From assembly GCA_019187225.1 (NCBI GenBank), contig JABAQQ010000013.1:62001-126000 (forward strand): a stretch of DNA of 64,000 bases. The letters run 5' to 3'. Below, piece by piece: positions 1 to 64,000 of this stretch. Made by a program: the position numbers and the translations under genes. The DNA comes from Saprospiraceae bacterium. GTDB lineage: Bacteria > Bacteroidota > Bacteroidia > Chitinophagales > Saprospiraceae. The notes below the pieces were generated by a model, which was given only the letters and a program-made list of their open reading frames with translations, had not been told where the DNA came from and searched no databases. How positions within the stretch are numbered: position 1 is the stretch's first letter; each line of letters opens with the position of its first letter.

Positions 1-53
1 TATAGATTTTTCGCTGCATCTGATGTTTTCACTTATATGCAGCGGAGTGAGAG

Positions 54-94
54 TTTCCCGCCGCGCTTGGTGAAAACACAGGCGCGGCGGGAAA
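54..94. repeat. extragenic palindrome, copy 1 of 3
   Basis: Perfect 13-bp inverted repeat (arms TTTCCCGCCGCGC at 54-66 and its complement at 82-94). The 15-nt loop contains TTGGTGAAAACAC, the core shared with the palindromes at 430-453 and 497-520. Together the three copies bracket the small gene at 103-333 and the end of dinD. They look like a REP-type extragenic element; no REP-associated transposase is visible here. Confidence 0.6.
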
Positions 95-102
95 TGCGGT
101 TC

Positions 103-333
103 CTATTCTCCTATCCATACATCACTTAATTCACCAATACTAAATTGGTATGTGTGGTTTTCTTCGCTCATTAAGTATCCGGAACCCCCAATTAGGATAC
201 ACTCTACTAAGGTTTCTTCGGATAATTTTGCCCACGGAAAAGGTGGAGCGGTCTCTTTCTTCACAGCATAATGCGCGTCTTTTGCTTTGTGGTAAACTAT
301 GGCGTATGCTTCTGTATTAAATTTTAATTGCAT
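103..333 (-). CDS. small protein of unknown function (76 aa)
   Basis: An ATG-started 76-residue frame lies between two copies of a palindromic repeat, upstream of nothing recognisable on its strand. The protein is soluble-looking, acidic toward the C-terminus, with no signal peptide or membrane segment. I recognise no family motif. It could be a genuine small gene or part of a mobile or decayed cassette delimited by the palindromes at 54-94 and 430-453. Codon choice looks ordinary but the DNA is more AT-rich than in the neighbouring genes. Moderate to low confidence that it is expressed. Confidence 0.4.
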   Translation of the reverse strand: MQLKFNTEAYAIVYHKAKDAHYAVKKETAPPFPWAKLSEETLVECILIGGSGYLMSEENHTYQFSIGELSDVWIGE

Positions 334-429
334 TTTGAATTTGTGTTTTTGCCTTTGTCAGCTACTCTCGTCTCCAACAACACCAGCGAGAATGCTCTGG
401 CAAAGGCGGTGAGCAATCAGTTTCCTGCC

Positions 430-453
430 GCGCTTGGTGTTTTCACCAAGCGC
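430..453. repeat. extragenic palindrome, copy 2 of 3
   Basis: Perfect hairpin with arms GCGCTTGGTG and CACCAAGCGC and a TTTT loop. It has the same arms as 497-520 and the same core as 54-94. It lies in the 202-bp gap (334-535) between the 76-aa gene start and the dinD stop. The rest of that gap shows no gene. Confidence 0.65.
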
Positions 454-496
454 ACGGCGGAGTGAGTGGTTTCAATCTGGCTTCTCGTCGGGGTTT

Positions 497-520
497 GCGC
501 TTGGTGAAAACACCAAGCGC
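497..520. repeat. extragenic palindrome, copy 3 of 3
   Basis: Perfect hairpin with arms GCGCTTGGTG and CACCAAGCGC and an AAAA loop, 15 bp beyond the dinD stop. It may double as a transcription end for dinD on the minus strand, although no clear U-run follows. Confidence 0.6.
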
Positions 521-535
521 GGCACCAAATTCTGA

Positions 536-1396
536 TTATCGCTTATCGTCCTTCAGCGGCTTCAACTTCTTCACTCCTTCCAGCGCCTTTTTTGTCTCTC
601 CCTTCACCCGCCGCTCCAACTTGCGGACATCCTCTTCCGGCGGCAGGTCTTCGGGTTTGATGCCGCGCCTCACAAGAAGTTCACGGACATCGGTGTTGTT
701 CTTGACATGTTCCTGAGTTATCTTTTGTTCGCCGTGCAAATCCTCTTTTTTCACATTGAAATTGGTGATTTCAGTGGCGAAGTCTTTGGCTTTGATGGTC
801 AGGGTCGGCAGGAAATCCGCTAAGGGGCGATTGTCCGGCACGTCCATTTTCTTCTTAATTTGGGCGGTGGTGCTGCCGCCGAATAAGGCTGTGTCGCCTT
901 TGCTGCGGATGCGGGCAAAACCCTGACTGTCAACGCCGCGCTCGTATATCAGCCGCGACAATTCGCTTTCGGTGGCTTCGAGTTTTTCGCGGGCTTGCAG
1001 CCGCTCCATGAGTTGCAGCCGCTCTTCAATCAACTCCTGTTTGCGCGTCTGCACGGCGAAGTACGTCTGCGCGAAGGCGATGGGTTCTTTCGATGGGTCG
1101 CCGTTTTGGGCGATGAGGTAGCAGGCGTAGCGGGTGAGCATGAAGTCCACAATTTTTCGCTGTGCGCCTTTACCAAGCGATATCATTTTTCCGACCTCGG
1201 AAAAATGATCTGAAATGCTCTGGCCAGCGTTTTGGCAGGCTTCCTGTGCTTTTTCGATGACCTTGATGAAGTTTTTCCAGTCATCATATCCCAGCAGAAT
1301 TTGCAAGTCGCGCGCGAGCCAAAACTCAACGCCGTCCTGTTCGTGCGCCACATCCTCGAAAGAGGTGTGGAGTTTTTGAATGATTTCTTTTTTCAT
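536..1396 (-). CDS. dinD: DNA damage-inducible protein D (DinD)
   Basis: The 286-residue product has the DinD/BRO-N-like layout. An N-terminal region has F-W-x-A-R-D-L-x-x-x-L-G-Y-x-x-W, the typical anti-repressor/BRO-type motif. A central charged helical segment follows ([20 protein letters not shown]), then a C-terminal part with EHVKNN and [12 protein letters not shown], which are characteristic of DinD. In Escherichia coli DinD inhibits RecA filament activity and is SOS-induced; that role here is by family only. I chose the ATG at 1396 over an upstream in-frame start at 1489. The upstream start adds 31 atypical residues and overlaps the neighbouring gene, and the family begins at MKKE. 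The hairpin at 497-520 follows it. Confidence 0.85.
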
Positions 1397-1470
1397 GATT
1401 ATGAGCGTGTTTTTGCCCTTACCGGTCCACAAAAGCCTGCGGCAAAGGCGGTAAATAATTTCTTTCCGGA

Positions 1471-2292
1471 TCAGATATACCCGTACCACACCAAATACTT
1501 CACCGCGTCCAGCAATTCCTTGTTCCCAAAACTGTCCGGGATAAAATACTCTTTGCCTTTGCGGTCGAACATGCTGCGAATAAAGACCCTGTTTTTGTCG
1601 CGTTCAAAAAAAACGGAGGCCGCCATGCTGCCGTCTTTTTTTAAAATGTGGTATGTAATGCCATAACTGTTGTTGGCGAAAACCTGGTAAGTGCCGATGG
1701 TAACGGGGCTTGTACCGCCGCTGATAATTTTGCTTTCGCTGAAATAGACCGGTTCGTCGCCTCTTCCACGGGGGACAAGCGTTTTGGAATAGGCTGCATA
1801 GTTCTTGTCTTTCAGCAGCAGCCGGCGGGCGAGGGACAGGCTGTCCATCTCTATCCGGCTGACGGTGAATGCTTTCTGCGCTTCGATCAGTCTGTCTTCG
1901 GCTTCGGGATCAACCTGGCCGTTCCCGATGATCCGGTATTGCTGTATCAGGTCAATCAGGGCGTTTTTGGTGGTATAATCCAGTTCGACGCTTTTGCCCG
2001 TTTTTGTAAAGTGTGTCTGAAAATAGCTCCAGAAATAACCGATGTTCTCATGCGGCAACCCCGGCACATTCACAGCGCGAAAATCGAATCGTATCAGGGT
2101 ATCGCCTTCGAGCGTAGTTGCCGCGAACGAAAAACCCTTGAGCAGGCTGCCGCCCGTTTTGAATATCTTGTATTGCGGCACGTCGTCGAGGTAAACGATG
2201 TCCTTTTTTTCTTTCACTTTCTGCGCGACAGCGCCCTCCAGAATACAAACAAGCAGGGCCAAAAGGCAATATTTTGGAATGAGATTGAGCAT
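1471..2292 (-). CDS. secreted protein of unknown function (273 aa)
   Basis: From the ATG at 2292 the protein starts with a convincing Sec signal peptide ([20 protein letters not shown] then AVAQ, cleavage near residue 24). It continues as a mature domain of about 250 residues with mixed alpha/beta character and many Lys/Asp. No lipobox, membrane segment or T9SS tail is visible. I recognise no family. An upstream in-frame start at 2400 exists, but it would put an Arg/Trp/Cys-rich, non-signal-like stretch ahead of the signal peptide, so I reject it. The gene lies 74 bp upstream of dinD on the same strand; whether they share a transcript is unclear. Confidence 0.7.
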
Positions 2293-2302
2293 AGGTATTG
2301 TT

Positions 2303-2380
2303 TTAGATGTTCTTGGAAACCGTCGCCATCTCCTGCTTCCGGCAGGCGGTCGCCAACACCAAAAGCAGGAGAAAAAACAC
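2303..2380 (-). other. possible 25-aa lipoprotein-like peptide or frameshifted remnant
   Basis: Reading from a GTG at 2380 to a TAA at 2303 gives a hydrophobic stretch (FFLLLLVLATAC) with a perfect lipobox LATAC, then RKQEMATVSKNI. In the overlapping frame, ATG at 2400 begins MKTIPIT. A one-base shift would therefore join a normal Met-Lys start to the lipobox frame and make a very short lipoprotein. It sits directly upstream of the secreted protein starting at 2292. It could be a genuine tiny lipoprotein, a decayed gene or chance. Confidence 0.25.
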
Positions 2381-2432
2381 GTTATTGGAATTGTTTTCAT
2401 GTTAAAGTCCTGTATGTCAATGAACTGGCAGG

Positions 2433-2513
2433 GGGTGGAGGGTGGAGGGTGGAGGGTAGAGGGTGGAGGGTATTTATCTTGCGCCTTCCACCCTCCACCT
2501 TCTACCCTCCACC
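2433..2513. repeat. heptamer tandem array with inverted copy, abutting the nrdB stop
   Basis: GGGTGGA units run from 2433 to about 2471. The complementary heptamers (CCACCCT/CTACCCT types) run from about 2487 to 2513, ending exactly where the nrdB stop codon begins at 2514. The two blocks are complementary and could form a large imperfect hairpin at the 3' end of the nrdB transcript. Confidence 0.8.
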
Positions 2514-3503
2514 TTAAAACTCCGCCTCCATGCTGAACACCTGTTCCTCCCGGTTGGCCATCACGCCCGCTTTCTGGTAGTCGCCGACGCGTTTTTCAAA
2601 GAAGTTTGTTTTGCCTTGTATGGAGATCATGTCCATCCAGGGGAAGGGATTGGCGGTCTTGTAGACTTTTTCGCAGCCCAGCGACACGAGCAGTCGGTCG
2701 GCCACGAACTCGATGTATTGGCCCATCATTTCGGCGTTCATCCCGATGAGCGACACGGGCAGGGCATCGGTCACGAATTCTTTCTCAAACGTTACCGCTT
2801 CGGTGATGATGGCTTTCACTTCTTCGGGATCAATTTTATGGCGGAGCATCGAATAGAGCAGGCAGGCGAAATCGGTGTGCAGCCCTTCGTCGCGGCTGAT
2901 GAGTTCGTTGGAGAACGTGAGGCCCGGCATGAGGCCGCGTTTTTTGAGCCAGAAAATGGAACAGAACGAACCGGAGAAAAAGATGCCTTCCACCGCAGCG
3001 AAGGCGATGAGCCGGTGCGCGAAGGTGGGGGCGTTTTCGATCCAGCGCAGTGCCCATTCACCTTTTTTGGCGACGCAGGGCAGATTCTGCAAAGCGTGAA
3101 ACAGGAAGTCTTTTTCCCTTGTATCTTTAATATAGGTGTCGATCAGCAGCGAGTACATCTCGGCGTGGATGTTCTCGATGGCGACCTGGAAGCCGTAGAA
3201 ACAGCGAGCTTCGGGGATCTGCACTTCGCGCATGAAGTTGAGCACGAGATTCTCGTTGACGATGCCGTCGGAAGCGGCGAAGAAGGCCAGCACGTGTTTG
3301 ATGAAATGGCGCTCGTCGTCGTTGAGTTTGTTTTCCCAGTCGGCGAGGTCGGGGTTGAGGTCCACTTCTTCGGCGGTCCAGAAAGAGGCTTCGGCGGTTT
3401 TGTACATTTTCCACACCTCGGGATATTTGATGGGAAGAATGACGAAGCGGTCGGGATTCTCGGCGAGGATCGGTTCGGTTACAGTGTTTGCAACTTGTGT
3501 CAT
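2514..3503 (-). CDS. nrdB: class Ia ribonucleotide reductase small subunit (R2)
   Basis: This is the radical-generating beta subunit that supports reduction of ribonucleoside diphosphates to deoxyribonucleotides by the NrdA subunit in the cytosol. The 329-residue protein shows the complete di-iron set of the eukaryote-like R2 group: Asp79 (ASDGIVNEN), Glu110 and His113 (ENIHAEMY), Glu172 (VEGIFFSG), and Glu206 and His209 (RDEGLH). Tyr117 in HAEMY is in the position of the tyrosyl radical. The C-terminus ends in FSMEAEF, like the peptide by which R2 docks on R1. Length is normal. nrdA is not adjacent in this window. A heptamer array touches the stop codon, and an octamer array (3549-3580) lies about 45 bp upstream of the start. 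Confidence 0.97.
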
Positions 3504-3548
3504 AGAATGTTTTAAATCGGATAAGGTGACAGGTGGTGGTGATTCAGG

Positions 3549-3580
3549 GATTTGGTGATTTGGTGATTTGGTGATTTGGT
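3549..3580. repeat. octamer tandem array upstream of nrdB
   Basis: About four units of GGTGATTT in tandem, in the 5' flank of nrdB. It belongs to the set of short, locus-specific tandem arrays that punctuate this window. Confidence 0.75.
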
Positions 3581-3802
3581 AAAAAAAATGCGATTACAAA
3601 TTGTCGAAGTTCCCATTCCTGAACCGCATCACCTGCTGATTCCGGTACAGACACTTTCCTGACGGCGTTTGAATCGCCGGTCAGAAAACTGCAACTTTTA
3701 TGGAAGGGACGTGCTCGAGAAAGGCGGAGTAAAATTTGCCCGGCATCAACGTGCGCAAGCGGAGGCTAAAGTATCGGCTTTTTCGGGTTTACCTACGTTT
3801 AA

Positions 3803-3901
3803 TTTTCCACACAATGTTAATAACTTTGATAAAACATTGATTTTCAGTGGTCATTAAAAATTCACTTTATTGTCCACAATGTTGATAACTCATGTTGATA
3901 A
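3803..3901. other. DnaA-box-like cluster in AT-rich intergenic region (candidate oriC)
   Basis: The 549-bp gap 3504-4052 has no credible gene. Inside it is a repeated module: TTTTCCACA at 3803 followed by TGTTAATAA at 3815 and ACT, and again TTGTCCACA at 3870 followed by TGTTGATAA at 3880 and ACT. A further TGTTGATAA lies at 3893. Each nonamer differs from the DnaA consensus TTATNCACA (or its complement) by one or two bases. The surroundings are AT-rich. All this resembles a Bacteroidota replication origin or a DnaA-regulated site upstream of nrdB; it is not proof of either. Confidence 0.4.
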
Positions 3902-4052
3902 TTTTTTCGGCTTTTCCGGCAAACACTCGGATAAGTGAAAAGCCGATGTTTAAGGAGTTGTTTTTGAGAAAAAAAGGAGGCGGAAAAAAAGGAAAAAGAG
4001 AAGGCAGGGAAATGTGGAAAAAATACCGGCGAAGGAATTAACCGAGCCTGCC

Positions 4053-5591
4053 CTACTTTCGGAACACCGCCTTCACCATACCCACTCTTTCCGCCCAAAA
4101 AGCGGCTACGTCGCTGCGTGGTGAGCGGCAGAGCCAAACGCCCGTCCCGTATTCGCGGGCGAGGGGATTTTCGATGCGGCCCACCAACTGAATGTCGGCG
4201 AACAAAGCCTGAACGTCCTCGCCGGGGTCGTCATCGTTGATGTAAATAAGCGTTTGAACCTCCGGCGGCAGCGAATCGGGCGCCCACAAGCGGTAGGAAT
4301 CGGCAAAACTGACGGCTGTAGACCGCTTGCCGTTTTTTCTGAAATAATATTCGACGGCACCGGCCTGGCCGTAATTTTCTCCGTAGATCAGGTAGAGTTG
4401 ACCGCCGGCAAGTGCATCGGCCTTGTAAACCTGAGCGGCCAATTCCGCCCAACCGAGCATATCGGCATAATCCTGGGGCAGCGGGTGCAATGCACCGTCC
4501 TCCCAGCGCACGGCCACGATGCCTTTGTCCGTCAGGTTGCCGAAATATTGAACCAACCGCTCGGGGCGCCACACCGGGATGCCGGTGGGGAACAGCGGCA
4601 GTGCCAGTGATACGATGAGCACGACCAGACCTGCCCGCAGCCAGACGTTTTTTAAAAACCGCTCCCACCACACCGCTCCGGCGGAGAACAACACCGGGTA
4701 AGCGCCGAGGGTATAATAACTTTTGCCGTTCAGTGCCAGGAAGATCAACAACAGCGCGACGTAAAACCAACCCAACAGCCGGTACGGTCGCATGGCAGGA
4801 GCACGGAGCAAAAATATCAGCCCGGCAAGCCATAGCAGTGTCCCCGGTCCGTGGAACAGGAATTGGTCGAGCAGAAAATGTACCGGTTGCACATTGTCGA
4901 GTTGGTTGCGGGCCAGTTCTTCCATGTGATGCACCACCGGGAAATTGTAGTGCCATTGCCACACAAGGTTGGGCGACAGGATGATCAGCGCAATTCCAGC
5001 GGCCAGCCAGGGCGCGCGCGTCGCCAAAACCCGCCTCTGCGGGGTCAGAAGCAGCGCGGCGAGCAAAGCGGCCGCCCAAAATACGAGGGTGTATTTGTTC
5101 AGAAAGCCGATCCCGGCCACCGTGCCGACGAACCACCACCAGCGCGTATCGTTGGTTTGCAACCATTTCAGCAAACCGAATGAAAGCAATGCCCAGAAAA
5201 ACACGTCGAACGGTACGGGCTGCAACATCGAAAAGGCGCGCAGCCAGGCGATGGAAAACAACATGGCCGTGCCGCACAGCGCCTGCGCGAAACGCCCGCC
5301 GCCGAGATCGCGCACCATCAGGCCGGTAAGCAGCACCAGTCCGCCGCCGCACAACGCCGGAATCACCCTTGTGGCAAACAGCGAATCGCCCAGCAGATTT
5401 TGAGATACCCACGCGACGAAACCGATAAAAGGTGGATTCGACCAAAAGCCCCAATCGAGATGACGGCCCAGCGCGAGGTACAAAAACTCATCGCGGTGAA
5501 AGCCGAGCGTGGCGGCCGTGGCAAAGTGGAGCAGGACTTTGGCAAGAGCAAAGGCAAACGGGAGGTAAATTACTGCTGGCAGGCGCTTCAT
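4053..5591 (-). CDS. GT39-type membrane glycosyltransferase (ArnT/PMT-like)
   Basis: A polytopic membrane protein of 512 residues. The N-terminal membrane segment runs into a loop with F-H-R-D-E-F-L-Y at 31-38 and a following S-N-P-P. This is the acidic first-loop signature of GT-C enzymes that move a sugar from a polyprenyl-phosphate donor (the Asp-Glu pair is the expected catalytic acid). About 9-10 hydrophobic helices span residues 5-340, followed by a soluble C-terminal domain of about 150 residues. The family transfers sugars to lipid A, proteins or other envelope acceptors; the acceptor here is unknown. The gene stands alone between two intergenic regions. Behind the start, 5592-5869 shows no gene; TAATTTG at 5614-5620 is a possible degenerate -7 element. 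Confidence 0.85.
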   Translation of the reverse strand: MKRLPAVIYLPFAFALAKVLLHFATAATLGFHRDEFLYLALGRHLDWGFWSNPPFIGFVAWVSQNLLGDSLFATRVIPALCGGGLVLLTGLMVRDLGGGRFAQALCGTAMLFSIAWLRAFSMLQPVPFDVFFWALLSFGLLKWLQTNDTRWWWFVGTVAGIGFLNKYTLVFWAAALLAALLLTPQRRVLATRAPWLAAGIALIILSPNLVWQWHYNFPVVHHMEELARNQLDNVQPVHFLLDQFLFHGPGTLLWLAGLIFLLRAPAMRPYRLLGWFYVALLLIFLALNGKSYYTLGAYPVLFSAGAVWWERFLKNVWLRAGLVVLIVSLALPLFPTGIPVWRPERLVQYFGNLTDKGIVAVRWEDGALHPLPQDYADMLGWAELAAQVYKADALAGGQLYLIYGENYGQAGAVEYYFRKNGKRSTAVSFADSYRLWAPDSLPPEVQTLIYINDDDPGEDVQALFADIQLVGRIENPLAREYGTGVWLCRSPRSDVAAFWAERVGMVKAVFRK

Positions 5592-5869
5592 CGTCAGGTT
5601 GGTTTTGCGGGTGCAAATTAGTCGGCAGTCCGGGGAGTGTTCAAAAAAGTGTGCTAATCTGCCTTGCCCAAATGCTGTACTACCGATCGCAAAGCAGTCG
5701 AATCTTGTTTTAAATGGTTAATAATCAACCGCTTATTGGTTTCCGTCCCGGAATAACGAATTTTCTCGTGTTTCACACGGGGTTAATCACAATCAAATTT
5801 GACCGCTTCGCGGCCGATTTAGCAGCGGTTTGAAAACCCTCCCGGATAACAAACATTTGAATACTCCCA

Positions 5870-5918
5870 CCGTCTACCGTCTACCGTCCACCGTCTACCG
5901 TCCACCGTCCACCGTCAC
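5870..5918. repeat. heptamer tandem array overlapping the corA stop
   Basis: Seven units of CCGTCYA (CCGTCTA or CCGTCCA), the last of which contains the corA stop codon at 5915-5917. The other 278 bp of the gap (5592-5869) hold no recognisable gene or RNA. Confidence 0.85.
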
Positions 5919-6865
5919 AACATCCTCCTCCGCTGCATCACCCAGTACAGTCCTCCGGTGATCGCACCGGTGAACAGGATGGTAAGATAAAACGCCATCG
6001 GATTTTCAGGGATACCGTTGGGGATGTTCATGCCGAAAAACGAGGAGATCAACGTAGGCACCATGAGCACCACAGTGATAATGGTGAGGCGGTGGATCAC
6101 CACGTTCAGATTGTTCGAGATGATGCTCGAATAGGCGTCCATTGTGCCGTTCAAAATGTTGGTGTACACGTTGGCCATTGAAAGCGCCTGAGAGTTATCA
6201 ATGATGATGTCTTCGAACAGTTCGCTCATATCCTCGTCACCGTTGATGTGGAGGAAATCGGTGCGTTTCATTTTCATTTTGAGCAACTCGTTGGCATTGA
6301 GCGAGTTGACAAAATACACCAGGCTTTTTTCGATGGCGAGCAACTGCTTCAGGTCGGAGTTGCGGCTGCTGTGCATCAGTTCTTTTTCGATGCGGTTACG
6401 GCGCAGGTTAAGGGTTTTGAGGCAGGAGAGGAAGTGATATACGTTTTGCTCCAGGATCTGGAGCACGAATTTTTTCTCATCCGCCGGATTGAAGTTGCGG
6501 ACGTTGTTTTCCAGAAACTTGTCCAGCACGGGTGTTTCCACTGCCGAGATCGTCACGACGTGTTCGATGGTCAGGATGATGCCGATGGGCACGGTAATAA
6601 AATAGGCCTCGTTTTCTTCCTGCGCATTTTTGTTTTTGACCGGCGTGTTGATCAGGATAAAACGAATATCCTCGTCGCGCTCATAGCGGGCGCGTTCGTC
6701 GAGGTCGAGCGAGTCGGTGAGGAATACGGGATCGAATTCGAGCCGGCGAGCGAAGTCCTCCAGTTCGTCAGGCCCGAACGGCGGGGTGAGATGCACCCAA
6801 CAGCCGGGATCCGCCTCGGTCAGTTCGACGAGCTTTCTTTTTTCGCGTGTATAATAGCGGATCAC
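5915..6865 (-). CDS. corA: CorA-family magnesium/cobalt transporter
   Basis: Inner-membrane channel for Mg2+ (also Co2+/Ni2+ in the family), acting as a pentamer. The 316-residue protein has a long cytoplasmic alpha/beta funnel domain (about 1-255) and two C-terminal membrane helices (about 258-277 and 291-311). The selectivity motif G-M-N sits at 278-280 in FFGMNIPNG, and the C-terminus is basic (QRRRML). The start is GTG at 6865; no in-frame ATG lies upstream. A good promoter lies at 6970-7000, leaving a leader of about 100 nt that contains a heptamer array. The 3' end is unusual because the stop codon falls inside another heptamer array. Confidence 0.95.
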   Translation of the reverse strand: MIRYYTREKRKLVELTEADPGCWVHLTPPFGPDELEDFARRLEFDPVFLTDSLDLDERARYERDEDIRFILINTPVKNKNAQEENEAYFITVPIGIILTIEHVVTISAVETPVLDKFLENNVRNFNPADEKKFVLQILEQNVYHFLSCLKTLNLRRNRIEKELMHSSRNSDLKQLLAIEKSLVYFVNSLNANELLKMKMKRTDFLHINGDEDMSELFEDIIIDNSQALSMANVYTNILNGTMDAYSSIISNNLNVVIHRLTIITVVLMVPTLISSFFGMNIPNGIPENPMAFYLTILFTGAITGGLYWVMQRRRML

Positions 6866-6887
6866 AGTCCATCGAGTGTAGGTTGAA

Positions 6888-6932
6888 GGTTTACGGGTTT
6901 CGGGTTTCGGGTTTCGGGTTTCGGGTTTACGG
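6888..6932. repeat. heptamer tandem array in the corA leader
   Basis: Units of GGGTTTC with GGGTTTA variants at both ends, lying between the predicted corA promoter and start codon. They would be transcribed as part of the 5' leader. Confidence 0.75.
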
Positions 6933-6969
6933 ACCCAAATCCCCGTAAATCCGATAACCTTTTACAGCG

Positions 6970-7000
6970 CAAACTTACGCCGCCTGTTCCTTGAAAACAA
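6970..7000 (-). promoter_or_regulatory. Bacteroidota-type promoter for corA
   Basis: On the minus strand: TTG (6998-7000), a 20-nt spacer, then TAAGTTTG (6970-6977). This matches the TTG-N17/23-TAnnTTTG primary-sigma promoter of Bacteroidota. The corA start is about 105 bp downstream. Confidence 0.65.
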
Positions 7001-7050
7001 ACCCTGTGGCGGCTTTTCAGGAAAACAAGACGCAGTCGTCAAAATAATAT

Positions 7051-7080
7051 TTGAAAATATTTTTATTTTTTTTATTTTTG
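7051..7080 (+). promoter_or_regulatory. Bacteroidota-type promoter for the 7170-9573 genes
   Basis: TTG (7051-7053), a 19-nt spacer, then TATTTTTG (7073-7080), a perfect match to TTG-N19-TAnnTTTG. It diverges from the corA promoter and would drive the phosphatase-like lipoprotein gene at 7170. Apart from the two promoters and the heptamer array, the 304-bp gap 6866-7169 holds nothing I can recognise. Confidence 0.7.
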
Positions 7081-7169
7081 CATAATTTTATCCTGGGATA
7101 ATAACGAAGACAAGAGTCCGATTTTGTGAAAAATAATTTTATCAGAGTTTTTAAAAAAAGCAGCGTATC

Positions 7170-7691
7170 ATGAAAACCAATCGCGCTTTTTCCATTTTGA
7201 GCCTGGCGCTCTTCCTGGTGTTTACCTCTTGCGTCAATTACTACTACATCGTGCGGCACACTGAAAAAGCAAGCGAAACCGATCCCGATCCTGAACTTTC
7301 GACTGCCGGGGCACAGCGCGCCCTGGCGTTGCGCGACACGCTGAGCAATAAAAACATCAGAGGAATTTTTGTGAGTCAATACATAAGGACCCATCTAACG
7401 GCCGAACCCACAGCAGGGTTTTTCGGCATTACCCCTGTCCAGTACACCCATACCTTGCCCCCAGCAGCAGGCATCGCTGGTCTGGTCAGCGATTTAAAGG
7501 CGATAACGGATAAAAATGTACTTGTAGTAGGTCACAGTGACAATGTTCCGGGCATTATCCTGGGGTTGACCGGCGAGAATGTAGGCGCCATAACCGATTA
7601 CGACAATCTTTTCGTCATTAGAAGAAACAGATGCAACAACCCCGACCGGTATACTTTGTACAAGCGCACTTACGGGGTGCCTTCGCCATGA
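7170..7691 (+). CDS. histidine phosphatase superfamily lipoprotein
   Basis: A 173-residue protein with a lipoprotein signal peptide (lipobox FTSC, Cys21). It continues as a histidine-phosphatase (phosphoglycerate-mutase-like) fold. R-H-T-E at 29-32 carries the nucleophilic His30, SQYIRT at 69-74 supplies the usual second Arg, and VGHSDN carries His122. The superfamily hydrolyses phosphate esters through a phosphohistidine; the substrate here is unknown. It should sit on the outside of a membrane, probably the outer membrane or periplasmic face. It is driven by the promoter at 7051-7080, and the metalloprotease gene begins 37 bp downstream, so the two are probably co-transcribed. Confidence 0.88.
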   Translation: MKTNRAFSILSLALFLVFTSCVNYYYIVRHTEKASETDPDPELSTAGAQRALALRDTLSNKNIRGIFVSQYIRTHLTAEPTAGFFGITPVQYTHTLPPAAGIAGLVSDLKAITDKNVLVVGHSDNVPGIILGLTGENVGAITDYDNLFVIRRNRCNNPDRYTLYKRTYGVPSP

Positions 7692-7728
7692 ACTTGAAAA
7701 CCAATTCTTAACTAAATTTTTCCAACAA

Positions 7729-9573
7729 ATGAAAAATTTGATTTTCTCCACCGCGCTCCTGAGTTGCATGCTCACGGGTTTCAGCCCGTTCGCCCAATGC
7801 CCTCCCGGCGCGCTGACTTCCCCAAAAGGGAATCGGCTTTTTCTGTATTTCCCGACCGCATCCGATGCCACTTTTCCGGAGTATTACACTTTAGAAGTTG
7901 TCACCTCTCCGTTGCAGCCATTTAATGTAGCAGACCTCGATGCCGGTATCGGCACCACCGCTCAATTGCGCGACCGCATTTTCCAGGTCGTGCAGCAGGA
8001 TTATTGCGAGTTCAACGTGCAGGTTTCCCAAACCACCACTAACCCAAGCCCGGCAGGTACCAATTGGCAGGTCGTAGGCATCGGCTCCGACGCCGAGACA
8101 GATTCCGGAAGCGATCTCTTCGGCGTAGCGCAGGATGTAGACATCAACAATACGGACCGGGAGGACTACGCCCGCGTGTTTGCCCGTTCCTTTCTAAATG
8201 CATACGGCGCCGGGACATCGGAACCTGCCCTGGGCGGTACCAATTCCACGCTGGAACGCTGGGCAACCGCCATCGGCCATACTACTTCGCATGAGGCAGG
8301 GCATAATTTTGGGCTCAGCCATTCCGATTCGGCCCCGCGGAGCGGTGAAGATGAACAAAACAACCACGTAATGGCCACAGGCAGTACCGGCCTGACCGGA
8401 GAAATCCGGGCAGCCCGCAACCGGCACTTCAGCGACCGGAGCTATGAAATACTCGGACACAACCTCGGACTCAATATTAAAACACTTTGGAACTGGGATT
8501 TCGTCAACCCCAACAGCACGGATGCCCATTCGCTGGTACTTACATTGCTGAGTACGGCTTCCTCACTCACCCTCAGTTGGTCTTTCAACGGCACTATGAG
8601 CCCCTGGACAAACCCGACCGTTGCTTCCACCGGCGGAACCCGGACATTCCAGGGTGCGACTTACAACGTATTCACCCTGACATTCAGCACGGATAAAGCG
8701 TGGAGCGGGGGCCCCGACGGGGTCGTTCCGCCCGGCGTGGAATTTCATGTAGGCGCTTCATTCAGCGAAGCCAATCCCATTATTGTATACGAAACGAGGC
8801 TCAAAAACAGCGGCGGAACCGACCTGCCCCTCCATCCGAGGGCTGTTTCGTTCGATGCCGGAACCGCCGACCTTGCTTCCGGCGATTTTAACATACGGGC
8901 CTTCAACGGAGCCGACGCCGGAAACCTCATCATCCGCAACCTCCAGGTGAATTTTTTGCCGCGCATGGCAAGCATCGAAACCATGATGCGGGAAGGCAGA
9001 CCGATTGATATAAGAGGCATTCCTGTGAATCTGCGGCCTGCATCCAAAAGTTTCAGACCAATCGAAAACAGGGAACTGAAAGACAATTTCAGTTTTACCC
9101 TCGCCAAATTCCTCGATCCGCGTCATGTGGATGAAACCTACGATTCTACGGGTTGTAAACGCGGACACAAGGGAGGTGTAAACGACACGAAGAGCGGTGA
9201 AATCGAATACTGCCCCCACGGAACGGTGTTGAGCCTTTTCCCTTCAACCTATGTTTATCTTACGGCAACGGTGGTTGACCCGGATGCCGAGTATTTCGAC
9301 CGCGCGCAAAATAAAATGGTTCGTGGCCCGCTGGAAACCCGCGTTTTTTACCAGTTTGCGGGCATACTCCCTGATTTCAACAAGAACGGAGTGGACGATT
9401 TGCTCGACATCCGGAATAAAACTTCGGTAGATGAAAATCAAAACGGCATCCCAGACGACGGAGAAGAGGCGCCTCCTGCCAAACCGGAGCCGGATTGGCT
9501 GAAATGGCTCTTGTACCTGTTGCTAATTTTAATACTTTTGTACTTAGCCAGAAGGATTTTCAAGAAAAAATAA
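7729..9573 (+). CDS. membrane-anchored metzincin-type zinc metalloprotease
   Basis: 614 residues. A signal peptide covers about 1-22 (ending SPFAQ). A catalytic domain carries HEAGHNFGLSH at 188-198, the HExxHxxGxxH zinc signature of metzincins, with His188, His192 and His198 as ligands and Glu189 as base. It is followed by NNHVMAT with a Met in Met-turn position. After the protease part come beta-rich segments and a late calcium-loop-like DFNKNGVDD / DENQNGIPDD region. A single C-terminal membrane helix (WLLYLLLILILLYL) and a basic tail RRIFKKK complete the protein. It therefore seems anchored at the cell envelope rather than sorted by T9SS. It follows the phosphatase lipoprotein by 37 bp. 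Substrate unknown. Confidence 0.82.
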   Translation: MKNLIFSTALLSCMLTGFSPFAQCPPGALTSPKGNRLFLYFPTASDATFPEYYTLEVVTSPLQPFNVADLDAGIGTTAQLRDRIFQVVQQDYCEFNVQVSQTTTNPSPAGTNWQVVGIGSDAETDSGSDLFGVAQDVDINNTDREDYARVFARSFLNAYGAGTSEPALGGTNSTLERWATAIGHTTSHEAGHNFGLSHSDSAPRSGEDEQNNHVMATGSTGLTGEIRAARNRHFSDRSYEILGHNLGLNIKTLWNWDFVNPNSTDAHSLVLTLLSTASSLTLSWSFNGTMSPWTNPTVASTGGTRTFQGATYNVFTLTFSTDKAWSGGPDGVVPPGVEFHVGASFSEANPIIVYETRLKNSGGTDLPLHPRAVSFDAGTADLASGDFNIRAFNGADAGNLIIRNLQVNFLPRMASIETMMREGRPIDIRGIPVNLRPASKSFRPIENRELKDNFSFTLAKFLDPRHVDETYDSTGCKRGHKGGVNDTKSGEIEYCPHGTVLSLFPSTYVYLTATVVDPDAEYFDRAQNKMVRGPLETRVFYQFAGILPDFNKNGVDDLLDIRNKTSVDENQNGIPDDGEEAPPAKPEPDWLKWLLYLLLILILLYLARRIFKKK

Positions 9574-9614
9574 GAAACAATAAAAAGCGATTCAAACCCG
9601 ACGCTTTAGCGGGG

Positions 9615-9660
9615 CTGAAAGCCGGATGAACCTCTTTTTAAGATGGTCCCCGGCTTTCAG
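9615..9660. repeat. inverted repeat after the metalloprotease gene
   Basis: Perfect 11-bp arms CTGAAAGCCGG (9615-9625) and CCGGCTTTCAG (9650-9660) enclose 24 nt that include a T-run. It could serve as a 3'-end hairpin for the upstream gene, but no U-run follows the second arm, so I do not call it a terminator. Confidence 0.5.
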
Positions 9661-9704
9661 CAACCGGCAGTTCATATCTGGCAAAAAGGCACAAAAAAAA
9701 CACC

Positions 9705-10421
9705 ATGTCCAACACATTGATCATCGCGCTTGGGTGTTTCCTGGCGAAATGCGCGTGGGTAATATTGCCCGCCTGCAATCATGCACATCCACCTGCATCG
9801 CTACCATCTGAAAACATAAAACCGATATCCGCCATCCAACCAGCGCCGACGCCAATGAATGACTATGACCCCATCCCGCTGCCCCGGCTCATTGGTATTG
9901 CAGAGCACGTTTTATCCGGCAGCGTACAATCAGTAAAAAAAGAAACCATCATTTTTAAAGTGGAAGAATCACTCATCGGCAATATCCCTAAAAATAAGGA
10001 AATTGACATTGCGCAGTTTATTCCAGGCAAAGCTGACGGGCCAAGAGAGGTTCCTTATCAGCAGGGTCAGCATTTTTTGCTTTTTTTGAAAACCGACACG
10101 GCACAACAAATACTGCGAATTCTCGGAGCCGGCGGGGAAGGCGAGATGCCCGTCGAAGAAGGCTTCGTTTATTTTTTCGGAAGACACGTAGAGGGTTTGG
10201 AAAGAAAAAATTATACGGTGCATTCGAAAGAAAGGGCAATTCAACGGTTTGATTACAAGACTTTTGCAGAAGCCGTGAGAGAATTTCGGAAATGTTATTC
10301 CTACCAATACGTCCCGGCCGAAGAGAAATACAAGTGTGAAAGGCTTTGTAGTCCGGAAGAAATTCAGCGTATGGGAAACAAAAGTTTCATCCACAAATAT
10401 TTGACCGACAGAGCCAAGTGA
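9705..10421 (+). CDS. exported protein of unknown function (238 aa)
   Basis: The N-terminus (MSNTLIIALGCFLAKCAW) is hydrophobic and signal-like. ILPACN could be a lipobox-like site, though imperfect. The mature region contains a segment with VLSGSVQSVKK, F-K-V-E-E-S-L-I-G and GQHFLLFL. This looks like the beta-barrel part of small secreted Bacteroidota proteins that have 'I-V-x-G-x-V' followed by 'V-x-x-x-L-K-G'. The C-terminal third is charged and helical with three cysteines. No enzyme motif is visible. It stands alone after an inverted repeat. Confidence 0.6.
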   Translation: MSNTLIIALGCFLAKCAWVILPACNHAHPPASLPSENIKPISAIQPAPTPMNDYDPIPLPRLIGIAEHVLSGSVQSVKKETIIFKVEESLIGNIPKNKEIDIAQFIPGKADGPREVPYQQGQHFLLFLKTDTAQQILRILGAGGEGEMPVEEGFVYFFGRHVEGLERKNYTVHSKERAIQRFDYKTFAEAVREFRKCYSYQYVPAEEKYKCERLCSPEEIQRMGNKSFIHKYLTDRAK

Positions 10422-11055
10422 TCGAATTGAACTTTCAATGGACGGATGCGGCAAAAGCGGGTTCACGAATATATTCCATAAAGCGGCAGGGCGGAAATCA
10501 ATTCTGTCGGCATCTCTTATTATCACAATGTTGCAGGGCAATTGGAGATCATCAATTTTGTCCGTTCGTTTAAAATAATTACCCTCCCATTTTCACGACA
10601 GACCATTCTTTTTTACGCGAAATAATATTTTGAACCACTTGCCATCTCTTTGACTCTCCAAACTTTTATTCTGCACCTTGCTTTTAATTTCCGGTTTGGT
10701 TTGCCATTGGATCGTTTCCAAAGGATTTTCATAAAAATCATGCCCGCTGCTGGAAAATTATTTTTTATCATTGCGTGGTTTTTTGAGGCGGATTGGTACG
10801 AAATACATCTGAAATGATCTTTAATCCTCCCCCTGAATTGGAATCCCCTTCCTGTACGCCCATGAAAAGCGTACCCCGTCTCTTCCGGTTGAGCGGCTTT
10901 TTTTGCCGGTTCAACACCCTTGAAGCAGCCAATTCGACTCAATCTGTGAAATTTTGAGCAAAATGAGATGCAGCATTCCCACGAGTCACTGTGTCTTGAC
11001 AACGGGACAAAAAAGTCCAAACCATACACATTAACTGATCAAACCCTTGTTGTTT
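10422..11055. other. 634-bp intergenic region, no gene seen
   Basis: AT-rich DNA before the giant adhesin gene. Reading frames here on either strand have implausible composition, and I find no tRNA or stable-RNA signature. A weak hairpin lies around 10895-10930 (GGTTGAGCGGC, a T-run, GCCGGTTCAAC). I could not pick out a convincing promoter for the adhesin gene. Confidence 0.5.
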
Positions 11056-14000
11056 ATGCGCGTATTTACACCCCGTCATTTTTCCCCATTAATTGTTTGG
11101 TGTCTGATACTTGCGGCGGCGTCCGCTTTGCAGGGACAGGTAACCATTCCAACGCCGGCAGTGCTCGACGGTCACTTGCAACGCCATGTCATCACGGCGG
11201 AATCGGCGAACCATATATTGACTTTTGAAAACCTCATACCGGGCGAGACCTACTCGCTTATCGTTCCCGATGATCCCACCCTCGCCGGTTGCATGCCGGG
11301 TATCATGGCGCAAGACCCGGATGCGAACGTATTGGATTATGACGTATTGGCGCACCAGTTGAAATTCAAGGCTACGGCACCGACGATGTCGTTCCTTCTG
11401 AATTACCCATGCAGCTGGGATGCTGCCAACCCACCCCGCCATTATGTTTCCATCGCTTGCGAATCGTGCAGGAAAAAAAGCTTTAAAGAGTTCCTGAAAG
11501 CATTGGCCACCCTGGAAGTGTCGCCCGGCGGTTCGGCGGAAGACCTGATCAAGGAAGTCCTGATCGGCGGCAACTGCTTCGACGTGACCAATGTGACGTT
11601 CTCGGGGCAAGGCGGTCAGATCGGCACATTCTCGCAGGGCCAGACCAACATCGGCTTTGCCAGCGGCATGATCATGGCCACCGGCGATTGCAGCGTCGCC
11701 GTAGGCCCCAACGACTCGGACAACGCCAGCGCCGGCTACGGCAACAGCACCTCCGACCCCGACCTGTCGCAACTATCGGGCAGCGGAAGCCTTTTCGACC
11801 TGGCCAACATCGAATTCGACTTCACTCCGACGCAAACGCCCCTGACATTCGAGTACGTTTTCGGTTCGGAAGAATACTGCGAATATGTCGGCTCCCAGTT
11901 CAACGACGCTTTCGGCTTCTTCATTTCCGGCCCCGGCATTTCCGGACCGTTTGGAGGCGCCGCCAACATCGCCTCGATCGGTCCCGGTGTATATGTTTCC
12001 ATTAACAATGTGAACCATATCACCAACGCAGGTCTGTACGTCAACAACCAGCCCTCGACCAGCGGCAACCTGTGCGGTCAAAACCCATCCTCGAGCCAGG
12101 CGACCAACGAAGTGCAGTTTGACGGCTTCACGAAAAAACTGACGGCGGTAGCGCCCGTGATCCCGTGTTCGACCTATCACATCAAATTGAAGATCTGCGA
12201 CGTAGGCGACGGTATATTCGACTCCGGCGTATTCCTGAGGGCCGGTTCGTTCGACGGCGGCGGCAACGCCTCGGCCGAATGGCTGGTCAACGATCAGCCA
12301 GATGTGGATGAAGTGTATGAAGGCTGCGGCACGGTAAAACTGGTGTTCGACCGCGTCGGCGGCAACATGGGCACTCCCTTAGCAGTCCAATACACCATTA
12401 CCGGAACGGCTACTTCGGGCGCCGACTATTCGCCCATTCCATTGGTGGCCATCATTCCCGCCGGTCAGGATAAACTGACCATCCCTGTGAACATCATCAA
12501 CGACCTGATCGCAGAAGGCGCCGAGACCATTGTCATCAAACTGGCCAACGCCTGTTCGTGCCTGGAGCCGGAAATCACGCTGACCATCCTCGACCTGATC
12601 CCGTTGACGGCTATTCCTGATACAACAACTATTTGTGGCCCCGGCGTGGGCACGGTAAGTGTAACGCCGGTGGACGGAGTGGAGCCTTACACCTTCCATT
12701 GGAGCACGGGCAGTACCGAACAAACGATTTCCCAGTTCGTATCCACTTCCACCAACTTCAAGGTGACGGTGACCGACGCCTGCGGCAAAACCTTCGTGAC
12801 GACGGCGCGCATCAACGTGAAAGCGCCTCCAACAGCGAAACTGATCCCACCCGCGCCCCAGCTCTGCCCCGGACAATCCGCCCAGATACAGGTAACATTT
12901 ACGGGGGTAGGACCATTTACCCTGAACTACCTTTGGAACGGCGATCCGCAAACACCCATAGAAGGGATACCCTCCAGCCCCTATTACCTGGAGATCAACC
13001 AACCCGGTCTTTACCAAATTGCAAATGTTGTTGACGCGGATGGCTGTGTCGGGCCGGGACAGGGGGCCATATTGGTGACGGAGTCAACATTAAGTCTATC
13101 GGGCGTAACCACCAACCCTACCTGCGCCAACAGTACCAACGGCTCCATTAACACCACCGTCGTCGGAGGCCAGGGACCATACAACTACGCATGGCAAGGT
13201 CCTCAGAACATTCCCAATATTCCCGACCCGACCAATCTGCAGGGTGGTACCTATTTCGTGACGGTGACCGACGGGTTCGGTTGTACGAATGAACAACAAT
13301 TCAATGTAGCGGCGCCGCCTGCGATCGAACCAACTGTCGCCAATGTGCAGGGCGCTACCTGCGCCCAACCCAACGGCGGCAGCATCAACCTGGAAGTGAG
13401 CGGCGGAACGCCCGGATATACCTACGCCTGGTCGGGTGGCGGCGGCAACGTGCAAGACCCGCAAAACCTCGCGCCGGGCAATTATACCGTCACCGTGACG
13501 GACACAAAAGGTTGCACCAAAACCACTACGGCTACTGTGCCGGGCGATTTCACACCTCCTGACGCTGTGGTGGCGGCGCCCGCCCCCATCACCTGTGTCG
13601 TGACATCCGTGACGCTCGACGGCAGCGCCTCCAGCTCCGGCCCCGGTTTTACCTATAACTGGACGGCATCCGGCGGCGGCAACATCGCCAGCGGTGGCAA
13701 TACGCTCAACCCCGTTGTTAACCAACCCGGCACCTACACCCTCGTGGTCACGAATGGGGCCAACGGCTGCACATCCTCCGCCACAGCATATGTCGCTGCC
13801 GACAATACATTGCCGACGTCGAATGCAGGCCCGAATCAAACCCTGACCTGTATCCTGACGAATGTCACGCTCGATGGCAGCGGCTCCAGCTCCGGACCGG
13901 ATTTCAGTTACAACTGGACTGCGTCGAACGGAGGGGTGATTGCCGGCGGCCAGGGCACGCTCAATCCCGTCGTATCCGCCACTGGTACCTATACGCTTGT

Positions 14001-17000
14001 GGTGACCAACTCCACAAACGGTTGCACCAAGTCGGACGACGTGATCGTGAACATCAATACCACTCCGCCTAATGCAGCCATTGCCAACCCGGCAATGCTC
14101 ACCTGCACGAATACGACAGTCACACTCAACGGCGGCGGTTCCACTCCCGCGGGTAGCCTGACATATGCCTGGACCACAGCGAATGGTGTGATCCAATCGG
14201 GGCAGAATTCAGCCAATGCGGTGGTGTCAGAACCCGGCCAGTACACCCTTGTTGTGACAAATACTGTGAATGGCTGTACCGACGATGCAGTGGTGACTGT
14301 CAATCAGGATAACTCCGTGCCGACTGCGAATGCAAACGTGAACGGTGGATTGAATTGTACTACGACACAGCTGACCCTCAGTGGAGCAGGTTCGAGCTCG
14401 GGTTCAGGTTTCACCTTCTCGTGGAGTTCCACCCCCGGCGGCAATTTCGTATCGGGGCAAAATACCCTCAACCCGGTTATTGACGCTCCGGCCACCTACA
14501 CGCTCCTGGTCACCAATACAACCAACCAGTGCACGGCAACGGCATCCGTGCTCGTCACAGAGGACATTGCCGCGCCGGCAGCAATAGCCGGACCGCCTGC
14601 TACCCTGACGTGTGTGGTCACTTCACTGGTATTAGGCGACTCGAGCGCGCCCGTCGCACCGAATTTGAACTACGTATGGTCAACAACGGGCGGCAATATC
14701 CAAAGCGGAGCTAATACGCCGACGCCGACGGTCAATCAACCCGGCACCTACAACCTGGTGGTAACCAACACGACCAACGGTTGTTCGAGCACTGCATCGG
14801 TCGTTATTCCGCAGAATATTACCAACCCGACAGCTGTGGTAGCGCCGGGCGGTCAATTGAACTGCACCACCCCCACCATTCAACTAAATGGTGCGGGCAG
14901 CAGCACTGGACCCAATTTCACATACAACTGGACTTCCTCCACCGGCGGCGGCATCGGCGCCGGCGGCGCTACCCTGACACCTACGGTAACAGCAGCAGGA
15001 ACCTATACGCTCCTCGTTACGAACATCGCCAACGGCTGTACCTCGACCGCCTCCACTACCGTGACGACCAACGCCAACCTTCCGACCGCCATCGCTACTC
15101 CTTCGGGTATTCTGACCTGCGCAGTGCAGCAGGTAAGCGTGAGCGCCAACGGTTCTTCGTCCGGCCCGAACTTTAGTTATCAATGGGGGACTATTAACGG
15201 ACAGATCCTGAACGGCCAGGGCACAGGCGCGATCACCGTCGGACAGGCCGGGCAATACACCCTGCTTGTGACCAACACGACGAACAATTGCACGGCTACA
15301 TTCTCCGTGGATGTTCAGGCGGATCTGGTTGACCCCGTTGCCGATGCCGGCCCGGGCCAAACGCTGCTGTGCACCCAGCCGACTTTCACTTTGGACGGCA
15401 GCGGCTCGAGTACAGGCGCCGAGTTCACCTACAACTGGACAGCGATCTCGGGAGGCAATTTTACCGGACCAGCCAATATTCAGAACCCGACGGTGGATGA
15501 GCCCGGCACTTACCAGATTTTGGTCACCAATACGCAAAACGGTTGTACTGCTACCGACCAGGTGCAGATCCTGCAGGACGCCAACGACCCGGTGGTACAA
15601 ATCGCTACGCCAGCCATTCTGAACTGCACGACGCCGCAAACCACTCTGAATGGAAACGGCTCCAGCACAGGCGCCGACATTTCATATGCGTGGACGGGAC
15701 CAGGTATTGTTTCCGGTGACAGTACACTTTCTCCGGTAGTGAGCCAACCCGGTAATTACAACCTCGTTATCAGCAACTCGTCGAACGGATGCACTTCCGA
15801 ACTGTCCGTTACGGTGAATCAGGATATTACGCCGCCGCCAGCCGATGCCGGACCGGACGATGTGCTGAATTGCTACAATCCGCAACTTTTACTCGGCGGC
15901 CCGGGCAATCCCGGCGGCCCCGGCTACACCTTCGCATGGACGGGACCGGGCTTCCTGTCGGGCCAAAACTCGTCCACCCCGATCGTGGAACAGGGCGGAA
16001 CGTACAACCTTGTGGTGACCAACACCCTCAACGGATGTACGACAACCGATGAAGTGACCCTGACGACAGACTTCGCCCAGCCGGCAGCCAGTGCAGGCAA
16101 CACCTTCCAACTGACATGCGTGGAAACCACCTATACGTTGGATGCAACTGCCAGCACAGGATCGGAATACACGTACGCATGGACGACCAACACGGGCAAC
16201 TTTACCACGCCGACCAATATTCTGAATCCGACTGTAAATGGCGCCGGTGATTATTTCCTGCTGGTCACCAACACCTTGAACGGATGTACCGCCACTTCCA
16301 ACGTGAACATCACACAGGCTGCCGACGTGCCGACTGCCGTCGCCAACGACGCACCGCAACTCACCTGCTCGGTTACGGAGTTAAATCTGAGCGGTGCAGG
16401 TTCGAGCGTGGGGGCTGAATTTGCTTATTCGTGGACAGCCTCCAACGGCGGTAATATTGTTGCGAATAGCAACACCCTGAACCCGACAATTGACGCCCCC
16501 GGCACTTACACCCTGGCGGTGACCAATACGAGCAACAACTGTACGTCGAGTTCGAGTGTGATCGTCAACGAAGATGTGACCCTGCCCGTGATGGATGCAG
16601 GCCAGTCGCCAACTTTGACGTGCACCGTTTTGTCGCTCAATCTCTCCGGTTCGGTCAGTTCCAATGGCACTTTCACTTACGCCTGGACGGCATCGAACGG
16701 TGGCAATATCACGAACGGCAACAATACGCTGTCGCCCACCGTGAACGCCACAGGCACATACAGCCTGGTCGTGACCAATACGGTGAATGGCTGCACCAGC
16801 ACCGACGATGTGGTGGTACTGGCTGATCAGGTCGAACCCGACGCGGCCATTGCCCAGCCGGATATTTTGACTTGTGTAGTGGAGGAGATCAACCTCGATG
16901 CGACCGCGTCCAGCACGGGTTCCAATTTTGAATACGAATGGACAACGACCGGCGGCAACATCGTCAACCAGTCGAATCCGCTCGAACCCCTCGTGAACGA

Positions 17001-18645
17001 ACCGGGCAATTACTTCCTGCTGGTCACCAATACCGACAATGGTTGCACGCAGACCGCCTCGATAGAAGTCGCGCAGGATATCCTGAATCCGACCGCCAGC
17101 GCCGGCGGCGACGGACTGCTCACCTGCGCTGTCACTTCGCTTCAACTCGACGGTTCCGCCTCCAGCCAGAACGGCAACTATTTTTACCAGTGGACAACTT
17201 CCAATGGCCAGATTCTGGTTGGCGCCAACGGCTTGAACCCGACCGTCGTATCGGGTGGCACCTACACGTTGGTTGTCGTCAACGAAGACAACGGTTGTAC
17301 CTCCAGCGATAATGCGCTGGTAAACGTAAACACTACACCCCCAACCATTGCCATCGCTTCGCCTCCCGTTATCACCTGCGTACAATCACAGGTGACGATC
17401 AACGGCGCAGGCTCGCAAAGCGGTGCGAACATCAGCTACGTTTGGACGACGCTCGACGGCAACATCGTGAGCGGTGAAAATACCAACTCAGCCACGGTAG
17501 ACGTTTCGGGCAACTACACCCTGACGGTATTGAACACTACCAACGGTTGCAGCAGTACAGCGAATGTGGTCGTGAGCGACAATATTGTGCTTCCTGTGGC
17601 CGATGCCGGCGCACCGTTCACCCTTACCTGTTCTGTGGAACAAGTGACCTTGCAGGGCTCCGGCTCGAACGGCTCCATTTATGCCTATTCCTGGAGCACG
17701 CAGGCCGGACAGATCGTTTCGGGTAACAGCTCGCTGAACCCGGTCGTCAACCAACAAGGTATTTACACCCTGCTGGTAACCAATACGACAACGGGTTGTA
17801 CGCAAACCGATAACGTGGAGGTATTTCTGGAAACCAATGTGCCCACAGGATTTGAAGTCGAACTGGAAGAGCCCTCGTGCAAAGACAATGACGGTGTGAT
17901 CTCGTTCGGACAAGTTGCAGGCGGTGTGGGGCCGTATACCTATTCCATCAACAACGGCCAAACCTTCCTTTCGCAACTCGACTTCGCCAAGATCACTCCC
18001 GGCACGTACGACCTCTGGATACAGGACGCCAATGGCTGCGAATTCCATCAAACACTCGACGTACCGAAAGCGCCCGATCCCGATGTGACCTTGACGCCTG
18101 AGTTCAGCATTGACCTCGGCGACTCGCTCACCATCGAGGCTACGCTGCCGCCCGGTTACCCGCTTTCGCTCATTGACACCGTTATCTGGTCGCCGCTCGA
18201 TGGATTGACGTTTGAAGGCAACACCGTCCTTGACCTGCTTAATCCGACGGCCAAACCGTTCAAACCCACGGAGTACAAAGTCACGGTCATCAGCGGCGAC
18301 GGCTGCCAGGCCACCGACCGCGTGCTCATCCGGGTGGACAACGTGCCGCACATCTACATTCCGAATGCGTTCTCGCCCTGGAATGAAGATGGCGACAACG
18401 ACGTGGTGTATATCTTCGCCGATGAGGATCAGGTAGTGCGCATCAATTCGTTCCAGATATTCGACCGTTGGGGCGCCATGTTGTTCCAGCAGCAGAATTT
18501 CAAACCGAACGACCCGGCCTACGGCTGGGACGGCCGCTACCGCAACAAACTGCAAACGCCTGCCGTGTTTGTCTACTATGCCGAGATCGAATTAATTGAC
18601 GGACGGGTATTGCTGTATAAAGGCGATATTACCCTGGTGAGGTAA
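11056..18645 (+). CDS. giant T9SS-exported adhesin, PKD-like repeat protein (2529 aa)
   Basis: Predicted cell-surface or secreted adhesin. The ATG at 11056 gives a signal peptide of about 28 residues ending LQGQ. An alternative TTG lies 9 bp upstream. Next comes a 'choice-of-anchor L' type domain (about 165-405, with FEYVFGSEEYCEYV and NDAFGFFISGPG). A Calx-beta-like domain (about 424-500, TATSGADYSP) and two SprB-type repeats (about 680-830) follow. Seventeen tandem PKD/Ig-like repeats of 82-86 residues span about 834-2262, and one further SprB-like unit follows. The protein ends in the gliding-motility-associated C-terminal domain (about 2432-2529: IPNAFSPWNEDGDND, FDRWG, GWDGRY). That domain is a type B T9SS sorting signal, so PorV/SprP-family factors would be needed. 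Each PKD repeat has two conserved cysteines (L-T-C and N-G-C), presumably a disulfide. A strong terminator follows. Confidence 0.93.
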   Translation: MRVFTPRHFSPLIVWCLILAAASALQGQVTIPTPAVLDGHLQRHVITAESANHILTFENLIPGETYSLIVPDDPTLAGCMPGIMAQDPDANVLDYDVLAHQLKFKATAPTMSFLLNYPCSWDAANPPRHYVSIACESCRKKSFKEFLKALATLEVSPGGSAEDLIKEVLIGGNCFDVTNVTFSGQGGQIGTFSQGQTNIGFASGMIMATGDCSVAVGPNDSDNASAGYGNSTSDPDLSQLSGSGSLFDLANIEFDFTPTQTPLTFEYVFGSEEYCEYVGSQFNDAFGFFISGPGISGPFGGAANIASIGPGVYVSINNVNHITNAGLYVNNQPSTSGNLCGQNPSSSQATNEVQFDGFTKKLTAVAPVIPCSTYHIKLKICDVGDGIFDSGVFLRAGSFDGGGNASAEWLVNDQPDVDEVYEGCGTVKLVFDRVGGNMGTPLAVQYTITGTATSGADYSPIPLVAIIPAGQDKLTIPVNIINDLIAEGAETIVIKLANACSCLEPEITLTILDLIPLTAIPDTTTICGPGVGTVSVTPVDGVEPYTFHWSTGSTEQTISQFVSTSTNFKVTVTDACGKTFVTTARINVKAPPTAKLIPPAPQLCPGQSAQIQVTFTGVGPFTLNYLWNGDPQTPIEGIPSSPYYLEINQPGLYQIANVVDADGCVGPGQGAILVTESTLSLSGVTTNPTCANSTNGSINTTVVGGQGPYNYAWQGPQNIPNIPDPTNLQGGTYFVTVTDGFGCTNEQQFNVAAPPAIEPTVANVQGATCAQPNGGSINLEVSGGTPGYTYAWSGGGGNVQDPQNLAPGNYTVTVTDTKGCTKTTTATVPGDFTPPDAVVAAPAPITCVVTSVTLDGSASSSGPGFTYNWTASGGGNIASGGNTLNPVVNQPGTYTLVVTNGANGCTSSATAYVAADNTLPTSNAGPNQTLTCILTNVTLDGSGSSSGPDFSYNWTASNGGVIAGGQGTLNPVVSATGTYTLVVTNSTNGCTKSDDVIVNINTTPPNAAIANPAMLTCTNTTVTLNGGGSTPAGSLTYAWTTANGVIQSGQNSANAVVSEPGQYTLVVTNTVNGCTDDAVVTVNQDNSVPTANANVNGGLNCTTTQLTLSGAGSSSGSGFTFSWSSTPGGNFVSGQNTLNPVIDAPATYTLLVTNTTNQCTATASVLVTEDIAAPAAIAGPPATLTCVVTSLVLGDSSAPVAPNLNYVWSTTGGNIQSGANTPTPTVNQPGTYNLVVTNTTNGCSSTASVVIPQNITNPTAVVAPGGQLNCTTPTIQLNGAGSSTGPNFTYNWTSSTGGGIGAGGATLTPTVTAAGTYTLLVTNIANGCTSTASTTVTTNANLPTAIATPSGILTCAVQQVSVSANGSSSGPNFSYQWGTINGQILNGQGTGAITVGQAGQYTLLVTNTTNNCTATFSVDVQADLVDPVADAGPGQTLLCTQPTFTLDGSGSSTGAEFTYNWTAISGGNFTGPANIQNPTVDEPGTYQILVTNTQNGCTATDQVQILQDANDPVVQIATPAILNCTTPQTTLNGNGSSTGADISYAWTGPGIVSGDSTLSPVVSQPGNYNLVISNSSNGCTSELSVTVNQDITPPPADAGPDDVLNCYNPQLLLGGPGNPGGPGYTFAWTGPGFLSGQNSSTPIVEQGGTYNLVVTNTLNGCTTTDEVTLTTDFAQPAASAGNTFQLTCVETTYTLDATASTGSEYTYAWTTNTGNFTTPTNILNPTVNGAGDYFLLVTNTLNGCTATSNVNITQAADVPTAVANDAPQLTCSVTELNLSGAGSSVGAEFAYSWTASNGGNIVANSNTLNPTIDAPGTYTLAVTNTSNNCTSSSSVIVNEDVTLPVMDAGQSPTLTCTVLSLNLSGSVSSNGTFTYAWTASNGGNITNGNNTLSPTVNATGTYSLVVTNTVNGCTSTDDVVVLADQVEPDAAIAQPDILTCVVEEINLDATASSTGSNFEYEWTTTGGNIVNQSNPLEPLVNEPGNYFLLVTNTDNGCTQTASIEVAQDILNPTASAGGDGLLTCAVTSLQLDGSASSQNGNYFYQWTTSNGQILVGANGLNPTVVSGGTYTLVVVNEDNGCTSSDNALVNVNTTPPTIAIASPPVITCVQSQVTINGAGSQSGANISYVWTTLDGNIVSGENTNSATVDVSGNYTLTVLNTTNGCSSTANVVVSDNIVLPVADAGAPFTLTCSVEQVTLQGSGSNGSIYAYSWSTQAGQIVSGNSSLNPVVNQQGIYTLLVTNTTTGCTQTDNVEVFLETNVPTGFEVELEEPSCKDNDGVISFGQVAGGVGPYTYSINNGQTFLSQLDFAKITPGTYDLWIQDANGCEFHQTLDVPKAPDPDVTLTPEFSIDLGDSLTIEATLPPGYPLSLIDTVIWSPLDGLTFEGNTVLDLLNPTAKPFKPTEYKVTVISGDGCQATDRVLIRVDNVPHIYIPNAFSPWNEDGDNDVVYIFADEDQVVRINSFQIFDRWGAMLFQQQNFKPNDPAYGWDGRYRNKLQTPAVFVYYAEIELIDGRVLLYKGDITLVR
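13552..17840 (+). repeat. 17 tandem PKD-like coding repeats of about 250 bp
   Basis: In-frame repeats each starting near a P-x-A-x-A turn, with L-T-C early, Y-x-W-T in the middle and T-Y-x-L-x-V-T-N-x-x-N-G-C near the end. They are clearly related but well diverged at DNA level, so this is an old expansion rather than a recent slippage array. It is protein coding, not a CRISPR array. Confidence 0.9.
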
Positions 18646-18685
18646 GCATAAAGCGGACTTTTAGTCTGCTTATGGTTAAAAATGT

Positions 18686-18725
18686 AGCGAGGCGGTGACT
18701 GGCAGTCACCGCCTCGCTCGTTTTC
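18686..18725. terminator. strong hairpin terminator between adhesin and fsa
   Basis: Perfect 15-bp arms AGCGAGGCGGTGACT (18686-18700) and complement (18704-18718), a GGC loop, then CGTTTTCC on the plus strand. It lies between convergent genes, so it mainly ends the adhesin transcript and may also serve fsa. Confidence 0.8.
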
Positions 18726-18768
18726 CAAATGGACCAGGGGCCAAAATTCATCCTGGAATTTGATGCAT

Positions 18769-19431
18769 TTACCCGTTCGCTTTTCGATAATCCGCGAGGA
18801 ATTTTTCCAGACCGATATCTGTCAGCGGGTGGTTGAACAGGCCCATGATAGCCGAGAGCGGGCAAGTCACCACATCGGCGCCGGCTTTGGCGGCCTGTAC
18901 GATGTGGAGCGGGCTGCGGATGCTGGCGGCGAGAATAGCGGTTTCGTAGCCTTGTATCTCGTAAATCCTGTTGATCTCCCGGATGAGCGCGATACCGTCC
19001 CAATTGATGTCGTCGATGCGGCCGATGAACGGAGAGAGATAGGTAGCGCCTGCTTTGGCGGCCAGAATGGCCTGACCTGCCGAAAAGACCAGCGTGCAAT
19101 TCGTTTTGATGCCGATCTCGGCAAAATGTGCCAGGGCTTTCACGCCGTCTTTGATCATCGGCACTTTCACTACGATGTTCGGATGTATCTCGGCGAGTTT
19201 TTTGCCTTCGGCCACGATGCCTTTGAAATCGGTAGCGATGACCTCGGCGCTCACGTCGCGCTCGTCGCCGACGATCTCGCAGATCGTGCGATAATGTTTG
19301 AGGATGTTTTTTTCACCGGAAATGCCCTCTTTAGCCATGAGCGAGGGGTTGGTCGTCACACCGTCGAGGATGCCCAGTTCAGCGGCTTCGCGGATGTGAT
19401 CGAGGTTGGCAGTATCAATAAAGAAGAGCAT
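18769..19431 (-). CDS. fsa: fructose-6-phosphate aldolase / transaldolase-like (TalC/FSA family)
   Basis: Cytosolic class I aldolase fold of 220 residues, the short size typical of the FSA/TalC subfamily. The N-terminal FFIDTANL and DGVTTNPSL are the family signatures. The Schiff-base lysine is Lys89 in VVKVPM, followed by NCTLVFS and SPFIGRIDD. These enzymes either cleave or form fructose 6-phosphate from dihydroxyacetone and glyceraldehyde 3-phosphate or carry out transaldolase chemistry in the pentose phosphate pathway. Sequence alone does not separate the two here. Thirteen bp upstream of the start begins an extraordinary perfect palindrome (19444-19520), which would fall in the 5' leader if the promoter is further upstream. 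Confidence 0.93.
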   Translation of the reverse strand: MLFFIDTANLDHIREAAELGILDGVTTNPSLMAKEGISGEKNILKHYRTICEIVGDERDVSAEVIATDFKGIVAEGKKLAEIHPNIVVKVPMIKDGVKALAHFAEIGIKTNCTLVFSAGQAILAAKAGATYLSPFIGRIDDINWDGIALIREINRIYEIQGYETAILAASIRSPLHIVQAAKAGADVVTCPLSAIMGLFNHPLTDIGLEKFLADYRKANG

Positions 19432-19443
19432 ACTTGACAGGGG

Positions 19444-19520
19444 AATGCGTTTGTTGTACGGGTTTGTTTAAAAATTTTTTTGAAAAAAATTTTTAAACAA
19501 ACCCGTACAACAAACGCATT
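19444..19520. repeat. perfect 38-bp palindrome with 1-nt loop
   Basis: The left arm 19444-19481 (starts AATGCGTTTGTTGTACGGG, ends AAAAATTTTTTT) and the right arm 19483-19520 are exact complements around a single G at 19482. The inner part is A5T7. It sits 13 bp upstream of the fsa start. Compare the second palindrome at 19611-19687. Confidence 0.95.
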
Positions 19521-19610
19521 TACAGTTTTTTAAACGTGAATCAATATATCATTCAAAGCGGAGAGATTTGGCTGAAATATAGAACATAAATTGATCAACC
19601 CAATCTTGTA

Positions 19611-19687
19611 AACGCGATTTGCAAAGGGGGCACAAGAAAAATTTTTCCGAGAAAAATTTTTCTTGTGCCCCCTTTGCAAATCGCGTT
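19611..19687. repeat. perfect 37-bp palindrome with 3-nt loop
   Basis: The left arm 19611-19647 (starts AACGCGATTTGCAAAGGGGG, ends AAAAATTTTTC) and the right arm 19651-19687 are exact complements around CGA. It has the same design as 19444-19520: outer end AAYGCG, inner A5T5. The outer sequence is otherwise different. It lies just beyond the 3' end of the SRP RNA gene. The 90 bp between the two palindromes (19521-19610) hold nothing I recognise. Confidence 0.95.
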
Positions 19688-19697
19688 CCCGCTAAAC

Positions 19698-19788
19698 AAA
19701 AAAAGCGCCAGACACACCGCTACGACCACATATCCTTGCTGCGTTTCCGCCCTGGGGAGGTTTTGCAGGAGCTGGTCGCCCGGCGCCG
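19698..19788 (-). ncRNA. ffs: signal recognition particle RNA (4.5S-like, small bacterial type)
   Basis: Read on the minus strand, the RNA contains CCAGGGCGGAAACGCAGCA followed by AGG, the conserved SRP helix 8 with its symmetric loop and GGAA-type tetraloop. This part binds Ffh (SRP54). The ends pair well: 5' GCGCCGG (from 19786) with 3' CUGGCGC (to 19705), and GACCA with UGGUC. A run of seven U (19698-19704) ends the transcript. The length of about 85-90 nt suits the small type without an Alu domain. It is preceded by TACCTTTG at 19792-19799. The RNA works with Ffh and FtsY in co-translational targeting of membrane proteins. Confidence 0.9.
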
Positions 19789-19791
19789 CCG

Positions 19792-19799
19792 CAAAGGTA
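19792..19799 (-). promoter_or_regulatory. -7 element of the SRP RNA gene
   Basis: TACCTTTG on the minus strand is a perfect TAnnTTTG element, about 5-10 nt ahead of the predicted RNA 5' end. The same octamer precedes rpmI and paaZ. No clear TTG at -33 was found. Confidence 0.6.
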
Positions 19800-20012
19800 G
19801 AGGTTTGTCGGATTTTTTCACCATAGCGGCCATATTCTTTTGGCTGTTGCCTCATTCCGGTTGCCTGAACTACCGAAACACTGCGAATTTTTCCAATCTT
19901 GTGTTACCTCAAATTCAGACAAAAACAATTTTCCCCCAAACCTTTTGTTTCAAACTTCCATAAAAACCGTTCTTTTGCAACGTACAATTGACTGGAAACC
20001 AAACGCGATAAT

Positions 20013-23000
20013 ATGGCTGATTTTGAAATTCCTGCTTCGGCGACTTCTGAAATGAAATCTGTGGCAGCACCGTCATACAGCGGTGAAGCCCTCGAATGGC
20101 TCTCCGCCCTGCCGAACGAGCCGGTGAAAGCCGACCTGACGGCCATTGATGCAGACCTGGCGATCCGCTGCGTCCACGAACTGGTGGAAGGGCGTAAATT
20201 CGATTTCACGGTGCAAGCCAACTTTCCCGCCGGCGAGTGGCTCAATCATTTTTATTTCGAGGCCCGCAACCGCGAAAAGGTTTTCGGCACCAAAAACCTC
20301 GGTATCGGCTATCCTTTTGTCATGGCACGCCTTGGCGGATACAACGTAGCCGCCCCCCTGTTTGTGTGGCAAATTTCGCTGGAACCGCACTCCCAAAATG
20401 TGGACACCTGGTTGGTGCAGCGCAGCGAAGGGCATTTTGTCGTGCCAAACTATCCATTTTTTCACCTGCTCGACGCTCTGAACGGCACCGATTTTTCACG
20501 CCGGGCACAGCAACTCGCCGAAACCAGAAGTCTGAATTCCAAAACTTTCGACGATCTGTGCGAAGGTATCCGACTTATGCTCGGTTTGGTGGAAGACGGA
20601 CTGCCGCTCAGTATCCAATCGTTCCCGAGCAATGGCGCCACTACAAATATCATCAACGAAGGACGGCTGATGTGGTCGGCTGTGGCGGGCATTTTCCCCT
20701 CCCTGCCGCGCACGACCGTGACCACGCCACCGACCGTGGCGCCCGATTTGCCTACCGACGGCGCCGACTGGAAGCATCCTTTCACCATGCTGCCCCTCGA
20801 CCCTTCGCAGCGCTCGGTGCTCCACGCTGTGCAACACAACGCGCTTACGGTCGTGGAAGGCACCTCGGGCACAGGTAAAACCTATCTGATTTCGGCCATC
20901 GTGATGAACGCGCTGTCACACGGCAAAAAATGCCTTGTTGTGTCGAAAAGCATCAATGCCTTGCGGAGATCCCAGAAGTTCTTGCTGGAAAAAGGCTTCG
21001 GCGACGTGTCATTCGTGTTGCGCGACATCGCTGGCGACCAACTCATGCTCGCCGACATGCTGCGCGCGGCTTCGGAAAATAAAAACAAGGCACTCTACGA
21101 CGAAGAATTGTTCAAAGCGGTGCAGAACAAAACGCTGCGCGAACAGCGCAAACTCGACGATGCCTGGGAAGAACTGCACGCCCCGCTGTTCGGCGACCTG
21201 ACTTTTACCGAAACGGTGGGAAAATACCTCCGCGCCAACCGCATGGAAGGCAAAGAACTGCTGCTCAGCCATTTGCAACCGCAGGATTTTGAATTCTCCA
21301 AAAAAGAATACAACAGCATTGTGGAGGCGATCTACGCCAGCGAACCGCTGTTCCGCCGCTTCCCCACCCTTTCGCATCCCCTGGGCCGGCTCAACCACAC
21401 CGTATTTCTTCAACAGGACTCGACCAAAGGTCTCGCATGGACAGAGGCCCTCGTGAAAGCGATGCTCGGCAAAGCGACGGCACTGCACCACCGCTACATT
21501 GCCAAGACCAATGATTACGCCGAGAGCCTGCTCGATCACTACGAACAATATTATTCGGAACTGGCGGCCTTCGTCAAACGCATCCGCGATGGATTGGAAG
21601 ACGGTGTGAACCGCTTCGGCAGCGATTTTGAAAAACCCATTTCTGCGGCGGAAAAACTCTACGGTGTGTTCAGCGACCGCTATAAGGAAATCGTCGCCGC
21701 AAAAGAGAAAATCGGCGCCACCTTCGATGAAATGCGCCGCACCTACAGCCTGCGCAAACATTTCGACTTCGATTTTCCGGCATATTTTGACAACAAGAAC
21801 ATCAAAAAAATATCGGAACTCACCAAGGATTTTGAAGCTTCGTTGCGCATGTGGCGCCGCCGCATCCCCTCCGTGGTGCGCGAAGACGTGCGCCGCCTCA
21901 ACGGCAAAAGCATACAGGCCGACCTCGATTTCCGCGAGCAGGTCAAAGAACTGGAATACGCGATGGACGTGTTTCTCGAAGAGTTCAACGCAACGGGGCT
22001 CTACGAAGACGCACTGAAACACGAAATGCTGACGATCCCGAAACGCCAGGAATTCCTGGAGGATGTGATCGCCCGTTTGGAGGACACCCAATTCTACCTG
22101 CGCGACTTCGAGGATTTCCACATCTGGCAACGGCACTGGCTCAGCCTGCGCCCGGTGGAGCAAAAAGTCGTGCGCTCCTTGTGCAAGATCAAGCCGAACA
22201 ACTGGCTGGCGGCATTCGAGAGTTGGTACCTGCACCATCTGTTGCAAAACGAGTTCAATCCCGGCATGGTGTGGGACGACGATACGCTGGCCAATTTCAG
22301 CAGCAATCTCCGCGAACTGCGCGAATTGCTGCCCTACCAGATCAGCGCCTTGTGGCAAAACCGCAAAAACAAGGCCCTGAAAGCCCTGAAATCGGTTGAC
22401 AGCAAAGCATTCAAAACCTGGTTCGGCAAGGATAACCGGACCCTGGCCGCCGCGCAAAAACCGGAGGAGTTGTTCCAGAAACACATCCAGCCGCTGACCG
22501 AGACGCTTCCCGTGCTGCTCGTGACGCCACAGGTAGCGCTCGACGTGGTACAACTCTCGGGCATGACCTTCGACCTGGTGTTGGTGGACGAAGCGCACAA
22601 TATTCCCAAACAGGAGTGCTACCACCTGTTTGAAATGTCGAAAAACCTCGTTGTCCTTGGCGATTCGAAGCAGGACATGACGCCGCAGGCGGAAGACGAT
22701 TTCCTCGAATTCTGCAAAGGCATCGGCGCGAAAGCCCACGTACTCGAATACCAGCACCAGGATAGCCCCGAAGAGTGGGTGCGTTTCAATAAAATTGCAT
22801 TCGATACGCCGTACAAACGGATGCCATCCGGACGCAGCGCGCGTGAAGCCACCATTGTCGCCAATGTGGAGGGTCGCTACGACGAAAATGCACGCACCAA
22901 CGAGGCCGAAGCCCGTCAGATCATTGACTGGCTCAACCTCATTGAACCTACTACTGCGCGCAGCACTTACCCGGTAGTTGGCATCGCCTGCTCGACGGTG

Positions 23001-23786
23001 GAACAGCGCGACCTCATCGCGGGCCAACTGCTCAAGATCCGCCAGCGCAAACAACCGGGTTTTGAGAAGATACAGCAAATGCTGCTCAGCGGTCTGGGCG
23101 TTTACCAGTTCGCCGAACTCCAGGGGCAGCACGTGGACATCCTGCTCATTTCACTGGTACACGGAGTCACCAACTCGCAGGGAGCGCTTACACGTGACCT
23201 TCACTTCTGGAACAGCCAATTGGGACTCAACCAGTTGCACGTCGTGCTCACCCGCGCTACGCAAAAACTTTTTATCGCCCACTCCATTCCGGCAGGCCTC
23301 TATGCAGTGCTCGCAGCCGATAAAAATTTCCTCGGCACCTGCATCCTTTCGCTGCTCGTCACTTTTGCCGATCATTTGCAACGCGGCGAAAATGCCGCCG
23401 CCGAAGAACAGCTTCAGAAAATGAAGGGTTTGCTCAATTATACGGAATCGTTTTTCACCTTTTCGACCTTTATGGAAGAGGTGGAGTTTGCCCTGCGCCC
23501 CTATTTCGAAGCGAGTCAGATGCGCCGCAACGCGGTAGCCGCCGGTGTGCGTGTGCCGCTGTTTTTACAGGCGAAAAACGAACAGGAACACAGCAGCGTG
23601 CTTTTCTTCGACGGCGTGCTGGCCAAATCGGGAATGCCCTCCTATGAATGGGAGGAAAAAATGAAGAACTATTTCCGCCGCAACAAGATTGAAGCCGTAC
23701 CGGTGCTGTCGGCGCAATGGTGGAAAAGCCCGAAGCAGGAGGCGAGAAGGCTGGCGAGCAGGTTGTTGAAGAGAGGGAACGCGTGA
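20013..23786 (+). CDS. large SF1 (DNA2/NAM7-like) helicase
   Basis: 1257 residues. An N-terminal domain of about 250 residues matches nothing I know. A Walker A motif GTSGTGKT follows at 283-290. Walker B is far downstream at VDEAHN (Asp859-His862). A C-terminal RecA-like domain ends in LNQLHVVLTRATQKLFIAHS, typical of the UvrD/DNA2 C-terminal domain (motif VI with the Arg of LTRA). Between the two Walker motifs lie nearly 570 residues, mostly helical, with predicted coiled-coil-like charged stretches. That is far longer than in a minimal SF1 helicase. Such insert-bearing SF1B-like proteins are found in nucleic-acid repair, RNA-processing and defence contexts; the role here is unknown. It runs divergently from the SRP RNA gene and converges on the next gene with an 8-bp gap. 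Confidence 0.8.
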   Translation: MADFEIPASATSEMKSVAAPSYSGEALEWLSALPNEPVKADLTAIDADLAIRCVHELVEGRKFDFTVQANFPAGEWLNHFYFEARNREKVFGTKNLGIGYPFVMARLGGYNVAAPLFVWQISLEPHSQNVDTWLVQRSEGHFVVPNYPFFHLLDALNGTDFSRRAQQLAETRSLNSKTFDDLCEGIRLMLGLVEDGLPLSIQSFPSNGATTNIINEGRLMWSAVAGIFPSLPRTTVTTPPTVAPDLPTDGADWKHPFTMLPLDPSQRSVLHAVQHNALTVVEGTSGTGKTYLISAIVMNALSHGKKCLVVSKSINALRRSQKFLLEKGFGDVSFVLRDIAGDQLMLADMLRAASENKNKALYDEELFKAVQNKTLREQRKLDDAWEELHAPLFGDLTFTETVGKYLRANRMEGKELLLSHLQPQDFEFSKKEYNSIVEAIYASEPLFRRFPTLSHPLGRLNHTVFLQQDSTKGLAWTEALVKAMLGKATALHHRYIAKTNDYAESLLDHYEQYYSELAAFVKRIRDGLEDGVNRFGSDFEKPISAAEKLYGVFSDRYKEIVAAKEKIGATFDEMRRTYSLRKHFDFDFPAYFDNKNIKKISELTKDFEASLRMWRRRIPSVVREDVRRLNGKSIQADLDFREQVKELEYAMDVFLEEFNATGLYEDALKHEMLTIPKRQEFLEDVIARLEDTQFYLRDFEDFHIWQRHWLSLRPVEQKVVRSLCKIKPNNWLAAFESWYLHHLLQNEFNPGMVWDDDTLANFSSNLRELRELLPYQISALWQNRKNKALKALKSVDSKAFKTWFGKDNRTLAAAQKPEELFQKHIQPLTETLPVLLVTPQVALDVVQLSGMTFDLVLVDEAHNIPKQECYHLFEMSKNLVVLGDSKQDMTPQAEDDFLEFCKGIGAKAHVLEYQHQDSPEEWVRFNKIAFDTPYKRMPSGRSAREATIVANVEGRYDENARTNEAEARQIIDWLNLIEPTTARSTYPVVGIACSTVEQRDLIAGQLLKIRQRKQPGFEKIQQMLLSGLGVYQFAELQGQHVDILLISLVHGVTNSQGALTRDLHFWNSQLGLNQLHVVLTRATQKLFIAHSIPAGLYAVLAADKNFLGTCILSLLVTFADHLQRGENAAAEEQLQKMKGLLNYTESFFTFSTFMEEVEFALRPYFEASQMRRNAVAAGVRVPLFLQAKNEQEHSSVLFFDGVLAKSGMPSYEWEEKMKNYFRRNKIEAVPVLSAQWWKSPKQEARRLASRLLKRGNA

Positions 23787-23794
23787 ATCTTCCC

Positions 23795-24772
23795 TTACTC
23801 TCTTAGAAAATCTGCTACCAGGCGGCTGAACTCCTCCGGCTTGTCCTGCATTACATTGCATGCCGAATCCCTAACACTCACCGGCCTGATGAATTTATTC
23901 CTGGAAGCCAGTTTGAACCATTCGGCGGTAAACCAGGACATATATAAATTCTCAGTATCCATCAACAGAAGAGGAGAAAAAGAGGGTATTAGTGTCATCA
24001 CTGGAATGGTTACCCGGTCGTAACAAGAAAAGTCTGCCGCCCAAATTTCGCACAGATAGCGGATTTGTACCGGAAGCGGCGCTTCATTCGCTTGCTCAAA
24101 CAGCTGCCTGCCGAGCAAAGAATCGAGTGAATAAACTGCCGGGGGAAAATTGCCTTTGCGCCAGGTTTCCATGCTGACGGTTTTGAACCATCGGGGCGCC
24201 AGGTACAAGTCAACGGACCTTACCCTCCCCCGGTAATCAAGCGTGTCGTAAGGTGGTGGATTGCGGAAAGTTGCAGGCGCGCCTACTACCACTACTTTTT
24301 GAAATTTATCGGGATGTTCTGCTGCCAGATGAAGCGCAATGTGTGCGGAAACTGCAAAATGTGCCAGTAAAACCGGACGTTCCAACTTCTCCTTTTCCAA
24401 TAATTGTAAAATTCCCTGTTCGATACCTTTCAGCCAGGTTCCTTCGCCAAAGCTCGTACCTTCGGCTGGCATCGGGTAAGCGTGCGTAGCGCCATACCCC
24501 GGTAGCGTCAGCACATACATGGTGTAATCGGACAGATGATTTTCGACAAAATCCCTGAATACCGAACCGTCGAAGCCCCATCCGGGTAGTAATAGCAGCG
24601 TTTGCTTTCCATGACCGGATTTTTGGTACGGCAGATTACCCCATGGCGCTGTCTGGTAGCCGGACAAATGAGAAAGGTTGTCGGGCAGGAGCGAATCGGT
24701 TCTTGTTCCGGCAAAAGATTGCGCGGATACAACAGTGCATACAAGCATTAAAAAGATGCCGGTTGATTTCAT
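23795..24772 (-). CDS. exported alpha/beta-hydrolase-fold protein, apparently lacking catalytic Ser and His
   Basis: From the ATG at 24772 the product has a signal peptide (MKSTGIFLMLVCTVVSAQ). An upstream in-frame start at 24826 is less likely, since a near -7 element (24802-24809) lies between. The fold is clear: LLLLPGWGFDGSVF (oxyanion HGxG-like region), LPGYG, then strand and helix LLAHFAVSAHIALHLAAEHP. The usual nucleophile elbow G-H-S-x-G-G is here A-H-F-A-V-S. The position of the catalytic histidine near the C-terminus (normally GHFxM...PExF) reads CNVMQDKPEEF. Two members of the triad therefore seem replaced. It may be a pseudoenzyme or use another arrangement. It lies downstream of, and on the same strand as, a membrane AraC regulator. 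Confidence 0.75.
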   Translation of the reverse strand: MKSTGIFLMLVCTVVSAQSFAGTRTDSLLPDNLSHLSGYQTAPWGNLPYQKSGHGKQTLLLLPGWGFDGSVFRDFVENHLSDYTMYVLTLPGYGATHAYPMPAEGTSFGEGTWLKGIEQGILQLLEKEKLERPVLLAHFAVSAHIALHLAAEHPDKFQKVVVVGAPATFRNPPPYDTLDYRGRVRSVDLYLAPRWFKTVSMETWRKGNFPPAVYSLDSLLGRQLFEQANEAPLPVQIRYLCEIWAADFSCYDRVTIPVMTLIPSFSPLLLMDTENLYMSWFTAEWFKLASRNKFIRPVSVRDSACNVMQDKPEEFSRLVADFLRE

Positions 24773-24866
24773 AGCTTCATGTTTAATAAAATTGAACCGT
24801 GCAAACCTGAAGCATCCGGCAGACACCGGCGACCTGTTTTATAAAACCGGACAACTTTTCAAGGCA

Positions 24867-25988
24867 CTATCCACTGCCTGCCGCTTCTTTAAAATCGGAA
24901 GGAGTTTTACCCGTTATTTTTTTGAAGGCCGCGTTAAAAGCAGATTTGCTGTTGAAACCCACTTCCAATGCAAGACCGTGTAAAGTGTAATGGTCATAAC
25001 GGGTGTCGTTCAAGCGGGCAATAAATTCCTGCACCCTGTATTGATTGATAAAATCGCTGAACGACTTACCGAATTTATTATTGATGAGCATGGAAAGCCG
25101 GTGCGGCGTTATGTGTAATTGTGCAGCCATCACAGCTAATTTCAGATCGGGATCGGTAAATTTTTTCTCCTCTTCCACCAAGCGTATTAATTGCGACAAC
25201 AAATCTTGTTCTTCTTTCTCCCCGAAGCGAATCGCCTGATATTTTTTAGAAAAATCCGGCGTCACCAATTCCGGATGAAGCATCATTTTGTAAGCGATGA
25301 AGTACAGGATCGAGGAAGTAATGAGTGTAAAGACAAAATTTGCCTCGACGACGAAATGACCACTCACCAGATTCCAAACGAACAACATCGCCCACGCTGG
25401 CAGCATCAGAAAAAATAAAACCATCAGGGTTTGAACCCACTCCGCCCGCTGCGACAGAGATACCTGAAAAGAAACAGCTTCTGGCGATGATCGAGCGTTG
25501 CGCACTGCTTGAAAAGCCAACCGGGTATAAAGTGCAAAATGAAGCATCTGCATAATGGAAAATACCACGTTGAAAGGGCGTACCGGCAAATGCCCCGCAA
25601 CAAACCCATCAAGGAAACGGACTCTTATCGAAGGTGGCAGGATCACCAGCCAGGGCAAATAAAGGAGAAAATTCAGCAGGGTGGGTAAAAAATGCAGCCA
25701 ATGGTTTCGTTTCCAGGAAAATCCGGAATCAGTTGTCGCGACAACATAGAGATAAAACAGCGGCCCATAGGCGAATACGGCTGCCATGGAATAACCGAAA
25801 AGCCAGGGCGCCGTCCTATACCAGCCCGTGGATAGCAACAAGTCGTCAAAATTGGATAATACAAACAAAGCCAGTAAGACCCGGAGCAGATGGGACGCCA
25901 TGCGGTTGCCATTATTACGCGCCGAAAAAACGACGATCAAAAAGATTCCCTGCACCAAACCGATGACGAAAAGAAATGACCAGGACAT
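24867..25988 (-). CDS. membrane-anchored AraC-family transcriptional regulator
   Basis: 373 residues. The first 230 or so carry about seven hydrophobic helices (from FLFVIGLVQGIFLIVVF through FVFTLITSSILYFIAY). A cytoplasmic C-terminal AraC-type DNA-binding domain (about 265-365) has two helix-turn-helix units, the second containing ALEVGFNSKSAFNAAFKKITGKTPSDF, the family signature. Such 7TM-AraC proteins are frequent in Bacteroidota and are thought to sense a ligand at the membrane and control neighbouring genes. The hydrolase-fold gene downstream (94 bp away) and the divergent TonB receptor gene at 26237 are the natural candidates for control. Its ligand is unknown. Confidence 0.9.
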   Translation of the reverse strand: MSWSFLFVIGLVQGIFLIVVFSARNNGNRMASHLLRVLLALFVLSNFDDLLLSTGWYRTAPWLFGYSMAAVFAYGPLFYLYVVATTDSGFSWKRNHWLHFLPTLLNFLLYLPWLVILPPSIRVRFLDGFVAGHLPVRPFNVVFSIMQMLHFALYTRLAFQAVRNARSSPEAVSFQVSLSQRAEWVQTLMVLFFLMLPAWAMLFVWNLVSGHFVVEANFVFTLITSSILYFIAYKMMLHPELVTPDFSKKYQAIRFGEKEEQDLLSQLIRLVEEEKKFTDPDLKLAVMAAQLHITPHRLSMLINNKFGKSFSDFINQYRVQEFIARLNDTRYDHYTLHGLALEVGFNSKSAFNAAFKKITGKTPSDFKEAAGSG

Positions 25989-26236
25989 AAAATTTTTTAC
26001 CGTTAAAGTAATGCTTCGGGAAAATGTTCTGGTACACGAAAGCAGTTTTTTTCTTCCTTTGTCCCGCCCTGTATGACCGTTTGCAATCCAGATTTACCCG
26101 CTTTTTTGCTTGTGCTGGTGGAAACTTTCCTTTTTTATTTTGGAATCAAATTTTCTTTCTTTTTTTGCCTGGCAAACAGGGTTTTAAAAAACCTGCCGTT
26201 TCAAAAAGTTTTTACTGATAATAATCTGAATCCCGT

Positions 26237-29044
26237 ATGAAGCACTTCAACAAAATTTTGATTTTCAGTTTCTTGTGGGTTGTCTTTTGCGCTGCTTCCG
26301 TTTTTGGCCAGGCGACCATCCGGGGTAAGGTAGTAGATGGCGACACCGGAGAAGAACTGATCGGTGCGGCAGTGGCTTATGTGGGCCTGAGCGGCGGAAC
26401 CATCACCGACTACAACGGTGAATTTATCCTGAAACCGGACGCGCTGCCGGTCAAACTTAAAATCTCGTATACGGGCTACACGGCTCAGGAAATCGAGGTG
26501 ACAAGCGCCGACCAACGCATCACTGTGCGATTGCAGGCCGGCGCCATTATCCTCGAAGAGACCGTCATCAAAGGCCAGCGTATCGGTGAAAAACAAAAAG
26601 CCGCGCCACTGACAGTGGAAAACTTAGACGCTATTGCCATCAAAGAAACCCCGGCGGTCAGTTTTTACAACGGCCTCGGCAACCTGAAAGGGGTGGACCT
26701 CACGACGGCGTCCTTGGGATTTACCATCATCAACACGCGCGGATTCAATTCCACCAGCCCGGTGCGCTCGCTCCAGCTGATAGACGGCGTGGACAACCAG
26801 GCGCCGGGATTGAACTTTTCATTGGGCAATTTCCTCGGCGCCGCCGATCTCGATGTCCAGAAGGTGGACCTCATCGTAGGCGCCAGTTCGGCATTTTACG
26901 GGCCGAATGCCTTCAACGGCGTCATCAGCATGAGCACTAAAAATCCTTTCATTCACAAGGGATTGAGCGTTTCGTTGAAAGGTGGCGAGCGCGATCTTTT
27001 TGAAGGCGCATTGCGTTGGGCCGACGCGTTCAAAAACAAGAGCGGCCACGATTTTATGGCCGTCAAAATCAACTTTTTCGGTTTGAGGGCCTACGATTGG
27101 GTAGCAGACAACTACGACGCCGTGACCGGCACGGAAACCGGCGACATTTTCGAACCCAACGAAAATCCGGGCCGCCGCAACAGCGTCAATATTTACGGGG
27201 ATGAAACGAATTATGTCTTTACAGGTGATCTATATTCTTCGAGGGCCGGTCTGAACGTTTATCACCGCACAGGTTACAAAGAGGTGGATCTGGTGGACTA
27301 TGATACGCGCAATATCAAATCGAGCGCTGCGCTCCACTTCCGCACCAACCCCGCCAAAGAATTTGAATCACCGGAGATCATCATCGCTTCCAGTTTCGGT
27401 ACGGGTACGACCGTCTACCAGGGCGACAACCGTTTCAGCCTGCGCGATATTTTGTTCTTCCAGGAGCGGATAGAATTTTCCAAAGCGGATAAATATTTCA
27501 TCCGGGCCTACGCAACTTTCGAGGATGCCGGCAATTCCTACGATCCCTATTTCACAGCCCTAAAGATGCAGCAATACGCTAAAACCGACGCCCAATGGGA
27601 TACGGACTATCGCCGGTACTGGGTGCAAAACCAATTGGGCGGCGTTTTTAATAAAATGAAAGAAATGGGCTACGGGCCGGCTGACAACAACGACTCCCTG
27701 ATCCTCTGGCAACAGCAAAACGCCGATTTTTTGACCCAATACCACACCAATGCTGCCGCTTTCGCCGATACGAGAAACCCGAGTTTTGCCAATTCGCAGG
27801 ATTTCTTCCAGCCGGGCACCGCGCGTTTCGACTCGTTGTTCAACGCCATCATTTCCAGAAAATCCAATGACCAGGAAGGAGGTACCAGGTTTTACGACAA
27901 ATCATCTCTTTACCACATACACGGGGAGTACCGATTCAAGCCTGTTTTCGTAGACGAGATCATCGTCGGCTCCAACTACCGGTTGTATCGCCCCAAATCG
28001 GACGGAACCGTTTTCAAGGATACCAGCGGCATCAGGATCACCAACTCGGAATGGGGCGCCTATGTAGGGGCGGAAAAAAACCTCGGCCGTTTCAAACTGA
28101 ATGCCACGGTTCGGGTAGATAAAAACGAGAATTTCGACCTCATCTCCACTCCTGCGGCGTCTGTGGTGTGGAACCCCAGCCAGAACAACTATCTGCGCCT
28201 TTCCTTCTCCGCCGCGATCCGCAATCCGACCTTAGCCGACCAATACCTCAACCTGAACGTAGGTCGCGCCACCCTGATCGGGAATCTGGATGGCTTCGAC
28301 AGCCTGATCACCATCGAATCGTTCAACGATTACCGGACAACGCTCGATCGCAACAAATTGGTCTACAACAACCTGGCCCCGATCGAACCGGAAAAGGTAA
28401 AAACCTTCGAATTGGGCTATCGTACGACCCTGTTCAACGCTGTTTATGTGGATGCCGGATATTATTTCAGCATTTACGACGACTTTATCGGGTATAACAT
28501 CGGATTGACCACGCCTTTCGACAACATCGGTTTGCCGGTGACCGACAAACTGCGCGTGTGGCGCATCGCTTCCAACGCATCACAAACCGTGACGACCCAG
28601 GGTATAGCCATCGGTTTGAACTATTATTTCCGCCAATACTTCATGCTGCAGGGCAATTACTCCTGGAACAGGTTGAATACGGAAGAGTCGGACCCGATCG
28701 TTCCCGCCTTCAATACACCGGAACACAAATACAACATCGGATTTTCCGGCCGGGATCTGCCCTGGCGTATCCTCAGGGGCAATACGAACTGGGGATTCAA
28801 TATCAACTACAAATGGATACAGGGTTTTGTCTTTGAAGGCTCGCCTCAGTTCACGGGTGATATTCCCGACTACGATCTGCTCGATGCGCAGATCAACTGC
28901 ACGGTGCCGCGCTGGAAAATGACTTTCAAAATTGGCGCAGCCAATGTGTTGAACAACAAACAGTTCCAAACCTACGGCGGGCCGCGCATCGGCCGAATGG
29001 CTTATGCCAGTGTGCTTTACGATTTTCAGAAAGCTAAAAAATAA
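26237..29044 (+). CDS. TonB-dependent outer-membrane receptor
   Basis: 935 residues. A signal peptide (to about 25, ending VFGQ) is followed by a carboxypeptidase-D-regulatory-like beta-sandwich domain (about 26-105, IRGKVVDGDTGEELIGAAV). The plug domain follows (about 115-235, GFNSTSPVRSLQLIDGVDNQ and FYGPNAFNGVISMSTK). A 22-strand-type barrel ends in an aromatic-rich C-terminus (GRMAYASVLYDFQ). It moves a substrate across the outer membrane using TonB/ExbBD energy; the substrate is unknown. There is no SusD-like partner. Instead the next gene, 61 bp downstream, encodes a secreted hydrolase-fold protein, and an AraC-type regulator lies divergently upstream. Together they could form an uptake/processing unit. 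The 248-bp upstream gap has no clear promoter match. Confidence 0.92.
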   Translation: MKHFNKILIFSFLWVVFCAASVFGQATIRGKVVDGDTGEELIGAAVAYVGLSGGTITDYNGEFILKPDALPVKLKISYTGYTAQEIEVTSADQRITVRLQAGAIILEETVIKGQRIGEKQKAAPLTVENLDAIAIKETPAVSFYNGLGNLKGVDLTTASLGFTIINTRGFNSTSPVRSLQLIDGVDNQAPGLNFSLGNFLGAADLDVQKVDLIVGASSAFYGPNAFNGVISMSTKNPFIHKGLSVSLKGGERDLFEGALRWADAFKNKSGHDFMAVKINFFGLRAYDWVADNYDAVTGTETGDIFEPNENPGRRNSVNIYGDETNYVFTGDLYSSRAGLNVYHRTGYKEVDLVDYDTRNIKSSAALHFRTNPAKEFESPEIIIASSFGTGTTVYQGDNRFSLRDILFFQERIEFSKADKYFIRAYATFEDAGNSYDPYFTALKMQQYAKTDAQWDTDYRRYWVQNQLGGVFNKMKEMGYGPADNNDSLILWQQQNADFLTQYHTNAAAFADTRNPSFANSQDFFQPGTARFDSLFNAIISRKSNDQEGGTRFYDKSSLYHIHGEYRFKPVFVDEIIVGSNYRLYRPKSDGTVFKDTSGIRITNSEWGAYVGAEKNLGRFKLNATVRVDKNENFDLISTPAASVVWNPSQNNYLRLSFSAAIRNPTLADQYLNLNVGRATLIGNLDGFDSLITIESFNDYRTTLDRNKLVYNNLAPIEPEKVKTFELGYRTTLFNAVYVDAGYYFSIYDDFIGYNIGLTTPFDNIGLPVTDKLRVWRIASNASQTVTTQGIAIGLNYYFRQYFMLQGNYSWNRLNTEESDPIVPAFNTPEHKYNIGFSGRDLPWRILRGNTNWGFNINYKWIQGFVFEGSPQFTGDIPDYDLLDAQINCTVPRWKMTFKIGAANVLNNKQFQTYGGPRIGRMAYASVLYDFQKAKK

Positions 29045-29105
29045 CGACAATTCACTGATTTTCAAACCACATCCTTTCTCCACAACACAACAAAACTGTT
29101 ATCCG

Positions 29106-30653
29106 ATGAAAAAACTTGCTTATGCACTTTTACTGACCTTCCTCGCCATCAGTACCAACCTCCTCGCTCAGCAACGTTATCTGGAACCGGTGTTCACGCA
29201 AGCGTCCAAGACGACCGCTATCTACGGCTCCAATTTTACGGCCCTGACCTTGCCCGTGACAGGTCACACCATGCGCCAACCTTTGGTGATGGACGTCTAC
29301 CAGCCTGTAGGCGATACGGAAGCCGAACGCCCGCTCGTTATTTACCTGCATACAGGCAACTTCCTGCCTTATCCGCAGAATCAGTCCTGCGGCGGCACCA
29401 TTGGCGACTCCTCCAACGTTGAAATCGCTAACCGGCTGAGCAAAATGGGTTACGTCGTAGCCGTTGCCGACTACCGTCTTGGATGGAATCCTCTCGCAAC
29501 CGGCCCTACCGGCGAATTGACGCGCCGTTCTACCCTTATCAATGCCGCATATCGCGGCGTGCAGGATGTGCGTACCTGTATTCGCTACTTCAAACGCAGC
29601 GTGGTTGAAAATGGCAACCCCTGGAAAGTAGATACTTCCCGCATTGTCGTTTGGGGACAAGGAACGGGCGGATATATATCGCTGGCGGTCAACGCCCTCG
29701 ATCAATATTCCGAGATCCTTAACACCTCCTTCCCCCACAAATTTGAGATCCCTGCGCCGCCGCCCGTCAACTGGGTTCCGATGGTTATCGAACAGTACAA
29801 CGGCGACATTTTCGGCACCTCCGGCCCGACCATTGTGGACGCGATATATAATCAATTAACCGGTGGCGCATATCCCATTGGCGACACGGTGTGCGTGCCC
29901 AATCACGTCGGCTATTCGTCGGATTTCCAATTGTGTGTCAATATGGGCGGCGCTTTGGGCGACAGCCTCTGGCTCGAAGCAGATGAAAATCCCATCATCG
30001 GCTTCCATGTACCTTCCGATCCTTTCGCTCCCTGCGGCACGGATGTGCTCATCGTGCCGACCACCGGCGACCCGGTTGTGGAAGTATCGGGAAGCTGCGA
30101 TGTAGGGTATATTGCAAAACGCCTGGGGCTCAATGCGATTTTCAGCGGTATTCCCGACAACGTTGATCCCTACGGCAATATCGCAGATTCCCGAAATGAC
30201 GGTCGCAACGGTCTCTTCCTGCTCCCGAATCCCAATACTTCTTCACCCTGGGAATGGTCGGCAGCGCCACCAATGCCTGCCACTTGCAACACGAACCGCA
30301 ATACCGCTGTGGCTTACATTGATACGATCATTAAATATTATGCACCGCGCGCCTGCCTGGCGCTCAACTTAGGCTGCGGTTTCGTAAAAACCAAAGACGT
30401 GGTCAGTGCTGAAAAAGTGCAACTTAAAGCCAGTCCCAACCCCGCTCATGACTATATAACCCTGCAATCCAATGAGCTCTACCCGATGGAAGGGGTGGAA
30501 TTGTACGATGCAAGCGGTCGCATGATACGCGCAAGGGAAAACGTGAGCGGCAGCACTTATCTGCTTCAGCGCAAAGAATTGCCCAATGGATTTTACATCG
30601 CCAAAGTCTATTTCAAGGATTCCATAGCAGCGACGCGGATCATATTTGAATAA
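29106..30653 (+). CDS. T9SS-exported alpha/beta-hydrolase-fold protein with altered nucleophile elbow
   Basis: From the ATG at 29106 (chosen over 29004, which overlaps the receptor gene and lacks a signal peptide) the product has 515 residues and a signal peptide ending NLLAQ. The body resembles the BD-FAE/carboxylesterase type of hydrolase: PLVIYLHTGNF in the HGGG region and GYVVAVADYRLGW. A strand then reads TSRIVVWGQGTGGYISLAV. In active relatives the elbow is G-x-S-x-G; here it is G-Q-G-T-G, with Gly at the serine position. The C-terminal 80 residues are a type A T9SS sorting domain (ASPNPAHDYITL, LYDASGRMIR, LPNGFYIAKVYF). It lies 61 bp after the TonB receptor gene and is followed by a good terminator, so the two are probably one transcript. 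Confidence 0.82.
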   Translation: MKKLAYALLLTFLAISTNLLAQQRYLEPVFTQASKTTAIYGSNFTALTLPVTGHTMRQPLVMDVYQPVGDTEAERPLVIYLHTGNFLPYPQNQSCGGTIGDSSNVEIANRLSKMGYVVAVADYRLGWNPLATGPTGELTRRSTLINAAYRGVQDVRTCIRYFKRSVVENGNPWKVDTSRIVVWGQGTGGYISLAVNALDQYSEILNTSFPHKFEIPAPPPVNWVPMVIEQYNGDIFGTSGPTIVDAIYNQLTGGAYPIGDTVCVPNHVGYSSDFQLCVNMGGALGDSLWLEADENPIIGFHVPSDPFAPCGTDVLIVPTTGDPVVEVSGSCDVGYIAKRLGLNAIFSGIPDNVDPYGNIADSRNDGRNGLFLLPNPNTSSPWEWSAAPPMPATCNTNRNTAVAYIDTIIKYYAPRACLALNLGCGFVKTKDVVSAEKVQLKASPNPAHDYITLQSNELYPMEGVELYDASGRMIRARENVSGSTYLLQRKELPNGFYIAKVYFKDSIAATRIIFE

Positions 30654-30680
30654 CCATTTCCACTTGCATACCATTCAATA

Positions 30681-30718
30681 AGAGCCGTTCCGTATACCCG
30701 GAACGGCTCTCGTTTTTT
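30681..30718 (+). terminator. Rho-independent terminator after the TonB receptor pair
   Basis: Arms AGAGCCGTTCCG (30681-30692) and CGGAACGGCTCT (30699-30710), a 6-nt loop, then CG and six T. Confidence 0.9.
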
Positions 30719-30781
30719 ACAAGCGCCGGGAAAATATAATGTCGCGATGAAAAGCGCAGGTTTTGCTTCGAGTAACCCTTC

Positions 30782-32587
30782 CTATCGCATCACCGTCAAC
30801 TTCCCGATTCCCCGGAACCCATTGGCAGAAATTTCCAGCGTAAAAAATCCGGCGCTTAAATCGCTGCACTCCAATCTATGATCGCCGGTGCCGGGCGGCA
30901 AAGTCATTGCTTTTACCAAACGTCCCGCTGCATCCCAGACGCGCAGGACGCCATCGCCGGTCAGATTCTGATTCAACCGGATTTGCACCACGTCGGTAGC
31001 CGGGTTGGGGAAAATGCCGAGTGCCAGCAATGGCGAGTCTTTCACACCTACCGTGCAGTCGAAATTCGGGTCGTAGGTGACCGAAGAGGAATAATAGCTC
31101 ATGCAGCCGGTTGTCAGATCGGTTACCAACAGTCCATAGTCGCCGCTTTCTGTTGCACAATAGCGGAAGCCTGTAGCGCCCGGAATGGGTTCTGTACCGT
31201 TGTACCATTGCAGGGAATATTCGGCCGGCAAAGCCATCGTATCCACCAAACGAAGGGAATTGTTGATGTTGACGTACAAAGGCGATGCAGGCAGCGGGTA
31301 GATCTCTACCAGCACGCTGTCTGAAACCGCTGAGCAGCCATCGGAATTGATCACCTGCACCTGGTACCAACCGGATTGGGACGGCTCGTACAGGAAGTTT
31401 GTCGCATCCGCCAGCGGTTGGCCATCGAGCCACCACTGATTGTCCACGCCGGACGATGACAACAAGAGAATGGAATTTTCACCTGCGCATTCCGTGAGGC
31501 CATTAGGCGCCTGAATGTTCGGCACAGGCGGCTGCGGATACACGAAGACGGTGTCCACAGAAGTAATTTCCTCCACCTCATGCATAATGTTCAACACAAC
31601 AGAAAGACCGGCCGCCGTCACCGTGTCATTGCTGAGGATATTGAAAGGCAGGGTGCCGCAGGGATCGTCGGTCCCTTTCAATCCGGAATCTTCTTCCCAG
31701 ACCGCCAGCGTGTAATTGCCACTACCCAGCATCAGGTTCACCGGAAAAGTATAAGGCAGCGATACGTCCGTCACTTCGGGTTGCGAATTATACACGAGTT
31801 CGCCGTCGGCGTCGTAGATGAAAAAGTAGATGTCGGGACCGCTTAAATTGTCACCGCAATCCACGTCCAGCATGCGGATACTTTCAAGGAAATATCCCGC
31901 CGTGTCGATGGTGGCATGGTAGCTTACCTGGTATACGCCCGGTGTATTGTATTCATGCGGCGGCGGGTTTTCGCCGGTAAATGTCGAATCATCGCCAAAA
32001 TCCCACTCATACGTAAATCCCGGCTGTCCGCCGGAAGGGATATTGTTGGTAAAGGAAACCGTCGTGGAGCCGCAGCCTTCGTAATTGGTCATCGTAAACC
32101 CTTCCGTAATACTTACTTCCGGGGCGATGTAAATCCGCAGCGGGAAAGTGGCTTCCTGGGTGACGATAAATACCGTCGCCTTTATCTTCACCGTCATGAC
32201 AAAAGAGTCGGATTGCGTGGGCGTACCGCAGAATTTGACGCAGCCGTCGGTTTCAGTGGCCGTTTCAAATACGGTCTGGTTGGGTTGCCAGTACAGTCCC
32301 GGAGGGACTCCTTCGATGGAAACGATTTCAATTTTTGAGATGGGCAATCCCGGCGGAGTGATACTGTCTATGGCATTTACCGGCGTGGTGGTCATCGGCA
32401 TCCGGAATGAAATGTCCTGATTGTAGTATTTTCCGGCTTCGCCATCCGGCAGGTTCTGGAGCAACAGCGTATCCGCCGGAAGACCGGGGGGCAGACTGAC
32501 CGTACAGCCCGGACAACCGTTTTGGGCATTCAGAGCGGTGGGAAAAAAAGTAAAACAAGAGGAAAACAGGAGAAGAAGTTGTCGCAT
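30782..32587 (-). CDS. T9SS-exported PKD-domain protein (601 aa)
   Basis: A signal peptide ends ALNAQ (about 22). The N-terminal region shares a pattern with the protein at 32867-33652: I-x-x-I-x-I-x-x-I-x-G-x-P-x-G-L ... G-C-x-x-x-x-G-T-P-T. The two are therefore neighbouring paralogues. A PKD domain follows at about 190-235 (FTYEWDFGDDSTFTGENPP). Ig-like segments come next (QWWLDGQPLADATNFLY and LQWYNGTEPIPGATGFRYC). The type A T9SS sorting domain ends the protein (about 525-601, LGIFPNPATDVVQIRL and RVWDAAGRLVKAM). Likely a secreted or surface-attached protein of adhesive or structural type; no enzyme motif is visible. Confidence 0.87.
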   Translation of the reverse strand: MRQLLLLFSSCFTFFPTALNAQNGCPGCTVSLPPGLPADTLLLQNLPDGEAGKYYNQDISFRMPMTTTPVNAIDSITPPGLPISKIEIVSIEGVPPGLYWQPNQTVFETATETDGCVKFCGTPTQSDSFVMTVKIKATVFIVTQEATFPLRIYIAPEVSITEGFTMTNYEGCGSTTVSFTNNIPSGGQPGFTYEWDFGDDSTFTGENPPPHEYNTPGVYQVSYHATIDTAGYFLESIRMLDVDCGDNLSGPDIYFFIYDADGELVYNSQPEVTDVSLPYTFPVNLMLGSGNYTLAVWEEDSGLKGTDDPCGTLPFNILSNDTVTAAGLSVVLNIMHEVEEITSVDTVFVYPQPPVPNIQAPNGLTECAGENSILLLSSSGVDNQWWLDGQPLADATNFLYEPSQSGWYQVQVINSDGCSAVSDSVLVEIYPLPASPLYVNINNSLRLVDTMALPAEYSLQWYNGTEPIPGATGFRYCATESGDYGLLVTDLTTGCMSYYSSSVTYDPNFDCTVGVKDSPLLALGIFPNPATDVVQIRLNQNLTGDGVLRVWDAAGRLVKAMTLPPGTGDHRLECSDLSAGFFTLEISANGFRGIGKLTVMR

Positions 32588-32697
32588 AAAAACAACCGGT
32601 TTTAAGCGTGAAAAAATACGTTGCGAATGAAGGAGGGAAGGGCGATTAGGCCGAATGGCGGCAACGACTTTTCAATGAGACCGGCTGATTAAAAGCA

Positions 32698-32859
32698 GTG
32701 GGCAGTGGCAGTGGCAGTGGGCAGTGGCAGTGGCAGTGGGCAGTGGCAGTGGGCAGTGGCAGTGGCAGTGGCAGTGGGCAGTGGCAGTGGCAGTGGCAGT
32801 GGGCAGTGGCAGTGGCAGTGGGCAGTGGCAGTGGCAGTGGGCACTGCCACTGCCACTGC
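32698..32859. repeat. GGCAGT hexamer tandem array ending in a hairpin
   Basis: About 24 units of GGCAGT, with an extra G inserted at intervals, run from 32698 to 32841. The array ends in an inverted copy so that 32822-32839 and 32842-32859 form an 18-bp perfect hairpin with a GG loop. It lies 7 bp beyond the stop of the minus-strand gene at 32867, in the gap before the next gene. Related hexamers occur at 34303-34332 and inside a gene at 58191-58237. Confidence 0.95.
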
Positions 32860-32866
32860 AAACTGC

Positions 32867-33652
32867 CTATCTGGCTATTACCATTTTTCGCGCTACCCTG
32901 CCATCGGCATTTCCGAAGGTGAAGAAGTAAGCGCCGTTGGGCAGATCACCGGCTTCGAAAGTGAACTGGTTGGAGCCCGCGAGCACATTTATGCTTTGGC
33001 TGTGGATCATTTGGCCTGTCAGGTCAAATACCTCGAAGCGAAAATCGCCGCTGACGTTCGATTCGACCTGAATCATGGTCTGGTCGCTGAAAGGATTGGG
33101 CGTGTTTTTTACAGAAGATATTTGGCCACTCAGGTCGTCCGCCCCGCTGACGCATTCTCCCTGCGGTTTTACCACGAGGTAGTAGTGAAAGCTGGCGTTG
33201 ATCACGCTGGGGAAATTAAGCGGGAAGGGGAATGGCGGAATATTCACCAGGATGGACAAATCGGCGGTATCCGCTGGGCCGGTGGGTGTGCCATAGACCA
33301 ATACGCAGCCCAATGTATTTTTAGCAAATACGCAGTTCGGTGGGTCGCACAGATAGGTCAAACCCGCAGGCAAACCCGTGATGGCGCCGGCTGTGGCAAT
33401 GGAAATATTCGTAATTGGAATCGCCGGCAGGTTGGGGAGCGCAAGCGTGTCGGGGACGTTAAAGGTGAATGATTGAGTGTAAGGTTCGTTGATACACGCC
33501 GTTTTCGTAAAAATAAACGGGCTATCAGGCGACCAATACCAGGGAGATACCAGCGCGCCCGACATCAACAGGGAGGAATCGCGCATACAATTTTGGGCGT
33601 TCATGGTTGCCGCCCAGGCAACGACACACAGCAGGAGTACAGTTTTTTTCAT
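32867..33652 (-). CDS. T9SS-exported protein (261 aa), paralogue of its neighbour
   Basis: A signal peptide ends TMNAQ (about 20). The central part (about 70-130) has ITNISIATAGAITGLPAGL and GCVLVYGTPTGPADTADL, which match the arrangement in the N-terminal part of the 601-residue neighbour. The C-terminal 80 residues are a type A T9SS sorting domain (NTPNPFSDQTMIQV, FEVFDLTGQMIHSQ, LPNGAYFFTF). It looks like a short version of the larger paralogue without PKD and Ig segments. Secreted; function unknown. Its 3' end runs into the hexamer array. Confidence 0.85.
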   Translation of the reverse strand: MKKTVLLLCVVAWAATMNAQNCMRDSSLLMSGALVSPWYWSPDSPFIFTKTACINEPYTQSFTFNVPDTLALPNLPAIPITNISIATAGAITGLPAGLTYLCDPPNCVFAKNTLGCVLVYGTPTGPADTADLSILVNIPPFPFPLNFPSVINASFHYYLVVKPQGECVSGADDLSGQISSVKNTPNPFSDQTMIQVESNVSGDFRFEVFDLTGQMIHSQSINVLAGSNQFTFEAGDLPNGAYFFTFGNADGRVARKMVIAR

Positions 33653-33805
33653 AGTTCAGGTTGTAAACGTTTTAGAACCGGTTTGGAAACGATTGAAAAT
33701 GAAAGGATTGGTTTGAAACAGCGACCAATTTCCGGCATTTTCGCGATTTATCGGAACAAAGTCGGAAAATTAGTTTCAAGTGTAAAATTCCGGCCATCGG
33801 CACGA

Positions 33806-33845
33806 ATAAAAAACGAGGAACCAGCACCCGGCTGATTCCTCGTTT
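33806..33845 (-). terminator. Rho-independent terminator of rpmI-rplT
   Basis: On the minus strand a 15-bp stem with one mismatch (33831-33845 and 33811-33825) and a 5-nt loop is followed by TTTTTT. It lies about 30 bp after the rplT stop. Confidence 0.85.
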
Positions 33846-33874
33846 CGACATTTTAACAGCGACAAGGACCTTGT

Positions 33875-34222
33875 TTATCCCTTCACCGCATCCAAGATGG
33901 CTTTGAAAGCCTTCGGGTGGTTAAGCGCCAGGTCGGCCAGCGCTTTGCGGTTCAGGCCAATGCCTTTTTGCCCCAAAGCGTGTATGAAGCGGCTGTAGCT
34001 CAGACCTTCGGCACGGGTAGCGGCGTTGATGCGCGCGATCCACAGGCGGCGGAAGGTGCGTTTTTTGAACTTGCGGTCGCGGAAGGCGTATTGCCAGCCT
34101 TTTTCCAGCGTGTTCTTCGCTACGGTGTATACTTTCGAGCGGGCGCCGAAATATCCGCGCGCAGCGAGCATGATCTTTTTCCGGCGTGCACGGCTTGCCG
34201 GGTTGTTGGTTGCTCTTGGCAT
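33875..34222 (-). CDS. rplT: 50S ribosomal protein L20
   Basis: 115 residues, normal length, almost the whole consensus visible: [83 protein letters not shown]20 binds 23S rRNA early in 50S assembly and in several bacteria represses its own operon by binding the leader. It follows rpmI, but with an unusually long 224-bp gap that holds a TACTGC tandem array. A terminator follows. Confidence 0.98.
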
Positions 34223-34302
34223 GAATGAAAAAATTTTTTAGTGCGACACCGGGGAGACATTCGCAGCGGAAAGTCAGCATTACACTGCCAACGGCTCCTG
34301 CC

Positions 34303-34332
34303 TACTGCTACTGCTACTGCTACTGCTACTGC
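34303..34332. repeat. TACTGC hexamer array between rpmI and rplT
   Basis: Five tandem TACTGC units (GCAGTA on the coding minus strand) within the rpmI-rplT intergenic region, where an L20 regulatory structure might be expected. Same hexamer type as at 32698-32859 and 58191-58237. Confidence 0.85.
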
Positions 34333-34446
34333 CTGCTCTTCATCCGGTGGCCTCGTTAAAAAATGTGGTTTGAAAAGCTCCCGCTTTCGGGAACAATGCG
34401 CGCTTCGGAGGATATACCCGCCTTCGTCAAGACTACGGCGGGTAAA

Positions 34447-34641
34447 TCAGATCGCCAGCAAACGCTCCAGACGAGCGTGGTCAGCAGTGTGCGTGACCAC
34501 TGCATCGCGCAGGTGGCGTTTGGCTTTCGTCGTCTTTTTGCGCATCAGGTGGCGCATTCTGGCCCGGTTGCGCTTGACTTTCCCTGTGCCAGTCACCTTG
34601 AAACGCTTCTTGGCGCTGGAATGGGTTTTCATTTTCGGCAT
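34447..34641 (-). CDS. rpmI: 50S ribosomal protein L35
   Basis: 64 residues, normal for the family: [24 protein letters not shown], then [20 protein letters not shown]. It is a small basic protein of the large ribosomal subunit. A promoter match at 34675-34708 ends about 35 bp before the start. This suggests that rpmI-rplT are transcribed independently of infC, which here ends in its own terminator. Confidence 0.97.
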
Positions 34642-34674
34642 GACAAAAATGATATACGGTTAAAAAATGGAGCG

Positions 34675-34708
34675 CAAAGGTAATACGGTTGACCGGATTA
34701 GAAAACAA
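34675..34708 (-). promoter_or_regulatory. Bacteroidota-type promoter for rpmI-rplT
   Basis: On the minus strand TTG (34706-34708), a 23-nt spacer, TACCTTTG (34675-34682). The -7 element is perfect and identical to those of the SRP RNA and paaZ genes. Confidence 0.65.
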
Positions 34709-34746
34709 TTGCGTAAAATTGTTCGGAGAAATTTCAGGGTCGGGCT

Positions 34747-35211
34747 TTAATCCGGAAAGGTGATACTGGAATTGCACCCACCGGATTCGCTTGTACATTT
34801 ACATCTTTGTCTCTTGCATTTTTCAAAAATAACCTGATCGCAAGTACTGCAAGGCAAGCTGGCGCTACACTCCATTGTGCAGCCGCCTCCGCCCGTTGTG
34901 ATAAACATCAAATCATTTCCACTTTGAGACAAAATAATGGCAATTTGGCTGGGATTTGATTGATTAGGGCGCGTTGCGGCAGATTTAATGTAGTAGTATT
35001 GGCCGAGGGTGTCTGTCCCTGACAGAATGATCGAATTCGATAAGGTAGCTCCATTCAAAACAAAGGAAAGCGTGTCTGTCAACTGGGCATCGGTCATGAT
35101 AAGGGTAGGAACTCCGCTACTGATAGTGCCTACAGTGATTTGCTGCGCGAAAATTGAAGTAAAGAGCGTTTGGGCGAGCGCCAGGAATGCGCATTTCAAG
35201 ATGGTTTTCAT
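34747..35211 (-). CDS. secreted Cys-rich protein of unknown function, inserted between infC and rpmI
   Basis: 154 residues with a signal peptide (about 1-22, ending SIFAQ). A Ser/Thr-rich beta-type middle part is followed by a C-terminal cysteine cluster (GGGGCTMECSASLPCSTC, then CKRQRCKC and GGCNSS) with eight or more Cys. No T9SS tail is visible, and I do not recognise a family. The cysteines could bind metal or form disulfides outside the cell. The position is odd: infC, rpmI and rplT are normally adjacent, and this gene splits them, with a terminator upstream of it and a promoter downstream. Confidence 0.7.
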   Translation of the reverse strand: MKTILKCAFLALAQTLFTSIFAQQITVGTISSGVPTLIMTDAQLTDTLSFVLNGATLSNSIILSGTDTLGQYYYIKSAATRPNQSNPSQIAIILSQSGNDLMFITTGGGGCTMECSASLPCSTCDQVIFEKCKRQRCKCTSESGGCNSSITFPD

Positions 35212-35341
35212 TTTGAAATCAATTTTTAAGATGATCTGATTTGCAAAATTGAAAAAAAAACCGATCCCGCCATATTTTGAATGTTAAATATTTCATTATG
35301 AAAAGGGTTGAGGCGCCTTCTCTAAACTTGGTCATTAGATA

Positions 35342-35389
35342 AAGCTAAAAACAACAAACCGCCTTGCTCGACGCTGAACAAGGCAGTTT
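35342..35389 (-). terminator. Rho-independent terminator of infC
   Basis: On the minus strand a 11-bp stem with one mismatch (35379-35389 and 35356-35366) is followed by a T-rich stretch TTGTTGTTTTTAG. It is about 30 bp beyond the infC stop and separates infC from the ribosomal protein genes. Confidence 0.75.
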
Positions 35390-35417
35390 CATTAAAAACT
35401 ATGATTGATGTAAGTGC

Positions 35418-36074
35418 TTATTCTCCCTCTTTCTTCTTCGGCGCCGTTTTTTTCGGCGTCAGGATGACGTTCATGCGTTTGCCTTCCATGCGCGGCAATT
35501 GTTCTGCCGTGCCGTATTCTTCGAGTTCTTTCAAAAAACGCAGCAACAGGAGTTCGCCCCGGTCTTTAAAAACGATGGCACGGCCTCTGAACTGGACGTA
35601 CGCTTTTACCTTGTTGCCTTCGGTGAGGAAATTTTTGGCGTGGCGCACTTTGAAATCGAAATCGTGGTCACCGGTTTCCGGGCCGAAGCGAATTTCTTTT
35701 AATTCCACTTTAGTGGTGTTCGCCTTGAGTTCTTTTTCCCGTTTTTTCTTCTGATACAGGAATTTGTTGTAGTCCACGATGCGGACAACAGGCGGGTCGG
35801 CGTTGGGAGAGATTTCTACCACGTCGAGGCCCATTTCTTCGGCCCACTTTTGCAGTTTGGAGGTGGTATAGATGCCGGGTTCGACAGTTTGGCCCGCAAC
35901 TGTGCTGATTTCATCCAGGTTGTCGCCCACAAGGCGCACTTCATTCGCCTTGATAAAACTGTTGATGTTGTGTTCAGGCGCTCGAGGGCCGCGATTGAAT
36001 GGGCGAGGGCCGCCAGGGCGTGAACCGGGCGGGCGATTGCCTGGAGGTTTGGGTCGGTAAGGTTTAAATGCCAA
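35418..36074 (-). CDS. infC: translation initiation factor IF-3
   Basis: IF-3 binds the 30S subunit, prevents premature 50S joining and proofreads the start codon. The 218-residue form has a Pro/Arg/Gly-rich N-terminal extension (about 1-33). The N-domain follows ([16 protein letters not shown], then [25 protein letters not shown]), then a linker helix rich in Lys and the C-domain ([25 protein letters not shown] and [14 protein letters not shown]). The start is TTG at 36074; no ATG or GTG lies upstream in frame. A non-AUG start is a known autoregulatory device of infC, because IF-3 discriminates against it. An N-domain insertion of about 13 residues (near [11 protein letters not shown]) is longer than usual. 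Promoter at 36148-36177, terminator at 35342-35389. Confidence 0.95.
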
Positions 36075-36147
36075 GTAATGAGTTGGTTTGGTGAAAAAAA
36101 CCGGGCACGGACAATCGAAGCGCGTACCCCTGCATGAAAAATTTTCA

Positions 36148-36177
36148 CAAAAATACTCTAATTCTGTGTTTCAACAA
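36148..36177 (-). promoter_or_regulatory. Bacteroidota-type promoter for infC
   Basis: On the minus strand TTG (36175-36177), 19-nt spacer, TATTTTTG (36148-36155): a perfect TTG-N19-TAnnTTTG. The infC TTG start is about 74 bp downstream. Confidence 0.7.
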
Positions 36178-36206
36178 TTTAAGATGGGTGGAAAAATTTT
36201 TTGTTT

Positions 36207-36214
36207 TATGTTTG
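36207..36214 (+). promoter_or_regulatory. -7 element before the HicB-like gene
   Basis: TATGTTTG, perfect TAnnTTTG, 22 bp ahead of the ATG at 36237. It supports that start rather than the in-frame start at 36201, which it overlaps. Confidence 0.55.
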
Positions 36215-36236
36215 CCTTTGTACAAAAATAACGCTC

Positions 36237-36431
36237 ATGACTGCACAAACACACCCCAAACTCCTTTTCGTCGTTCAGGAGGCCCCCGAAGGAGGCTACA
36301 CCGCTAAAGCGCCCGGCTATGGCATTTTCACACAAGGGGAAACTATGAACGAACTTTTGGCAAACATACGGGAAGCAATTCAGTGCCATTTTGAAGAAGA
36401 AAATCGGCACCTTAGCCGCTATTCTCACTGA
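36237..36431 (+). CDS. HicB-like small protein
   Basis: 64 residues matching the HicB-type partial RNase-H-fold proteins: LLFVVQEAPEGGYTAKAPGYGIFTQGETMNELLANIREAIQCHFEEE. HicB proteins are usually antitoxins of HicA, but no HicA is adjacent. Many solitary relatives in Bacteroidota have no known role. The C-terminus is suspicious. In this frame it ends HLSRYSH. In the +1 frame the sequence continues without interruption with TLAAILTDVAEHLGLSKEEIMEIL and ends in a TAATG overlap with priA. A one-base loss in the GAAGAAGAAAA run would explain this. It may be a frameshifted gene, a sequencing error, or two overlapping frames. Confidence 0.7.
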   Translation: MTAQTHPKLLFVVQEAPEGGYTAKAPGYGIFTQGETMNELLANIREAIQCHFEEENRHLSRYSH

Positions 36432-36489
36432 CGTTGCCGAACACCTCGGTCTCAGCAAGGAAGAAATCATGGAAATCCTTTTCGGATAA
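36391..36489 (+). other. +1-frame continuation of the HicB-like gene, coupled to priA
   Basis: Frame running from a TTG at 36391 to the TAA at 36487-36489. It encodes a helix-turn-helix-looking tail (LTDVAEHLGLSKEEIMEIL). The stop shares its last A with the priA start (TAATG), which is typical of translational coupling and argues that ribosomes do end here. Confidence 0.45.
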
Positions 36490-38933
36490 TGCTTTTCGCC
36501 GACATCATCCTCCCGCTCGCGCTGCCCAAACGCACTTACACCTACGCCGTGCCCGACGTACTGGCGCCAATGGTGCAACCCGGCGTACGCGTGGAAGTGC
36601 AATTCGGCCGCAGCAAGCTGTACAGCGGACTGGTGGAACGCGTTCATGTGGAACAACCGGAATACCAGACAAAAAACATCATCGCCGTGCTCGACGAAGT
36701 GACGGTGGTGACGCCCCAGCAACTCCAACTTTGGGACTGGATGGCCGATTATTATTGCTGTACGCTCGGCGAAGTGATGCAAGCTGCTCTACCCGGCCAC
36801 CTGAAGCTGACCAGTGAAACGAAACTCGTTTTAAACCCCAACTACGGCGACGATTTTTCGGAACTGAACAACGACGAATACCTCGTCGCCGAAGCGCTGC
36901 ACATTCAGAACGAGGTTTCGATTGACGATGTGCGCAAGATACTGAACAAAAAGACCGTTTTTCCTGTCGTTCAAAGCCTCCTGAACCGGGGCGTTTTGTT
37001 CCTGCGCGAGGACTTGCAGGAAAAATTCAAACCCAAAAAAGTGACGGCAGTGCGGCTGGCAGAACCTTTTCGCTCGCAGCCTGATCTGCTGAAACCCGTT
37101 TTTGATGAGTTGCAAAAAAAAGAGCGCCAGGTCGAGATACTGATGGCCTACCTGGCTTTGAACAAACGACAACCCGTCGTGCTGCGCCAGGAAGTGCTGC
37201 AAAAAGCCGACGTGTCGCCCTCTTCGTTCCAGACTTTGGTAAAAAAAGGCGTTCTCGAAATCTACGACCGCGAGGTGAGCCGCATGAGCGGCTATGAAGA
37301 CGAACTCACCGACGCGGGCGAACTTTCCACCCAACAACGCCGCGCTTTTTCAGAGATAAACGCCTGTTTTTCAACAAAAAACGTCGCGCTTTTGCACGGT
37401 GTCACCGGTAGCGGCAAAACGCGTATCTACGTCGAACTCATCCGCAACGCAATGGCGCAGGGCGGGCAAGTGCTGTATCTCCTGCCCGAAATCGCCCTCA
37501 CGACGCAACTTGTCAGCCGCCTCCAGCGCATCTTCGGCAGTGAAGTAGCGGTGTATCACTCCAAGGTCAATTACAACGAACGCGTGGAAGTGTGGCGCAG
37601 CGCCGTCGCCGGCTTGCCCGTCATTATGTCGGCCCGCTCGGGTTTGTTCCTGCCCTTCCAAAATCTCCAACTGATCATTGTGGACGAAGAACACGACGCA
37701 TCGTTCAAACAATTCGACCCCGCACCGCGCTACCACGCCCGCGACACCGCTATTTATCTGGCTAAACTCTACGGCGCCAAAGTACTGCTCGGCACGGCCA
37801 CGCCTGCCCTGGAGACATACCACAACGCTACCTCCGGCAAGTACGGCCTCATCGAACTCAACGAGCGTTTCGGAGGGCTTCAACTGCCCGATATCCAGCC
37901 GGTTGACCTGCGCGAGCAGTACAAAAAGCGGCAAATGCAAAGCATCTTTTCCACGCCGCTTATCGAAAACCTGCAAGCCGCGCTCGACCACGGCGAACAG
38001 GCCATCCTCTTCCAGAACCGGCGCGGCTACTCGCCCGTGCTCGAATGCCAGACCTGCGGCTGGACAGCCATGTGCCGCCACTGCGACGTGAGCCTCACCT
38101 ATCACAAACACTCCAACCGCCTCCAATGCCACTACTGCGGCTACCAGCAGGAGCCGGTGAGCGTGTGCCCCGCCTGCGGCAGCGGCAAGATCACGCTGCT
38201 CAGTTTCGGCACGGAAAAGATCGAAGAAGAACTCAAAATTTTCCTCCCGAAAGCCCGCATCGCGCGTATGGACCTCGACACGGCAGGCACCAAAACCAAC
38301 CTCGCCTCCCTGCTCAACGACTTCGAGGAAAAGCGCATAGACATCCTCGTCGGCACCCAAATGGTGACCAAAGGACTCGATTTCGAGAACGTCGGCGTGG
38401 TGGGCATCCTCGGCGCCGACCAGTTGGTGCGCTTTCCCGACTTCCGCGCCGGCGAACGTGCTTATCAACTCCTGACCCAGGTGGCCGGTCGCGCCGGCCG
38501 CAAAAACAAACAAGGCCGTGTACTGATGCAGGCATTTAATCCCGCACATCCCGTTCTCCAGGAAGTGCTGAACGGCGATTTTGCAGGCTTCATCCGGCGC
38601 GAAATGGGCGAACGGCAGGAGTTCCGCTACCCGCCGTTCACCCGGCTGATCCACCTGACCCTGCGGCACAAGGACGCGCGCACCGTCCACGACGCGGCAG
38701 CGTTTTTTGGAAAATTATTGAAAGAAAAACTCGGCGAACGGGTACTGGGGCCGGTGCTGCCGCACATCCCGCGGGTACGCGGCCTTTATGCCGAAAACCT
38801 CCTGCTCAAATTGGAAAAATCAGCGCCCCTGCTGGCGAACACGAAGGCGCTGATCCGCCGTTCGACGGAAATCATGCTGGGTCGGCAGGGCTTCGGGCAG
38901 GTGGGGGTGGCGGTGGATGTGGATCCGGTGTAG
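36489..38933 (+). CDS. priA: primosomal protein N' (replication restart helicase PriA)
   Basis: 814 residues. PriA recognises stalled forks and D-loops, unwinds the lagging strand and reloads the replisome. N-terminal DNA-binding domain (PLALPKRTYTYAVP, G-V-R-V-E-V-Q-F-G). Walker A GVTGSGKT at 304-311, DEEH at 399-402, GTATPALE motif III, and a zinc region from Cys520 with C-x2-C pairs (CQTCGW, CRHCD, CHYCG, CPACGSG). Next come motifs V/VI (GTQMVTKGLDFENV, QVAGRAGR). The C-terminal domain ends in GRQGFGQVGVAVDVDPV. All expected residues are present. The ATG overlaps the stop of the upstream small frame (TAATG), so translation may be coupled. The 3' end overlaps sequence antisense to a TIR gene fragment. 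Confidence 0.97.
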   Translation: MLFADIILPLALPKRTYTYAVPDVLAPMVQPGVRVEVQFGRSKLYSGLVERVHVEQPEYQTKNIIAVLDEVTVVTPQQLQLWDWMADYYCCTLGEVMQAALPGHLKLTSETKLVLNPNYGDDFSELNNDEYLVAEALHIQNEVSIDDVRKILNKKTVFPVVQSLLNRGVLFLREDLQEKFKPKKVTAVRLAEPFRSQPDLLKPVFDELQKKERQVEILMAYLALNKRQPVVLRQEVLQKADVSPSSFQTLVKKGVLEIYDREVSRMSGYEDELTDAGELSTQQRRAFSEINACFSTKNVALLHGVTGSGKTRIYVELIRNAMAQGGQVLYLLPEIALTTQLVSRLQRIFGSEVAVYHSKVNYNERVEVWRSAVAGLPVIMSARSGLFLPFQNLQLIIVDEEHDASFKQFDPAPRYHARDTAIYLAKLYGAKVLLGTATPALETYHNATSGKYGLIELNERFGGLQLPDIQPVDLREQYKKRQMQSIFSTPLIENLQAALDHGEQAILFQNRRGYSPVLECQTCGWTAMCRHCDVSLTYHKHSNRLQCHYCGYQQEPVSVCPACGSGKITLLSFGTEKIEEELKIFLPKARIARMDLDTAGTKTNLASLLNDFEEKRIDILVGTQMVTKGLDFENVGVVGILGADQLVRFPDFRAGERAYQLLTQVAGRAGRKNKQGRVLMQAFNPAHPVLQEVLNGDFAGFIRREMGERQEFRYPPFTRLIHLTLRHKDARTVHDAAAFFGKLLKEKLGERVLGPVLPHIPRVRGLYAENLLLKLEKSAPLLANTKALIRRSTEIMLGRQGFGQVGVAVDVDPV

Positions 38934-39018
38934 ACTGAGGTGTCATCTCCGACGAAGGAGGAGGTGAGATCTCAGCAGACGGGGGCATCGCGCGCTTCGA
39001 GATGTCACCCTGGTGGCT

Positions 39019-39186
39019 CAATTTCGGCAGGCTGATGTCGGGTTTCATGTGCTTCTCGTCGCGGAAGATTTTCATCGGGCGCGCAAGCGTGGGCTTGGCA
39101 TAGCGTTTCAGCGCGGTTTCGAGCGCGACGGCGTGGCGGCGACTGTTTTCGTTATGGCGGCAGGAAATGAAGGCTTTGTATTTCAC
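39019..39186 (-). pseudogene. N-terminal fragment of a TIR-domain protein
   Basis: The first 56 residues read as a bacterial TIR domain start: KYKAFISCRHNENSRRHAVA, then LETALKRYAKP and KIFRDEKHMKPDISLPKL. This matches the beginning of TIR-WD40/TPR-type proteins, where FISYRH is usual. After LPKL the similarity stops. The frame runs on into Pro/Ser-rich nonsense antisense to the priA terminus and ends at 38872. The rest of the TIR domain (including the catalytic Glu region) and any downstream domains are missing. It looks like a gene truncated by deletion up to priA. TIR proteins are NADase-type immune or signalling effectors. Confidence 0.7.
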
Positions 39187-39370
39187 AGGCAGCAGGGTTT
39201 TTAAAACGGCGAAAATTATTCTGATTTTTTGGAATCCAACAGCATACGTTTACATTCGCACAGCATTATTTGTTGACAAAAACACATAGGTATTCCCTTA
39301 AACAGAACGAAAGTCCATGTGCTCTATGTGCCTATGTGTTCGAACTTCAACTACAATAACTACACCCACC

Positions 39371-40693
39371 ATGCCCGATCGCAGAACATTCATCAAACAA
39401 TCCACCCTGATCGGCCTCGGCGCGCTGAGTTCCGCTCAACTGTTCGCTTACCGCGGGCGCCCTATTGAAAAGATCGTCGTCGGCGTCGTCGGCGTCAACA
39501 GCCGGGGGGCATTTTTGGCGCAGGCATTCGCCAAATTGCCCGATGTCGAGGTTGGTTATATCTGCGATGTGGACAGCACGGTGACAGAAAAGAACATAGC
39601 CGCCATAGAAAAACTGACGGGCAAAAAACCAAAAGGAATTGTGGACGTGCGCAAATTGATCGAGACCAAAGACTGCGACGTCCTTGTCATCGCCGCGCCC
39701 GACCACTGGCATGCCCCCGCCGCCCTGATGGCCGTGCAGACAGGCAAACACGTCTACCTCGAAAAACCCTGTTCGCATAATCCCGCCGAAGGGGAAATGC
39801 TGGTGCAGGCCGTGCAGAAATACCGCCGTCTCATCCAGATGGGCAACCAGCGCCGCTCCTTTCCGAAGATCATCGAAGCCATGCAATTGTTGCGCCAGGG
39901 CGTCATCGGCAGGGTGTACTACGCGAGGGGCTGGTACGCCAATGCGCGCAAATCCATCGGCACCGGCAGAATGGTACCGCCACCCGCGACCCTGAATTTC
40001 GACCTGTGGCAGGGCCCTGCCCCGCGCCGCCCTTACAAGGACAATCTCGTGCATTACAACTGGCATTGGTTCTGGCATTGGGGCACCGGCGAAGCCCTCA
40101 ACAACGGCACCCATGAAATAGACGTGATGCGTTGGGGCCTCGGAGCCGCCTACCCGACCAAAGTAGTCTCCGCCGGCGGGCGTTTCGCTTTTCAGGACGA
40201 CTGGGAAACGCCCGACACCCAGACCATTACTTTTGAATTCCCCAACAACACCGCCATGACCTGGGAAGGGCGCAGCTGCAATGGCCAACGCCTCGAAGGC
40301 AGCGGTAGAGGCGTCGCATTTTACGGCGAAACGGGTTCTTTGGTCTCCTACGGCGGCGACGAATACAAAATATTCGATCTCGACAACAAACTGCTGCGGG
40401 AGGGAAAATCGGAAATTCAAAGCGTGGAAGGCACCAACACCGTCAGCATCGGCGAACAATTGGACAGCCTGCACCTGACCAATTTCCTCGACGCCGTCCG
40501 CGGCAAAGCGGAACTGACCTCTCCCATTGCCGATGGCCATATCTCCACCCTCCTGCCGCAACTCGGCAACATCGCCTTCCGCACAGGGCGGGCGCTCCAG
40601 TGCGACCCTGCTAACGGGCATATTCTTCAGGATAAAGAGGCGATGAAATTGTGGGCGAGGGAGTATGAGAAGGGATGGGAGATGAAGGTGTAG
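39371..40693 (+). CDS. Gfo/Idh/MocA-family oxidoreductase with twin-arginine signal
   Basis: From the ATG at 39371 the 440-residue protein begins with a Tat-type signal (DRRTFIKQSTLIGLGALSSA) and should be exported folded to the periplasm. The Rossmann part starts IVVGVVGVNSRGAFLAQAF. The family signatures DHWHAPAAL, EKPCSHNP (the Lys used in catalysis) and GTHEIDVMRWGL follow. Such enzymes use NAD(P) to oxidise or reduce sugars, cyclitols or related compounds; the substrate here is unknown. The next small gene begins 20 bp downstream. An in-frame start further upstream (39317) would displace the Tat motif and is rejected. Between the TIR fragment and this gene (39187-39370) I see nothing else. 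Confidence 0.92.
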   Translation: MPDRRTFIKQSTLIGLGALSSAQLFAYRGRPIEKIVVGVVGVNSRGAFLAQAFAKLPDVEVGYICDVDSTVTEKNIAAIEKLTGKKPKGIVDVRKLIETKDCDVLVIAAPDHWHAPAALMAVQTGKHVYLEKPCSHNPAEGEMLVQAVQKYRRLIQMGNQRRSFPKIIEAMQLLRQGVIGRVYYARGWYANARKSIGTGRMVPPPATLNFDLWQGPAPRRPYKDNLVHYNWHWFWHWGTGEALNNGTHEIDVMRWGLGAAYPTKVVSAGGRFAFQDDWETPDTQTITFEFPNNTAMTWEGRSCNGQRLEGSGRGVAFYGETGSLVSYGGDEYKIFDLDNKLLREGKSEIQSVEGTNTVSIGEQLDSLHLTNFLDAVRGKAELTSPIADGHISTLLPQLGNIAFRTGRALQCDPANGHILQDKEAMKLWAREYEKGWEMKV

Positions 40694-40713
40694 GTGACTT
40701 GTATAAAAAAAGT

Positions 40714-41007
40714 ATGAAACAGGAAGAAACCATCCTCACTCGCCACCCCGAGGGCAAAAAAGGCGTGAACATCCTGCGTCGCCGCTACGACCTCACTGCG
40801 CAGGCGCTGCTCGATACGCTTCGCGAACGTGGTGAAATGGGCGCTATGGATTTGTATGAAGCCGCCGCCGCCCGGCTCGAAGAACACCTCGACGGCAAAC
40901 CGCTGTGGTACGCCGTGACGGTGAAACTCGATCTCGAAGCGCGGGGCGTGCTCGGGACCCGCAAGCAAGGCGGCGCGCAAAAGGTCTTTCTGAAAAAAGG
41001 AACATAA
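40714..41007 (+). CDS. DUF6958-like small protein
   Basis: 97 residues from the ATG at 40714. The pattern LTRHPEGKKGVNILRRRYD near the start and WYAVTVKLDLEARGVL near the end is one I associate with the DUF6958 family, a winged-helix-like domain of unknown function. It starts 20 bp after the oxidoreductase gene, so it is probably in the same transcript. No catalytic motif is visible. Confidence 0.7.
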   Translation: MKQEETILTRHPEGKKGVNILRRRYDLTAQALLDTLRERGEMGAMDLYEAAAARLEEHLDGKPLWYAVTVKLDLEARGVLGTRKQGGAQKVFLKKGT

Positions 41008-41050
41008 ATCCTGCGAATCAGAGGCTAACAAGCATGTGACCTTTATAATA

Positions 41051-41148
41051 TTTCCCGCAGATTTGCGCAGAAAAATTTGCGCAGATGGCCGCAGATTTTG
41101 ATCTCGCGAAAATCTGCGGCATAAACCTGCGAAAATCTGCGGGAAATG
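41051..41148. repeat. CGCAGATTT-type repeat unit with 15-bp terminal inverted repeats
   Basis: A block built from several CGCAGATTT/AAATCTGCG words, bounded by perfect arms ATTTCCCGCAGATTT (41051-41065) and complement (41134-41148). Such GCAGATTT-rich palindromic blocks are a recurrent type of intergenic repeat in Bacteroidota. It lies between convergent genes and may help end both transcripts. Confidence 0.7.
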
Positions 41149-41224
41149 GCTCTACGGGTTCACTGCTCCAAACCCCTGTCCGCATGAGCCATGTTTTTCA
41201 TCGAAATCTGAATTTTTTTTGTAT

Positions 41225-43546
41225 TTACTCGCGTCTTTGCACCGCCAGTTTTCCTGCCGCCAACTCGTTGCCTCCCGATTCCAGCCGGAACAAATACATC
41301 CCCGACGTCAGCCCCGCAGCGTCCAGTTCAAAAGTATTTGCAGCAAAAGGCTGTGTTCGCACCAACCTCCCCTGCAAGTCGAACAACCGCAGCGTCCCTT
41401 CCGCCGGCGTCGCCGAATGGATGAAAAACGTAGCCTTAGCGAAAGCCGGATTCGGATACACTTCCAACTGCACGCCGGGGCGGAACACCACCGTCGAAAC
41501 GTCGAGGAATTGTTCGCCGACAGTGTGCAGCGTCCGGTTGGTCATGACCGGTGCATTGAAATCGAAGAAAATAGCCGCCTGATTCTCAATGGCAGTATTG
41601 TTCGGCAGCTCGGCTTTGGGCTCGATGCGGAACTTGACATAGCCGTTGGAAGCCGGTTCGTTCACATTGCTGTCGGGCAGCAGAATATTCGCGAACAGGA
41701 ATTGCGCCACACCCGACCCGAGCATTTTGAAATCGTAGGCATGGCTGCTGCTGCCGGGGCGCAGGGTGGTAAGGTCGAGGTATTGCGACAAGGTATCGAG
41801 TATGCGCACCGTGAAAGCCGTATCCGTGCCCGTGTTCTGGAAGCGGATCATATATTCGATCTCGGTGCCTTTCGGGATAAAATGTTCGTCGGACACGCCG
41901 CGCGGGAAACCCTGTTTGTCGTTCGGGTCGTAAGAACCGACATTTTCCTGGCAGTCTTCATCCACGTGTCCCCCCCATTCATTTTCAGGGAATTGCGTGA
42001 CAAATCCCAAACTGAACGTGCCGCTGCCGTTTTCGCCACAACCTTCTACGGCAGCAGTGACGAGGGTATTCCAGGGGTTGTTGGGTGCCTGATCCAAATT
42101 GATTCTCCAGGTGGAGCCATTGGCCGGTATGGTGATGATCTCGCTTTCGCTGCTGCCGAGTTGGATGCTTCCGCCGCTCATTTGCACCATAATGTCTTCG
42201 ATGACGATGTAGTTGACCGGCTCTGTCATGTCTTCGCCCGTATTGGTGATGGTGAAGATCACTTCGCCATTCTGGCATTCGCCTTCCACTTCGAGGTTGG
42301 CGCCGTTCCACTGCGGATTCTCGAAACATAGCGTATCGGGATATATCCGCGCTTCCGAGCAGTGAGTTTGTCCCAGAACGGCGTCGCAACTGGCATTTAC
42401 TACCACATCGAAACTTTCGCATTCGCCCACTCCTACGTTGCCTACCGGGAAGGTATAGGTATTTCCATTGACTGATGACCAGGATATTTCACTGCTTACA
42501 ACAGTCAGGTAAGGATCGAATTCGACATCCACAAAGGCGTCTTCCGCAAGTGCCGTTCCTTTGTTGCAGTAAAAAATCTCATAGGTGCTTTCGAAACACC
42601 GGCGGAGAAAAAGCGCAGACAAGTCCACTTCGAGCAGTGGGCAAGCGACAATTGTTTGCACGGAAAAATCAACTGCCGAGGAATCCAGAAATTCGACCTG
42701 TACCCCATAAACTGTATCGGCACAAATGTCCCATAAGGCATTTGGCGGCGTCAATACGACATCGAAAGTGCCTGCATGCATGGGAATAAAACAATTGCCC
42801 GTGCTGGACGTGGTGCCGGTAAAAACATCGCCAATGCTACCGTAACATGTCACGAGCCAATCCTCTAAAGGAGGTTCGTCCACACCAAGCGCGCAATTCA
42901 GGTCGGTATCAATCCGCACGCGGCATGAGACGCCCGTCGTAGCGAAAGCGCTGCTGCCGTTCACATCGCCGATTTTTACGCCGATAAAATCCTGGCCGCC
43001 GACGTCGCCCGAGAGATTTTCTATGGTGATGGTCTCCGGGAAGGGAAATGGATTTTGTGGATCAGGAAAGATATAATCCGCTCTGACAAAGCGATAGGAG
43101 CTTCCGCACGGCAATTCCGAATAAATCCCCAATATCAATTTTCTTAACTCGATGGTATCGAGCAGTTCCACACTGTTGTCGCAATTCGCGTCGGCAGCTA
43201 TGATCTGATAAGGAGTGGTAAAGGGCAGTTCGCCAAGGATATGCTTCGCAATTAGTACTGCATCAAAAGTGGTAACCCCAAAGAGCGGGTTATCATCTTT
43301 TTGGGGAGCAATGGTGTAGGTATCGCCTAGCGGGACAGTGAACGAATAATTGCCCTGATCGTCCGACATATCGAACCAGTTGCCCCCGCTTTGACTCGTG
43401 AGCTGCACATTGACGTCTTCCAGGCCACTGCCTGCAACGTTGGTAACTCTGCCGGAGATGGTCGCCGTCTGAGACCACATGTTAGCGGCGATTGCAAGCA
43501 TCAAATACAACGCGATTGCCGTTTTGGAGAAGAGATTTATTCGCAT
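41225..43546 (-). CDS. large T9SS-exported protein with dockerin-like and DUF11-like domains (773 aa)
   Basis: A signal peptide (about 1-25, IALYLMLAIAANMWS) is followed by a carboxypeptidase-regulatory-like domain (about 27-90, ISGRVTNVAGSGLEDVNV). A dockerin-like pair of EF-hand-type repeats follows (about 95-150: FDAVLIAKHILG, then DANCDNSVELLDTIELRKLILG). The middle has beta-sandwich segments. A DUF11-like domain reads GTEIEYMIRFQNTGTDTAFTV, then ILDTLSQYLDLTTL. The C-terminal type A T9SS sorting domain reads EVYPNPAFAKATFFI and LFDLQGRLVR. A surface or secreted protein of adhesive type. A near -7 element (CACTTTTG on the minus strand, 43585-43592) lies about 40 bp upstream of the start. 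Confidence 0.88.
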   Translation of the reverse strand: MRINLFSKTAIALYLMLAIAANMWSQTATISGRVTNVAGSGLEDVNVQLTSQSGGNWFDMSDDQGNYSFTVPLGDTYTIAPQKDDNPLFGVTTFDAVLIAKHILGELPFTTPYQIIAADANCDNSVELLDTIELRKLILGIYSELPCGSSYRFVRADYIFPDPQNPFPFPETITIENLSGDVGGQDFIGVKIGDVNGSSAFATTGVSCRVRIDTDLNCALGVDEPPLEDWLVTCYGSIGDVFTGTTSSTGNCFIPMHAGTFDVVLTPPNALWDICADTVYGVQVEFLDSSAVDFSVQTIVACPLLEVDLSALFLRRCFESTYEIFYCNKGTALAEDAFVDVEFDPYLTVVSSEISWSSVNGNTYTFPVGNVGVGECESFDVVVNASCDAVLGQTHCSEARIYPDTLCFENPQWNGANLEVEGECQNGEVIFTITNTGEDMTEPVNYIVIEDIMVQMSGGSIQLGSSESEIITIPANGSTWRINLDQAPNNPWNTLVTAAVEGCGENGSGTFSLGFVTQFPENEWGGHVDEDCQENVGSYDPNDKQGFPRGVSDEHFIPKGTEIEYMIRFQNTGTDTAFTVRILDTLSQYLDLTTLRPGSSSHAYDFKMLGSGVAQFLFANILLPDSNVNEPASNGYVKFRIEPKAELPNNTAIENQAAIFFDFNAPVMTNRTLHTVGEQFLDVSTVVFRPGVQLEVYPNPAFAKATFFIHSATPAEGTLRLFDLQGRLVRTQPFAANTFELDAAGLTSGMYLFRLESGGNELAAGKLAVQRRE

Positions 43547-43760
43547 GGGAAATCCGTTTTGGTTAAAAGAAAAATTTCATGGTACAAAAGTGGGAGCAAG
43601 CATGCAGCACGACAAAGACAAATTTTGGAGTTTGTAACAATTTTATTTTAAAGGATTTTACATAAATTATTTATTATCATTAATTTATATCATTTTTTTG
43701 TCTACCCTTCTAACTTCATGGAAGTCGTGTTTTTTCAAAAAATATCGTTTTTTTTGCAGG

Positions 43761-45167
43761 ATGGAAAAAAGCCGCCTGCTCCGACTGTTGCGCACACTCT
43801 CGAAAGAGGAATTGCGCGGATTGAAAAAATTCGTCCGCAATCCCTTTTTCAACCAGCGCAGCGAAGTGCCTGCGCTGCTCGATGTATTGGAAAAGTCGCT
43901 GAAAACCGACCGGACAGCACCCGGCAAGGAACAAACATACCGGCAGATATTCGGTAAAGAAGCGTACAACGACCACCGGGTGCGCTTAGCCATGAGTTTT
44001 TTGTATCAACTCACGGGGCAATTCCTCGCCGTACAGGATTTTTTACAAGACTCCCCCCGCTACCAGCGTCGCCTCGCGTCAATTTTCCGCCGGCGTCATT
44101 TACCGGATCAGTTCGCCAAAACCTGGGAAGATGCCAACGCTGCCCAACAGCGCATTCCTGTCCGCAACGCCGATTTTTTTGAAGAAAATTACCAATTGTT
44201 GCTGGAAAAACACCGTTTTGCCGTGGAAACGCAGACATTCGGCGATCTCGATTTTCAGGAACTGTCCGACCGGCTGGACAATGCCTTTCTGGCCCGAAAA
44301 CTCTGGCAGGCCTGTTTTATGCTCTCGCACCAGTCGGTATCGGGCACTGTATACCGTTTCGGATTGCTCGACGCTGCGTTGGCTCATATCGGGCAAACCA
44401 ACGCGCTCGATATTCCGGCTATTTCCATATATTACCACTGTTACCGGGCATTGACCGATCCGGCAGAAAAAGTGCATTTCCAACAATTCAAATTCCATTT
44501 GACGCAATCCGCCGATTTGTTCCCGCCGGAGGAATTGCGCGACCTCTACATCCTTGCCATCAACTTTTGCATCCGCCAATACAATGCCGGCAATCAGGAT
44601 TATCTCGCCGAACAATTTGAACTTTACCAGGAAGGTTTCGCCAAAAAATACTTTCTCACGGAAGGTTCGCTGTCGCGCTACACCTATCAAAACGCCGCCA
44701 CCATCGGCCTCGTCCTGCACGAACTGGAATGGGTCGAGCGCTTCGTCCACGACTACCGCCCCGCGCTGAAGGAAGAGCAGCGGGAGGGATTGTTCAGCTT
44801 CAACCTGGCACGGCTGGAATACCAGCGTCGCGACCTGGGCAAAGCATTGCAATTCCTGCAAAAAGCCGAGTACAAAGACCTGATGCTCAGTCTGGCCGCC
44901 AAGACGCTGCAAATGAAAATCTTTTACGAGTTACAGGAATTCGATCTGCTGGAATCGCACCTGCAGGCCATTCGCGCTTTTATCCGCCGGAAGAAAGTAA
45001 TGGGCTATCACCGGGAAAACTACCTGAACACGGTGAATTTCACGCAAAAACTGTTGGAAACCAATTTGTATGATAAAGAAGAACGGGCAGCGCTGCGCCG
45101 GGAAATCGAGGCGACCAAGGCAGTGGCGGAAAAGGAATGGCTACTGAAAATGATGAATGATGAATGA
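43761..45167 (+). CDS. cytoplasmic helical-repeat protein of unknown function (468 aa)
   Basis: The ATG at 43761 gives MEKSRLLRLLRTLSKEELRGLKKFVRNPFF, a start I have seen in uncharacterised proteins of Saprospiria and relatives; an upstream in-frame start at 43698 seems spurious. The protein has no signal peptide or membrane segment. It is nearly all alpha-helical, with amphipathic repeats of TPR-like spacing (for example LARLEYQRRDLGKALQFLQKAEYKD). I find no enzyme motif. It is convergent with the next gene, separated by 4 bp. In genomes of this group such proteins are often encoded near large secreted proteins, but no role is known. Confidence 0.75.
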   Translation: MEKSRLLRLLRTLSKEELRGLKKFVRNPFFNQRSEVPALLDVLEKSLKTDRTAPGKEQTYRQIFGKEAYNDHRVRLAMSFLYQLTGQFLAVQDFLQDSPRYQRRLASIFRRRHLPDQFAKTWEDANAAQQRIPVRNADFFEENYQLLLEKHRFAVETQTFGDLDFQELSDRLDNAFLARKLWQACFMLSHQSVSGTVYRFGLLDAALAHIGQTNALDIPAISIYYHCYRALTDPAEKVHFQQFKFHLTQSADLFPPEELRDLYILAINFCIRQYNAGNQDYLAEQFELYQEGFAKKYFLTEGSLSRYTYQNAATIGLVLHELEWVERFVHDYRPALKEEQREGLFSFNLARLEYQRRDLGKALQFLQKAEYKDLMLSLAAKTLQMKIFYELQEFDLLESHLQAIRAFIRRKKVMGYHRENYLNTVNFTQKLLETNLYDKEERAALRREIEATKAVAEKEWLLKMMNDE

Positions 45168-45171
45168 TGAA

Positions 45172-45828
45172 TTACTTCTTTTTTGTCCGTTTTCCGGGCT
45201 TTTCTTCCCCAATAGACACGTTCCAGTAAATTTCTTTCAAGGGCATTTTTATACCCAGTGTGACCAATTCCACCTTAGCATCCAGTCCCTCGGCAGTTTC
45301 GTTGATGAACCATCTGCCATTTTGCTTCACGAATGTCTCCACGCGAGGCGCGTTTTGCGAGACCAAAACATATTCTTCAAATGAAGGCAGCGTGCGATAG
45401 CGGGCAAATTTTTCACCCCGGTCATAGGATTCGGAACCGTCGGAAAGAACCTCGACAATGAGCGTGGGATTCAAAAGCAACCCGACGGGGTGTTCTATTG
45501 AAAAGTTCGCCTTCCCAACCACGACTACCGCGTCGGGCATCACGCCTTTGTTAAAAGTTGGTATATGTATACGGATATCGCTGTTGAAAACCCGGCACGA
45601 TTTCTTAGATTGCCGTGCCAATATTCCCAACACCATAACAATCGATGCTTTTATTTCGCTGTGTGGAGGAGTCCCGCCTGCCATAGGTATCAGTTTTCCG
45701 TTATCGAATTCATGGTTCACCAATGAGTTTTCTTCCATGGCGAGGTATTCCTCGATGGTATAAAGCCGCTCTTTCGGCTTGTCCTTCTTCGTTGGCAACT
45801 TTGGCGAAACAGCCGTCACTCCGTTCAT
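45172..45828 (-). CDS. Uma2-family (DUF820) restriction-endonuclease-fold protein
   Basis: 218 residues with the PD-(D/E)XK-type Uma2 pattern: YTIEEYLAMEE, Glu40 in HEFDNGKLIPM, PHSEIK, Asp99 in MPDAVVV, then Glu126 in LIVEVLSDGSESYDRGEKFARYR. Active-site acids appear intact. These proteins are very common in Cyanobacteria and Bacteroidota; their biological role is unknown, and they are often multi-copy. The C-terminus is basic (GKRTKKK). Convergent with the preceding gene; the gap to paaZ holds a 9-mer tandem array. Confidence 0.88.
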   Translation of the reverse strand: MNGVTAVSPKLPTKKDKPKERLYTIEEYLAMEENSLVNHEFDNGKLIPMAGGTPPHSEIKASIVMVLGILARQSKKSCRVFNSDIRIHIPTFNKGVMPDAVVVVGKANFSIEHPVGLLLNPTLIVEVLSDGSESYDRGEKFARYRTLPSFEEYVLVSQNAPRVETFVKQNGRWFINETAEGLDAKVELVTLGIKMPLKEIYWNVSIGEEKPGKRTKKK

Positions 45829-45867
45829 AATCTGAATTTTTGCGCAAGTTAAAACTTTTTCAACAAC

Positions 45868-45921
45868 ATCAAACCACTCAAACCTCTCAAACCACTCAAA
45901 CCACTCAAACTTCTTAAACCC
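45868..45921. repeat. 9-mer tandem array overlapping the paaZ stop
   Basis: Six units based on CTCAAACCA; the last one contains the paaZ stop codon (45914-45916), so the final paaZ codons belong to the array. Confidence 0.85.
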
Positions 45922-47968
45922 TTTTTCTCACCATCGTCAAAATCGTCGCCACCGCCACCGTCTCGCCCGTTTCGTCGTACACATCCACGAGCCATTTCAC
46001 GATGCCACGCGGAATGGCCGCCACGCCTTCCTTCGACGGATCGGTCTCCTGATCAATCTTTTCTTTCACCGTCAGTTTTACACCGATCGTCATGCCGGGG
46101 TAAACCGGTTTGGTGAACCGGCACTCGTCGAGACCGTAATTGAGCAAAACGGGCCCTTTTTTAGCATCTACGAACAGGCCGGCAGCTTTGGAGAGCACGA
46201 AATAGCCGTGCGCCACGCGGCGGGTAAAGGGCGTGCCTTCGAGCGCGGTTTCGTCCATGTGCGCATAAAAATTGTCGCCGCTGACGTTGGCGAAATTGTG
46301 AATATCCGCCTCAGAAACAGTGTGTTTGGCGGTAATCAGCGTCTCGCCGACAAACAGATCTTCGAAGTGTTTTTTGAACGGGTGGACGGGCGTTTCGGTC
46401 TGCGCCCCGCCAACCTGGTATTGGTTCGTGACCGCCGTGAGGTCGGTCGGGTGGCCCTGAATGGCCGTGCGCTGGAGGTAGTGCAACACGCCGCGCATCC
46501 CCCCCATTTCTTCGCCGCCCCCCGCGCGACCGGGGCCGCCGTGTACGAGCAAAGGCATCGGCGAGCCGTGTCCCGTGCTTTCTTTCGCTGAAGTTCGATT
46601 CAAAATATGAATCCGCCCGTGAAACGCCGCTGCTTCCAGCACGTATTCGCGCATCGTTTTCGGGTCGATCGTGCAGATGGTGGACACAAGCGAGCCCTTG
46701 CCCATGTTCGCCAGTTCGATGGCCTCCTGCATTGATTTATAGGGCATTAAGGTGGAAACCGGTCCGAAACACTCCGTTTCGTGCGTGAGTTTTTTGGAAA
46801 ATGGCCGATCGTTCAAAAGCAAAACGGGGGGAATGAAAGCGCCTTTCTCCCGCTCCGCACCGACGACCTCGAAGGCTTCCAAATTGCCGGCCACGACGGG
46901 GGTTTCTTTCGTGAGCAATGCCAGTTTTTCCCGGACGCGTTCCAGTTGTTGACGGTTGATGAGCGCCCCCATGCGCACGCCTTCCACTGCCGGATCGCCG
47001 ACAACGGTTTTTGCCAACTCCTTCGAGAGGGCTTTTTGAACTTCCTCCAGCAGGTTTTCAGGCACGATGATGCGTCGGATCGCCGTGCATTTTTGTCCTG
47101 CCTTGGTCACGATCTCGCGGCGGCATTCTTTGATAAACAGGTCGAATTCGGGCGTTCCCGGCACGGCGTCTTCAGCCAGAATGGCGGCGTTCAAAGAATC
47201 GGCTTCCATAGTGAAGGGCACGCTGTGTTCGATGATGGTCGGGTGCGCCCGCAGTTTGCGACCCGTTTCCGCCGAACCGGTGAACGTCACCACGTCCTGA
47301 CTTTGAACGGGATCGAGGATGCCGCGCCCCGTGCCGACGACGAGTTGCAGGGCTCCTTCCGGCAAAATGCCCGATGCGATGATGTCGCGCACCATGGCTT
47401 CGGTCAGGAACGAGGTTTGCTCGCTGGGCTTCACCACCGCCGGAACGCCCGCCATGAGATTGACGGCGATTTTTTCCAGCATCCCCCAGATCGGAAAATT
47501 GAAGGCATTGATATGGACGGCCACGCCGCGTTTCGGCACGAGTATGTGGTGGCCGATAAAGGTGTTTTCTTTGGAAAGCCGCACGGTTTCACCTTCGACA
47601 TAATAGGTTTCATTAGGGAAGCGCCGCCGCAAACTGCTGTTGGCGAAGAGGTTCCCGATGCCGCCTTCGATGTCCACCCACGAATCCACGCGGGTTGCGC
47701 CGGTCATGTGCGATACCTGGTAATATTTTTCTTTCCGATCTAAGAGATAGAGTGCCAATGCTTTGAGCATGCGGCCGCGCTCGTGGAAAGTCATATGGCG
47801 CAGGGCCGGGTTGCCGGTTCTGCGGCCGTATTCGAGGATAGCGGCGAAATCCAGTCCTTCGCTGCTGGCGGTGCTGATGAGTTCGCCGCTGATCGCGTGG
47901 TATTGAGGCATGCCGTCTCCGGAGCCGGGCATCCATTGACCGAGGATGTAGTTTTGAAGTTGTTGCAT
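45914..47968 (-). CDS. paaZ: bifunctional oxepin-CoA hydrolase / semialdehyde dehydrogenase PaaZ
   Basis: Ring-opening step of aerobic phenylacetate degradation. The C-terminal (R)-hydratase domain hydrolyses oxepin-CoA and the N-terminal aldehyde dehydrogenase oxidises the resulting aldehyde with NADP+. The 684-residue length matches PaaZ. Dehydrogenase domain (about 1-515): [29 protein letters not shown], the general-base Glu in FTMEADSLN and the nucleophile Cys in [11 protein letters not shown]. Hydratase (MaoC) domain (about 545-684): [18 protein letters not shown] with Asp and His in the usual places. The start at 47968 is preferred to one at 48010 because a perfect -7 element lies at 48008-48015 and [12 protein letters not shown] is the family start. 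No other paa genes are in the window. Confidence 0.94.
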
Positions 47969-48007
47969 GGTGGAGATGGTTAGAGAGCGGTTTTGGGATT
48001 GGGCGGG

Positions 48008-48015
48008 CAAAGGTA
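48008..48015 (-). promoter_or_regulatory. -7 element of paaZ
   Basis: TACCTTTG on the minus strand, perfect TAnnTTTG, about 40 bp ahead of the paaZ start at 47968. Together with the family start it decides the start codon. Confidence 0.55.
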
Positions 48016-48137
48016 GGAAAGATGGAGTGTTTGTTTTACTCAGCCAGTGACCCGGTTCACTCGTAAAAAGGACGTGCTCACACGATGGAGGCGTCGAAAT
48101 TTAGCGGTATTCCGACCTTTGTCCAAAATTCAAATTT

Positions 48138-51100
48138 ATGCTTTCACGTAGTTCCACGCTGTTCGTTTTTCTGTTTTCATATTCAGTTGCTTACCCGCAG
48201 TGGGTCGAGTTGGAGAACCTCCCGAGTTGGGGAATCGAAGCATCGTACAAAATGGGTGATGTGCTGTGGGTCGGCACTTCCAATGGTTTATACTCGTCGG
48301 TTGACACGGGGAGAACTTTTAGAATGGAGGAGGCTTTGCCGAGAGGGCTTGATGTAGTAGGGATCAAAGAAATGAATGGAGAATTATTGGTATTAGGCAA
48401 GCAATTTTTGGAACAAAAGGCTGATCTACTTTTGTGTAAATTGATCAATGGAGGTAAGCATTGGCAAATCATTCCCACAGGAATTCTACCTCATCGTACC
48501 ATAAGATTTGAAGTGATAAATGACAGAATTTATATTGGAGTTTGTCCAGTAAACATAGGGACTTGTTTTCTTTATCGCTCAGACGACAATGGTAGCACCT
48601 TTAAACAAATTAGCGTTCACCCATTTATCAGTATGATAACTGGTCAAGATTCAATTGTCTTAGCATTGAGTTATAAAGTTCTTTACATTTCGTACAACTA
48701 TGGCGAGAATTTTAGTAAAATTTATGGAGAGTTGAACATTGACAACAGTCTGCGCCAAGTCTTCATTCGTGATTCCACATTGCTGATGACAACCTATTTT
48801 GGAGAGTTCCTAACTTCTGAAAATCTAGGAGAAACTTGGGATACAACAGGAACTCCATTTCTGGGAGTTTGGTGGCTTTATGAAATTCCTGACACTGATT
48901 CGATTTACATCTACGAAGATGGGAAACATTATTTTTCTGATGATTTTTATCAAACATGGGAGTTTATTGGGAATGATGAACCTTACAACGTAAATATACC
49001 CGGTAGACTTTACAATTTTGGAAATCGCAGGATAAAATCAGAGAGAAGGCTTTACCTTGACCAAGCGGATGGAAATTGGGAACCAATTGATCAAGGCATG
49101 TTCAATGGCATTGTCGCCGGCTTGCGTACCGATGGGAAAAGTATAGTTGCATTTATTAATGGTGAAATCTGCAGATCATCTGATCTGGGCTCTTCATGGA
49201 ACCGCATAAACCCTCCTAATGCCAATAGTAATGGATGGTATGAGTTGGCTTTACATGATAATTGGGTTTATTTATATAACTTCTGGGATATCTATGCAAC
49301 ACCTGATAATGGTATTACTTGGAAAAAGATTTACTTCGATAAGCCAGAATGGTTATGGAACGACGAAAGTACTGTCTACTTTCTGCGAGATACCTCAGCT
49401 TTATACCGTGTTGATGGCGAAATGCTAACACTTATTTCCGATGACCTGCCTGGGTATTCTTTTGGTTTTTGCCCTGTCGAAGACGGCTATTGGCATCTTG
49501 ACAAGGGATATAATCTGTATTTTTTACCTAAAGGAGGCACACAATGGGAATTCAAAACTCAAGTCCGAAATGGTTCAATGTCAAGCCGAGTTCAATTAAA
49601 GTGTTATAAGGATTTAATTATATTTACCCAGCACGGGACAATTTTCACCTCTTATGATAATGGCACAACATGGAATGAGTACAACCTCCCAGTCCTCAAT
49701 CACGTCGCCAGTAAGCCTGGTACGATAAATCGACATAATGGCTCCCTCTACATTGGTGGCCAACATCCTTATGCGGGCGTAATGGTCAGCCACGATAAGG
49801 GCGCAACATGGTCTTTCTTTAATGGAAATCTGGAAAACACCTATATCGAAAACATGATCTTGTCAGGTGATAGACTATACGCAAACATGGAAGATTTCGG
49901 CGGCCTCTGGTCTCGCTCCCTGAAAGGCACTCTCGTCTCCGGCAAAGTATTCTCCGACGTTAACAGCAATCATATTTTTGACCGTCACGAAAAACCGGTA
50001 GCAAACATTCCAGTGATTGCCCGACCCTCAAATAAGGCCACACGGACAGACTCTAATGGCTTCTATTTGCTCGAATTGCCTTTGGGTGATACTTTATCAG
50101 TAGTCACAGCATCGGCGTACGATGAAGTTGAGCCGGATTTGGCAGTTGCTTCAAATGGAGCGTTCCGGCAAGATTTTGCAATTCAACCCCAAGACGTTGT
50201 TCATGACGCAGGCGTTTTTATCGGGCCCACAAGCGAAATCAATAAACTTACTTCAGTCAAGTTCAAAGTGACTGCGATTAATTCCGGCACGATGCCTCTT
50301 GCCAATTCGCAGTTGATATTGCATTTGCCTCGAAACTGGAAGTTTTACAAAGCGAACCCTGCACCCACAAGCGTTGAGACAGATTCCGTCAGATGGGCCT
50401 TTGCTGACCTGCCAGCAGGAAAAAGTGTCACAATTCAAATAGAGGCAGTAGCGATTCAAATCGTGCCTGGACAGACTGAGAAGATTTATGCAAGGATAAA
50501 TGCTGACCAAGCCGACACATATCCTTTCAACAATTCATTTGTCCGGGAATGTATGCTGGGCAATCCGATTCTCCCGCTGAGCAAGGAGGTGTTTCCAACC
50601 CCCTATTTACACCCTGATTACTCGGCCTTGAATCAGCGACTGGAGTACTCGATAATTTTTGATTACCCACAAACGAACGGACTCCCCTTCACCATTAGCG
50701 ACACGCTCAGTCCGTATCTGAATTTGCAAACGTTTGCGCTCACCTATTCGGATGTGCCATGCACCTGGGAAATTTTGGATAACAGGGTAATTCGTTTCAC
50801 TTTTACGCCCGACGGAATTCCGAAACAGCAGCGGGTCGTTCGTTTTTCTATTGAGCCTGAAAAAGGATTGCCGGTAGGAACTCTCATGACAAACACTGCC
50901 ATGCTGGAATCCCCACAACACAGCCCCATTGTTTCGCTTCCCGCAGTCGCTGAGATAAATTATCCTTGGCCACAGTGGAAATCTCCGGGTAACCCTGGGC
51001 AACTGCAATGTTATCCAAACCCGGCCGGTAATTTTTCGGTGGCCACTTGGTCAAAGCCGTTGTCCAAAGATGGATTAGTAGAAGTATATAATACTCAGGG

Positions 51101-51239
51101 ACAACTGACTAGCTCGCATCAAATCGGGTATGGGTCAAGCCAGTTCTGGCTTCCCACTGATGTTTTCCCATCCGGCCTGTATTTCATCAGAATAGTCGCA
51201 GAAGAACAAAAGTATGTTGGGAAGTTGATTGTTGAGTGA
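48138..51239 (+). CDS. T9SS-exported beta-propeller (BNR/VPS10-like) protein (1033 aa)
   Basis: A signal peptide (to about 20) leads into a long series of beta-propeller-type repeats with Asp-box-like words. Examples are LWVGTSNGLYSSVDTGRTF, LYRSDDNGSTFKQI, SSDLGSSWNRI, DNGITWKKIYF, DNGTTWNEY and DKGATWSFFNG. These resemble sialidase/Vps10/photosynthesis-assembly-factor propellers. After about residue 590 come a SdrD/SpaA-like domain (LVSGKVFSDVNSNHIFDRHEKP) and DUF11-like domains. A type A T9SS sorting domain ends it (QCYPNPAGNFSV, VEVYNTQGQLTSS, FPSGLYFIRIV). The first 2 kb are visibly richer in A/T, with A/T-ending codons, than the neighbouring genes. Confidence 0.87.
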   Translation: MLSRSSTLFVFLFSYSVAYPQWVELENLPSWGIEASYKMGDVLWVGTSNGLYSSVDTGRTFRMEEALPRGLDVVGIKEMNGELLVLGKQFLEQKADLLLCKLINGGKHWQIIPTGILPHRTIRFEVINDRIYIGVCPVNIGTCFLYRSDDNGSTFKQISVHPFISMITGQDSIVLALSYKVLYISYNYGENFSKIYGELNIDNSLRQVFIRDSTLLMTTYFGEFLTSENLGETWDTTGTPFLGVWWLYEIPDTDSIYIYEDGKHYFSDDFYQTWEFIGNDEPYNVNIPGRLYNFGNRRIKSERRLYLDQADGNWEPIDQGMFNGIVAGLRTDGKSIVAFINGEICRSSDLGSSWNRINPPNANSNGWYELALHDNWVYLYNFWDIYATPDNGITWKKIYFDKPEWLWNDESTVYFLRDTSALYRVDGEMLTLISDDLPGYSFGFCPVEDGYWHLDKGYNLYFLPKGGTQWEFKTQVRNGSMSSRVQLKCYKDLIIFTQHGTIFTSYDNGTTWNEYNLPVLNHVASKPGTINRHNGSLYIGGQHPYAGVMVSHDKGATWSFFNGNLENTYIENMILSGDRLYANMEDFGGLWSRSLKGTLVSGKVFSDVNSNHIFDRHEKPVANIPVIARPSNKATRTDSNGFYLLELPLGDTLSVVTASAYDEVEPDLAVASNGAFRQDFAIQPQDVVHDAGVFIGPTSEINKLTSVKFKVTAINSGTMPLANSQLILHLPRNWKFYKANPAPTSVETDSVRWAFADLPAGKSVTIQIEAVAIQIVPGQTEKIYARINADQADTYPFNNSFVRECMLGNPILPLSKEVFPTPYLHPDYSALNQRLEYSIIFDYPQTNGLPFTISDTLSPYLNLQTFALTYSDVPCTWEILDNRVIRFTFTPDGIPKQQRVVRFSIEPEKGLPVGTLMTNTAMLESPQHSPIVSLPAVAEINYPWPQWKSPGNPGQLQCYPNPAGNFSVATWSKPLSKDGLVEVYNTQGQLTSSHQIGYGSSQFWLPTDVFPSGLYFIRIVAEEQKYVGKLIVE

Positions 51240-51337
51240 GTCAGAAATTTTTCAAGCCTTTATCGTGCAGAAAAACCGCATTATCAGTTTTTTTCGCCCA
51301 ATTTTCACAAAAAACCTACTTTTCCCCAAAAATACCC

Positions 51338-51784
51338 ATGCTCCGATACATCGAACATACAGGCCCGCCGGACGAAGCCATGCAAGAAGAGGTATTTCAT
51401 TTGTACCGCACCATATTCCACAGCGAACCGAACGAAGAGGCCCGCGAACGCCTGCTGTACAGCCGCGACCTGCTCATCGTGCTTGCCCTCAACGAGGAAG
51501 ACGCGGCAATCGGCTTCAAGATCGGCTACCGGCAGGATCCCGATACGTTTTATTCCTGGCTGGGAGGCGTTTTGCCCGAATACCGGCGGCAGGGCGTGGC
51601 CACTCAACTGATGCAGCACCAGCACAACTGGGCCCGGGAGCAAGGCTATCGTTTCATCCAGACCAAAACCCTCAACCGCTGGCGTGAGATGCTGGCACTC
51701 AATCTTTTACACGGATTCCTCATCACAGGCACTTATGTCGGCAAAGACGGGCGCTTGCGCATTATCCTGGAAAAAGAACTTTGA
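51338..51784 (+). CDS. GNAT-family N-acetyltransferase
   Basis: 148 residues from the ATG at 51338; an in-frame start at 51236 overlaps the previous gene and adds no family sequence. The GNAT core is seen in DTFYSWLGGVLPEYRRQGVATQLMQHQHNWA. The R-R-Q-G-V-A loop there binds the acetyl-CoA pyrophosphate. IQTKTLNRWREMLALNLLHGFLITG follows. Acetylates an amine of unknown identity. Normal length. Confidence 0.88.
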   Translation: MLRYIEHTGPPDEAMQEEVFHLYRTIFHSEPNEEARERLLYSRDLLIVLALNEEDAAIGFKIGYRQDPDTFYSWLGGVLPEYRRQGVATQLMQHQHNWAREQGYRFIQTKTLNRWREMLALNLLHGFLITGTYVGKDGRLRIILEKEL

Positions 51785-51919
51785 TCAATCGGCCCCCGCA
51801 AATCCCTCAAACCGCCGTACCGCCTCTTCGAACGCCACTTGTTCCGCCGCCGTCAATTCTTCAAACTCCAATTGGATGCTTTTTCCACAAAACAGGTAAG
51901 AAGGGATCCTGTAAATCAT
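51785..51919 (-). CDS. possible small protein (44 aa)
   Basis: An ATG-started frame reading MIYRIPSYLFCGKSIQLEFE, then ELTAAEQVAFEEAVRRFEGF and AGAD. It fits exactly between the GNAT stop (51784, other strand) and the histidine kinase gene. The composition (amphipathic acidic helix, normal codon use) is protein-like, and it lies 43 bp downstream of the kinase gene on the same strand, so it may end that transcript. No family recognised. Confidence 0.5.
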   Translation of the reverse strand: MIYRIPSYLFCGKSIQLEFEELTAAEQVAFEEAVRRFEGFAGAD

Positions 51920-51962
51920 GTCAATTTTGTTGGGACTCCGATGTTGTGAACAACTGCCAATG

Positions 51963-54071
51963 TCAATCGGCGTCTATCGGAATATCAATGTCAACGCGGG
52001 TGCCGCCGCCATCTTTCAGATCGCTGATAACCACCGTCGGTTTTCGGCCAAAACGGCCGGCAAATGCTTCCAGCCTTTTTTGCGTAATGTCCAGTCCGAA
52101 AGAACGGTGGCGGATATTCGGGTCGGAAATTTTCAAGGATTCTGCTTTGGCGCGGCCCACTCCATTGTCCTCGATGCAGACGTGCAAGGTATCGCCATTT
52201 TGGGCAAAAGATAGGGTCAATTTGCCGCCCGGTTCTGTGCGATTGTTGAGGCCGTGCACAATGGCGTTTTCCACGAAAGGCTGCAGCACAAGCGAGGGAA
52301 TTTCGAGATTGTCGAGGTCGGGCGCATCGTTCGTGTTTAATACATATTCAAATCGTTCACCGGAGCGCAGTCGTTCGAGTTGAATGTAATTGTCCAACAA
52401 ATCGATTTCGCTGCGCAGCGGAGCGAGGGTTTCGCGCGAGTTCTCGAGGATAAGCCGGATGAGCCGGGCGAATTTGGAGAGATAGGCTTCGGCGTTGTCC
52501 GTGTCGTTGGTCAGCACGAATTTTTTAATGGAAGCGAGCGCATTAAAAATGAAATGCGGATTCATTTGTGCACGCAGAGTGCGGGTTTCAAGTTCCGCCA
52601 TCTGGCGGGCGAATTGCAGTTTTATCTGTTGTTCGCGGCGGATGCGGCGAATGCGGAGGTATTGCCATACGCCCACTACAAGGGCAAGCGCAATGCCCAA
52701 AATGCCGAAAATGCCGTTGAGCAGGGCGGCTGCCTGTTCCTCTTTGGCTTTTATCAGAGCAGCCTGGCGCTCCGTTTCTAATTGTTTTTCCCGGATCACT
52801 CCTTCGCTGCGGATCAGTTCGAGCGAGTCTATTTGTTGTTGTTGTTCTAAGGAATCAATGGCGGCGTCCTTTCGCGAAGCCAGTAATGATTGCTGCAGCA
52901 ATTCGGTGCGTTGTTTTTGCAACTGGAAAGCTTTCAGGTTCCTGTCGTTCGTAATTGCGAGCAGCTGGCGGTCTTTTTCGGCGGTTTCGTATTTGGTCTG
53001 GAGTTCGGTCAGGTCTCGATCATAACTACGGCGAAAACGGTTTTCGAGCGCAAAACCGTAGGCCCGAAAATAATAATGCGCCGAATCGGGGCGGCCCAGT
53101 GCCGTGAACGCCAGGCTTCGTTCCTGGTAAATGGCAGCCAGCAAGTCGGCAAATTTTTCTTTTTCGGCGATCGGTTGCGCTCGCTGCAATGCTTCGTTGG
53201 CTTCGGCTGGCGAACCGGCGGCGTTCAGAAGTATGGCAAGCCTGGTCAAAGTCCGGCACAATCCATCCCGGTGGCCGGTTCGTTCGACCACATCGAGGGC
53301 TTTTCGATTGTATTCCAATGCCTTAGCCATATCTCCCAGGCCTTCGGCATACAGGTTGGAGAGGTTGAAGTACGTCACCCATACCTCGCTGTCGCCTTGT
53401 CCGGATTGTATGGCAGCGGCTTTTTTGAAACAGTCGACTGCCTTGAGAAGACTGCCTTTTCCCGCGTGGATAACTTTGTTTTTGTATGCTGTGCCGAGTT
53501 CGCCGTACAGATAACCTGCATTTTTATTGTCATTGGTGCGCCCGGTGATTTTAAGCCCTTTTTCATAGGATTCAATGGCTTTATCGAACTGTTTGGTTTG
53601 GTTATACACTTGTCCGATGCGCAAATAAGCCGTCGCCACGCCCTCTTCATCGTCCGCGCTTTCAAAAAGAGAAAGCGCCTGCAAAGCCTGATCGAGTGCG
53701 GTCGAATATTTCGTTTCAGCCATCCCGAACAGCGCCAGTTGTAAGCGGGCGCTGGCTTCATAACGGGGTTGGCGCGCCTTTCGGGCTGCCTCGATGGCTT
53801 TATTGCACCACGACCTCGATGTTTCGTGTTCTCCTTTTTCAGCGTAACCCCTGCTCAGTCTTACCAAAGCGACAACACGGCCTTTTTCATAACCGTATTT
53901 TTCCGAACTATCGAGTGCCTGCCGACCGTAGGCAATGATACTGTCGGCAGATTGGTTGTAAAATTTATAGGCCCGTTCGTTGAACGTATCCGCCCATGCG
54001 ATGCCGTCCTGCGCCTGAACGGACAGGTGGAATAGCAGGCAAAAGAAGAGATAAATTCCTGGGCGACACAT
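51963..54071 (-). CDS. LytS/YehU-type sensor histidine kinase with N-terminal TPRs
   Basis: 702 residues: a signal peptide (about 1-20), about seven TPR units (about 35-340), a coiled coil (about 370-450), and one membrane helix (GIFGILGIALALVVGVW). A cytoplasmic His_kinase domain follows with His506 in RAQMNPHFIFNALASI, and an HATPase domain (FVENAIVHGLNNR N-box, EDNGVG and SFGLDITQKRL G-boxes). This architecture is typical of Bacteroidota two-component systems whose partner is a LytTR response regulator; none is found in this window. The gene starts 16 bp after the frameshifted caspase-like gene, so the two are one transcription unit. The periplasmic TPR part may sense a protein ligand. Confidence 0.92.
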   Translation of the reverse strand: MCRPGIYLFFCLLFHLSVQAQDGIAWADTFNERAYKFYNQSADSIIAYGRQALDSSEKYGYEKGRVVALVRLSRGYAEKGEHETSRSWCNKAIEAARKARQPRYEASARLQLALFGMAETKYSTALDQALQALSLFESADDEEGVATAYLRIGQVYNQTKQFDKAIESYEKGLKITGRTNDNKNAGYLYGELGTAYKNKVIHAGKGSLLKAVDCFKKAAAIQSGQGDSEVWVTYFNLSNLYAEGLGDMAKALEYNRKALDVVERTGHRDGLCRTLTRLAILLNAAGSPAEANEALQRAQPIAEKEKFADLLAAIYQERSLAFTALGRPDSAHYYFRAYGFALENRFRRSYDRDLTELQTKYETAEKDRQLLAITNDRNLKAFQLQKQRTELLQQSLLASRKDAAIDSLEQQQQIDSLELIRSEGVIREKQLETERQAALIKAKEEQAAALLNGIFGILGIALALVVGVWQYLRIRRIRREQQIKLQFARQMAELETRTLRAQMNPHFIFNALASIKKFVLTNDTDNAEAYLSKFARLIRLILENSRETLAPLRSEIDLLDNYIQLERLRSGERFEYVLNTNDAPDLDNLEIPSLVLQPFVENAIVHGLNNRTEPGGKLTLSFAQNGDTLHVCIEDNGVGRAKAESLKISDPNIRHRSFGLDITQKRLEAFAGRFGRKPTVVISDLKDGGGTRVDIDIPIDAD

Positions 54072-54087
54072 GGTTCAATGTTGTTTA

Positions 54088-56078
54088 TCATTCATTTCCA
54101 ACATGGAAAATAATGGTAATGATATGCGCCGTTCCCGGAGGGAGTGGAGGCAGGTTTGCCACGTTTTGAAATGACTCGGCAAAAAAGTGTTCCATATCAT
54201 TCCATTTTCGACTGTTTTCGCTGCGCAGCAGTTTGCCTTTGCCGGCGAGCACCTCGTCGAGATCGAGCGGCGTTTCGGAGGCAACGAGTTTCAGGGCACA
54301 AACGCCTTCGGACACTATAACCCGGAGCGGATAGCTGAATTCGCGGCTTTCACCGGGTTGCAGGTAAAAGTCGCCGGGGCGTTTTTGGCGGTCGGCAGCA
54401 TCGGGGGATACCATGATGCGGTCGTCCGGCTGGATGTAGAGCAAAACGAAATGCGCCGGGCGGTTACCGTGGTTGACAACATTGACTTCGAAAAAATCAT
54501 CTTTTTGAAAACGAATGTTGCCGGAGGGATCCGTGCGCCCGGCGAGGGGGTAGCGCGCCTGCTCGATGAGTTTGCCTCCCTGCCGGGTCATCTTTACCGG
54601 AACAAGGTCGAACAATATGCGCAGGGAGGGTTCGCTCATGGTCATTTCCCGGAAGAATTGCGCCTGGGCATGCTGGCGAGCATAGTCGGTCAAAGGCCCT
54701 GCCAGTGCAATGGATATAGAATCCCGGTACAGGGAAATACCCGTGCGGGTTTGAAGTTCAAGCAGCCCCGGTTCCGGCGCGAACACCTGCAAATCAGTAT
54801 TTTTTTCCTCAAAATGTACGAAAGGCAAGGTCTGGCACCGGGTGCGAATTTGCTTAGAAAGCGCCTTGTCCGGTATGTTTACGGCGAGGCTGACTTTTAA
54901 CCCGCCAAAACTGCGGCGGTGAAACCACGCCCGGCTACCTTTTATTTTTTCTTCGGAAAACTTATCATCCAACTGCACATCGGCGGTCAACAAACCAGTG
55001 GCGGTCACTATGCCTTTGGCCACCGGTTCAGCCGCCGCCGTATCGGTCGTTCCGGCAGGATAAAATACCATTTCGCTACCGGCCAGCAGCCCTTGCAACA
55101 GACCTCCTTGCAATTGTATCTGCCGTTTACGGAGTTCAATTCCCGTTACGGCAAAATGGTGCACCGGTGGCGCCAGTCCTCCCAGTACTTGTGCGTCCCC
55201 GTCGCCTTCCAGGCCGGGCGTTTGTGCAGGCGCGCGCGCGCCCATCACGCGGCGGATTTCGTTCATCAGCGCGGGGAATGTGCTGCCCGGCGCGGCTTCG
55301 GCAAGGGCTTTGCAAAAGGCGTAGGTGAATGCGCCTACCGGCTTGCCATCGTCGCCTGTGGTTTCACCTGCAAAACCAGTGGTAGCAGCCGATAAAACGG
55401 TAACAGGCGCTTCATCAGATGTGTTGCCGGCCGCGACCAATCCGAACGTTTCCCACGCCATGCCGGCTACGGGCGGGTGCAGGCGAACCACAAACTCAGG
55501 CTCTGCCATGATCACGTCGGCGCCGCGTCCTTCGTCCCTGCCGCGATTGCCCGGGCCGTTGTAGCTGGCATCCAGCACGATGAGCAGTTTGCCGGTAGGG
55601 CCGAGTTTTTGTTTCACGGGTTCCAGCAGGCGGGATAATTGTTCGTCGCGGATGAGTTTTTCGCCCTGGTATTGTCCCGCTTTGAAATTTTTGGGCGAAT
55701 CGTAAGGCACGATGGCTTCGTCGAGGCCGTCGGGTCGCCGTTGTCGTCCTGCACCTGCTGGCCGTGACCGGAAAAATGCAGCACCAGCGTCCCCCCCGCT
55801 GTGGCGTTGGCTAAGAGCATGGTCCGGATAGCGTTTTCAATACCCGCTTTCGTAGCGGCGGCATCTTGCAGTACCCTGATATTGTTGTTATCGAAGCCTT
55901 GTTGCACCAGCGAATTGACCACAAGCGGCACGTCGTTGGCGGCATTTGTAGGCGGCCAATTGCTGCCGGGAGCATATTTGCTCAGCGCCACGACAAGTGC
56001 CACTTTGCCGGCGGATTGGGCGGCAAGCAGATAAGGCAGGAGCAGAAGAAAAAAGATATTGGTGAGGTATGTTCTCAT
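54088..56078 (-). pseudogene. caspase-like (peptidase C14/metacaspase) protein gene, frameshifted, catalytic Cys replaced
   Basis: The gene begins at 56078 with a signal peptide (about 1-20, LLLLPYLLAAQ) and a caspase-fold start (GKVALVVALSKYAPG, and LVLHFSGHGQQVQDDNGDP with His105). At about 55731 the frame breaks. The continuation DGLDEAIVPYDSP is found one frame over and runs to 54088 (540 further codons from the GTG-read VPYD). One missing base would restore an intact protein of about 660 residues. The catalytic cysteine region, usually DACHSG, reads DASYNG (Ser codon at 55564-55566), so the dyad is broken even without the frameshift. The C-terminal part resembles DUF4384 (FVLLYIQPDDRIMVSP). 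The histidine kinase gene follows after 16 bp. Confidence 0.8.
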
Positions 56079-56291
56079 TGGAATATGTTTTTGAGTAAAG
56101 AGAGTAAGGTGTCTCGCAAATCGGTTATTTGTTTGTTTTAAAAAACGCTGATTATGAAGGTATAACGAAATAACCAAACCCATAATTAAACAAATAAACA
56201 GACTTATGACAACCTCTTTCTATTTTTAATATAAAATATTTTGTTTTAAAAGCGCTTTGTTTTATTTTCGCGACCACAACCAGCCGTACCC

Positions 56292-57266
56292 ATGCCTACT
56301 CGAAAACATCCGCGCAAAAAAGAACAAAAATTACACGATGCGGTATTCAAGACTTTTTTCAGCGATGCGAAAGTCGCCAAAAATTACCTGCTGCATTACA
56401 CTCCTGAAGGCATTCACCGATACATTGATTTTTCCGTTTTCCGAAAAATCGATACTGCGTTTGTCAGCGGGCGGTTCGGGATATCTTTCAGCGATGTGCT
56501 GTACGAAACCCGGCTGACGACCGGACAGATTGCTCGACTTCTTTTTCTGTTCGAGCATAAAAGTTATGTGCCTTCTCTGCCTGTTCATCTGCAATTGCTC
56601 GACTATCTGCTTCAAATTTGGGAGGACGATATCAAAAACAAGCGCCCGCTTTCGTTTATCATTCCCATCGTTGTTTACCACGGCAAAAAGGAATGGGAAC
56701 AAATTCCTTTTTCCGATTTTTTTCGGGGCTTGCCCGAGGGGTGGCAGGCTTTCGTCCCGAACTTTCACTATTTGGTGACAGATCTGAGCCGGATGCCTCC
56801 GGGCGCAATTATTGACCGCCCCAAAAGCGAGTTCCTGCGCAATTTGTTTTTGGCTTTAAAAATTTCCCATGACAAGGAATTGAGCGTTGACAACTGGAAA
56901 AAAGTCCTTAACTTTGGTTCTCCATCTCATCAGGACGACAGAGACAGGATCCTGTTCCAAACACTTACACTTTGCATTGTAACTATATTTGATATGCCAG
57001 CAACTGAAATTAAAGCACTCAGCAAAGAATTGCCAGAACCCGAAAACAGTTGGGTCGATGCTATACCGGAAATTTTTGGACAGAAATGGAAAAAACAGGG
57101 ATTGAGGGAAGGACGCGCCGAAGGACGTACTGAAACGATACGGGACTTTACGCTTAAAACCATTCAAAAATTTCCAAATTGGACAGATGCCGAAGTGGCA
57201 GACTTTGTCGGTACGTCGGAAGAATATGTTCAGCATGTTCGTCAGGAATTGGTTGATGAAAAATAA
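56292..57266 (+). CDS. Rpn/YhgA-type (transposase_31) PD-(D/E)XK nuclease-like protein
   Basis: 324 residues. The N-terminal half has the Rpn pattern HDAVFKTFFSDAKVAKNYLLHY, then Asp in SFSDVLYE and Glu-x-Lys in LFLFEHKSY, consistent with a PD-(D/E)XK active site. PIVVYHGKKEWEQIPFSDFF and a C-terminal helical part follow. The segment KKQGLREGRAEGRTE is the usual Rpn tail motif. In E. coli Rpn proteins are DNA endonucleases that promote RecA-independent recombination; they are common as multi-copy genes in Bacteroidota. No partner is obvious. The 213 bp upstream hold no clear promoter. Palindrome 57288-57319 follows. Confidence 0.87.
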   Translation: MPTRKHPRKKEQKLHDAVFKTFFSDAKVAKNYLLHYTPEGIHRYIDFSVFRKIDTAFVSGRFGISFSDVLYETRLTTGQIARLLFLFEHKSYVPSLPVHLQLLDYLLQIWEDDIKNKRPLSFIIPIVVYHGKKEWEQIPFSDFFRGLPEGWQAFVPNFHYLVTDLSRMPPGAIIDRPKSEFLRNLFLALKISHDKELSVDNWKKVLNFGSPSHQDDRDRILFQTLTLCIVTIFDMPATEIKALSKELPEPENSWVDAIPEIFGQKWKKQGLREGRAEGRTETIRDFTLKTIQKFPNWTDAEVADFVGTSEEYVQHVRQELVDEK

Positions 57267-57287
57267 CAAAGTTCGTTGTTGAAAATA

Positions 57288-57319
57288 CGTTTACGAAACC
57301 TTCGAAGGTTTAGTAAACG
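57288..57319. repeat. palindrome centred on CCTTCGAAGG
   Basis: 15-bp arms (CGTTTACGAAACCTT and AAGGTTTAGTAAACG) with one mismatch and a CG loop, between two convergent genes. REP-like; may end both transcripts. Confidence 0.7.
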
Positions 57320-57377
57320 TCGCATAAGGATTATCCTGCGCTCTTCACACTACCAGCGCCCTCCCTGGCCGGCGTAG

Positions 57378-60300
57378 TCACTCGACAAGTACGAACCCCG
57401 CCCACATAACCGGCTGCCCCGGATACTGCTTCCGCATTGCGGCCTGCGCCGACCGGAACGCTTCCGGTATCGCCTTGCCGCCCGTCCACTCGCGGTAGAA
57501 AGCCGTCATCAGTTCCTGCGTCTGCTCGTCGGGCACTTTCCAAAGGCTCATCAACAGGTATTTCGCCCCGGCGATCTTGAAGGCGCGTTGCAAGCCATAG
57601 ACACCTTCGTTGCCCTCAATGTCGCCGAGACCGGTCTCGCAGGCCGAAAGCACCACCAGTTCGGTATTGCGCAGGTTCATCTGGGAGATTTCGTAGGCGG
57701 TGAGGATGCCGTCCTCCAGGTCGGCGGGTCTGGGCTGACTGGTCCACGTGGCGTTGCCGCCCGCCAGGATGAGGCCGGAGCGGATCAAAGGGTGGTCGGA
57801 AACTTTAAAGGCCGGCTCCTGATTGCGGAATGCGGATTGTTGATTGCGGATTGTATCTTTCGGGTCAGGGAAAAAGAAGCCGTGCGTGGCAATGTGCAGC
57901 ACTCTTGGAGAGCGCTGGCCGTCGCGCCCGATTTGTTTGAAGGACTCCTCGCTGGCAGCGTAGCCTTTTTTCAGTATCGTGCGGAAGCCTTTCTTTGTCA
58001 ATAACTTGCCGACTTCGGAGGCTTCCCGCTCGGTGCCGGGCAGGTAGGCCCAGGAGCCGCCGCGAAGGCTGCGGCCTATATAGGAGAAGGACACTTCGCC
58101 CGTGCTGCTAACGGAAATGACACTGTCGGGCCGTGCAGTAGCGCTGCGGATGGCCGTGCTGTCCATTTCGTAGCGAACCCCTCCGAAGATAGTGGCAGTA
58201 GCAGTAGCAGTAGCAGTAGCAGTGGCAGTAGCAGTGGGGATAACTAATTCGCGGGTGCTGTTGAGTTGGCGAAGCGCATAGCGGTCGGCCAGGGTTTGTC
58301 TTTCGCTGACGGGTATGGCGCCCAGGTTGAGCCGATGCAAAAGGCCGGAAGGAGAATAGTACACCGTTTTTACACCATCGAGCAGGGAATCGAGCGGGGC
58401 CCAGACGAGATCGTAGAGCGCGGGCGGCTCGTCGTCGCGGACGACGACGGAGGGTTGCGCGGGGGTGTAGAGGCGGTTGAGGTACTCGGTGCGTTGGGTG
58501 TTTACGGGGTCGAGCAGGGCGTCGAGTTGTTTTTCTTCGCAGAGGAAGACCCAGCGCGGTGCGTTCCAGCCGGGACGGAGGACGAGGGCAGCGTGGAGCG
58601 TTGAATCGGTAGGATCGGGTGTGGAATAGCGGAAGTGAACGAATTCGATGGCCGCTTCGTGGGGTTTGAGTCGGGATTGGACTTCCTGCCAGTTGACCTG
58701 ACGCAAGGCTTCGCCGAAGCCGGCGACAGTGCGGACGAGTTCTTTCTCGAGGTTGTTGGCTTTTTCTTCGAGGGTGGCGATGAGGGTGCTGTCGCGTTCG
58801 GCGATAGAGAGGGCATATTGGGTAGCAAGACGGCGGTGGTAAGATTTGAGCAGGTAGTATTTTTCGGCAGTGACAGAATCAGACAATACCAATTTGTTGA
58901 GATGAGAAACGGAGTTTAACAAAAAACCTTTGCGGAAAAGTGCATAGTTGTAACAAAGGGCGTATTCCCCCGCTTTCGTTTGCGTAAAAGAGAACAATTG
59001 ATTTCCTCCTTCAGTGAGTTTTTGGATATACGCGTTTAATTCCCTTTCAGAGAGATGACGCGAGGCTTTTATTAGCAGGGATTCATCTGATTTTAAAGCA
59101 CCGGATAAAAAAGATTGGGTGGCGTCAAATTTTTTGATAGTCCAATATAACCACACCAAATTGTGTTGGCTCAGTGCATAGTCAGAGTGTTCTTTGCCCA
59201 AGACTTTTTCCAAGATAGCATGGGCTTCGAGAAAAAGCGGCTCGGCTTTTTCATATTTACGCATGCGCCAATACAAAACAGCTATGCTGTTCAGGTTTTG
59301 TGCATATTCAGGGTGCTCATTGCCCAATGCTTTTTCACAAGCAGCAATTGCTTCGAGATGAAGCGGCTCGGCTTTCTCATAGTTGCCCATGTCCAAATAT
59401 AAAATCGCCAAATTGTGCAGGCTCTGTGCATAGTCACGATGCTCTTTGCCTAATGTTTTTTCATAAACGGAAAGGGCTTCACGATAAAGCGGCTCAGCTT
59501 TTTCATAATCGCCCATTTTTGAATACAAAACTGCCAAAAATTGCAAGCTACTTGCATATTCAGGGTTTTCTTTACCCAGTATTTTTTCCAGAATGGCAAG
59601 GGCTTCGGCACAAAGCGACGCGGCTTTTTTATAGTTGCCCACGCCCGAATATAAAATCGCCAAATTATGCAGGCCTGATGCATAGTCAGGATGCTTTTTG
59701 CCCAATGTTTTCTCCCAAACGGCAAGGGCTTCGAGATAAAGCAGCTCGGCTTTTTCATAGTTGCCCATGTCTTCATACAAACCGGCCAAATTGTTCAGAC
59801 TCTTAGCGTATAAAGGTTGCTCTTTTCCCAAATTTTTTTTCACAATTCCAAGGGCCTCGATGAAAAGCGGCTCGGCTTTCTCATAATTGCCCATATCATA
59901 ATACAAAATCGCCAGATTATTCAGGCTCTTTGCATAATCGGGATGTTCTTTTCCAAACACTTTTTTTTGTATGGCTAAGGCTTCAAGGAAAAGAGGTTCC
60001 ACTTTTTCATAATAACCCAAATTCAAATACACAACCGCCAAATTGTCCAGGCTATATGCATAGTGAGGATGCTCTTTGCCCAATATTTTCTCCCGAATGG
60101 CAAGGGCCTCGAGATGAAGCGGCTCGGCTTTTTCATAGATACCCATGCGAATATACAAATTTGCCAAACCGCTCAGGCTTGTTGCATAGTCAGAATGTTT
60201 CTTGCCCAATACTTTTTCCCGAACGGCAAGAGCTTCGACCAAAAGTGGCTTTGCTTTTTCATAATTCCCCATGTCTATGTACAAAATCCCCAAATTGTTC

Positions 60301-60662
60301 AGGCTAGTTGCATAGTCAGGATGCTCTTTGCCTAATACTTTTTCCCGAATGACTTTAGACTCCACGTACCATTTTTCTGCTTCATAAAAATCTCCTTTTA
60401 TAGAAAGAACTCTGCCATGATTAATACATACACTGCCATAAGACGCCGATTCCCTACCGAATTTTTCCAAAGCAATTTTTTCGGCAACGGCATTGACTTC
60501 GAGGGCTTTGTCAAATTCACGCTTGCCAGTCAATGTTCGAGAAACTTGTATCAAACTATCCACCTCCCGCACCACCGCCAACGAATCCACCACCCCCTGT
60601 GCCCGTGCACTCGCAAAAAAGAACAGGAAAAAAGCCGGGAAGAGAAGAAATCTTGCTTTCAT
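57378..60662 (-). CDS. exported TPR-CHAT protein (1094 aa)
   Basis: The ATG at 60662 starts a signal peptide (FLLFPAFFLFFFASARAQ). Eleven tandem 42-residue TPR units of the kinesin-light-chain type follow (about 60-530; typical words are DYATSLNNLGILYIDMGNYE, KAEPL, LGKEHP). After a linker comes a CHAT domain, a caspase-fold protease, with both dyad residues in place: His927 in IATHGFFFPDP and Cys1008 in LSACETGLGD. The C-terminus (YPGQPVMWAGFVLVE) is intact. CHAT proteases act in gasdermin-type and CRISPR-associated immunity and in other signalling; exported TPR-CHAT proteins are abundant in Bacteroidota without a known substrate. An in-frame hexamer array encodes a short (Ala-Thr)n stretch at the linker-CHAT border. 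Confidence 0.93.
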   Translation of the reverse strand: MKARFLLFPAFFLFFFASARAQGVVDSLAVVREVDSLIQVSRTLTGKREFDKALEVNAVAEKIALEKFGRESASYGSVCINHGRVLSIKGDFYEAEKWYVESKVIREKVLGKEHPDYATSLNNLGILYIDMGNYEKAKPLLVEALAVREKVLGKKHSDYATSLSGLANLYIRMGIYEKAEPLHLEALAIREKILGKEHPHYAYSLDNLAVVYLNLGYYEKVEPLFLEALAIQKKVFGKEHPDYAKSLNNLAILYYDMGNYEKAEPLFIEALGIVKKNLGKEQPLYAKSLNNLAGLYEDMGNYEKAELLYLEALAVWEKTLGKKHPDYASGLHNLAILYSGVGNYKKAASLCAEALAILEKILGKENPEYASSLQFLAVLYSKMGDYEKAEPLYREALSVYEKTLGKEHRDYAQSLHNLAILYLDMGNYEKAEPLHLEAIAACEKALGNEHPEYAQNLNSIAVLYWRMRKYEKAEPLFLEAHAILEKVLGKEHSDYALSQHNLVWLYWTIKKFDATQSFLSGALKSDESLLIKASRHLSERELNAYIQKLTEGGNQLFSFTQTKAGEYALCYNYALFRKGFLLNSVSHLNKLVLSDSVTAEKYYLLKSYHRRLATQYALSIAERDSTLIATLEEKANNLEKELVRTVAGFGEALRQVNWQEVQSRLKPHEAAIEFVHFRYSTPDPTDSTLHAALVLRPGWNAPRWVFLCEEKQLDALLDPVNTQRTEYLNRLYTPAQPSVVVRDDEPPALYDLVWAPLDSLLDGVKTVYYSPSGLLHRLNLGAIPVSERQTLADRYALRQLNSTRELVIPTATATATATATATATIFGGVRYEMDSTAIRSATARPDSVISVSSTGEVSFSYIGRSLRGGSWAYLPGTEREASEVGKLLTKKGFRTILKKGYAASEESFKQIGRDGQRSPRVLHIATHGFFFPDPKDTIRNQQSAFRNQEPAFKVSDHPLIRSGLILAGGNATWTSQPRPADLEDGILTAYEISQMNLRNTELVVLSACETGLGDIEGNEGVYGLQRAFKIAGAKYLLMSLWKVPDEQTQELMTAFYREWTGGKAIPEAFRSAQAAMRKQYPGQPVMWAGFVLVE
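58191..58237. repeat. GCAGTA/GCAGTG hexamer array inside the CHAT gene
   Basis: Seven or so tandem hexamers, in frame, encoding alternating Thr-Ala in the CHAT protein just before IFGGVRYEMD. Because the unit is six bases, changes in copy number would alter linker length without breaking the frame. Same hexamer type as 32698-32859 and 34303-34332. Confidence 0.9.
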
Positions 60663-60706
60663 TGGATACCAATTGAGAGGTGAAAAAGGAGGGTGAAAAA
60701 ACGGGG

Positions 60707-60757
60707 AACCGGCACGGGCGCTCAAAATTATGTTAATTTTTGAGTGCCCTGCCGGTT
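60707..60757 (-). terminator. long hairpin between the helical-repeat gene and the CHAT gene
   Basis: Arms of 24 nt (60707-60730 and 60734-60757) that pair with one small bulge and one mismatch, loop TGT, A/T-rich toward the loop. It lies after the stop of the minus-strand gene at 60797 and 45 bp before the CHAT start, so it probably ends the former transcript. Confidence 0.65.
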
Positions 60758-60796
60758 GACTCCGGTTATTTTTCGGGCTTCCGAAAACCCGCGTGT

Positions 60797-62314
60797 TTAT
60801 TGTTTGTTCGCTTCCGCCGACAAATCGCGCACTTCGCGGGTGTCGGCTATTTTTTGCGCTTCGCCGAGGCTGACACGGGCTGCGACGCGGTCGCCTTTGC
60901 GCAAAGCCGCCCTCGCGGCGTCCACTTTCTGAGAGTAGGTGTTGATGCTCGTGGTCATGTTTTTGGCTTCAACCCCTTGCGGCACGTATGTTTGCGCGGT
61001 CTGCACGGCCTGGAGCGCCTGGGCGGCGTTGCCTTCGTTGAGGCGGGTACGAGCCGTTTTCATATTGGCGACGTAAGCGTCCAGTTTGCGCCGCAGGGCT
61101 TCGGATTCGTCGGTCGTGCGGTATTTGACGGCTGCGTTGACGGCGTCGCAGGCGGCATACGCATTACCTGCGGCGAGTTCTGTGCTGGCCTTATCCATGT
61201 AAATCTTGTGTTGGAGGTAGTTGTTCGCACGGGTGCGCGCCTCTGTGAGTGCCTGGCTGGAGGCGAACAAACCGGCGAGATCATACCATCTTACCGCGTC
61301 GGCATACTTGCCCAATTCAAACGAGGAATTGCCGTAAGCGAAAAGTTTGTCGTGCTGTTTGAACATGCGCGCGTCCACTTCGGCGGTGTTGTCGGTGAGC
61401 TGTCTGGCTCTGGCATAATTTTTAGCGGCAGATTCATAATTGCCGGCACTGGCGTTATAATCGCCTGACACAATGCATTTTGTGTAAAGCTGCGTACGGG
61501 TGCTGCTGATTTTGCCTTGTATTTCTGCGGTGTTCCGGTGCAAAGAGGCAGTGTAATAGCAGGCCAGAGCGGATTCGAGCTGGCCTTGTGCAGCGAAGTT
61601 GTTGCCGTCCTGGAGCGCGATGTTGTAGTTGGCGTCGGTGATGAGTTCGTCCACTTTGGTCGCGCTCACGTCCGTCGGATTCATCTGGGTTTTGGCATAA
61701 TCGAGGCGGTTGCGGGCATTGCGCGGACTGGTTTTCATGTCGCGTTTGGCATCAGAGATGGCCTTGGTGTAGGCCGCGATGCGTTGTTCGTTGAGGCGTT
61801 TCACGTCGGCGGCGTGTTGTTTCATCAAGTGGTCGTCAACGGGTTTGAGCAGGGCGGCCACGCTGCGGCGGTTGATGGCGCGGAATTTCGATTCCGCTTT
61901 GTTGTACGCCAGGATGCCGGCTTTGTAGTCGCCGGATTTTTGCAGTTGGAGACATTTGTTCAGCGCCCGGAAATACTTCTTGTGGTATTTCCTGCCCACT
62001 TGTTTCAGCGCCCGACACTGTTTTTTCACATCTTTGGAAGCGCCTTTTTGAGCGGTTTTGAAGGCTGATCTGGCTTCGGAAAAATTGCGGGATTTGAGGT
62101 GCTCCAAACCTTGACGCAGCACTGCCGGGGCAGCCGGGACAGCAGGGGCGGCTTTTTTCGCCGGGGTTTTGACGGCGGGGGCGGAGCGTTTTTCTTTGGC
62201 GCCGGCGCTGGCGGTGGTCTGGTTTTTTTGTGCGTCGAGGGGGTGATACAGGGCGGTCAATGTCAACACAAAGAAGACAGGGGCGAGGCTCCGGATAATG
62301 CTGTGGATTTTCAT
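60797..62314 (-). CDS. exported helical-repeat protein of unknown function (505 aa)
   Basis: A signal peptide (about 1-28, VFFVLTLTALYHPLDA) is followed by an Ala/Lys/Pro-rich linker (about 30-65, KKAAPAVPAAPAV). The rest is about 430 residues of alpha-helical hairpins with TPR-like spacing (for example LEHLKSRNFSEARSAFKTAQ, GNYESAAKNYARARQL, GKYADAVRWYDLAGLF). Probably a periplasmic or surface scaffold. There is no catalytic motif, lipobox or T9SS tail. It lies on the same strand as, and downstream of, the astacin gene (38-bp gap), so they may be co-transcribed. Confidence 0.75.
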   Translation of the reverse strand: MKIHSIIRSLAPVFFVLTLTALYHPLDAQKNQTTASAGAKEKRSAPAVKTPAKKAAPAVPAAPAVLRQGLEHLKSRNFSEARSAFKTAQKGASKDVKKQCRALKQVGRKYHKKYFRALNKCLQLQKSGDYKAGILAYNKAESKFRAINRRSVAALLKPVDDHLMKQHAADVKRLNEQRIAAYTKAISDAKRDMKTSPRNARNRLDYAKTQMNPTDVSATKVDELITDANYNIALQDGNNFAAQGQLESALACYYTASLHRNTAEIQGKISSTRTQLYTKCIVSGDYNASAGNYESAAKNYARARQLTDNTAEVDARMFKQHDKLFAYGNSSFELGKYADAVRWYDLAGLFASSQALTEARTRANNYLQHKIYMDKASTELAAGNAYAACDAVNAAVKYRTTDESEALRRKLDAYVANMKTARTRLNEGNAAQALQAVQTAQTYVPQGVEAKNMTTSINTYSQKVDAARAALRKGDRVAARVSLGEAQKIADTREVRDLSAEANKQ

Positions 62315-62352
62315 ATCGTTTGCTTTTGATTGTTGAAAATGAGTTTTGGGTA

Positions 62353-63750
62353 TTACTGCGTGCGCACCAGCCGCTTTGTCACACGCCGGTCGCCCATCTG
62401 CGCCACGAGGAAATAAACTCCGGCGGGCAGGTCGTCGGCCGCGAAGGTGAAGGAGTAGTCGCCCGCTTCCTGGCGCTGCGGTTGCACGGGCGTGGCGATC
62501 AGCAGGCCGGTGGCGTTGAAGATGCGGATTTCCACGTTTTCGGGTTCGTCGAGTTGGTAGGCGATGGTAGTGGAGGTGGTGAAGGGGTTGGGGGAGGCAG
62601 AAAATTGGATTTCAGTTTTTTCTTTAGTATCAGGCTGGTCGTCTTGAGGTGATTGATGATCGTGTTGCATGGCTGCCATCCATTCTTCCACTTCAGGAGG
62701 TATGGCGAGTTGGTATGCGCCGCCGCAACCGTCAATTACTGCATGAAACGTAGACCCTTCATGGGCTTCAAAACCAGGGTTTAACTGCACAAACACTCCT
62801 GCATCGTACATCATGTTGTTGTTACCTTGCACCGCAGCAGTTGAAGTAATATGTCCCGGCGTTTCAAAATGAAGGGGACGTTGTACAGAAGGGATAGTAG
62901 TACTCAGGTTATAATCTGACGGGCAATTTTTTTCCGGGTACATCCAATTCATACTTATCACATCGCCGATGCTGTATTCCGTTGCATTTCCAAATGCCTG
63001 ACCGTTGTTCGCTGTAATAGTCGGCTGTCCATTTTTGCTAAATGCATCGGGCTCGTAATGCATGGCAGACTCGAAATCGTACGGTCCGATTTCCGTTCCA
63101 TCTACAATAATCATTTGAAAGTTGTGTTCTTTTCCCGGTATAATATTGTCCCAATGAATTGTTACAAAATTATTTCTGCCGGGTCGGCACTGCTCATGAT
63201 AAAAACCCGCAGCATGGGCGATCTCATGTATGATTTGTTTAAAACCGCAGCCGGGGTCATTCAAATTTACGGGTTGTTCGCCCGCAATGACAAGATTGCC
63301 AGTCCATGCGCTGCATCCGGGCGAAGGCTGAAACCGGATTCTGTCAAATTCGCCTTCATGTGGTTTGAGTAACAGATTTGTAGAGCCATTAATATAATCA
63401 ATGGCTTGATGTATGAGGTTGATATATGCCGGAGCAAAGCTCGGGTCAATCGTATAAGGTATAACGCCACTTCCCCAACGGGTCGAATGTTCAAAACCAG
63501 GATCTCCAACAGGGTCGTCAATGACAAATCCCCTTTCATCAACTCCTTTGTGCAAATCTTCGATTCTTCCAAGTATCATATCGCCATCCAGAATCGCCAG
63601 GCCATCAATGACTTCGACTGTAAGGGTTTGAGGTTGTTTCATTCCCGGAAGGATGGTAGTAATTTGGATAATTGAGTCGGGCGTGTGGTTTTGCGCTCGC
63701 GCCTGCGTTGCTGAAATCAGCAAAAACAGAGCAAAATATATCTTTTTCAT
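62353..63750 (-). CDS. T9SS-exported astacin-like (M12A) metalloprotease
   Basis: 465 residues. A signal peptide ends ARAQ (20) and a short propeptide-like region follows. The astacin domain (about 90-275) reads RWGSGVIPYTID; the zinc motif HEIAHAAGFYHE is at 175-186 (ligands His175, His179, His185; base Glu176) and continues QCRPGRNNFV. The Met-turn SAMHYEP has Met230 and Tyr232, the fifth-ligand tyrosine of astacins. The C-terminal 80 residues form a type A T9SS sorting domain (SASPNPFTTSTTIAY, IRIFNATGLLI, LPAGVYFLV). It should be secreted and active outside the cell against proteins. Upstream of it lies the hairpin 63788-63823. Confidence 0.93.
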   Translation of the reverse strand: MKKIYFALFLLISATQARAQNHTPDSIIQITTILPGMKQPQTLTVEVIDGLAILDGDMILGRIEDLHKGVDERGFVIDDPVGDPGFEHSTRWGSGVIPYTIDPSFAPAYINLIHQAIDYINGSTNLLLKPHEGEFDRIRFQPSPGCSAWTGNLVIAGEQPVNLNDPGCGFKQIIHEIAHAAGFYHEQCRPGRNNFVTIHWDNIIPGKEHNFQMIIVDGTEIGPYDFESAMHYEPDAFSKNGQPTITANNGQAFGNATEYSIGDVISMNWMYPEKNCPSDYNLSTTIPSVQRPLHFETPGHITSTAAVQGNNNMMYDAGVFVQLNPGFEAHEGSTFHAVIDGCGGAYQLAIPPEVEEWMAAMQHDHQSPQDDQPDTKEKTEIQFSASPNPFTTSTTIAYQLDEPENVEIRIFNATGLLIATPVQPQRQEAGDYSFTFAADDLPAGVYFLVAQMGDRRVTKRLVRTQ

Positions 63751-63787
63751 ATCATTTTCCTTTTAAAAATTGAAAGTTGGGTGAAGT

Positions 63788-63823
63788 GCTGCCCCCGCCG
63801 GTTTTTTCGGAGAGGGTGGCGGG
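63788..63823. repeat. inverted repeat between tail-fibre-like gene and astacin gene
   Basis: Arms GCTGCCCCCGCC (63788-63799) and GGCGGGAGCAGC (63812-63823), one mismatch. It may end the upstream minus-strand gene, but no U-run follows, so a terminator is not certain. Confidence 0.45.
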
Positions 63824-63863
63824 AGCAGCAGTGATTGGTTATTGGAGACTATTAGCCGCCGGG

Positions 63864-64000
63864 TTACCTGGAGTTGGTTTCCAGCGCCTGTACGCGCTGT
63901 TGCAGGGTCTCATTTTCTTTTTTCAGGGCGATGAGGTACAGGGTAAGTTCCTCGATTTTTTCCATCATCTTCGTCTGCATTTCGCCGACGCTGATGCCGT
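63864..64000 (-). CDS. C-terminus of a tail-fibre / endosialidase-chaperone-domain protein (partial)
   Basis: The minus-strand frame that enters at the window edge ends at a TAA (63864-63866). It reads GISVGEMQTKMMEKIEELTL, then YLIALKKENETLQQRVQALE. This is the ending of the intramolecular chaperone (peptidase S74) domain proteins common in Bacteroidota: an M-x-x-K-x-M-E-K-I-E-E-L-T-L-Y helix followed by a coiled coil. Such domains trimerise and cut themselves from surface or secreted fibres. The rest of the gene lies beyond the window, so the length and N-terminal domains are unknown. Confidence 0.75.
   Translation of the reverse strand, partial: GISVGEMQTKMMEKIEELTLYLIALKKENETLQQRVQALETNSR

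Follow-up and report, generated by a model that had tools for sequence, protein, structure and literature searches.

The interval between the gene for fructose-6-phosphate aldolase (fsa) and that for the small SRP RNA (ffs) holds two long palindromes in the window, the 64,000-nucleotide stretch of a Saprospiraceae genome that was analysed here. The features of this interval and its borders are as follows.

18769..19431, − strand: fsa, encoding a fructose-6-phosphate aldolase of 220 aa; lies downstream of palindrome 1
19440..19443, − strand: CCCC end of palindrome 1, which reads GGGG on the + strand; the fsa ATG is 12 nt from the palindrome
19444..19520, − strand: palindrome 1, start-side element of fsa, with TGTA to CCCC polarity on the − strand and the CCCC end towards the fsa start codon
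19521..19525, − strand: tag of palindrome 1 in the form CTGTA, an instance of the YTGTA motif common to the family described below
19526..19605, no strand: spacer separating the TGTA sides of the head-to-head pair, read from the sequence
19606..19610, + strand: YTGTA tag of palindrome 2, TTGTA
19611..19687, + strand: palindrome 2, CCC end towards the 3′ end of the SRP RNA gene, with an orthologue bearing mirrored changes in the congener G054
19688..19692, + strand: CCCGC end of palindrome 2, read from the sequence
19699..19789, − strand: small SRP RNA gene (ffs), RF00169, 42.4 bits against a gathering cut-off of 40

Palindrome 1 has perfect arms of 38 nt at 19444-19481 and 19483-19520 (100%, loop of 1 nt), and palindrome 2 has perfect arms of 37 nt at 19611-19647 and 19651-19687 (100%, loop of 3 nt), so that both are as real, mismatch-free and nearly loopless as a sequence-only reading of this DNA had described them. 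Its judgement that they exceed ordinary lengths also stands: the third-best perfect inverted repeat of the window has 18-bp arms (loops of up to 12 nt allowed), the longest arms in six order-3 Markov copies of the window measure 9-13 bp, and the pair is far above chance. RNA folding of the two hairpins with their flanks gives −50.8 and −62 kcal/mol. The fsa product matches TIGR00875 (fructose-6-phosphate aldolase) at 270.6 bits against a cut-off of 245.95, in agreement with the name first given to the gene, and the distance from palindrome 2 to the ffs 3′ end is 11 nt. Elsewhere in the window, at 32814-32867, words of the GGCAGT type build a hairpin with a perfect core of 18 bp.

The genome of origin (G000; 7,183,558 bases in 73 contigs) was first searched with AAAAATTTTTN6AAAAATTTTT, two mismatches being allowed, which returned further long palindromes. 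The flanks of those palindromes were alike and asymmetric and therefore gave a second pattern, TGTAAAYGN{55,80}CRTTCCC, which puts no demand on the inner arms; it occurs at 28 places, and every one is a palindrome, 66-82 bp long, in which 0-5 pairs mismatch when counted as far as the centre. A covariance model built from an alignment of 43 copies (28 from this genome and 15 from others, with L096 and L094 omitted) finds 37 distinct places in the genome at E ≤0.01 (72 rows, both strands). Both flanks are present at 35 of these, being unclear at C2:92308 and C45:34921, and an extra copy, tagged TGTG, resides in the gap between an SPFH gene and an Arc-like gene. The 35 flanked places and the TGTG-tagged copy therefore amount to a family of at least 36 copies in the 7.2-Mb genome, and the earlier proposal of a family of hairpin elements is borne out by no fewer than 34 copies beyond the window pair. 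A flank-independent scan of 1.224 Mb (overlaps included) returned 25 palindrome-like places at a score of ≥20, six of them with family flanks (two being the window pair) and a seventh, C2:92308, with a degenerate tag. At a score of ≥33 there were 11 places: six with both flanks, one with the degenerate tag and four with neither. A palindrome with 40-bp arms on contig C11 bears no family tag or flanks.

Within the genus, 16 of 42 genomes (that of the window included) match the covariance model at E 1e-5; the model matches inspected in G049 and G052 are without family flanks, and copies with both flanks occur in 14 of the 42, namely G000 and 13 congeners. For KLAP56 (G022), the model gives 30 distinct places at E <2e-10, and 26 of 33 places inspected have both flanks. 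No family copy was found in 40 other Saprospiraceae genomes, in a search of 41 genomes from 40 genera that scored 106 candidates per genome under stricter filters and that did match the genome of origin. A search across the order (298 genomes) carries little weight, 14 candidates having been scored per genome, which reduced the 72 rows of G000 to 14. Among 31 stretches found by a scan of named genomes, those that are palindromic belong to KLAP56, two MAGs titled Saprospiraceae and one MAG titled Thermoanaerobaculia. The records so titled (MAG.385; L107, L109) contain family elements and correspond to G051, a genome of the window's genus, and it looks as though the title is wrong or the bin mixed. 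Six pattern matches in viral contigs include no palindrome (20-26 mismatching pairs of 31-39), and plasmids queried with palindrome 1 alone gave no match. Counts given below out of 100 copies refer to one set, 36 from G000 and 64 from the 13 congeners, from which a duplicate (L189-, the same as L062) was removed; 20 further hits, several of them palindromes without flanks, were kept out of all counts.

The element plan consists of YTGTA, an arm made up of AATGNNTTTG and of G-rich, A-rich and T-rich blocks in that order, a small loop, the mirror arm and CCC(C/G)T. Arms are mostly 33-41 bp long, the whole element spans 54-102 bp, and GTA and CCC stand at the ends in 90 of the 100 copies, one or both flanks being missing in the other 10. 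What is conserved is for the most part the tag, four letters per stem base, TTT at arm positions 7-9 and the composition plan. These letters concentrate around the stem base and in the A/T-rich centre, and conservation of the tag and stem base is partly built in because the search pattern and the model contain them. The design shared by the window pair had been placed in its outer ends and inner A5T5; both are indeed shared, but the sharing is wider and takes in the asymmetric YTGTA and CCCC/CCCG flanks. Mid-arm identity between G000 copies is 0.553 versus 0.500 when shuffled, and the best arm identity between any two copies of that genome is 0.84. The idea that each copy is built from local sequence is thus compatible with mid-arms that are close to unrelated but not with the ends, flanks, composition plan and size, which are held in common. 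Across the 5′ arms of the 100 copies, G outnumbers C (932 versus 388) and T outnumbers A (1332 versus 966).

The CCCC end lies 5-18 nt ahead of a start codon in 45 of 100 copies (median 12) and −2 to 17 nt from a stop codon in 33 (median 10); two of the remaining copies are at an ffs 3′ end, two are ambiguous and 18 have no recognised edge, the edge class having been set by hand for 16 copies in these placement counts and in those of composition. Under a single automatic rule (ORF edge within ≤25 nt), an edge adjoins the CCCC side in 77 copies versus 10 for the TGTA side. The TGTA/CCCC flanks are the same at both edge types, and the orientation is mirrored between start- and stop-side copies; AAA at −9 to −7 is found in 31/45 start-side versus 9/33 stop-side copies, and the sense flank after stop-side stems starts with TACAR, with no T-run. 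Element pairs less than 300 bp apart, of which there are 10 among 60 loci in addition to the window pair, all have their TGTA sides facing. Family searches identified ten adjoining genes: fsa, an RtcB-family ligase, an Mre11/SbcD-like phosphoesterase (an assignment below cut-offs), a Band 7 (SPFH) gene, leuC, cysN, thymidine kinase, the A subunit of gyrase/topoisomerase IV, dnaK and a clpB-like gene that is cut by the locus end. Because the element edges the starts and stops of many protein genes, the SRP-RNA-specific role once suggested for the pair is unsupported, while the suggestion of a control device in the fsa leader agrees with the start-side class. Across 118,019 genomes surveyed, perfect inverted repeats are reported to be enriched near gene starts and ends generally (PMC13155455); the available portion of that survey fits the placement of the family and does not describe such elements, and the literature matches listed contain no description of a gene-edge palindrome family.

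Two other functions were considered for the flanks and set aside. The start-side flank TNNAAANYTGTA resembles the −7 box of Bacteroidetes, TANNTTTG, as given in the accessible text of PMC6847099, but the exact box is present in just 3 of 45 start-side copies; the motif TA..TTTG occurs upstream of G000 genes 137 times in sense versus 74 times in antisense orientation (521 regions). Circularisation of the message through CCCC-GGGG pairing would call for elements at both sides of a gene, and the two such genes are too few: an rtcB-like gene in G000 and a 210-aa gene in KLAP56, the stop-side palindrome of the latter being without family flanks.

Pairing between the arms is maintained with near perfection. 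Standard pairs occupy 97.6% of 1,323 cells in the co-variation alignment (43 copies, 31 pairs), in which the 28 G000 copies were unfiltered, the 15 others were kept for having ≤10 mismatching pairs and two KLAP56 pattern hits (12 and 9 mismatching pairs) were omitted; 494 cells are changed on both sides, and sliding the columns by 1-3 leaves 37.5-53.1% paired. In the larger set, 59 of 100 copies (27 of 36 from G000) are perfect over all counted outer pairs. G-U accounts for 15 of the 1,323 cells (about 1%) and for 12 of 1,422 pairs in start-side copies, versus 98 of 616 in 24 SRP RNAs of the genus, a count that comes from energy folds and is thus not of the same kind as the comparative one. 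This rarity of G-U points to correction at the level of DNA.

The residual mismatches differ between the two edge classes. If DNA symmetry alone counted, G-T and A-C would be expected in equal numbers on the sense strand. In 43 start-side copies, G-T outnumbers A-C by 12 to 1 (26 mismatches in total; P = 0.003 per mismatch; 8 copies versus 1), an excess that speaks for selection acting on the transcribed strand at start edges but that may be inflated, because the model by which the non-pattern copies were found has a slight preference for G-U over A-C on the TGTA strand. In 32 stop-side copies, the two ffs copies included, the numbers are 7 and 7 (23 in total), with SPFH-site mismatches partly counted twice through shared ancestry. 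Excluded from the mismatch count were 6 copies that had over 7 mismatches and 19 that had no edge class; 17 of the edge classes used in it were set by hand.

Elements recur at the same gene edge in 2-4 species for six neighbour-gene groups (SPFH, SbcD-like, cysN, leuC, thymidine kinase and topoisomerase A), from which a response-regulator pair (G014, G022), whose members may be paralogues, was excluded. None of the six groups joins G000 and KLAP56, which argues that the sites turn over. Beyond the SPFH gene, the Arc-like start has an element in G000, G010, G040 and G053. The gap between these two genes is readable in 25 of 30 loci (L258-L287) and is just 17 bp in G014; by eye, most of the 25 bear a species-specific hairpin, and several of these hairpins are mirrored tandem short words. 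The ffs 3′ end bears an element in both G000 and G054, and the two copies differ by 10 substituted positions and a 2-bp deletion, each affecting both arms at the mirror position. Five of these mirrored substitutions are beside the stem base, and two and three lie further in; nine of the ten are complementary again, and one is A-C. Mirrored arm changes are also seen at other orthologous sites, as would be expected of template switching, although selection acting on single steps may be an alternative reading.

Across 13 ortholog comparisons, identity ranges over 0.46-0.79 in the arms (0.40-0.50 after shuffling) and over 0.75-1.00 in the 8 nt past the stem. The 18 nt ahead of the tag are 0.50-0.94 alike in the 12 comparisons that could be measured, and this upstream flank is clearly (>0.1) above the arms in six of them and similar or worse in the other six, as for leuC (0.61 versus 0.62) and the ffs site (0.50 versus 0.65). 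The contrast is sharpest at the Mre11/SbcD-like gene. There, two comparisons put arm identity at 0.54 and 0.69 (0.48 and 0.46 when shuffled), against 94% for the 18 nt that precede the tag and full identity of the 8 nt that follow the stem. G054 has no palindrome ahead of fsa, so palindrome 1 either arose in the line of G000 or disappeared from that of G054, and no pre-fsa element was found in the loci of 25 relatives (26 fsa loci with that of the window; two have little upstream sequence). The intergenic sequence cannot be aligned, and an insertion boundary at fsa is therefore unreadable. In KLAP56, a different-looking long hairpin resides within the same ffs-fsa interval (contig C13; L335, 1501-1573). 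Recent formation, which had been offered as one source of the perfect symmetry, does not suit palindrome 2, whose orthologue is present in a congener; palindrome 1 is absent there. The other suggestion, that symmetry is kept in some way, is sustained by the co-variation and the mirrored changes. Had the palindromes lacked both similar elements and positional conservation, the sequence-only reading would have been abandoned by its own terms; copies occur genome-wide, and the ffs site is kept in G054.

The copies thus have a common anatomy, turn their CCCC end to a boundary in most cases, co-vary almost perfectly and change in mirror fashion at conserved positions. Tentatively, we read the window palindromes as two members of a gene-edge palindrome family that act as transcribed hairpins and are maintained by template switching. 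Copies would be transcribed, placing a hairpin of about 37 bp against the coding part of a message, and this hairpin would act through its structure rather than its sequence. The duplex may shield cistron ends from exonucleases, or it could invite a cut of the RNase III type, a sequence-independent, double-strand cleavage that would part neighbouring cistrons. Once a mutation spoils the match, template switching during replication could copy one arm onto the other; the arm sequence would drift and the palindrome nevertheless stay nearly perfect because arm-to-arm copying would restore the match. It is possible, if somewhat speculative, that what is inherited at the edges of core genes is a boundary element in the form of a shape, the letters of its two arms being rewritten jointly and without end by arm copying and selection acting mainly on the junction letters and the distance to the start or stop codon. 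The role in RNA does not account for everything: an RNA-only role leaves the mirrored TGTA/CCCC flanks of start- and stop-side copies unexplained, and the even stop-side mismatches show no strand bias of the kind seen at start edges. Two further observations count against the reading as a whole: the exact −7 box, which would set transcript starts at the palindrome, is rare among start-side copies, and the upstream flank is clearly better kept than the arms at only about half of the sites compared.

According to the available text of PMC8794818, template switching creates and maintains hairpins, their stems a few pairs long, in genes for rRNA and other RNAs. In those hairpins, as in the present family, arm-to-arm copying keeps stems paired and produces multi-base mirrored changes, and the same G-C/T-A bias is seen; the family differs in being dispersed and in having arms of about 37 bp rather than few-pair stems in RNA genes (PMC8794818, as far as its available text extends). 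The same work predicts that intrastrand template switching leaves more G than C, and more T than A, in the 5′ arm (PMC8794818); the 100 arms are biased in just this way, although a composition preference could also be the cause. Preserved, long perfect inverted repeats have also been described in Nematomorpha mitochondria, where, according to the part of the report at hand, they lie inside organelle coding genes (PMC6649704); those of the family are at bacterial gene edges and have constant flanks.

Several further systems invite comparison. Mitochondrial double-hairpin elements are small, dispersed hairpins like those of the family, but they are organelle elements. Intercistronic RNase III processing hairpins place a long duplex beside start codons and are read by structure; to our knowledge, those described are single loci with neither tags nor dispersal, whereas the present elements are tagged and dispersed and their cleavage is putative. 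The attC sites of integrons follow each cassette stop in a single orientation, with an integrase present; the orientation of the family is mirrored between start and stop sides.

A closer likeness is that to REPs, which in the accessible part of PMC3733652 are likewise extragenic palindromes, single or paired, with a short tag (GTAG or CGTC) at one end. REPs are 20-40 bp long, their copies are alike in sequence and a RAYT is often nearby (PMC3733652, same portion), whereas family members span 54-102 bp, carry YGTA and CCC(C/G) on opposite sides, and are nearly free in arm sequence. The family carries neither a GTAG nor a CGTC tag, and its 28 pattern-defined G000 copies (66-82 bp, mid-arm identity as above) are not 20-40 bp repeats of like sequence. 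The elements could be mobile palindromes of this type, with a 5′ TGTA tag and a 3′ CCCCT around a single-strand hairpin that a transposase, of the HUH type or another, would move in trans, inserting preferentially at gene edges or surviving only there, after which the arms would drift. We regard such an origin as doubtful. It would account for asymmetric flanks around a variable stem, for head-to-head pairs that resemble REP dimers, for the patchy distribution within the genus and for the failure of any neighbour-gene group to join G000 and KLAP56, and one-sided tags have a precedent in GTAG and CGTC (PMC3733652, available text). Against it, G000 has no near-identical copies, the best arm identity being 0.84 and the mid-arms near shuffled, and some sites are retained across species. 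Moreover, none of the three Y1_Tnp matches of G000 has a family element within the 1.5-kb flanks inspected, and one of the three has REPs of another sequence. Membership in the RAYT/REP system was rejected on this ground, the repeats of the RAYT-like gene itself being other REPs. That gene (L154, 1347-2166; G000 contig C9) has five short REPs, CCCACCGATWWATCGGTGGG, around it.

Less probable is a boundary element that works as a DNA cruciform, in which supercoiling would extrude the palindrome and a protein would read the four-way junction, insulating the neighbouring genes. The conserved letters at the stem base (TGTA/AATG and CATT/CCCC) would form the base of the junction and the centre is A/T-rich, the flanks are identical at both edge types, G-U is rare and stop-side copies lack strand bias, all of which suit a structure in DNA, but the tag conservation is partly a product of the search pattern and model. 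Neither the sense-strand G-T bias of start-side copies nor the unequal AAA at −9 to −7 would be expected of a cruciform, and we know of no binding protein, which counts against it. Ordinary bidirectional intrinsic terminators of unusual length are a distinctly improbable explanation. One third of the copies do sit at stop codons, and G000 has other long hairpins 5-7 nt from stops, but the elements are not G+C-rich stems with an immediate T-run, TACAR takes the place of the T-run in the stop-side sense flank, no terminator-like sites were found in 19380-20020, and a terminator 5-18 nt before a start codon, the position of 45 of 100 copies, would silence the gene. Assembly fold-back could in principle yield perfect palindromes, but it can practically be dismissed given both-flank copies in 14 separately assembled genomes, asymmetric flanks and mirrored substitutions between orthologues.

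A long perfect palindrome would be expected to decay or disappear from a genome; here, dozens persist at core genes with their sequence largely free. The family offers a natural, genome-wide system in which to measure arm-to-arm template switching, and it makes selection for fold and position, as opposed to letters, open to test. If transcribed, the elements would represent a way in which these bacteria mark cistron edges.

Other palindromic repeats were encountered in the same genomes. A second palindrome family in G045, G049 and G016 (L331, 314-400; L172, 1501-1574; L334, 1501-1577) has constant outer arms, TAGTGGTGGCATGG, with small variations, and inner arms that vary freely and are still nearly perfect; it shows the same behaviour with other rims. 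In addition, a recurrent hairpin containing CGTGGAGGGGCAGCGCCCCG or part of it (L016, L024, L028, L289, L310 and L316) probably represents another repeat family.
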